Below are positions 1 through 32,616 of a DNA stretch of 32,616 nt, piece by piece. The position numbers and the translations under genes are program-made. The notes below the pieces were generated by a model that had not been told where the DNA came from, did not search any database, and was given only the letters and a program-made list of their open reading frames with translations. Origin of the DNA: Balneolia bacterium (GTDB taxonomy: Bacteria; Bacteroidota; Rhodothermia; Balneolales; Cyclonatronaceae); NCBI GenBank assembly GCA_003566395.1, contig PXDL01000205.1, positions 1 through 32,616 on the forward strand, given 5' to 3'. Positions within the stretch are counted from its first letter, which is position 1; every line of letters starts with the position of its first letter.

Positions 1-1
1 G

Positions 2-1060
2 CATACCGGCGCTCACATTCGCACTATTTTTTACTTTGCCATTTTCTGGCCCGCTGTTGAAGTGCTTGCAAGTCTGGCTATGGCGCTTGTAATCTGGTAT
101 GGCGGTGCCTCGGTCCTTTCAGGTACTCTTACATTCGGGGTGCTTGTAGCTTTCATTCAGTATGTGCGCCTGTTTTTTCTCCCGATCCGCGACCTGTCTG
201 ATAAATTCAATACGCTTCAAAGCGCCCTGGCTTCATCCGAGCGGATTTTCGACATCATGGATACCGAGAATAAGGTTCTGGAACATCCCGAAGCCATCAC
301 ACAAAAACCGGCGGGAAGCCGGATTCAGTTTTCCAACGTTTCATTCCGCTACTCAAAAGATGGCGAGCGGATTCTCCATAATGTGTCTTTTGATGTAAAT
401 CAAGGTCAGACAGTGGCGGTGGTTGGTGCCACAGGAGCCGGAAAAACCACGCTCATCAACTTGCTGATGCGCTATTACGATATCAACGAAGGCCAAATCC
501 TGCTTGACGGCACCGACATCAAAAAATACAGCCTCAATACCCTGCGTGCCAGTTTCGGGCTGGTACTTCAGGATAATGCGTTGTTTTCGGGCACCATCAT
601 GGAAAACATCACCCTGGGGAGCAAAGAAATTGCAGAAGAAAGGGTGATTGAGGCGGCCAAAATGGTAGATGCCGACCGTTTCATTTCCAGACTTCCGGGC
701 GGCTACAAATATGTGCTTCATGAGCGTGGCGCTTCGCTCTCGATGGGGCAGCGCCAACTGCTGTGCTTTGTTCGCGCCCTTGTTTTTGATCCGCCGGTTC
801 TTATCCTCGACGAGGCCACATCCAACGTGGATTCCGAGACCGAGTCGCTGGTTACGAATGCGCTAAACGCCCTGATGAAAGGACGCACATCCATCGTAAT
901 TGCGCACCGTCTGGCAACAGTACGGCACGCACATCAAATTCTGGTGATGCACAAAGGTGAAATCCGTGAGCAGGGAACCCATCAGCAGCTGCTTCGCCGG
1001 AAAAATGGGATTTACAGAAAGCTATATGAATTACAGTACAAAGATCAGGCCGCTGCCTGA
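2..1060 (+). CDS. ABC transporter, permease-ATPase fusion (multidrug/lipid exporter type), 5'-truncated by window edge
   Basis: Frame open from base 2. Walker A GATGAGKTT, C-loop LSMGQRQL, Walker B VLILDEATSNVD and H-loop IAHRLATV, preceded by transmembrane segments. Confidence 0.93.
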   Translation, partial: HTGAHIRTIFYFAIFWPAVEVLASLAMALVIWYGGASVLSGTLTFGVLVAFIQYVRLFFLPIRDLSDKFNTLQSALASSERIFDIMDTENKVLEHPEAITQKPAGSRIQFSNVSFRYSKDGERILHNVSFDVNQGQTVAVVGATGAGKTTLINLLMRYYDINEGQILLDGTDIKKYSLNTLRASFGLVLQDNALFSGTIMENITLGSKEIAEERVIEAAKMVDADRFISRLPGGYKYVLHERGASLSMGQRQLLCFVRALVFDPPVLILDEATSNVDSETESLVTNALNALMKGRTSIVIAHRLATVRHAHQILVMHKGEIREQGTHQQLLRRKNGIYRKLYELQYKDQAAA

Positions 1061-1111
1061 CCTGCAATAAGCTTTAGAAAAAAAACAAAAGTTAATCCAA
1101 AGAAAATATTT

Positions 1112-1549
1112 ATGAAAACTGCACATATCCATACCGATCATGGGGTAATGAAAGTAGAATTTTTTACCGACGACGCCCCTAAGACTGTAGAAAACTTCAT
1201 CAAACTTTCAGAGGAAGGGTTTTACGACGGCCTGACGTTTCACCGGGTGATTCCTGATTTTGTTGTTCAGGGCGGATGCCCGAACGGAACAGGAGCCGGA
1301 GGCCCGGGCTATACCATCGATTGTGAACTCGATGGAGAAAATCAGTACCACGATAAAGGTGTACTCTCGATGGCCCACGCCGGGCGAAATACGGGCGGCT
1401 CCCAGTTTTTCATTTGCCACAACCGGAAAAACACCGCACATCTGGACCGCAATCATACTGTATTCGGAAAAGTGGTTGAAAATACGGACCTGGTTGACCG
1501 CATCAAGCAGGGAGATACGATCCAAAAAATTGAGATCAAGCAGGGTTAA
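1112..1549 (+). CDS. Peptidyl-prolyl cis-trans isomerase, cyclophilin type
   Basis: FHRVIPDFVVQGGCPNGTGAGGPGY and GVLSMAHAGRNTGGSQFFI cyclophilin motifs. Confidence 0.95.
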   Translation: MKTAHIHTDHGVMKVEFFTDDAPKTVENFIKLSEEGFYDGLTFHRVIPDFVVQGGCPNGTGAGGPGYTIDCELDGENQYHDKGVLSMAHAGRNTGGSQFFICHNRKNTAHLDRNHTVFGKVVENTDLVDRIKQGDTIQKIEIKQG

Positions 1550-1633
1550 AGGCCCCTGATAAGAAGCAGGGAAGTCTACGGAACGGACAAGCAGATAAGC
1601 CTGTAATTTCTTATTTTGCGAAATTGTTGAAAA

Positions 1634-1690
1634 ACCGGGTTATCGGAATGGCACAGCCGACCGAACCCGGTTGATGAGGCAGTACATCAA
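1634..1690 (+). promoter_or_regulatory. Two adjacent stem-loops in the alaS leader
   Basis: ACCGGGTT(1634-1641)/AACCCGGT(1664-1671) with inner TCGG(1643-1646)/CCGA(1657-1660), then TTGATG(1671-1676)/CATCAA(1685-1690). No T-tract follows. Confidence 0.45.
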
Positions 1691-1716
1691 TCCGAACATC
1701 TTTACAGTATTATTCT

Positions 1717-4389
1717 ATGAGTATGAAATCATCGGGTCAGATCAGGCGCGAGTTTATGGACTTTTTTGAAAAGAAAGGCCATGTGATAACCCCGAGTGCA
1801 CCTGTGGTACCGAACGATGATCCGACCCTGCTTTTCACCAATGCAGGAATGAATCAGTTTAAACCTGTTTTTCTTGGAGAAGAAAAGGCCTATCAACAAG
1901 ACGGCAAATGGTGGACACGTGCGGCCAACACGCAAAAGTGCATCCGGGTAAGCGGTAAACACAACGATCTGGAAGAGGTCGGAATCGATACCTATCATCA
2001 TACTCTTTTTGAGATGCTCGGCAACTGGTCGTTCGGTGATTACTTCAAAAAAGAAGCCATCGGCTGGGCCTGGGAACTGCTGGTAGATGAGTGGGGCCTT
2101 GATCCTGATCGTCTTTATGCAACGGTATTCGGCGGCGATAAAGAGGACGGGCTGCCGGTTGATGAGGAAGCTATTGAACTTTGGAAATCCGAAACGGGTA
2201 TCGCTCACCGTCACATTTTGAGGTTCGATAAAAAAGACAATTTCTGGGAAATGGGTGATACCGGCCCATGCGGACCTTGTTCTGAAGTCCACATCGATCT
2301 GAGAAGCGACGAAGACCGGAAAAAACAGGACGGTGCCGAACTGGTCAATGCCGATGATCCCCGGGTGATGGAGATATGGAATCTCGTATTTATCCAGTTC
2401 AATCGTCAGCACGATGGAAGCCTGAAGCCCTTGCCCGCCCTTCATGTGGATACCGGAATGGGCTTCGAACGCATTTGCGCCGTGCTTCAGGACAAAAAAT
2501 CGAATTACGATTCCGATGTTTTCACTCCACTGCTTGATAGCATCGGGAAACTGGCAGGCCGGACCTATGGGAAAGAGTATAAAACCGACGTGGCTATGCG
2601 CGTAATTGCCGACCATATCCGGGCGGTGTCTTTCGGAATTGCCGACGGTGCTTCGCCGGCCAACGACGGGCGAGGTTATGTAATCCGACGAATTCTGCGC
2701 CGGGCCGTGCGCTACGGATGGGACGTGCTGGGTCTTCGCAGTCCGTTTATGTTTAAGCTGGTTGAAGTGTTGTGCCGCCAGTTCAAAGATGTATTTCCCG
2801 AACTTGACGCCCAGCAGGATTACGTCACGTCCGTTATCCGTGCTGAAGAAGAAAGCTTTTTAAATACCCTCGGGCAGGGCATCACCCTGTTTGAGCAAGT
2901 GGCCCGAAATACGGATACGATTTCCGGAGATGATGTCTTCAAACTGCATGATACCTACGGTTTTCCGGTGGATTTAACGCGTTTGATGGCCCGAGAGCGC
3001 GGCCTTTCCATAGATGAGGCCCGTTTCGCCGAACTGATGAACGAGCAAAAAGAACGGGCACGGGGCGCCGGAAAATTTGCGGCAGGAGAAGCCGATACCA
3101 AAGACTGGCAGTGGATCGGAGATCCGGATCAGGAAACCGAGTTTATAGGTTATGATTCGCTACGTTGCGAGACAACGATACTCGGCTTTCGGAGTCTTGA
3201 AGATGGTAAAGGTGCGCAGCTTATTTTAGCTGAAACACCGTTTTATGCAGAAAGCGGCGGTCAGGTTGGCGATACCGGCCTTATAATTTCGGGGAACCAA
3301 AAAATTGAAGTAACCGATGTTCGCAAGAAAGACGGGCGATATGTTCATTACGTAAATGCCGTGCCCGAAAATCCGAAGTCAGTCTGTAAGCTTGAGGTTC
3401 ACGCATCCAAACGGCGCGAAACCCAGAAACATCATACGGCCACTCACCTGATGCATGCCGCTCTCCGTGAGGAGCTGGGTTCGCACGTGGCCCAGAAAGG
3501 TTCACTGGTTACTCATGATCGTCTGAGGTTCGATTTTTCCCATTTCGAGGCCCTTTCTCAGGAACAGCTTGACCGCATTGAACGCAGGGTGAACGAGAAG
3601 ATTCAGGAAAATATACCGCTTCAGGAAGAGCGAAGCGTACCGATCGACGAAGCCAGACAACGGGGAGCTATGATGCTCTTCGGTGAAAAGTATGGCGACA
3701 AGGTCCGCGTCGTTACCTTCGATCCTGATTTTTCGGTGGAGCTGTGCGGAGGAACGCACGTGATGGCAACCGGTGAGATCGGCTATTTCCGCTTTGTCTC
3801 CGAAGCCAGTGCGGCATCCGGAATCCGGCGTGTTGAAGCGGTAACGGGCAAAGCAGCCGACGCTCTGCTTAGAAGCGAAAAAGCCCGGCTTCGTGAAATA
3901 GCAGCCGAAGCGGGAGCCAACAGAGATCCGGTAGAATACTTGCGAAGCATCAATACAGAGCGCAAGCAACTTGAAAAACAGCTTAAAGAATTTCAGATGA
4001 AAGCCGCCGCCACAGGCCTCGATGCGCTCATGGAAACGGGCACTGAGATAGCCGACGGCATAACCCTCGTTACCGGAGAAATTGAGCATTCGGATATGAA
4101 TCAGCTTAAACAGCTCGGGTATGATATTCTCAATCGCAAAAAAAACGGAACCATCGCCCTGCTTGGCACCACGGATACCGAACAGGGAAAAGTCTATCTA
4201 ATGGCTTGTGTAACAGAAGATGTAATCGGTAAAGGTTTAAAGGCCGGAGCTTTAGTAGGCCGAGTCGCGAAACTTGTAGGAGGAGGTGGTGGAGGTCAGC
4301 CAAATCTGGCAACGGCAGGCGGCCGAGAACCGGAAAAACTTCCCGAAGCGCTGGGGAAAGCAGCCGAGATCATCCGTTCTATGCTATAA
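1717..4389 (+). CDS. alaS: Alanyl-tRNA synthetase
   Basis: Full-length 890 aa. N-terminal FxxxFFEKKGHVITPSAPVVPNDDPTLLFTNAGMNQFKPVFLG, editing domain HTATHLMHAALRE and CGGTHV, glycine-rich C-terminus GGGGGGQPNLATAGG. Confidence 0.99.
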   Translation: MSMKSSGQIRREFMDFFEKKGHVITPSAPVVPNDDPTLLFTNAGMNQFKPVFLGEEKAYQQDGKWWTRAANTQKCIRVSGKHNDLEEVGIDTYHHTLFEMLGNWSFGDYFKKEAIGWAWELLVDEWGLDPDRLYATVFGGDKEDGLPVDEEAIELWKSETGIAHRHILRFDKKDNFWEMGDTGPCGPCSEVHIDLRSDEDRKKQDGAELVNADDPRVMEIWNLVFIQFNRQHDGSLKPLPALHVDTGMGFERICAVLQDKKSNYDSDVFTPLLDSIGKLAGRTYGKEYKTDVAMRVIADHIRAVSFGIADGASPANDGRGYVIRRILRRAVRYGWDVLGLRSPFMFKLVEVLCRQFKDVFPELDAQQDYVTSVIRAEEESFLNTLGQGITLFEQVARNTDTISGDDVFKLHDTYGFPVDLTRLMARERGLSIDEARFAELMNEQKERARGAGKFAAGEADTKDWQWIGDPDQETEFIGYDSLRCETTILGFRSLEDGKGAQLILAETPFYAESGGQVGDTGLIISGNQKIEVTDVRKKDGRYVHYVNAVPENPKSVCKLEVHASKRRETQKHHTATHLMHAALREELGSHVAQKGSLVTHDRLRFDFSHFEALSQEQLDRIERRVNEKIQENIPLQEERSVPIDEARQRGAMMLFGEKYGDKVRVVTFDPDFSVELCGGTHVMATGEIGYFRFVSEASAASGIRRVEAVTGKAADALLRSEKARLREIAAEAGANRDPVEYLRSINTERKQLEKQLKEFQMKAAATGLDALMETGTEIADGITLVTGEIEHSDMNQLKQLGYDILNRKKNGTIALLGTTDTEQGKVYLMACVTEDVIGKGLKAGALVGRVAKLVGGGGGGQPNLATAGGREPEKLPEALGKAAEIIRSML

Positions 4390-4401
4390 CATCCTAACAC
4401 G

Positions 4402-4506
4402 GATTCAGGCTCTACCTGAATCAAACAAAATTAATATATTGCGCATCTGAAGGTTTCAGGTGCATGAAGTACTCAGGCCGGGTCAGGCAAGTCGGAACAC
4501 CCCGGC
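4402..4506 (+). promoter_or_regulatory. Three consecutive inverted repeats between alaS and pdhA
   Basis: GATTCAGG/CCTGAATC (4402-4422), GCATCTGAA/TTCAGGTGC (4443-4463, one G-U pair), GCCGGG/CCCGGC (4477-4506). Confidence 0.4.
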
Positions 4507-4549
4507 ACGGTACAGAAATTGATATCGATAACTTAAATGATTAGTGATT

Positions 4550-5623
4550 ATGGCAAAAAAAGCCGATGAAACATTCACACCGACCGGTAAAGTGTACAAG
4601 AGTACGACTCTGCCGAAACCAACCCGGAAAAAACATACTACTCTCGGGCTGAAGGATGAAGACCTGATGCCTGTGTTCAGGAATATGTATTTACAGCGTC
4701 GTTTTGAAGAGCGGGCTGCTCAAATGTACCAGAAAGGTAAATTTGGCGGATTCCTGCACCTTTATATCGGTCAGGAGGCAGTTTCCGCAAGTACGGTTCA
4801 TGTGCTCAACGACGACGACGATATCATCAGCGCCTACAGGGTGCACGGCCTGGCCCTGGCTCGCGGAACCAGTCCGAATGCCTGTATGGCCGAGCTTTAC
4901 GGAAAGAAGACCGGATGCTCCAAAGGGAAGGGAGGTTCCATGCACTTTTTTGATGTGGAGCGCCACTTCTGGGGTGGGCATGCTATTGTGGGCGCCCATA
5001 TTCCACTCGGCGCCGGGCTGGCAATGGCTAACAAATACAAGAAAAACGGTCGCATTGCGATCTGCTTTTTCGGCGACGGTGCTGTAGATCAGGGTTCCTT
5101 AAACGAAACCTTCAATATGGCGCAGTTATGGAAACTGCCCGTGGTTTTTGTGGTCGAAAACAATGGCTATTCAATGGGTACGTCCGTAGAGCGCCACTCG
5201 GCCGGACAGCTGCATAAGCGGGGTGAAGCCTATGGAATGAAAAACGGCGTAGCAAACGGAATGGACTTCCTTTCTATGGTTGAATCGCTCAAAGATGTGG
5301 TGGAAGAAGTGAGGGAAACCAGTGAACCTTATTTTATGGAGGTCAAAACCTACCGCTATCGCGGCCATTCGATGAGTGACCCTCAAAACTATCGCACTAA
5401 GGATGAGCTTGAAGAGTTTCGCTCTTTCGATCCGATAGAGAGATTGAAGGACTACATCCTGAAGGAGAAAATTCAGACTCAAAAAGAAATTGATGAGGTT
5501 ATCGAAGAGGTGGATCAGGAAGTTCTTGATGCCATCGATTTCGCCGAAAAGAGCGATGCCCCCGACGACCATGAGCTTTTTGAAGATATTTATGTTCAGG
5601 AAGATTTTCCTTTTCATAAGTGA
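4550..5623 (+). CDS. pdhA: Pyruvate dehydrogenase E1 component, alpha subunit
   Basis: ThPP-binding GDGAVDQGSLNETFNMAQLWKLPVVFVVENNGYSMGT, plus YRYRGHSMSDPQNYR. ATG at 4550 preferred over GTG at 4544. Confidence 0.96.
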   Translation: MAKKADETFTPTGKVYKSTTLPKPTRKKHTTLGLKDEDLMPVFRNMYLQRRFEERAAQMYQKGKFGGFLHLYIGQEAVSASTVHVLNDDDDIISAYRVHGLALARGTSPNACMAELYGKKTGCSKGKGGSMHFFDVERHFWGGHAIVGAHIPLGAGLAMANKYKKNGRIAICFFGDGAVDQGSLNETFNMAQLWKLPVVFVVENNGYSMGTSVERHSAGQLHKRGEAYGMKNGVANGMDFLSMVESLKDVVEEVRETSEPYFMEVKTYRYRGHSMSDPQNYRTKDELEEFRSFDPIERLKDYILKEKIQTQKEIDEVIEEVDQEVLDAIDFAEKSDAPDDHELFEDIYVQEDFPFHK

Positions 5624-5664
5624 GCGATAACCGATTTTTTTTAACATACAGGAGATTTTGATTC

Positions 5665-6645
5665 ATGTCAGAAAAACAGTTTAGAGAAGCCATCCGGGAA
5701 GCCATGGTAGAAGAAATGCGCAAGGATGACACCATCATCCTTATGGGTGAAGAGGTGGCGGAGTATAACGGCGCATATAAAGTTTCCCAAAATATGCTCG
5801 ATGAATTCGGTGGGAAACGGGTAATCGACACTCCTATATCCGAGCTCGGGTTTTCCGGAATCGGTGTTGGAGCTGCAATGAACGGGCTTCGACCGATTAT
5901 AGAGTTTATGACCTTTAACTTTGCCGTTGTGGGGATGGATCAGATCATCAACAACGCAGCAAAAATCCGCTATATGAGCGGCGGGCAGCTCAAAATTCCG
6001 ATTGTGTTCCGTGGGCCGAACGCTTCGGCAGGTCAGCTCGGGGCTACACATTCCGTGGCGTTTGAGAGCTTGTACGCTCACATTCCGGGGCTTAAGGTCG
6101 TTTATGCATCCGAGCCATACGATGCGAAGGGCCTGCTCAAAACCGCTATCCGGGACGACGATCCCGTAATCTTTCTGGAATCCGAGCAGATGTATGGTTT
6201 GAAGCAGGAAATCCCAGACGAAGAGTACACCATACCGTTTGGCAAAGGTAAAATTAAGCGGGAAGGCGACGATGTTACTATTGTAGCCCACGGGAAAATG
6301 TATCACGTTGCCAAAAAGGCGGCCGAAGAGCTGGCAAAAGACGGCGTGGAAGCCGAGATAATCGACCCGCGATCTATGAAGCCGTTTGATTTTGAAATGG
6401 TGATTGAATCAATCAAGAAGACGAATCGTTGTGTGATTGTGGATGAGTCGCATCCCTTTGCAGGAATGGCCGCTGAAATCGGCTTTATAATACAGCGCGA
6501 TGCCTTCGACTACCTCGACGCGCCCGTTCAGCGGGTTACCGTCCCGGATGCTCCGGCACCTTTTGCGAAGAACCTGTTCGATTTATGGCTGCCGGATGCC
6601 AAGCAGGTCATAGATGCGGTTAATACGGTCACTTACAGAAACTAA
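5665..6645 (+). CDS. pdhB: Pyruvate dehydrogenase E1 component, beta subunit
   Basis: GEEVAEYNGAYKVSQNML..RVIDTPISELGFSGIGVGAAMNGLRPIIEFMTFNF is typical of E1 beta. Directly downstream of pdhA. Confidence 0.97.
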   Translation: MSEKQFREAIREAMVEEMRKDDTIILMGEEVAEYNGAYKVSQNMLDEFGGKRVIDTPISELGFSGIGVGAAMNGLRPIIEFMTFNFAVVGMDQIINNAAKIRYMSGGQLKIPIVFRGPNASAGQLGATHSVAFESLYAHIPGLKVVYASEPYDAKGLLKTAIRDDDPVIFLESEQMYGLKQEIPDEEYTIPFGKGKIKREGDDVTIVAHGKMYHVAKKAAEELAKDGVEAEIIDPRSMKPFDFEMVIESIKKTNRCVIVDESHPFAGMAAEIGFIIQRDAFDYLDAPVQRVTVPDAPAPFAKNLFDLWLPDAKQVIDAVNTVTYRN

Positions 6646-6665
6646 TTTAGCTGAGGAATACAGAT

Positions 6666-8024
6666 ATGGCGATAGTAATTGATATGCCCAAGCTGAGCGA
6701 CACCATGGAAGAGGGTGTCATCGCGAAATGGAACGTAAAAGAAGGTGATACCGTAAGCTCCGGCGATATTATTGCTGAGGTGGAAACCGATAAAGCCACT
6801 ATGGATGTAGAGGCTTTTGATCCCGGAACGGTCCTCAAAATTATTGCAAAAGAAGGAGAGTCCGTACCGCTCGGGGGCAAGATGGCCATCATTGGTGAAG
6901 AAGGTGAAGACATCAGTGATCTTCTTGACGGTGATGATGGCGGAGGAAAGAAATCCGAACCGGAAAAGAAGAAAACCGACGATAAAAAAGAGGAGTCGGA
7001 CTCCGGAAAATCCGCTAAGAAAGATTCTGAAGATGGGGACTCAGAAGACAAAGATTCCGGTAAAAAAGAAGATGAAGAATTTGATCCTCTGTTCGGAGAG
7101 CTGGAAGATGACAAAAAGTCGTCAGCATCTGACGATGAGGGTGAAGATGAAAGCCGGATAAAAGTTTCACCTCTTGCCCGGAAAATGGCAAAAGAACAGG
7201 GCATAAAGCTCTCCGATGTCAAAGGAAGCGGACCGAACGGCCGAATCGTTAAGAAGGATATCGAATCGTATGAACCCTCTTCCAAAAAAGAGGCGAAAGC
7301 AGAAGCTCCTTCAGGTAAAGCAGCGGCCAAGCCGTCCGATGCATCTAATTATGAGGATGTGCCGATATCACAAATGCGCAAAGTGATTGCCCGCCGGCTT
7401 GGCGAGAGTAAATTTACCAATCCGCATTTCTACGAGACCATAGATATCGACATGAAAAAGGCTATTGAGGTCCGCAAGACCTTCAATGAAATGCCTGATG
7501 TGAAGGTCAGCTTCAACGATATGGTGGTGAAAGCCTGTGCTGTAGCCCTGCGCCGGAATCCTAAAGTGAACAGCTCGTGGCTGGGTGATGTAATTCGCCG
7601 TCATAAAGACGTGCATGTAGCCGTGGCCGTGGCCGTGGATGAAGGCCTGTTAACGCCCGTGGTTCGCAACACCGATAGCAAAGGCTTTTCGGAAATAGGT
7701 GCGGAAGTAAAAGAGCTGGCAGCCAAAGCCCGTGACAAAAAGCTGCAGCCCGATGAAATGGAGGGAAGCACCTTCACCATCAGCAATCTGGGTATGTTCG
7801 GGATTGAGGAGTTTACGGCCATCATTAATCCGCCGAATGCCTGTATTCTGGCCGTCGGTGCTATACGCGACGTGCCTGTGGTTGAAGACGGCAAAGTAGT
7901 GCCCGGTAAACGCATGAAGGTAACGCTGTCAAGCGACCATCGTATCGTGGACGGTGCCACCGCCGCCGAGTTTCTACAAACACTACGCTCGCTGCTCGAA
8001 AATCCGATGAGCATGTTGCTGTAA
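6666..8024 (+). CDS. pdhC: Dihydrolipoamide acetyltransferase (pyruvate dehydrogenase E2)
   Basis: Lipoyl domain (VETDKATMDVEAF), peripheral-subunit-binding domain (VSPLARKMAKEQGIKLSDVKGSGPNGRIVKKDI), catalytic domain ending SSDHRIVDGATAAEFL. Confidence 0.97.
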   Translation: MAIVIDMPKLSDTMEEGVIAKWNVKEGDTVSSGDIIAEVETDKATMDVEAFDPGTVLKIIAKEGESVPLGGKMAIIGEEGEDISDLLDGDDGGGKKSEPEKKKTDDKKEESDSGKSAKKDSEDGDSEDKDSGKKEDEEFDPLFGELEDDKKSSASDDEGEDESRIKVSPLARKMAKEQGIKLSDVKGSGPNGRIVKKDIESYEPSSKKEAKAEAPSGKAAAKPSDASNYEDVPISQMRKVIARRLGESKFTNPHFYETIDIDMKKAIEVRKTFNEMPDVKVSFNDMVVKACAVALRRNPKVNSSWLGDVIRRHKDVHVAVAVAVDEGLLTPVVRNTDSKGFSEIGAEVKELAAKARDKKLQPDEMEGSTFTISNLGMFGIEEFTAIINPPNACILAVGAIRDVPVVEDGKVVPGKRMKVTLSSDHRIVDGATAAEFLQTLRSLLENPMSMLL

Positions 8025-8038
8025 CATGGTTTCTTAAG

Positions 8039-8072
8039 AGGCGCTGTATCTGTTAGGTGCGGCGCCTTTTTT
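8039..8072 (+). terminator. Rho-independent terminator after pdhC
   Basis: AGGCGC(8039-8044)/GCGCCT(8062-8067) stem followed by a T-run. Confidence 0.65.
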
Positions 8073-8109
8073 CGCTAAAGCTTATATATCCGAAAAAAAA
8101 TTACGCTGC

Positions 8110-8976
8110 GTGAACTATCTGATTCTCGGCCATAAAGGTCAGCTCGGTGCCGAATGGTGTCATTATCTGGAACAAGCCGGTATCCCGTTCATTTCGGCTG
8201 ATTCTGATACGGTCGATATTACGAGCGAAAAACAGGTTCGCGCCGTGATGGAGCGGCATCACCCTGATATTGTGGTAAATTGTGCGGCTTATACCGACGT
8301 GGACGGGGCCGAAACTGAAACCGACATTAACGACCGCGTAAATCACAAAGGGCCGGGCATTCTTGCCGCCGCATGTGCACGTTCAGGTGCGCTTTTGGTA
8401 CAGTATTCCACAGACTATATTTTTAGTGGACGCCTGGAGGACAAGCAGCGGTATCCCTCCGGTTACCCTGAAGATGCACGTCCTGATCCTGTTAATGAAT
8501 ACGGGCTTGCCAAGCTGCGCGGGGAAGAGGCCATAAGAGCATCCGGGGCTGATTTTTTAATCATCCGGGTTTCATGGCTGTGCAGCTCAAGGGGGAAGAA
8601 TTTCCTTAAAACCATGCTCAGGCTTGGCCGTGAAAAACCGTTGCTTAAGGTTGTGAATGATCAGTTCGGTGCGCCGACATTTACGTTTGATGTGGTGGAC
8701 GGCACACAGAAATTGATTGAAAAAGCACAAAAAGGTACGTTCCATCTGAGTTCGGACGGAATTATCACCTGGTACGATTTCGCATCACACATTTTAAAAC
8801 AAGCCGGAATAAACACGAAGGTGGAGCCGGTTCCGAGTGAAGCATTCCCTGTTAAAGCAGCCCGGCCGCATTTTTCAAAGCTCGGCACGGCACGTTTTGA
8901 AGAACTAACTAACGGCCAAACGTACAGTATCGATGACGGAATTGCCCGCATCATTGCTGAAATAAACCGACAGTAA
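8110..8976 (+). CDS. rfbD: dTDP-4-dehydrorhamnose reductase
   Basis: LGHKGQLGAEWCHYL nucleotide-binding motif, VNCAAYTDVDGAE, QYSTDYIFSG, YGLAKLRGE. GTG start. Confidence 0.94.
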   Translation: MNYLILGHKGQLGAEWCHYLEQAGIPFISADSDTVDITSEKQVRAVMERHHPDIVVNCAAYTDVDGAETETDINDRVNHKGPGILAAACARSGALLVQYSTDYIFSGRLEDKQRYPSGYPEDARPDPVNEYGLAKLRGEEAIRASGADFLIIRVSWLCSSRGKNFLKTMLRLGREKPLLKVVNDQFGAPTFTFDVVDGTQKLIEKAQKGTFHLSSDGIITWYDFASHILKQAGINTKVEPVPSEAFPVKAARPHFSKLGTARFEELTNGQTYSIDDGIARIIAEINRQ

Positions 8977-8985
8977 AGAATCTAT

Positions 8986-9552
8986 ATGAAACTGATAAAA
9001 ACATTAATCCCAGATGTCGTGGTAATCGAGCCGAAAATATTCGGGGATAAGAGAGGATTTTTCGCAGAAACGTACCGCAAAAGCTGGCTTGATGAAGTGG
9101 GGGTGCCGTCGGTATTTGTACAGGATAATCTTTCCAGATCTAAACAGGGAACACTGAGAGGGCTGCATTACCAATACCGAAATGCGCAGGCTAAATTGGT
9201 GATGGTGACGCGGGGCGCGGTGCTCGACATTGCCGTTGATATAAGGAAAGGTTCCCCGACTTTCGGGAAGCATGTCGCCGTCGAGATTTCGGAAGATAAC
9301 AAGCGCATGATTTTTATTCCTGAGGGATTTGCTCATGGTTTTGCCGTACTTTCAGAGGAAGCCGATTTCCAGTATAAATGCTCCCGGTATTATGATCCGG
9401 AAAGTGAGCGCGCTATACGCTGGAACGACCCGGAACTGGGCATAGACTGGCAGGTGGCCAATCCGCTTCTGTCCGAAAAAGACAAGAGCGCCCGCTTGCT
9501 GAGCGAGACTCCGGACGAAGAACTTCCCCAATTTACAGACCTGAACCGCTAA
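8986..9552 (+). CDS. rfbC: dTDP-4-dehydrorhamnose 3,5-epimerase
   Basis: GFFAETYRKSWLDE, FVQDNLSRSKQGTLRGLHYQ, FIPEGFAHGFAVLSEEADFQYKCS. Confidence 0.97.
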   Translation: MKLIKTLIPDVVVIEPKIFGDKRGFFAETYRKSWLDEVGVPSVFVQDNLSRSKQGTLRGLHYQYRNAQAKLVMVTRGAVLDIAVDIRKGSPTFGKHVAVEISEDNKRMIFIPEGFAHGFAVLSEEADFQYKCSRYYDPESERAIRWNDPELGIDWQVANPLLSEKDKSARLLSETPDEELPQFTDLNR

Positions 9553-9570
9553 CGTTAATCTGACAAACTC

Positions 9571-10590
9571 ATGAATATTCTCGTAACCGGCGGCGCCGGA
9601 TTTATAGGCTCGAATCTGATTCTTCATCTGCATAAAACCTATCCGGATTACACCATCCTGAATCTGGACAAACTGACGTACGCGTCGGATCTCAGATTCC
9701 TGGCTGAGATCGCAGACAGCGAGCGCTATGAATTTTCCAAAACCGATATTACCGACCGTGCTGCCGTCAGGGACGTTATCCGCACGTTCAAACCCGACGG
9801 CATTATTCACCTTGCCGCCGAATCGCATGTGGATAATTCTATTAAAGGTCCGGAACCGTTTGTGATGACCAACGTGGTAGGTACCTTCAACCTTCTGGAC
9901 GAGTTCAGAATGTATCTGAACGACAACGGTATCAGTCTTGATTCCTGCCGTTTTCATCATGTATCAACAGATGAAGTGTATGGATCGCTGGGTGATGAGG
10001 GACTTTTCAGTGAAACCACCCCGTACGCCCCGAATTCACCCTATTCGGCCAGTAAAGCGGGCAGTGACTTTTTGGTGCGGTCATACTTTCATACGTTTGG
10101 GATGAACGTGGTTACGACCAACTGTTCCAATAATTACGGTCCGCATCAACATGATGAGAAACTGATTCCCACCGTAATCCGCACGGCGCTGAAGAATGAT
10201 TCCATCCCTGTTTACGGGAAAGGCGAAAACGTGCGGGACTGGCTTTTTGTGGGCGATCACTGCCGGGCTCTGGATATGGTGTTTCACAACGGCAGAAGCG
10301 GAGAAACCTACAACATCGGCGGTCGGAACGAATGGAAAAACATCGACTTGGTTCGGGCACTCTGTGATGAGCTTAACGAACTGGCCGGAGACGGTCCGGA
10401 AGGCGATTATAAAAACCTGATTTCCTTTGTCACCGACCGGCCCGGGCATGATTTGCGCTACGCCATCGATGCGACAAAAATAGAAAACGAGCTTGGATGG
10501 CAGAATACACAGGATTTTCGCAGCGATCTCCGTGAAACCGTAAGTTGGTATATGGCCAAGTACGGCTTTGCAAAGAAAGCGGTTATGTGA
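9571..10590 (+). CDS. rfbB: dTDP-glucose 4,6-dehydratase
   Basis: ILVTGGAGFIGSNLI, HLAAESHVDNSI, HVSTDEVYGSLG, YSASKAGSDFLVRSY. Confidence 0.98.
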   Translation: MNILVTGGAGFIGSNLILHLHKTYPDYTILNLDKLTYASDLRFLAEIADSERYEFSKTDITDRAAVRDVIRTFKPDGIIHLAAESHVDNSIKGPEPFVMTNVVGTFNLLDEFRMYLNDNGISLDSCRFHHVSTDEVYGSLGDEGLFSETTPYAPNSPYSASKAGSDFLVRSYFHTFGMNVVTTNCSNNYGPHQHDEKLIPTVIRTALKNDSIPVYGKGENVRDWLFVGDHCRALDMVFHNGRSGETYNIGGRNEWKNIDLVRALCDELNELAGDGPEGDYKNLISFVTDRPGHDLRYAIDATKIENELGWQNTQDFRSDLRETVSWYMAKYGFAKKAVM

Positions 10591-10674
10591 TAAAATGAAA
10601 AGTTGCCGGGGCGGGAAATCAGTATCGTTTCGGATAAATTGAACGGCTGTTTAACTTCACAAACGATATCCGGA

Positions 10675-11859
10675 ATGGAACTGAAAATTAGAAAAAAAGG
10701 CATACTTCCTGTTCAGGATTTAAAGACCCTTGTTTCCTGCGGCATCATTGAAAGCGATGCCGATTACCCGTTCGACAGCAGACAGTTTCAGCCCAATTCG
10801 GTTGATCTCAGGCTTGGGAAATCGGCTTATCGGGTTCGATGCGGTTTTTTACCCGAGAACGATACGGTTGATTATAAAATAAATAAGCTTTGTCAGCACG
10901 AATTTCCGATAGAGCAGGGGGCGGTGCTCGAACCAAACTGCACCTATATCATACCATTGCTGGAGCGGCTGAATTTGCCCGGTACAAATATTGGGGAGTA
11001 TAAAATCGGTTCAGGAAAGGCACAAAAGACGGTTAGGATAGAGTCGGAGTCACGGCTCAGCGCACGTACCAATCCCAAAAGTACTACCGGGCGCCTCGAT
11101 ATTTTCACCAGGCTTGTGACCGATTATTCACACCGTTTTGAAGAAATAGCTCCCGGCTATTCGGGGCCCATGTATCTCGAAGTGGTTCCCAAGTCGTTTC
11201 CCATCAGAGTGCAAACCGGTCAGTCGTTAAATCAGCTCCGGATTCGTCACGGCAGCGGGAAGCTGACCGATGATGAGCTTCTTCGCACCCATGCGCTCAG
11301 TCCGCTGTTGTTTGATGAACATAACCGCCCTGTATCCGACAAAGACCTTAAAGTGGACAACGGCATGTTCATGAGCGTGGACCTGAGGGGAAACGGTGAG
11401 GGAATAATCGGTTACAGAGCCAGAAAAAACCGTGCTGTCATCGATCTGAATAAGATAAATCATTATTCGAGATTTGATTTTTGGGAGCCGATTTATGCCG
11501 GGCACGAAGATTATATGATTCTGGAACCCGAGGCCTTTTATATTTTCGCATCCAAAGAACGCTGCCGGATTCCCGATTATCTTGCCGGTGAAATGGTTCC
11601 TTACGATACCGGATCGGGCGAGCTTCGCACTCATTACGCCGGTTTTTTCGACAGTGGATTCGGAAGCCCGGAGGGCGGAGCAAGAGCCGTGCTAGAGGTT
11701 CGCTCACACGACGTTCCGTTTCTGGTTGAAGACGGGCAAACGTTTTTTAGTATGCTGTTTGAAGCCAATACCGATATTCCGGAATTTGTTTACGGGGACG
11801 ACATCAAAAGCAACTATCAAGGGCAGGATCTCAAGCTGAGTAAGCATTTTAAAAGCTGA
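10675..11859 (+). CDS. dcd: 2'-deoxycytidine 5'-triphosphate deaminase, two-domain DCD type
   Basis: QFQPNSVDLRLGKSAYRVRCGFLP, NPKSTTGRLDIFTRLVTD, GYSGPMYLEVVPKSFPI. ORF track starts at TTG 10603; ATG 10675 judged more likely. Confidence 0.85.
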   Translation: MELKIRKKGILPVQDLKTLVSCGIIESDADYPFDSRQFQPNSVDLRLGKSAYRVRCGFLPENDTVDYKINKLCQHEFPIEQGAVLEPNCTYIIPLLERLNLPGTNIGEYKIGSGKAQKTVRIESESRLSARTNPKSTTGRLDIFTRLVTDYSHRFEEIAPGYSGPMYLEVVPKSFPIRVQTGQSLNQLRIRHGSGKLTDDELLRTHALSPLLFDEHNRPVSDKDLKVDNGMFMSVDLRGNGEGIIGYRARKNRAVIDLNKINHYSRFDFWEPIYAGHEDYMILEPEAFYIFASKERCRIPDYLAGEMVPYDTGSGELRTHYAGFFDSGFGSPEGGARAVLEVRSHDVPFLVEDGQTFFSMLFEANTDIPEFVYGDDIKSNYQGQDLKLSKHFKS

Positions 11860-11894
11860 TCCTACCCACGAACGAAGGTTAAACTGAACAGGGT

Positions 11895-12122
11895 ATGAGT
11901 TACGACCGCCGAACGGTTAAAATGTGTGTCTGCCACCGGAAGAAGTTTGATAATATCCGGGATGAAGCAAAAGAACTGGGGCTTGAATCGGTTGACGAAA
12001 TTATGGCTGAAGGAATTGCATGCACAGGATGCGGCATGTGCCGTCCGTATGTGAAAAAAATGCTGAGTACCGGCGAAACGCGATTTGTACCCGGCGATAT
12101 ATACATAAAATCGGAGAGTTAA
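11895..12122 (+). CDS. Small BFD-like [2Fe-2S]-binding domain protein
   Basis: 75 aa with cysteine pattern CVCH..CTGCGMC, resembling bacterioferritin-associated ferredoxin-like domains. Confidence 0.7.
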   Translation: MSYDRRTVKMCVCHRKKFDNIRDEAKELGLESVDEIMAEGIACTGCGMCRPYVKKMLSTGETRFVPGDIYIKSES

Positions 12123-12123
12123 G

Positions 12124-12888
12124 GTGCAGCAGTTTTTTTCCGATGATCTGACTGCCGCATCGCAACGCTGTACACTTTCCGGAGATGAAGCTCATCACGC
12201 CGTAAATGTACTTCGGTTAAAGCAAGGGCAAGATATTTCTCTGATGAACGGAAAAGGCGTGACGGCTGTCGGTACGGTTTCCGGGGTTTCAAAGAAGCAA
12301 GTTGAGATTGGAATCAGGGAAATTAAAGTGCAACCAAAGCCGAAAGTGCGGCTAACGGTTTGTTTTGGCTTGATAAAAACACGGCAGCGGCTGGAATGGG
12401 CGCTCGAAAAAATTACGGAGTCCGGTGCGGATACCATCATTTTGATGCACACCGAACATACGGAGCGTCAACATGTCCGGATCGACCGTCTGAATGGAAT
12501 TGTCGTGAGCGCAGCCAAACAAAGCCTGTCGGCCCGGCTCCCGGACCTGAATGAGGCGAAGCTAACCGACCTTTTAGAAGAGTTGAAAGAAAACCATTAC
12601 CCGGGAACACGCTATGTTATCGCCCATGAGAAAGCAGAGGGTGAAAGCGGCAGCACGGTAGCTGATTACTTCAGAAGTGAAGATTTTTTAAAAAATACCA
12701 GGGAGATATACTGTTTTATAGGCCCGGAAGGTGGGTTTTCCCCCGATGAAATTCAAGCAATGAAGACACTTCCTGATGCATCATTACTTTGGCTTGGCCC
12801 GCGCCGGCTGAGAGCTGAAACCGCCGCCGTTCAGCTTACGGGGTTATTCCGCCTTTCTGGATTTTTAGACTTAGGGGATTTGGGTTAA
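12124..12888 (+). CDS. rsmE: 16S rRNA (uracil(1498)-N(3))-methyltransferase
   Basis: LSGDEAHHAVNVLRLKQGQ, CFIGPEGGFSPDEI, LGPRRLRAETAAV. GTG start one base after the upstream stop. Confidence 0.95.
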   Translation: MQQFFSDDLTAASQRCTLSGDEAHHAVNVLRLKQGQDISLMNGKGVTAVGTVSGVSKKQVEIGIREIKVQPKPKVRLTVCFGLIKTRQRLEWALEKITESGADTIILMHTEHTERQHVRIDRLNGIVVSAAKQSLSARLPDLNEAKLTDLLEELKENHYPGTRYVIAHEKAEGESGSTVADYFRSEDFLKNTREIYCFIGPEGGFSPDEIQAMKTLPDASLLWLGPRRLRAETAAVQLTGLFRLSGFLDLGDLG

Positions 12889-12946
12889 TATCCATCGAAA
12901 GTCGTAAATGATCAGGCGGATACTTGAAGTTCAGTAAACTTCACTC

Positions 12947-12991
12947 AAAAAAAAGCCGCAAAGTCTGTATATGACCATGCGGCTTTTTTAA
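12947..12991. terminator. Bidirectional rho-independent terminator between convergent rsmE and S41 protease genes
   Basis: AAAAAAGCCGCA...TGCGGCTTTTTT perfect stem with A-run/T-run flanks. Confidence 0.85.
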
Positions 12992-13010
12992 AATCAGACG
13001 CTGTTAAGCT

Positions 13011-14897
13011 CTATCTGCCAGCTGTAGAAGAACCGCTTTGCAGCTCATCTACGTAAGCTTTCAGTCTTCGTACTTCATCCCAAAGCGTCATAGTTTGCTT
13101 CAGGGTAGTGTCGAATGCATCGTTGTAAATGATATAAAACTTGTTGGTGCTCCATATCTGCCGGGCCAGTTCGGCTTTGGTATGAGCCGGGGGAATCCAG
13201 CGGTCGTTTTCAATCTGATCGGGATGGATATAGAGTTTGTCGTCCTCGTAGTTTGCGGTCTCCACCGTGTCGGTTACAACCATTCCGGCATCTTTCATTT
13301 TAGTCCAGAATTGATCTATATGTTTATCCGACCAGCTGAAGTCGGTGCGGAACCGTTCAAAATCATCTTGCCATTCCGCATTGAATTCTTCCTGATTTTC
13401 ATCAAGGAAATTTCTCACGAAATCAAAACCTACATTATGCTGACGCATAAAACCGAGAACATAGCTTCGGGCCGTATCGGCCTGTATGATGTGATCGGGA
13501 ACAATACCACCGCCTCCATACACTGTGCGTCCTGATTTGGTCTCATACACGAGGGAGTCGGGCAGATCGGAAATGAAGTTCTCGACGTCTGAACTTGCAT
13601 CGCGATCACGGTTCACGATTTCAAGCGAATATTCTTCACGCCCCTGATGGAATGGTTTTTGAATCAGCCGACCAGAAGGTGTGTAGTAACGGGAAATCGT
13701 TACGCGGATAAAGCTTTCATCAACAAGTTCATACTGCTGCTGAACCAGTCCTTTACCGAATGTGCGGCGACCCACAACCAGTCCTCGGTCGTTGTCTTGC
13801 ACCGCGCCGGCCACAATTTCACTGCCGGAGGCCGAGCCTTCGTTAATCATAACGATTAGGGGCAATTCCTGATATTTTCCGTTGCTACGGGTGTTGTACT
13901 CCGAGTTAAAGCGTGAATGACGGCTTTGAGTACTCACAAGTTTGGTACCGCGCGGGAAAAACTCGCTGGTCATGCGCACAGCCTGCTCCAGGAATCCTCC
14001 GGGATTGTAGCGCATATCAAGAACAAGCTGCTCCATTCCTAAATCAGTCAGTTTTTCCATCGCTTCCATGAACTCATCATAGGTGGTCTCCGCAAAACGA
14101 TTTACCTTGATGTAGCCCGTTTTGTCGTCGAGCATATAAGAGGTGTCGATAGTATAAAGGGGGATGTCGTCCCGGGTGATATCGAAATTCAAAACGTTGG
14201 ACCTTCCTGGGCGAATTATGCCTACCCTCACTTTCGAGCCTTTGGGGCCGCGAAGCGTATTCAAAACGTCTTCCTGCGAAAATCCTACTGCATCATCTCC
14301 GTCGATGCTGATAATACGGTCACCTGACCTGATGCCGAGCTGGTCGCTCGGACCACCCGAAATGGCCGATATAACCGTGATACTGTCTGCGATAATATCG
14401 AACTGAACACCGATTCCCTGGAAACGCCCGGCAAAGTTTTCACGCACACGCTCGGATTGTCTCGGATCGATGTAATCGGTATAAGGATCGAGGCTTGTAA
14501 ACATGCCCTTGAGCGCTTTTTCCGTCATTTTATTCATATCCAGATCCGGGAGGTTTTGGCTCAGATATGAGTAGGCGCGCTCAAAGCGGAGGGCGGATTC
14601 ACGGAAATCGGAAATTTTCAGGTCCGTGAACGTGGTATCAAGCGGGGTTCCGTCTATGGAGAAAGTGGTGTCGTCGATCGCTTTTACGAGGCCGCGAAGG
14701 CTGTCTTTGAAAAGCTGGTCGGCTTCAACCTCATCCACATAATTATTGAGGATCCAGCGCTGGGTTTGGATGTATTTCTGAAGGTTTTGTTCATGATTAT
14801 TTTCATCAGAAACAAACACCTTGTCGAAACCAAAGAGCCAAAGCGCACTTAATACTAAGAGTGTGGTGAGGCCGGAGGCAAAAAAACGTTTTATCAT
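13011..14897 (-). CDS. S41 family C-terminal processing peptidase with PDZ domain
   Basis: PDZ LGIRSGDRIISIDGDDAVGFSQEDVLNTLRGPKGSKV; catalytic NEGSASGSEIVAGAVQDNDRGLVVGRRTFGKGLVQ; N-terminal signal/anchor. Confidence 0.95.
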   Translation of the reverse strand: MIKRFFASGLTTLLVLSALWLFGFDKVFVSDENNHEQNLQKYIQTQRWILNNYVDEVEADQLFKDSLRGLVKAIDDTTFSIDGTPLDTTFTDLKISDFRESALRFERAYSYLSQNLPDLDMNKMTEKALKGMFTSLDPYTDYIDPRQSERVRENFAGRFQGIGVQFDIIADSITVISAISGGPSDQLGIRSGDRIISIDGDDAVGFSQEDVLNTLRGPKGSKVRVGIIRPGRSNVLNFDITRDDIPLYTIDTSYMLDDKTGYIKVNRFAETTYDEFMEAMEKLTDLGMEQLVLDMRYNPGGFLEQAVRMTSEFFPRGTKLVSTQSRHSRFNSEYNTRSNGKYQELPLIVMINEGSASGSEIVAGAVQDNDRGLVVGRRTFGKGLVQQQYELVDESFIRVTISRYYTPSGRLIQKPFHQGREEYSLEIVNRDRDASSDVENFISDLPDSLVYETKSGRTVYGGGGIVPDHIIQADTARSYVLGFMRQHNVGFDFVRNFLDENQEEFNAEWQDDFERFRTDFSWSDKHIDQFWTKMKDAGMVVTDTVETANYEDDKLYIHPDQIENDRWIPPAHTKAELARQIWSTNKFYIIYNDAFDTTLKQTMTLWDEVRRLKAYVDELQSGSSTAGR

Positions 14898-15311
14898 GAA
14901 GCGTTCGGGCTGTTTAGATAGTTAGGAGATCAGATTGGAAGCCGACTGCTTCCGGCCTTGGTGTGAGCCGGACCGGTAACGGACTGCTTCAGGTATAATT
15001 ATCAGTTTTTAATATAAACGGTTGTAAAACAAATTAAAGCATTAATTTATGCTCAGTACGAGGATACGGCTATGGTCAGGCTTGTACCGCAAAGACGGCT
15101 GCTTGTTATAACAGAGATAACCGAAATGCGCAGTGCTAACGTTTCCCGACCACATGTTTAGTATGCGTAAAATCACCTTAAACCCGAATCAGTGCCCGTA
15201 CCAACTGATTCCGGCCCGGACGGCCGTAATGTCACTTTCTATCTATTCGAGGATTTCATTTTTGTGACAAGACAGAAGACGGGCAAAAAAACGGTTTTGC
15301 AAAGCGTTCTT

Positions 15312-16736
15312 CTACAGAATAAACTGACTCAGATCTTTATCCCGGACAATATGTTGAAGCTGTTTCTGCACATAGGCTTTATCGATATCGATTTCACCTG
15401 AGTGGATGTCGTCGGGCACGGAATACAACAGATCTTCAAGCACAGTAGAAAGTATAGTGTGGAGCCTTCGGGCGCCGATATTTTCTACATCCTGATTAAC
15501 AGCGGCGGCAATAGAAGCAATTTCACGAAGCGCCTCGTTGTTAAAGTTAAGGGTGATGCCTTCCGATTCCATCATCGCCTGATACTGCTTGGTCAGCGCG
15601 TTCTGAGGGGCGGTAAGGATGTTGTAGAAATCCTCTTCGGTAAGTGAATCCATTTCCACACGGATAGGAAAACGTCCCTGAAGTTCGGGTATCAGATCGC
15701 TGGGTTTGGCTGTGGAAAACGCACCTGAGGCGATAAACAGGATATGATCGGTTTTAACCATGCCGTATTTGGTTGTCACCGTAGAGCCTTCAACAACAGG
15801 AAGAAGATCGCGCTGTACTCCCTGACGCGAAACATCGGGACCTCCGCCGGATTTGGAAGAGTTTCCGGCGATTTTGTCAATTTCATCAAGAAAAACGATT
15901 CCCGTGCTTTGTACCCGTGCAAGTGCCTGCTGCACGGCTGCATCATGATCGATCAGTTTTTCAGCTTCTTCCTGGAAAAGATGTTTACGGGCTTCGCTGA
16001 TCTTCATCTGGCGCTTTTTGGTCTTCTTGGGCATCAGATTACCGAGCATATCCTGAAGATTCATGCCCATTTCTTCCATCCCCTGAGGACCGAAAATCTG
16101 CATTGTCTGGCCCGAGCCGGCCTGAACATCAAGTTCAATTTTCCGGTCTTCGAGCTGCCCGTCTTTCAGTTTCTGTCTGAATTTTTCTCTGGTACGCTCA
16201 TTCAGCTCCTCGTCGGTAGAAGTTGATGGGTCGTACGCGCTGTCTGAGGATACGGCCGTTGAATCGAACCCGGTAGGTTTCGGCTGCCGGTTGACGTTGC
16301 GGTTTTTACGGACAGGAGGGATGAGGATGTCGAGAATCCGTTCGTCCACCATTTCTTCGGCCCGGGGCTTGATATCTTCCTGCATTTCGAGCTTCACCAT
16401 ATTAAGGGAAATCTCGGTGAGGTCGCGAATCATGGATTCCACATCACGGCCCACGTAACCTACTTCGGTGAATTTGGTGGCCTCCACTTTTATGAACGGA
16501 GCCCGCGCCAGACGTGCGAGTCTGCGCGCAATTTCGGTTTTACCTACTCCCGTAGGGCCTATGAGAATAATATTGTTCGGAACAATCTCCTCGCGGATGG
16601 AATCCGAAGCGTTCATTCTGCGCCAGCGGTTTCGCAGGGCGATGGCTACGCTCTTTTTGGCAGCATTCTGCCCGATGATAAACTGGTCGAGTGATGCTAC
16701 AATTTGCCGTGGCGTGAGATTTTCCACGTGGCTCAT
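15312..16736 (-). CDS. hslU: HslU, ATPase subunit of HslVU protease
   Basis: NLTPRQIVASLDQFIIGQNAAKKSVAIALRNRWRR, GPTGVGKTEIARRLA, GIVFLDEIDKIA. MSHVENLTP start (16736) preferred over 16763 by family N-terminus. Confidence 0.97.
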   Translation of the reverse strand: MSHVENLTPRQIVASLDQFIIGQNAAKKSVAIALRNRWRRMNASDSIREEIVPNNIILIGPTGVGKTEIARRLARLARAPFIKVEATKFTEVGYVGRDVESMIRDLTEISLNMVKLEMQEDIKPRAEEMVDERILDILIPPVRKNRNVNRQPKPTGFDSTAVSSDSAYDPSTSTDEELNERTREKFRQKLKDGQLEDRKIELDVQAGSGQTMQIFGPQGMEEMGMNLQDMLGNLMPKKTKKRQMKISEARKHLFQEEAEKLIDHDAAVQQALARVQSTGIVFLDEIDKIAGNSSKSGGGPDVSRQGVQRDLLPVVEGSTVTTKYGMVKTDHILFIASGAFSTAKPSDLIPELQGRFPIRVEMDSLTEEDFYNILTAPQNALTKQYQAMMESEGITLNFNNEALREIASIAAAVNQDVENIGARRLHTILSTVLEDLLYSVPDDIHSGEIDIDKAYVQKQLQHIVRDKDLSQFIL

Positions 16737-16749
16737 TAAATACTTCTGA

Positions 16750-17286
16750 TTACCCAATTTCAAGTGTGGTTATGTTGTGATTGGTGTAAATACAAATGTC
16801 TGCGGCCGCTCTGAGCGACTCTTCTGCAATTTCGCGGGCCGTTAGGTGAGGCGCGTGTTTCTTGAGCACACGGGCCGCACTTTGTGCGTAGGCTCCGCCG
16901 CTTCCGATAGTCATAATATGATCTTCCGGCTCGATGACATCACCCTGACCTGAAATAAGCAGGCCCTGCTCTTCGGTGAGTACGATCAGCAGAGCTTCAA
17001 GTTTACGAAGGTACTGATCGGTTCGCCATTCTCGCGCCAGCTCTATGGCCGAGCGCTGCAGGTTTCCGGAATACTGATTGAGTTTTTCTTCAAATTTTTC
17101 AAACAGGGTGAAGGCGTCTGCGGTGGAACCGGCAAAACCGGCAAGGATTTTTCCGTCCTGCAGGCTTCGCACTTTCTGAACGGTTGCCTTAAGTACGGTT
17201 TTATCCAGGGTGGCCTGCCCGTCTCCGCAAATGGCCGCTTTCCCGTTGTGGATTACCCCCACAACTGTGGTTGCATGAATCTGCAT
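16750..17286 (-). CDS. hslV: HslV, peptidase subunit of HslVU protease
   Basis: [47 protein letters not shown]. Confidence 0.97.
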
Positions 17287-17329
17287 AGCTTATTATTAAA
17301 TACTAAAATGATGTAACCGAAAAACAGGG

Positions 17330-20080
17330 TCAGGATTGCCTTGCCGACTCAGATTCTTTTTCGGAAGTAGATTGATTTTTTTTGTCGTCCGCGGCCTTTT
17401 CCGAAGAGGGAGAAGCATCAGCTGATTCAGTCCCCTCGGTTTTCCTGCTCACTTTTTTAGTGACGACCGAATCACTTTTTTCGTCCGAAGCAGGTTTGGA
17501 TGCCGGTTTCCTGAAAAGATCTTCGTTAAGCATCGCCTTCACTTCATCCATCTGCTTCAGCTTTTCAGATTTGGCTTCGCTGATCTCTTCTTTTTTAGGC
17601 TCAGGCTTTGATTTTTTATCCGACTTTGAGGATTCGCCCTTGGCTTTCTTTTGTGATTTCCCCGTTTTTTTGGCAGCAGGTTTCTGTTTTTTATCAGCCT
17701 GATCGGACTTGTCCGGAGAAGGTGAATCTGTTTTATCCTCAGTTTTTTTATCTGAAGGTGCTTCGTCCCGGCTTGCTTCCGCTTTAGATGCCGTTGCTTC
17801 TTGATCCGAAGCCGGCTTGCTTTCTTCTTTGTCGCTATCTGCCGGGGATTTACTCTTCGGCGGTTTCGCAACTGCTTTCTTGCGGGCCGGACGCGGGCTT
17901 CCTTTTACTTTCTTAGGTCCTTTGATCTTTTTCTCGGACTCACCCTCTGCCGTTTTCGTGGGTTCCTTACCGGTTTCTTTCGCTTCGGGCTGATCGGAAG
18001 CTTTACCGGAAGACGCAACAGCTTGCTGGTCCGTCTTCGACTTTTCAGGACGGGAATCATCGGCTTGTTCCTGCTTATCCTCTTGCTTTTCCTGCTCCTT
18101 TACTTTGCGGGCATAAGCTTTGGCTACCTCCATAGCATTCGGCTTGGACGAGGTCTCGTCTGTACCCGAGTCTTTTGTAGAGGTATTTTCGGATGTATCG
18201 CCGTCTCCGCTGTCGCCGGGCTTTTTGTAATACTTGGATTTGATTTTATTCGAAGAGCGTGCCTGCTGGGAAATCCTAACCGGAGCCGAGCGCTTGCGTC
18301 CGCCCGAATCTCCGTCGTCCTTTTTGTCGGCAGATTGGCCTCTTCCGCTTCTGGAATCCCGGCCGTTGCCGTTTTTCTTGTAGTAATCCAGCATCTCTTC
18401 GTTTTTCTTGCCGCCGCTTTCCATTTCGGCCAGATTTTTTTCGTTCTCACGAAGCGCATCTTCAATAGAATTACCCTGATTAACCGTTTCGCAGATATCG
18501 AAATCGCTATTGCCTACGGTTGCCTTGAAGTCGTTCAGCGAAATAGTATCGTCCTGATGTATGGAGATTCTCATCATGTATTTGAACATCCATTTCAGCC
18601 GTGTACTAATCAGTCCCTGACACAACACGGAGTGGAAAAACGGATTCACATACAGCTCTACGGAACGGTAGGAGTAGTTATGGCGCAATTTTGAAATCCA
18701 GGCTTCCACGTCGGAAAGCAGGGTGGTTTCGGACACGATACTGCCTGAGCCGCCACACATAGGGCAAACTTTGGAAACAGATTTTACTACGCTCGGGCGA
18801 ATGCGCTGGCGTGTAATCTGCATCAGGCCGAAATCCGACATCGGCAGGATATTGGTTTTTGCCCGGTCTTTTTTGAACTCCTTACGGATTTCATCATACA
18901 CCTTTTTCCGGTTGGAATCCTGCTGGAGATCGATAAAATCAACTACAATAATACCGCCTATATCGCGCAGCCGAAGCTGTTTGGCAATTTCACGCGCAGC
19001 CTCGAGGTTGGTTTTCAGGGAGTTGTCTTCCTGCGCTTTTTTGGCCGCATAACGACCGGAGTTCACGTCCACCACGTACATGGCTTCGGTTTGCTCAAAA
19101 ATAAGATAGCCGCCGCTGGGCATTTTCACCCGCGGGCTAAAAATGGAGTTCACATCCTTCGAAATATTCATGTGGTCGAATACGTGCTCGCGGCCTTTGT
19201 ACTGCTGCACGTTCTTAACCATAGAAGGTGCCACCCGACCGATATACGATTTGATCGTTTTGTAGGACTCTGTGTCGTCGATAAGGATGCGGCTGTAATT
19301 TTTCGAAAAGAGATCGCGGACCAGGCTTTCGGTCATATCAAGATCGCGGTGAAGCAGGGCTGTGGGCTTGCCGGTCTTGAGTTTTTCCTGGATGGAAACC
19401 CATTTGTCGTGAAGCTCTTTCATATCCTGACGGAGGGCGTCATCATCCTGTCCTTCTGCCACGGTACGCACAATAACGCCGAAACCGTTGGGCAGCATTT
19501 CGCTGATGATACCTTTGAGACGACGGCGTTCTTTGTAAGATCGGATTCGCTTGGAAACGGCCACATAATCACCGAAGGGGATAAGCACGAGAAAACGGCC
19601 GGCCAGGGTGATGTCGGTGGATACGCGCGGGCCTTTTGATCCGATGGGTTCTTTTACGACCTGCACCATCACTTTTTGCCCCGGCTTGAGCAGCCCCCCG
19701 ATAAGGTTCTGTTCATACACCGTCTGCTCTTTGGGAGACATGTTCTTGATGCTGTTGTCGGCCACTTTCTTCCGGAATTCCAGAAGCGTTTCACTGGCTT
19801 TTTTAGGCACGCTGTCGCGGCCGTTAAGCATCACAAGATAGGCTTCAAGATGCTCGCCGAGATCGGAGTAGTGAAGAAAACCGTCTTTTGGTGTGCTAAG
19901 GTCGATGAAAGAGGCACGAATGCCGCTCATCACTTTATGTACCTGAGCCAGATAAATATCCCCGACTGAACGTCTGTTTTCGGGGGATTCTATGAAAAAT
20001 TGCGCTAATTCACCATTTTCTACAAGCGCTATTCGTTTCTGTTTGCCTGAGGAGGCATGGATAACAATTTGATTGTCCAT
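17330..20080 (-). CDS. Ribonuclease E/G family protein with a long C-terminal disordered tail
   Basis: VGDIYLAQVHKVMSGIRASFIDLSTPKDGFLHYSDL (S1), DVNSGRY, GGIIVVDFIDL, Zn-link CPMCGGSG. Tail of about 350 aa rich in K/E/S/D. Confidence 0.95.
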   Translation of the reverse strand: MDNQIVIHASSGKQKRIALVENGELAQFFIESPENRRSVGDIYLAQVHKVMSGIRASFIDLSTPKDGFLHYSDLGEHLEAYLVMLNGRDSVPKKASETLLEFRKKVADNSIKNMSPKEQTVYEQNLIGGLLKPGQKVMVQVVKEPIGSKGPRVSTDITLAGRFLVLIPFGDYVAVSKRIRSYKERRRLKGIISEMLPNGFGVIVRTVAEGQDDDALRQDMKELHDKWVSIQEKLKTGKPTALLHRDLDMTESLVRDLFSKNYSRILIDDTESYKTIKSYIGRVAPSMVKNVQQYKGREHVFDHMNISKDVNSIFSPRVKMPSGGYLIFEQTEAMYVVDVNSGRYAAKKAQEDNSLKTNLEAAREIAKQLRLRDIGGIIVVDFIDLQQDSNRKKVYDEIRKEFKKDRAKTNILPMSDFGLMQITRQRIRPSVVKSVSKVCPMCGGSGSIVSETTLLSDVEAWISKLRHNYSYRSVELYVNPFFHSVLCQGLISTRLKWMFKYMMRISIHQDDTISLNDFKATVGNSDFDICETVNQGNSIEDALRENEKNLAEMESGGKKNEEMLDYYKKNGNGRDSRSGRGQSADKKDDGDSGGRKRSAPVRISQQARSSNKIKSKYYKKPGDSGDGDTSENTSTKDSGTDETSSKPNAMEVAKAYARKVKEQEKQEDKQEQADDSRPEKSKTDQQAVASSGKASDQPEAKETGKEPTKTAEGESEKKIKGPKKVKGSPRPARKKAVAKPPKSKSPADSDKEESKPASDQEATASKAEASRDEAPSDKKTEDKTDSPSPDKSDQADKKQKPAAKKTGKSQKKAKGESSKSDKKSKPEPKKEEISEAKSEKLKQMDEVKAMLNEDLFRKPASKPASDEKSDSVVTKKVSRKTEGTESADASPSSEKAADDKKNQSTSEKESESARQS

Positions 20081-20107
20081 TTAAATATAAAATCGCATGC
20101 TTAATGC

Positions 20108-20225
20108 GAAATCCGGTTTCTGCCATGAGTCGTCGAGTCACATCCGAAGATTTCAAAGAACCTGATGGTATCGCAGAAAAATAGTAGTAGTTCACCCGTT
20201 CGGGTGGTGCAGGAAATCCGGTTTC
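20108..20225 (-). promoter_or_regulatory. RNase E/G leader with two copies of GAAATCCGGTTTC and an intervening small hairpin
   Basis: GAAATCCGGTTTC at 20108-20120 and 20213-20225; CACCC/GGGTG hairpin at 20193-20206. Confidence 0.4.
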
Positions 20226-20560
20226 CGCAGAGTACAAATTTCTGTTAAAATTGGGTAATGCAGGGTTCTCCGTGCCTGTTTCTGATTGTATTGGCAACAG
20301 TGTCCTTTGTGTGCCGGTACGGCTGAAACGGAGAAAAACAGATACTATCATACAGATCATCGGCATAACAAAACCAATACCTGAAGAGAGCTTGCCGATT
20401 AAAGATTCAGTATCTGTTTGGTAAAAAAAAATCATTCCGGAATATACAGCAATAATGAATGCTTTTAAAGGTCAGATTTTAATCCGGCTTTTTGTGCGGA
20501 TCGGCAGATTAAGAAAAAAACGAGCCTGATTTCTCCGGCGTCTGTCTTTTCCCCAAAAAG

Positions 20561-21832
20561 TTAATTCTCACGGACTCGGGTGATTCGAGCCCCAGCCTGA
20601 TTCAGTTTTTCTTCCAGCTTTTCGTACCCGCGGTCCAGATGATAGACACGAAGCACATCAGATGTTCCCCGCGCATACATGGCCGCCATCACCAAACTGA
20701 CGCTCGCTCTGAGGTCGGTACTCATAACCGAGGTGCCTGTAAGCGGCCGCCCGCCTTTTATAACGGCCGAGTTGTTTTTTACATATACGTCGGCTCCCAG
20801 TCGTGCCAGTTCGGGAACATAGCTGAACCGATCCGGATAAATGGTATCGGTGATGTGAGATTCACCGGCAGCGCGGGTCATCAGCGTGGCCCACTGCGCC
20901 TGCAGATCGGTGGGGAAACCCGGATAAATCTCGGTAATTACCGAAACAGGAGCAATTTCGGCAGGTGAAATAATGCGCATACGCCCCGCATCAGATTGGG
21001 ATTGCGCCCCGGTTTTGTGAAACCAGGCTGGAAACTGACCAAGCTCGTCGGTGCTAACATTGGTAAGTGTCAGATCGGAATCGGGGTGCATGGCTCCGAG
21101 AATCATATACGTTCCGGCCTCGATACGATCGGAGGTATTCCGGAAGGTTACCGGCTTAAGTTCATCCACGCCTTTAATAACGAGGGTAGATGTGCCGATT
21201 CCCTCAATTTTGGCTCCCATTTTCTCAAGAAACAGGCAGAGCTGAACTACATCGGGCTCTTTTGCCGCGTTGCGGATGGTGCAGCTTCCGGCACAACGGG
21301 CGGCGGCGAGCAGCAGGTTTACCGTCGCTCCGACACTTGAGGGCTTAAGTGAAAAAGTTCCGCCGGGGAGTCCGTTCTCCGGTGCGCTTGCAACCACATA
21401 GCCCTGATCAAGATCAATTTGGGCGCCAAAAGCACGCAGGCCTTCAAGGTGTAAATCCACCGGGCGGGGACCCCAGGCACAGCCGCCGGGAAGAGAAACA
21501 CGCGCTTTGCCGTCCCGACCAAGAAGGGCTCCGAGCATATAAAACGATGCGCGCATTTTCCGCACCAGATCGTAGGGCGCTTCGTGATAATAAAGATTGG
21601 CCGGATCAATCGAGATGCGGTGAGATTCCGGGTCGTAGTCAATTCTGCTACCGGTAACGCGCATCACATTGTTGAACGTAAGGATGTCGTTCAATCCCGG
21701 AATATTTTCTATGATGGTTTCTCCGTCGGCCAGCAGGGATGCCGCCAAAAGGGGGAGGGCCGCATTTTTTGATCCGCCGATGGCGATTTCACCTTTTAAT
21801 GCAAAACCGCCTTCAATCCTGAACTTATCCAA
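20561..21832 (-). CDS. murA: UDP-N-acetylglucosamine 1-carboxyvinyltransferase
   Basis: IGGSKNAALPLLAASLLADG, LPGGCAWGPRPVDLHLEGLRAFGA, IYPGFPTDLQAQWATLMTRA. TTG start overlapping the upstream stop. Confidence 0.97.
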   Translation of the reverse strand: MDKFRIEGGFALKGEIAIGGSKNAALPLLAASLLADGETIIENIPGLNDILTFNNVMRVTGSRIDYDPESHRISIDPANLYYHEAPYDLVRKMRASFYMLGALLGRDGKARVSLPGGCAWGPRPVDLHLEGLRAFGAQIDLDQGYVVASAPENGLPGGTFSLKPSSVGATVNLLLAAARCAGSCTIRNAAKEPDVVQLCLFLEKMGAKIEGIGTSTLVIKGVDELKPVTFRNTSDRIEAGTYMILGAMHPDSDLTLTNVSTDELGQFPAWFHKTGAQSQSDAGRMRIISPAEIAPVSVITEIYPGFPTDLQAQWATLMTRAAGESHITDTIYPDRFSYVPELARLGADVYVKNNSAVIKGGRPLTGTSVMSTDLRASVSLVMAAMYARGTSDVLRVYHLDRGYEKLEEKLNQAGARITRVREN

Positions 21833-22331
21833 TGGGTTCTATCTCCAGTAAAACGTGATTTTTTTCAACCGAATCGCCGTCGTTGACATGGATTTTTGCC
21901 ACTTTTCCGGCCGCCGGTGCTTTTAGTTCGTTTTCCATTTTCATCGCTTCCAGAATAATGACCGGATCTCCGAGGTTCACTTCCTGCCCTTCCTCAACCT
22001 GAACGCTTACAATCTTGCCGGGCATTGGAGCGGAGAGTTTGCCTTCACCACTTTTAGCGTTCACTTTAAACCCGAGCCGGTCGAGCAGTAACATCTGTTC
22101 ATCCCGGATAACAGCTTTCATAAGCTTACCGTTAAAGCTGAATTGCAGCTCATTATCCTGAACATGAACGTCCCGTAGTTGAAATAACCGCGTGCCCGAA
22201 CGAAGCAGATAGCGGGAGTTATCCAGTTTGGTTAATTCATATTTGATGCGATGATCGCCGATTTCAGCGACTCCGTTTTCCTTCAGGGAAACGGTACGGG
22301 TTTCTTCGTGAATACTTGTTTCTAAAGTCAT
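21825..22331 (-). CDS. Biotin/lipoyl-attachment (biotin carboxyl carrier) protein
   Basis: C-terminal LSAPMPGKIVSVQVEEGQEVNLGDPVIILEAMKMENELKAPAAGKV; EAMKM biotinylation site. Confidence 0.93.
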   Translation of the reverse strand: MTLETSIHEETRTVSLKENGVAEIGDHRIKYELTKLDNSRYLLRSGTRLFQLRDVHVQDNELQFSFNGKLMKAVIRDEQMLLLDRLGFKVNAKSGEGKLSAPMPGKIVSVQVEEGQEVNLGDPVIILEAMKMENELKAPAAGKVAKIHVNDGDSVEKNHVLLEIEPIG

Positions 22332-22354
22332 AGAATGATTTGTTAAATCGGTGG

Positions 22355-22603
22355 TCAGAACCGGGCATTAAGCCCTTTATGAGTGGCTCTGAAGCTGAAC
22401 AGCTCAAGCCGGTCGTTGTCGTATCCGTTCAGTCTTGTCTTTTGATGTTCGTCATAAACTTCCACCATCCCGGCATTGATAAGCTGAATGAGGTCGTCGC
22501 GCAGCTCTCCGCGCTTCAGGCCGGTTTCGGCAAGCAGCGTCTCGTACGACTCGGTAAAGATAAGGGTATTGATTACCTCTTTCTGAGATGTAGTGGTTTT
22601 CAT
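22355..22603 (-). CDS. Hypothetical small protein, possible winged-helix/HTH fold
   Basis: 82 aa ORF 23 bp upstream of the biotin carrier gene, same strand. LLAETGLKRGELRDDLIQLINAGMVEVYD resembles an HTH plus wing. Confidence 0.55.
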   Translation of the reverse strand: MKTTTSQKEVINTLIFTESYETLLAETGLKRGELRDDLIQLINAGMVEVYDEHQKTRLNGYDNDRLELFSFRATHKGLNARF

Positions 22604-22845
22604 GATTGGGTTCGGATACGCGAAGCGAATGTCTGAATTGTTGGATGGTGCAGGAGAAAATTCTGAGAATACGGGTGAATTTCCAAACCGGCCAAAGTCA
22701 CAATGGATTGCAAGGCAGCGGTTTAAACTGAAACGGTTTTTGAAAAATCACAGCGTTACGGATGATTTCAGAGCCTCCCGCAATGGTACATGCGTGTGAA
22801 TATAGGGTGAAAAATCCCTCATTGCATAATCGGATTGCGGCTGAG

Positions 22846-23358
22846 TTATTCCACCTTCACATCGCCGTAGGTAATCAGATTGTCGCGGTGATCAAACACA
22901 AAAACGCGATGCAGTCCGCGTGCTCCTGAAATGGTGCCGCTTTGGCCCGGAGCGAACAAAACGGGGTTAAAGGTGATGCTGTGGCTTCCGATGGGAAGCG
23001 GGCGACGTTCATCAAAATAAAGGACCTTGAAGCGGTTGTTGTCATCAATGGTAGCTACTTCAAGCCCGTTAACAGAATCAAGGCCCGTAATGAGAATCTG
23101 AAACTCAACAGTTTGACCGGTAGTTGGGTTGGGATAGGCCGGCTGGATGACGTCCACAAACCCGGAAAAAAGAGGAGAGACGCGCCAGTCTTTGGGGTCG
23201 TTTTCAATAATTTCCCCGTTTGCGCCCGTTTTGGTGAAGCCGGAGGGAGGCTGAAAAGCTTCCTGTTCAAATTCTCTCTGGGCGTCGTCGGCAGAACTGC
23301 ATGCCGCGATACCTGCAATCAAAAAAGTAAAGAGGAGAGCCGGTTTAAGAAAACTCAT
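22846..23358 (-). CDS. Predicted lipoprotein with C-terminal beta domain (AYPNP motif)
   Basis: Signal peptide with lipobox-like LIAGIAACSS; hydrophilic mature domain. Confidence 0.75.
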   Translation of the reverse strand: MSFLKPALLFTFLIAGIAACSSADDAQREFEQEAFQPPSGFTKTGANGEIIENDPKDWRVSPLFSGFVDVIQPAYPNPTTGQTVEFQILITGLDSVNGLEVATIDDNNRFKVLYFDERRPLPIGSHSITFNPVLFAPGQSGTISGARGLHRVFVFDHRDNLITYGDVKVE

Positions 23359-23661
23359 GAAAAGATAAATCTCACAAAAAAATTAAAGAAAGACAGTTGC
23401 ACTTTTAAACGCAGTTCAAGTGGCGAAATTTTGAAAAAAATGCCGGTGGTAACAAGCCTCGCATAAGATATTCATTTGGGTGGAGCGTTGAAAGAAAGTT
23501 GCGGAACAAACAGGCAGCGCGTATCATTGATATTTATCTTAACGACATCAACCAAGAAATAGAAATGGTGTTGTATCACAATATTTTCTGATGCTCATTG
23601 CGTTAAGGTCACAAGAAAACGCAGGCAGCTCAGGTGTTGAACCTAAACTATTATTTTCTTT

Positions 23662-24012
23662 ATGCTCACAATTATCGGTATCAAAAATTGCAGTACCATC
23701 AAAAAAACGCTCGCCTGGCTCGATGAACAGGGTGTGGACTATTCATTCAGGGACGTCAAAAAAGAACCGCTTAACGATGAAGAACTCGCCGGCTTCGCCA
23801 TGCGTGTGGGCATCGATACTCTTGTAAACCGTCGTGGTATGAAATGGCGCAGTCTCGGACTTTCCGGAAAGGATTTGTCCGATGAAGAATTACTTGAACT
23901 CCTTGCGGAGCACCAAACCATGATTAAGCGTCCGCTGGTATCGGCCGACGAAGCAGCAATGGTAGGCTTTGATGAAGACGCACTTGAATCATTTATAGAT
24001 GAATACGCCTGA
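23662..24012 (+). CDS. ArsC/Spx/YffB family thioredoxin-fold protein
   Basis: IIGIKNCSTIKKTLAWLDEQGVDYSFRDVKKEPL and HQTMIKRPLV. Confidence 0.9.
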   Translation: MLTIIGIKNCSTIKKTLAWLDEQGVDYSFRDVKKEPLNDEELAGFAMRVGIDTLVNRRGMKWRSLGLSGKDLSDEELLELLAEHQTMIKRPLVSADEAAMVGFDEDALESFIDEYA

Positions 24013-24838
24013 TGTAAAACCGGTTCGTAAGCCGGTGCATATTGTGCTTGCACTATGTTGCTCGCTTTTGGTGCTCGTTGCGGCATCAGCCGGCGTTGCC
24101 CGCTTCAATGCCCCGGCGCCTCCCGATCTTGCTTTTATGTTTGATGCCAAAGAGTCGTTTCACTACGAAGTGCGTTACGGGTTCATGAGGCTGGGTGATG
24201 TGTACGTTTCGGCTCAGGATACGGTGATAGACGGAACGACTTATCTGCATACAACATCGGTGATGCAATCTAACTCCGGCATACCTCTTGTCGGGGATCG
24301 CCGCTACAAATACCACTCCATCCTCGCCCATAACGATTCAACCGTGTATTCCCGTTTTTTTTGGGTTGATAAAATCCACCGCGACAGTTTCGAATATGTG
24401 GCCTATGAATTCGACTATGAGAAGGGTTATGTGATTGCAAGTAAAGAGGGAGAAGTTGTGGATACACTCGATCTGAGTGAACCCTCAGACGGTGGTCCTG
24501 CGCTTTTCTATATCGGGCGCTTACATGCCGGAACGGATCGTGAAATGGAATACCCTATTTATATAGATGAGGAAAAGGCCTACATCCAGTTAAGACATAC
24601 CACGCAAACAGAGCAGGTGCGCTCCGGGTATTTCGAAAACGGCCGAACGGAAGCTTTCCTAACCCACGGCTTCGCAGATGTGGACGGCCCGTTCGGTTTC
24701 TCCGGAGCCTTTGAGTCGTATTACGATACAAGTGAACTGCGCATGCCCGTCGAGGCAAAAGTGTCGGTCTGGATTGGAAATGTGAGGGTCAGGCTGGTCG
24801 ATTATCAGGATAACGGAAAGCGGCTTAGCCGAAACTAA
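23999..24838 (+). CDS. DUF3108-like exported protein
   Basis: N-terminal TM/signal; FHYEVRYGFMRLGDVYVSAQDTV... pattern. Overlaps previous CDS by 14 nt. Confidence 0.75.
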   Translation: MNTPDVKPVRKPVHIVLALCCSLLVLVAASAGVARFNAPAPPDLAFMFDAKESFHYEVRYGFMRLGDVYVSAQDTVIDGTTYLHTTSVMQSNSGIPLVGDRRYKYHSILAHNDSTVYSRFFWVDKIHRDSFEYVAYEFDYEKGYVIASKEGEVVDTLDLSEPSDGGPALFYIGRLHAGTDREMEYPIYIDEEKAYIQLRHTTQTEQVRSGYFENGRTEAFLTHGFADVDGPFGFSGAFESYYDTSELRMPVEAKVSVWIGNVRVRLVDYQDNGKRLSRN

Positions 24839-24867
24839 GCTCAAAATTAATAAAGTGGGGAGAACTT

Positions 24868-25311
24868 ATGGAACTTCAAATGAAAAGACTGCCGCATGCT
24901 ACGGGACTCGACCTGCCCGCATACGCCAGTCAGCTTGCTTCAGGTATGGATCTCAGGGCCGCCATTCAGGATCCTGTTCGGCTTGAGCCGGGCAAACGGA
25001 TGTTAATTCCAACCGGCATCGCTGTCGCCGTTCCTCCGGGCTTTGAAGCGCAAATTCGGCCCCGAAGCGGGCTGGCGCTCAGAGAAGGCATCACCATGCT
25101 AAACAGCCCCGGCACCATCGACGCAGATTACCGCGGGGAAGTAATGCTGATTGTGATTAATCACGGAAACGCCATTGTTGAAATTCAGCGGGGAGAGCGG
25201 CTCGCGCAAATGGTGATTTGTCCGGTGGCCAGGCCTGAAATCAGGGTGGTGGATGAACTTGAAGACACCGACCGTGGCTCCGGTGGATTCGGAAGCACGG
25301 GTCGCCGGTAA
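24868..25311 (+). CDS. dut: dUTP diphosphatase
   Basis: YASQLASGMDLRAA, RPRSGLALREGITMLNSPGTIDADYRGE, RGSGGFGSTGR. Confidence 0.98.
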   Translation: MELQMKRLPHATGLDLPAYASQLASGMDLRAAIQDPVRLEPGKRMLIPTGIAVAVPPGFEAQIRPRSGLALREGITMLNSPGTIDADYRGEVMLIVINHGNAIVEIQRGERLAQMVICPVARPEIRVVDELEDTDRGSGGFGSTGRR

Positions 25312-25314
25312 GGC

Positions 25315-25869
25315 TTAGTCCTTATTTTCGTATTTCTCTTTTTCCTGTCGGTACTGCTCGTCTGTAATCATGCCTTGCTGCCAAAGGCCGACAAGCTGAT
25401 TTACCTGTTCAAGCCCGCCCGGTTTAAACTGCTGATACTCACCTTTGGCCTTTTCGCGCAGTTCTCGCTTTCTTCGCTCCGATTCAATGGCGATATAAAG
25501 CACGTCTTCGAGCTCTTCTCCCTGCTCCAGACCGAGAAGCACGAATTCACGATCGTCTGTTTTCAGGGTGATGTCCGACAGCCCGTGTTTTTTTTGTGAT
25601 GTGCTCTGAGTCCGGCCGACTTCCCGAAGTTCAGAAAAATAGACCGTTTGGGCGAGTTCGCCGGAGCCGGTTACAATGCGATCATTGAAAATAGTATAGG
25701 TCTGCTTTTCAAGCTGTTTTCCGAGCTTTCGCAGAAGGAAAAAACCGACGCCCAGCAGCGGTGTGAGCGCCCAGGCTATTACGTAATCCTTAAAATAATT
25801 TTTCCAGTGAGTCTGATAAACAACTGATTTTTCTTTCGGCATGGTATTAGGTTGTTTCATGTCGGGCAA
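25315..25869 (-). CDS. Membrane protein with bacterial PH-like domain and C-terminal SHOCT domain
   Basis: Hydrophobic segment, YTIFNDRIVTGSGELAQTVYFSELREV, C-terminal EQVNQLVGLWQQGMITDEQYRQEKEKY (SHOCT). Confidence 0.75.
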   Translation of the reverse strand: MPDMKQPNTMPKEKSVVYQTHWKNYFKDYVIAWALTPLLGVGFFLLRKLGKQLEKQTYTIFNDRIVTGSGELAQTVYFSELREVGRTQSTSQKKHGLSDITLKTDDREFVLLGLEQGEELEDVLYIAIESERRKRELREKAKGEYQQFKPGGLEQVNQLVGLWQQGMITDEQYRQEKEKYENKD

Positions 25870-25977
25870 TGTATTTGGATTCTGAAAACAAAATTTAACA
25901 GAAAACCGTTGCCGTGGTAAGATAAGGGTGTATGTAAAAATGTCGGATTTCAGCCGATATTCGTATATTTTAAGCTT

Positions 25978-26003
25978 GATTGTTGCGTTAGATTGTTGCG
26001 TTA
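25978..26003. repeat. Exact tandem duplication 2 x GATTGTTGCGTTA
   Basis: Copies at 25978-25990 and 25991-26003, bracketed by AAGCTT at 25972-25977 and 26006-26011. Confidence 0.95.
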
Positions 26004-26051
26004 GGAAGCTTCAGCAGGCGCATCCGAAAATATTAACCGAAACTCTCCGCC

Positions 26052-26720
26052 TTGGCTATCTGGAAATATATTGTACTGGCCGGAATTACCGTAATTATTT
26101 CAGCGGCTTTCCTGATAAATATTCCTCGTATCGCGATTCTCGAGGAAACCGCGCGTAATCTTGTCTTCCATGTTCCTATGTGGTTTACCATGTTTGCGGC
26201 TTTTGCAGCGGGTATGGTTTACAGCATCCGGTATCTTTCCACGGAAAATCCGGATGACGATCTCAAAGCCGAGTCGGCCTCTATGGTCGGGATATTATTC
26301 GGAATTTGCGGGCTGCTTACCGGAATGGTCTGGGCACGCTTCACCTGGGGAGCCTGGTGGACCTTCGCCGAACCTAAAATGAATTTATCGGCCATCGCGC
26401 TGCTTATCTATGTAGCCTATTTTATTCTCCGGGCCTCTTTTGATGAAGCGCAGCTGAGGGCACGTTTATCGGCTGTCTATAATATTTTTGCGGCATCAAC
26501 CATTCCGTTTTTACTGTATGTTATACCACGGCAACTGCCGAGTCTTCATCCCGGCGCCGACGGAAATCCTGCGTTCAGCGATATGACGGCTATTGAGCTT
26601 CGTATCGTGTTTTATCCGGCTATAATTGCCTTTTTTGCACTCGCTTACTGGATTACCAATTTGCGATACCGATATGAAAAAACTGTCCGTACTTTACAGG
26701 AACAAAGTAATCCCTTTTGA
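26052..26720 (+). CDS. ccmC: Cytochrome c biogenesis protein CcmC (haem handling, WWD family)
   Basis: NLVFHVPMWFTMF, WARFTWGAWWTFAEPKMN, multiple TM helices. Only TTG (26052) available; in-frame stop at 26034. Confidence 0.88.
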   Translation: MAIWKYIVLAGITVIISAAFLINIPRIAILEETARNLVFHVPMWFTMFAAFAAGMVYSIRYLSTENPDDDLKAESASMVGILFGICGLLTGMVWARFTWGAWWTFAEPKMNLSAIALLIYVAYFILRASFDEAQLRARLSAVYNIFAASTIPFLLYVIPRQLPSLHPGADGNPAFSDMTAIELRIVFYPAIIAFFALAYWITNLRYRYEKTVRTLQEQSNPF

Positions 26721-26754
26721 ATACGTTTTCTGATTCGTTTTCCTTACCTTTAAT

Positions 26755-26997
26755 ATGATCATTTCAACACTATCTGCTGTACCCGCCGACACTCTTTCAG
26801 ATGCTTATTCCGACCGCTGGGCCGGAGTTGAAACCGCCTCTGAGGCCAATACGGTGATGCAGTTCATGTCTTCTAACGACCTCATTTTTGTAGTGCTGGC
26901 CGTCAGTTTAATTATTTGGTTTGTACTGGCCTTTTATCTTGTCCGGGTGGATAAGAAAATCGATGCACTCGAAAAAAAGTATTCCGATAAAAGTTAA
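26755..26997 (+). CDS. Small CcmD-like membrane protein
   Basis: 80 aa, one TM helix (LIFVVLAVSLIIWFVLAFYLVRVDKKI), located between ccmC and ccmE. Confidence 0.7.
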   Translation: MIISTLSAVPADTLSDAYSDRWAGVETASEANTVMQFMSSNDLIFVVLAVSLIIWFVLAFYLVRVDKKIDALEKKYSDKS

Positions 26998-27021
26998 TTA
27001 TTTAGATATCCCCAAGTTATT

Positions 27022-27414
27022 ATGAAACCACGTGTTATTTTCGGAACGGCAGCCATTGTGGTGTTTACATCCCTGCTGATGTGGAATTTCGGCAATAGTA
27101 TCGGCTCTTATGTCGGTTTCGACGAAGCCGAACTCTCCGGTAATCGTGTTCATGTCGTAGGCAAGTGGGTGAAAGATCAGCCCCACGGTTTCGATCGTGA
27201 ACGCATGGTCTTCACATTTCACATGGAAGATGAATATGGCGAAATCAGGCGGGTGAGCTACAATAAGCCTAAACCCAATAATTTTGAAGACGCCGAAAGC
27301 CTTGTTGTAATCGGCTCGATGCGCAACGGCGTCCTTTACAGTGACGACATGCTCGTTAAATGCCCGTCTAAATACAACGACGCATCCAATCTTGAAATGA
27401 CGAGTGCCGAATAA
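27022..27414 (+). CDS. ccmE: Cytochrome c maturation protein CcmE, CxxxY variant
   Basis: N-terminal anchor, OB-like domain, C-terminal LYSDDMLVKCPSKYND aligning to the haem-binding LAKHDxxY region; position between ccmC/D and ccmF. Confidence 0.88.
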   Translation: MKPRVIFGTAAIVVFTSLLMWNFGNSIGSYVGFDEAELSGNRVHVVGKWVKDQPHGFDRERMVFTFHMEDEYGEIRRVSYNKPKPNNFEDAESLVVIGSMRNGVLYSDDMLVKCPSKYNDASNLEMTSAE

Positions 27415-27467
27415 TTCCGGCACATACGGCTGTTTTGCCCCGCAATACTATAATTATTTGAACTGAT

Positions 27468-30023
27468 ATGATTGGAATCATCGGCTCCTGGGCTATTATT
27501 ATTTCTTTTCTGGCCGCCCTCGGAGCGTTCATTACCTATTTCTTTGCCTCCCGGAATAATGATTTGAAACTGGAACAGGCCGGTCACATCCTGTTCGGGC
27601 TGAAAGGGGCTATGATGCTTCTGGCTTCCGGCCTGATGGTTTATCTGCTTCTGACCAATCAGTTTCAGTACTTCTATGTCTATAATTACACAAGCTCGGA
27701 TCTGAGCAATGTTTATTTGTGGGCGGCTTTTTACAGCGGGCAGGAGGGAAGCTTCATGCTCTGGATCCTGTGCGGGTTTTTGGTCGGTACGGGCCTCATT
27801 AAATGGACCTCCGACACCTACCGCGCCCCGGTGATGTTTTTCATCACCATGACCCAGGTTTTCCTGCTTTCAATGGTGCTGGGAGTGTCGTTATTCGGCA
27901 TCAATATCGGAGCCGGGCCGTTTCGCCTTACTGCCGAAGAGTTTGCACACTTACCGGTCTTTTTGTCTAATCCCGGTTTTGTGCCCCCCGAGGGCAGCGG
28001 CCTCAACGATCTGTTGCGCAGCCCGTGGATTATCATTCATCCGCCGATCATTTTCCTCGGTTTTGCGATGATGGCCATACCTTTTGCCTACGCGCTGGCT
28101 TCGCTCTGGAAAAGAAAATATCATGAGTGGATTTATCCGGCTCTGCCGTGGACACTCGGTGCGAATCTCTGCCTGCTGATAGCAATATTTTTGGGCGGAT
28201 ACTGGGCCTATGAGACGCTCTCTTTCGGTGGATACTGGGCCTGGGATCCGGTGGAGAACGCATCGCTCGTTCCGTGGATACTCGGCACCGCCGGCATCCA
28301 TACCATGCTGATTCAAAAGCGCAGTAAAATCGCGCACAAAGCCTCCATCATCTTTGCCATACTGGCCTATGTAACCATCGTCTATCAAACGTTTCTTACG
28401 CGTTCGGGCGTGCTTGGGGATGCTTCGGTTCACAGTTTTGTAGATCTCGGTCTGTACAATCAGCTCTTGTTTTTCATTCTTGCCGTTTCCCTTAGCGGAT
28501 TGATCCTGTATTTATACAGAATGAAAGAGCTTCCAAGCCCGAAATCGGAAACCCCGATGTTTTCACGTGAATTCTTCATGTTTTCGGGTGCCATGACGCT
28601 GCTCATCGTCTCGCTTGTGATAATCCTGGGTACAAGCGCTCCTATAATAGGGCGGCTGTTTGTACCGAATCCGACTCCGCCCCTTCCTCAATTTTACAAC
28701 GACTGGACCCTGCCGTTCGGCGTCGCCATTGCCATACTTTCGGTTCTTACGCAGTTCATGTGGTGGAACAAATACAAGGATACCGAATCGTTTGCCGGAA
28801 CCCTTATCGTACCCACGCTGGTGGCATCCCTGCTGAGCATCGCGGTAATTGTACTGGTGAATGTTACGACCGTAGTTTACATGATTCTTCTGTTCGCGGC
28901 TTTCTTTTCAATCGTCGGGAACGGTATTGTGATGATAAAGCTGATTCAGAAAAAGGCACGTCTGATCGGTGGAACGGTAACCCATATCGGTTTTGCTGTT
29001 TTGCTGATCGGTTTTCTCGGGGCCGCCTATGATACGCCTATGCTTGACCGAAATACCATGAATTACAACGCGGCCGTAGAGCGGGGAGAAGTGTTCGACA
29101 GCGACGGATTTCCCGAACAGCAGACGATGGAAGTAATGCAGCTTCATATAAATCAGCCCCGGCGTATTAGTGATGAATATTATGTCACTTTTAAAAATGT
29201 AGAGATAATTCACGAAAATCGTCCTGGTGAGCAGCGGTACACTCTGGAATTTGAGCATGCCCGCTCAGGGGACACATTCACTGTTCAGCCGCTGGTCTAT
29301 CCCATGATTGCAAACTCTACAGCCGGGGATATGAGCTGGACGGTTGATCCTGAGGTGAAAATGGGGCTGTTGCGCGATATCTATGTTTACGTTCAGGGTT
29401 CATCAATTGTAGAACGGGAGAGCAACCGCGTACGGGATGAAACTACGTTTCAGGCCGTTTCGGACATTTTGATGAACGGATATGAGCGGTCGTTGAATCC
29501 CGAGGTGAATGATCTTGTTCGTCTGGCGCCGGGTAAGAAACAGCAGATAGGGCAGTATGAGGTTGCTTTCAATCGCTTTATAAATATGAGTGAAGAAGAG
29601 TTGCCCGAAAATGCGATTGTTGGTGTAAAAGCCGAGGTAGAGCTGACCAACAGGCAAAACCGCTACACCGAGACCGTTATCCCCAAATATGTCATTCTTT
29701 TTGAAGAAGGCCGGAACCGGGTTGAAAGTCCCGCTCTTGAGCTTGAACATTTCGGATTCGACCTTATGTTTGAAACCATCGATACGCAAACCGACGAGGT
29801 CCATCTCCGGTTGATAGGGATTGAAGAAAGTATCGAAGACGAATGGATCATTGTTGCGATTGAGAAAAAACCACTGGTTTCCGTAGTTTGGCTGGGAACA
29901 TTTTTGCTGATGTTTGGTTTCTCTATTGCAATCTACCGCCGCTGGGACGATCAACGCCGAAAAACCCGCGGGCAGCCAAATGCCGGAGATCAACCTGTGG
30001 AAGATGAAACCAAAACGGTATAA
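27468..30023 (+). CDS. ccmF: Cytochrome c biogenesis protein CcmF
   Basis: GQEGSFMLWILCG, SPWIIIHPPIIFLGFA, GGYWAYETLSFGGYWAWDPVENASLVPW (WWD), TRSGVLGDASVHSF. Confidence 0.96.
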   Translation: MIGIIGSWAIIISFLAALGAFITYFFASRNNDLKLEQAGHILFGLKGAMMLLASGLMVYLLLTNQFQYFYVYNYTSSDLSNVYLWAAFYSGQEGSFMLWILCGFLVGTGLIKWTSDTYRAPVMFFITMTQVFLLSMVLGVSLFGINIGAGPFRLTAEEFAHLPVFLSNPGFVPPEGSGLNDLLRSPWIIIHPPIIFLGFAMMAIPFAYALASLWKRKYHEWIYPALPWTLGANLCLLIAIFLGGYWAYETLSFGGYWAWDPVENASLVPWILGTAGIHTMLIQKRSKIAHKASIIFAILAYVTIVYQTFLTRSGVLGDASVHSFVDLGLYNQLLFFILAVSLSGLILYLYRMKELPSPKSETPMFSREFFMFSGAMTLLIVSLVIILGTSAPIIGRLFVPNPTPPLPQFYNDWTLPFGVAIAILSVLTQFMWWNKYKDTESFAGTLIVPTLVASLLSIAVIVLVNVTTVVYMILLFAAFFSIVGNGIVMIKLIQKKARLIGGTVTHIGFAVLLIGFLGAAYDTPMLDRNTMNYNAAVERGEVFDSDGFPEQQTMEVMQLHINQPRRISDEYYVTFKNVEIIHENRPGEQRYTLEFEHARSGDTFTVQPLVYPMIANSTAGDMSWTVDPEVKMGLLRDIYVYVQGSSIVERESNRVRDETTFQAVSDILMNGYERSLNPEVNDLVRLAPGKKQQIGQYEVAFNRFINMSEEELPENAIVGVKAEVELTNRQNRYTETVIPKYVILFEEGRNRVESPALELEHFGFDLMFETIDTQTDEVHLRLIGIEESIEDEWIIVAIEKKPLVSVVWLGTFLLMFGFSIAIYRRWDDQRRKTRGQPNAGDQPVEDETKTV

Positions 30024-30047
30024 ATCAGAAATTATAATACCTTGAAT

Positions 30048-30803
30048 GTGAGCAGGAATTACAGATCAGTTCTGAGAAAGGCCGTGATTCTAACCGGCCT
30101 TCTTGTTTTTATGCATTCCGCCGCTGAAGCGCAGCTACGGGAATCGCAGCTCTTTGTAAGCAATCCGTTTGAATCGGATGAGGTGGTCGAAGAATCCTTT
30201 ACGAACGAGCCTTTTACTCCTGAAATGCGGTCTCCGGGAGGTGCGTTGTTGCGTTCTGCGGTTCTTCCCGGATGGGGGCAGTATTATGCAGACAAATCAA
30301 GCTGGAGGCGCGGACAGTTTCACCTCGCAGCAGATTTGATGCTGGCAAGTACGCTGATCTATCTTTATACCAATGCGAGTATGCTTGAAAACAATATGTT
30401 CGCTCATGCTAATGCATATGCCGGCATCGATTTGCGAACCGTGCCCCGTAATGTTGAGATAGCTGTAAGCGGCAGCAATAGCCTGGATGATTATAATGAA
30501 TCCCAGTTGCGGACACGAAACTGGGACCGTCTGATCGAAGACAGGCCGGAATACAGATGGAATTGGGAATCGGATACAAGAAGGGGAGAATATGTGAGGC
30601 TTCGCGACCGCAGAGACCGGGCCGAACAGCAAATTCCGGCCGTTATTTCTATTATGGTTGTAAACCGCGTGATCAGCGGTGTTCATGCCTTCATCGTGGC
30701 CCAAAATCAAAATGAGATGCTGCAATCTACGCAAATCGGGCTGCATCTCCCTGAAATGACGGGCGGACGCGGAGTAGCAGCTACGGTGTACTTCCGTTTT
30801 TAA
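30048..30803 (+). CDS. DUF5683-like exported/membrane protein
   Basis: Signal peptide ending SAAEAQ; SPGGALLRSAVLPGWGQYYADKSSWRRGQFHLAADLML. Start TTG 30042 or GTG 30048. Confidence 0.7.
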   Translation: MSRNYRSVLRKAVILTGLLVFMHSAAEAQLRESQLFVSNPFESDEVVEESFTNEPFTPEMRSPGGALLRSAVLPGWGQYYADKSSWRRGQFHLAADLMLASTLIYLYTNASMLENNMFAHANAYAGIDLRTVPRNVEIAVSGSNSLDDYNESQLRTRNWDRLIEDRPEYRWNWESDTRRGEYVRLRDRRDRAEQQIPAVISIMVVNRVISGVHAFIVAQNQNEMLQSTQIGLHLPEMTGGRGVAATVYFRF

Positions 30804-30816
30804 CCTGAAATCTGCA

Positions 30817-31560
30817 ATGCCCCGCTACCGCATTGATGTTGCTTATAACGGTACAGATTTTTCAGGCTGGCAAGTTCAGCCAAACGCTCCCACTATTCAG
30901 CAAGAAATTGAGCGAGCGCTCAAGATACTGGCAGCAAAACCGGTAACGGTTCACGGCTCGGGACGTACCGACGCCGGGGTACACGCTCGCCGGCAAACAG
31001 CCCATTTCGACCTTGAAGCGGAAATTGACTGCACGAAATGGCTGAGAAGTATGAACGGACTTCTTCCGGCTTCGGTGGTGCTGCGGGCAATTAAGCCGGT
31101 GAATCACGATTTTCACGCCCGTTTCGACGCCGAGTATCGCTTGTACCACTATTATTTTTCTGATCGTCACCAACCGCTTCACGCTGAAACCACAGCGGTT
31201 TGGGTTCAATCGTTTGACTGCGGGCCTATGCAAAAAGCTGCTTCATATATTCGCGGTGATTTAGACTGCCGCACATTTACGCCTTTTGATCATGAGCTTC
31301 CCCATCACCGGTGTCTTTTTTATGATGCGGGTATTACCGGCCCGGATGAGGACGAGCGCTACTGTTTCTACATTAAAGCAAACCGGTTTTTGCGATCCGT
31401 AGTACGGTCGATTATGGGGACATTGATTGATGTTGGGCAGGGAAAGCGCAGCCCGGAGTCTTTTGAACAGCTGTTTTTACAACCGGACCGTCATCAGGCG
31501 GGCACAACGGCTCCGGCTAAAGGGCTTGTTCTGCAAGAAGTCGGCTATCCCAACACATAA
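30817..31560 (+). CDS. truA: tRNA pseudouridine(38-40) synthase
   Basis: YNGTDFSGWQVQPNAPTIQQEIERAL, GSGRTDAGVHARRQTAHF, FLRSVVRSIMGTLIDVGQGK. Confidence 0.98.
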   Translation: MPRYRIDVAYNGTDFSGWQVQPNAPTIQQEIERALKILAAKPVTVHGSGRTDAGVHARRQTAHFDLEAEIDCTKWLRSMNGLLPASVVLRAIKPVNHDFHARFDAEYRLYHYYFSDRHQPLHAETTAVWVQSFDCGPMQKAASYIRGDLDCRTFTPFDHELPHHRCLFYDAGITGPDEDERYCFYIKANRFLRSVVRSIMGTLIDVGQGKRSPESFEQLFLQPDRHQAGTTAPAKGLVLQEVGYPNT

Positions 31561-31584
31561 TTTTGACCGCCTTAAATTCTATGT

Positions 31585-32616
31585 TTACGGCTGCCTGCCG
31601 TCGGGGTCGTTTTCGCCACGTGATTCAAGAAAGGCGCGGTAGCGTTCCGGCAGCGGGAATAGCGGCTCCTCGGGGATGGGTTCACGGGACGGATACAACC
31701 ATTGCTCCGGACGCCTCGGCCTCAGCTCGGGCTCATACATAAACCCCTGCAGCCTGATATCTCCGGGATTCTCGGTTTCCGGTATGTAGCTCCCGTCGAT
31801 ATCGCGGTAGTACTTCAGGCTGTCGATTTCGCCTTCAAAAAAGTACATAAACAATTCCTGTGATGCGATTTGTATGGCAAAATCCGGATTGTCGTCTTCA
31901 TCCCGTTCATGAATGATCATTTCGGAATTGGGGTGTACTTCCATCAGATAGAGCTCGCCCTCATCAAAAAAAATCCAGAGTGAATCACCTGTAATTTGAT
32001 TGAAGCGGCCGGTTATACTGTCCGGAGTAACAGCCATTGGTCGGGGCACGGCCAGAAGGGAATGGATTTCGTCGTCCCTCAGCTGGATATCAATCTTATC
32101 ACTTGTAAGCTGAAGGTCTCGTCGCCACAAACGGGCGTTACCGCGCAGAAGAAATTGTTCGGCCAGATCATCGTAACGGGAACTGTCCGAGACCGAAGCG
32201 TAGCGTTCCGACCAGATGTTAACATCCTCATACGCGTCCACGATACTAAGGGTATCCCGTGTGATGACCTCCAGCCAGGATGCCGTGAGGTAGGTTGAAT
32301 CGGTTCCGGCCTCATTTACACGCTGAAGCCGGGTATTGCCGCGAAGCTCACGGTAGCCGGTAGAGTCGCTCCATGAGTAATCGGCACGCATTCGCGTTCT
32401 GTTTTCAAAATCCTCGAGATAGACGTTGCCGTGCAACTCGTAGTAATTGGCTGAACGGATGGCATAAATGGTGTCTGCTTCGGCGTACTGCGTTGAGTCG
32501 GCAATTTGCACATTTCCGAAGAAGGCGGCGCTGTCGGGAACGCTGAAATAAAATCCGTTGTCGGCCAGAAGTACACCTTCTTCATCCTCAAGGCGTATTT
32601 GCTGCGGGAATTCAGC
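31585..32616 (-). CDS. OstA/LptA-like organic-solvent-tolerance family protein, N-terminus truncated by window edge
   Basis: Frame stays open to 32616 (AEFPQQIRLEDEEGVLLADNGFYFSVPDSAAFFGNVQIAD...). Repeated beta-strand units such as YYELHGNVYLEDFENRTRMRADYSW.. and FLLRGNARLWRRDLQLTSDKIDI. Confidence 0.8.
   Translation of the reverse strand, partial: AEFPQQIRLEDEEGVLLADNGFYFSVPDSAAFFGNVQIADSTQYAEADTIYAIRSANYYELHGNVYLEDFENRTRMRADYSWSDSTGYRELRGNTRLQRVNEAGTDSTYLTASWLEVITRDTLSIVDAYEDVNIWSERYASVSDSSRYDDLAEQFLLRGNARLWRRDLQLTSDKIDIQLRDDEIHSLLAVPRPMAVTPDSITGRFNQITGDSLWIFFDEGELYLMEVHPNSEMIIHERDEDDNPDFAIQIASQELFMYFFEGEIDSLKYYRDIDGSYIPETENPGDIRLQGFMYEPELRPRRPEQWLYPSREPIPEEPLFPLPERYRAFLESRGENDPDGRQP

Follow-up and report, generated by a model that had tools for sequence, protein, structure and literature searches.

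The ccmE gene of a Balneolia bacterium very probably encodes the haem chaperone of System I*, the cytochrome c maturation machine with a CxxxY-type CcmE. The gene lies in the window, the 32,616-nucleotide stretch of DNA analysed here, within a short row of ccm genes (Table 1). System I* itself has already been described, and the extent of the Cys form across the phylum is the sole part of the present analysis with some news value.

Table 1. Positions of ccmE, its motif and the adjoining genes in the window
Feature	Position	Strand	Basis and remarks
ccmC	26052-26720	+	PF01578, 61.4 bits; haem delivery to CcmE
ccmD-like gene, small membrane protein	26755-26997	+	PF20077 (CcmD_alt), 32.9 bits, cut-off 23.5
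ccmE	27022-27414	+	130 aa; Cys-type haem chaperone; PF03100, 41.2 bits
LVKCPSKY motif, near the ccmE 3' end	27352-27375	+	translation; homologue and solved-chain alignments
ccmF, haem lyase	27468-30023	+	PF01578, 93.5 bits; PF16327, 51 bits; 851 aa
DUF5683-like gene	30042-30803	+	PF18935, 25.7 bits, slightly under cut-off; after ccmF in Balneolales loci

The cysteine motif of CcmE

The PF03100 match that assigns CcmE covers the whole protein and exceeds the cut-off of 24.6 bits. Translation agrees with the sequence-only reading in placing Cys114 at TGC 27361-27363 and Tyr118 at TAC 27373-27375, although the MLVKCPSKYND quoted there adds one residue in front of the tabulated motif and two behind it. 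That reading had also claimed that Cys replaces the haem-binding His, and the alignments bear this out. K-C-P-S-K-Y is unvaried across 29 aligned CcmE homologues, and a profile of these homologues places KCPSKY over the KHDENY of solved E. coli (1sr3, 8ce8) and Shewanella (1j6q) CcmE chains and Cys114 over the Cys of the D. vulgaris KCP motif (2kct). When CcmE of E. coli MG1655 was aligned by MAFFT, the register was identical, with Cys114 at the haem-binding His column; thus the alignment to classical and Cys-type CcmE suggested beforehand did not put this residue elsewhere. The family profile was required for the comparison with structures, as a single CcmE sequence gave only a chance match among PDB chains.

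The AF2 model of CcmE (pLDDT 84.9) predicts an N-terminal membrane helix (residues 3-26) followed by an OB fold or beta barrel with strands between residues 43 and 113. Top Foldseek matches of the model are CcmE chains, 2kct among them with a TM-score of 0.72 by target length. Compared with E. coli CcmE (H130, LAKHDENY), the family, fold, membrane anchor and the Tyr four positions after the haem residue are alike, whereas Cys stands for His and CPSK for HDEN. The Desulfovibrio System I* CcmE (2KCT) shares the Cys for His, the CxxxY-type motif and the OB fold, although similarity to the D. vulgaris protein is seen at profile level only. As a separate observation, a stretch of the Dictyostelium nucleoporin Nup160 (PDB 9hcj chain R0, residues 1584-1650) resembles CcmE both by profile (E = 1e-4) and by fold (Foldseek, E = 7e-4); a CcmE-like OB domain was not expected in a nuclear pore protein of a eukaryote.

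Partner proteins and gene neighbourhood

Within the window the cluster order is ccmC-ccmD-ccmE-ccmF, all on the plus strand. Both large partners score under the cut-offs of their TIGR models (CcmC, 65.9 bits against TIGR01191; CcmF, 206 bits against TIGR03145), and the best solved match of CcmC is E. coli CcmC (7f02_C, E = 8e-16). In E. coli, the haem ligands are His60 and His184 of CcmC and His173, His261, His303 and His491 of CcmF. Residue mapping carries these to His40 and His166 of CcmC and to His191, His278, His322 and His506 of CcmF, so the E. coli ligands are kept here, and the mapped residues are unvaried in all aligned homologues. The CcmF WWD motif (21 residues) is likewise conserved. 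Balneolales, like most of the Rhodothermia loci that were read, keep a ccmD-like gene between ccmC and ccmE. For the DUF5683-like protein we know of no role in maturation.

The closest relatives are Balneolales or Balneolia metagenome assemblies with CcmE identities of 76-85%, and the nearest of them are syntenic over arsC, DUF3108, dUTPase, ccmC, ccmD, ccmE, ccmF, DUF5683 and truA. In the organism's own assembly, ccmB lies on a separate contig (C157), apart from the other ccm genes. For CcmA there is a candidate only, a 207-aa ATPase on contig C308 that reaches 113.7 bits, short of the 131.6-bit cut-off, and is 34% identical to the ccmB-adjacent gene at L157, a locus of another phylum member in which ccmB lies in an apparent ccmABCEF cluster. 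In this genome ccmB (L082, 8271-8942) and the likely ccmA (L092, 824-1447) both stand away from ccmCDEF; in Salinibacter (L011) ccmB is still found before ccmC. Promoter-like sites were no more frequent than in shuffled sequences; terminator-like sites were somewhat more numerous than in shuffles and lay mostly within genes.

The WWD motif of CcmC is altered to WGAWWTFAEPKMN (window 26346-26384), as against WGTWWVWDARLT in E. coli. Balneolales CcmC reads WG(A/T)WWTFAEPK(M/I)N, in which the third Trp has become Phe, one residue is inserted and Asp has become Glu. Most other Rhodothermia CcmC that were read have four additional residues ahead of WWNFDPKQ or a similar sequence, and Cytophagaceae CcmC has WGDWWTNDPKLN (WWTNDP). 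The change need not be tied to a Cys-type CcmE, given that the third Trp is kept by other phylum members with such a CcmE, e.g. as FWSWDPRQ at L157.

Distribution in the class and phylum

CcmE was found in 146 of 146 genomes sampled from the class, as a single copy in all except one. A degenerate pattern for a KCPSKY-coding site also matched in each of the 146, whereas the reversed control pattern gave about 0-2 matches per genome. By-eye comparison of coordinates, among the matches listed, placed the site within the CcmE match, close to its 3' limit, in every case compared. The one class genome with two CcmE (G118, contig C115, 15294-15533, locus L057, and 23325-23567) codes for KCPSKY in both. 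CcmH was found in none of the 146 class genomes, with positive controls matching.

The wider phylum sample contained CcmE in 193 of 297 genomes and the KCPSKY-coding site in 207, some of these sites occurring by chance in genomes without CcmE. Four CcmE-bearing phylum genomes lacked the exact site and, when read, had QCPSKY, RCPSKY or, in two cases, KCPSRY. Cys is present in all 143 motif-bearing CcmE frames that were read (from the phylum and one Chloroflexota contig, with some duplicates), and the only His among the frames read is that of the E. coli control. These frames are part of the samples, and in the remainder Cys is predicted from the pattern. In the sampled genomes, the phylum around the organism, Bacteroidota, seems from such sequence patterns to use the Cys form only. 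A limited literature search returned no paper on the distribution of Cys-type CcmE in Bacteroidota, and such a paper may still exist.

A search for CcmH in the phylum gave seven weak matches, two of them above the cut-off. Four of the matches, in other families of the phylum, were read and rejected as classical CcmH, since they combine a zinc ribbon with a pair of CcmH-like Cys-rich repeats. Proteins of this build (repeats CPCGQC...CTC) stand at L124-L127, and at L125-L127 they are followed by a membrane protein that has a zinc ribbon and the motif CEPCNS...CDACGTTW.

The organism's own assembly (3.99 Mb, 599 contigs, 89% complete) encodes CcmC and CcmF in the window, and CcmB and the sub-cut-off CcmA candidate on their separate contigs. 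A second or His-type ccmE, named beforehand as what would speak against a Cys-type system, was not found in this 89%-complete assembly, in which 27022-27414 is the sole CcmE match. CcmH was not detected there either, so that neither the HxxxY CcmE nor the CcmH of classical System I was found. Such absences are weak by themselves because the genome is only 89% complete; that of CcmH gains support from its absence across the class.

A broader proposal, held with slightly more doubt than conviction, is that a Cys-type CcmE without classical CcmH could be essentially fixed in the CcmE-bearing members of the phylum as their standard System I, with the WWTFAEP of Balneolales CcmC having co-evolved and CcsBA serving the CXXCK haem of NrfA. 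If the phylum survey holds, the Cys form would be the norm for a very large group of bacteria. This would bear on the question of which form, His or Cys, came first, and on the way in which the thioether to CcmE is broken for haem transfer. So far, studies of System I* have dealt with Desulfovibrio and archaea, and it was described as a variant; the phylum offers many natural sequences, including those of the cultured Salinibacter and Aquirufa, for tests of CcmE and CcmC chemistry.

Haem attachment and a second maturation system

The variant was proposed by Allen et al. (2006), and Goddard et al. (2010) are reported to have shown that Desulfovibrio genes with a Cys-CcmE make cytochromes c in E. 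coli. A 2011 review uses the name System I*, found CPSKY to be the commonest motif (25 of 36 genomes) and listed delta-proteobacteria, chloroflexi and firmicutes as carriers, a list that does not include Balneolales (PMC3601427). It also reports Desulfovibrio System I* to be active in E. coli without CcmH and CcmG (PMC3601427). The sequence-only reading had characterized the variant by a CxxxY CcmE and no CcmH; the variant is indeed known, but the lack of CcmH does not define it, as about one-third of bacteria with a Cys-CcmE retain CcmH (PMC3601427).

In Desulfovibrio System I*, CcmD is present and CcmH absent, as here, although ccmA and ccmB are dispersed in the present genome. The Ccm system of M. 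acetivorans (CcmE C120, CXXXY) also combines a Cys-type CcmE with the lack of CcmH (PMC9084895). The archaea are without CcmD and M. acetivorans has CcmF1 and CcmF2, whereas here a CcmD-like protein and one CcmF are encoded. Relative to E. coli, CcmH is undetected and the CcmC WWD motif altered. By analogy with these relatives, CcmC, assisted by the CcmD-like protein, would load Cys114 with haem on the outer side of the cytoplasmic membrane, in which CcmE is anchored, and Tyr118 would be the likely axial ligand. CcmAB, encoded elsewhere, would then release haem-loaded CcmE, and CcmF would receive the haem and, with no classical CcmH involved, join it to apocytochromes that carry CXXCH. Attachment through Cys114, the order of the steps and activity independent of CcmH are all inferred from experiments on relatives.

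A different chemistry, in which the thiolate of Cys114 holds haem by non-covalent ligation alone and haem is shuttled without a covalent intermediate, is improbable. It draws on D. vulgaris CcmE, for which one report describes non-covalent binding of ferric haem through C127, so that in this species the covalent bond is disputed (PMC3884852). Against it, covalent haem on the Cys of Desulfovibrio CcmE was shown in E. coli (PMC3601427), and M. acetivorans CcmE stains for haem on gels and requires C120 for attachment, the C120A substitution abolishing its haem (PMC9084895). Much further from consideration is the idea that a His-type CcmE acquired the Cys by chance or through an error of sequencing, a vanishingly small prospect: the entire CPSKY block, more than one codon, is present and unvaried in relatives, and this conservation rules it out.

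The claim of the sequence-only reading that this organism uses the variant agrees with the single, Cys-type CcmE, the undetected CcmH and the class-wide pattern. System I* is not the only route, however, because nrfH, nrfA, a ResB/CcsB-like gene and ccsA, i.e. a System II, stand in a row on the minus strand of another contig of the same assembly (C321, locus L091, 739-5259). System II (CcsBA/ResBC; NrfI in Wolinella) differs from the Ccm machine in using no CcmE; here its ccsB and ccsA form a pair of their own next to nrfHA. This cluster, together with the dispersal of ccmA and ccmB, would suit a secondary role for ccmCDEF with CcsBA maturing most c-type cytochromes, but we regard that arrangement as unlikely. 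The occurrence of CcmE in every sampled class genome with an unvaried motif suits a housekeeping role, and the nrfA adjoining ccsBA (NF008339, 605 bits) has a CXXCK motif (CWTCK), in keeping with a dedicated lyase of the NrfI kind. In Wolinella, maturation of the CXXCK haem of NrfA is carried out by NrfI, a fused CcsBA (PMC12285233); by analogy, CcsBA of C321 is likeliest a lyase dedicated to NrfA. The place of C321 in the assembly may be a binning error; its GC content of 0.514, beside 0.49 for the window and 0.503 for C157, bears no foreign mark.
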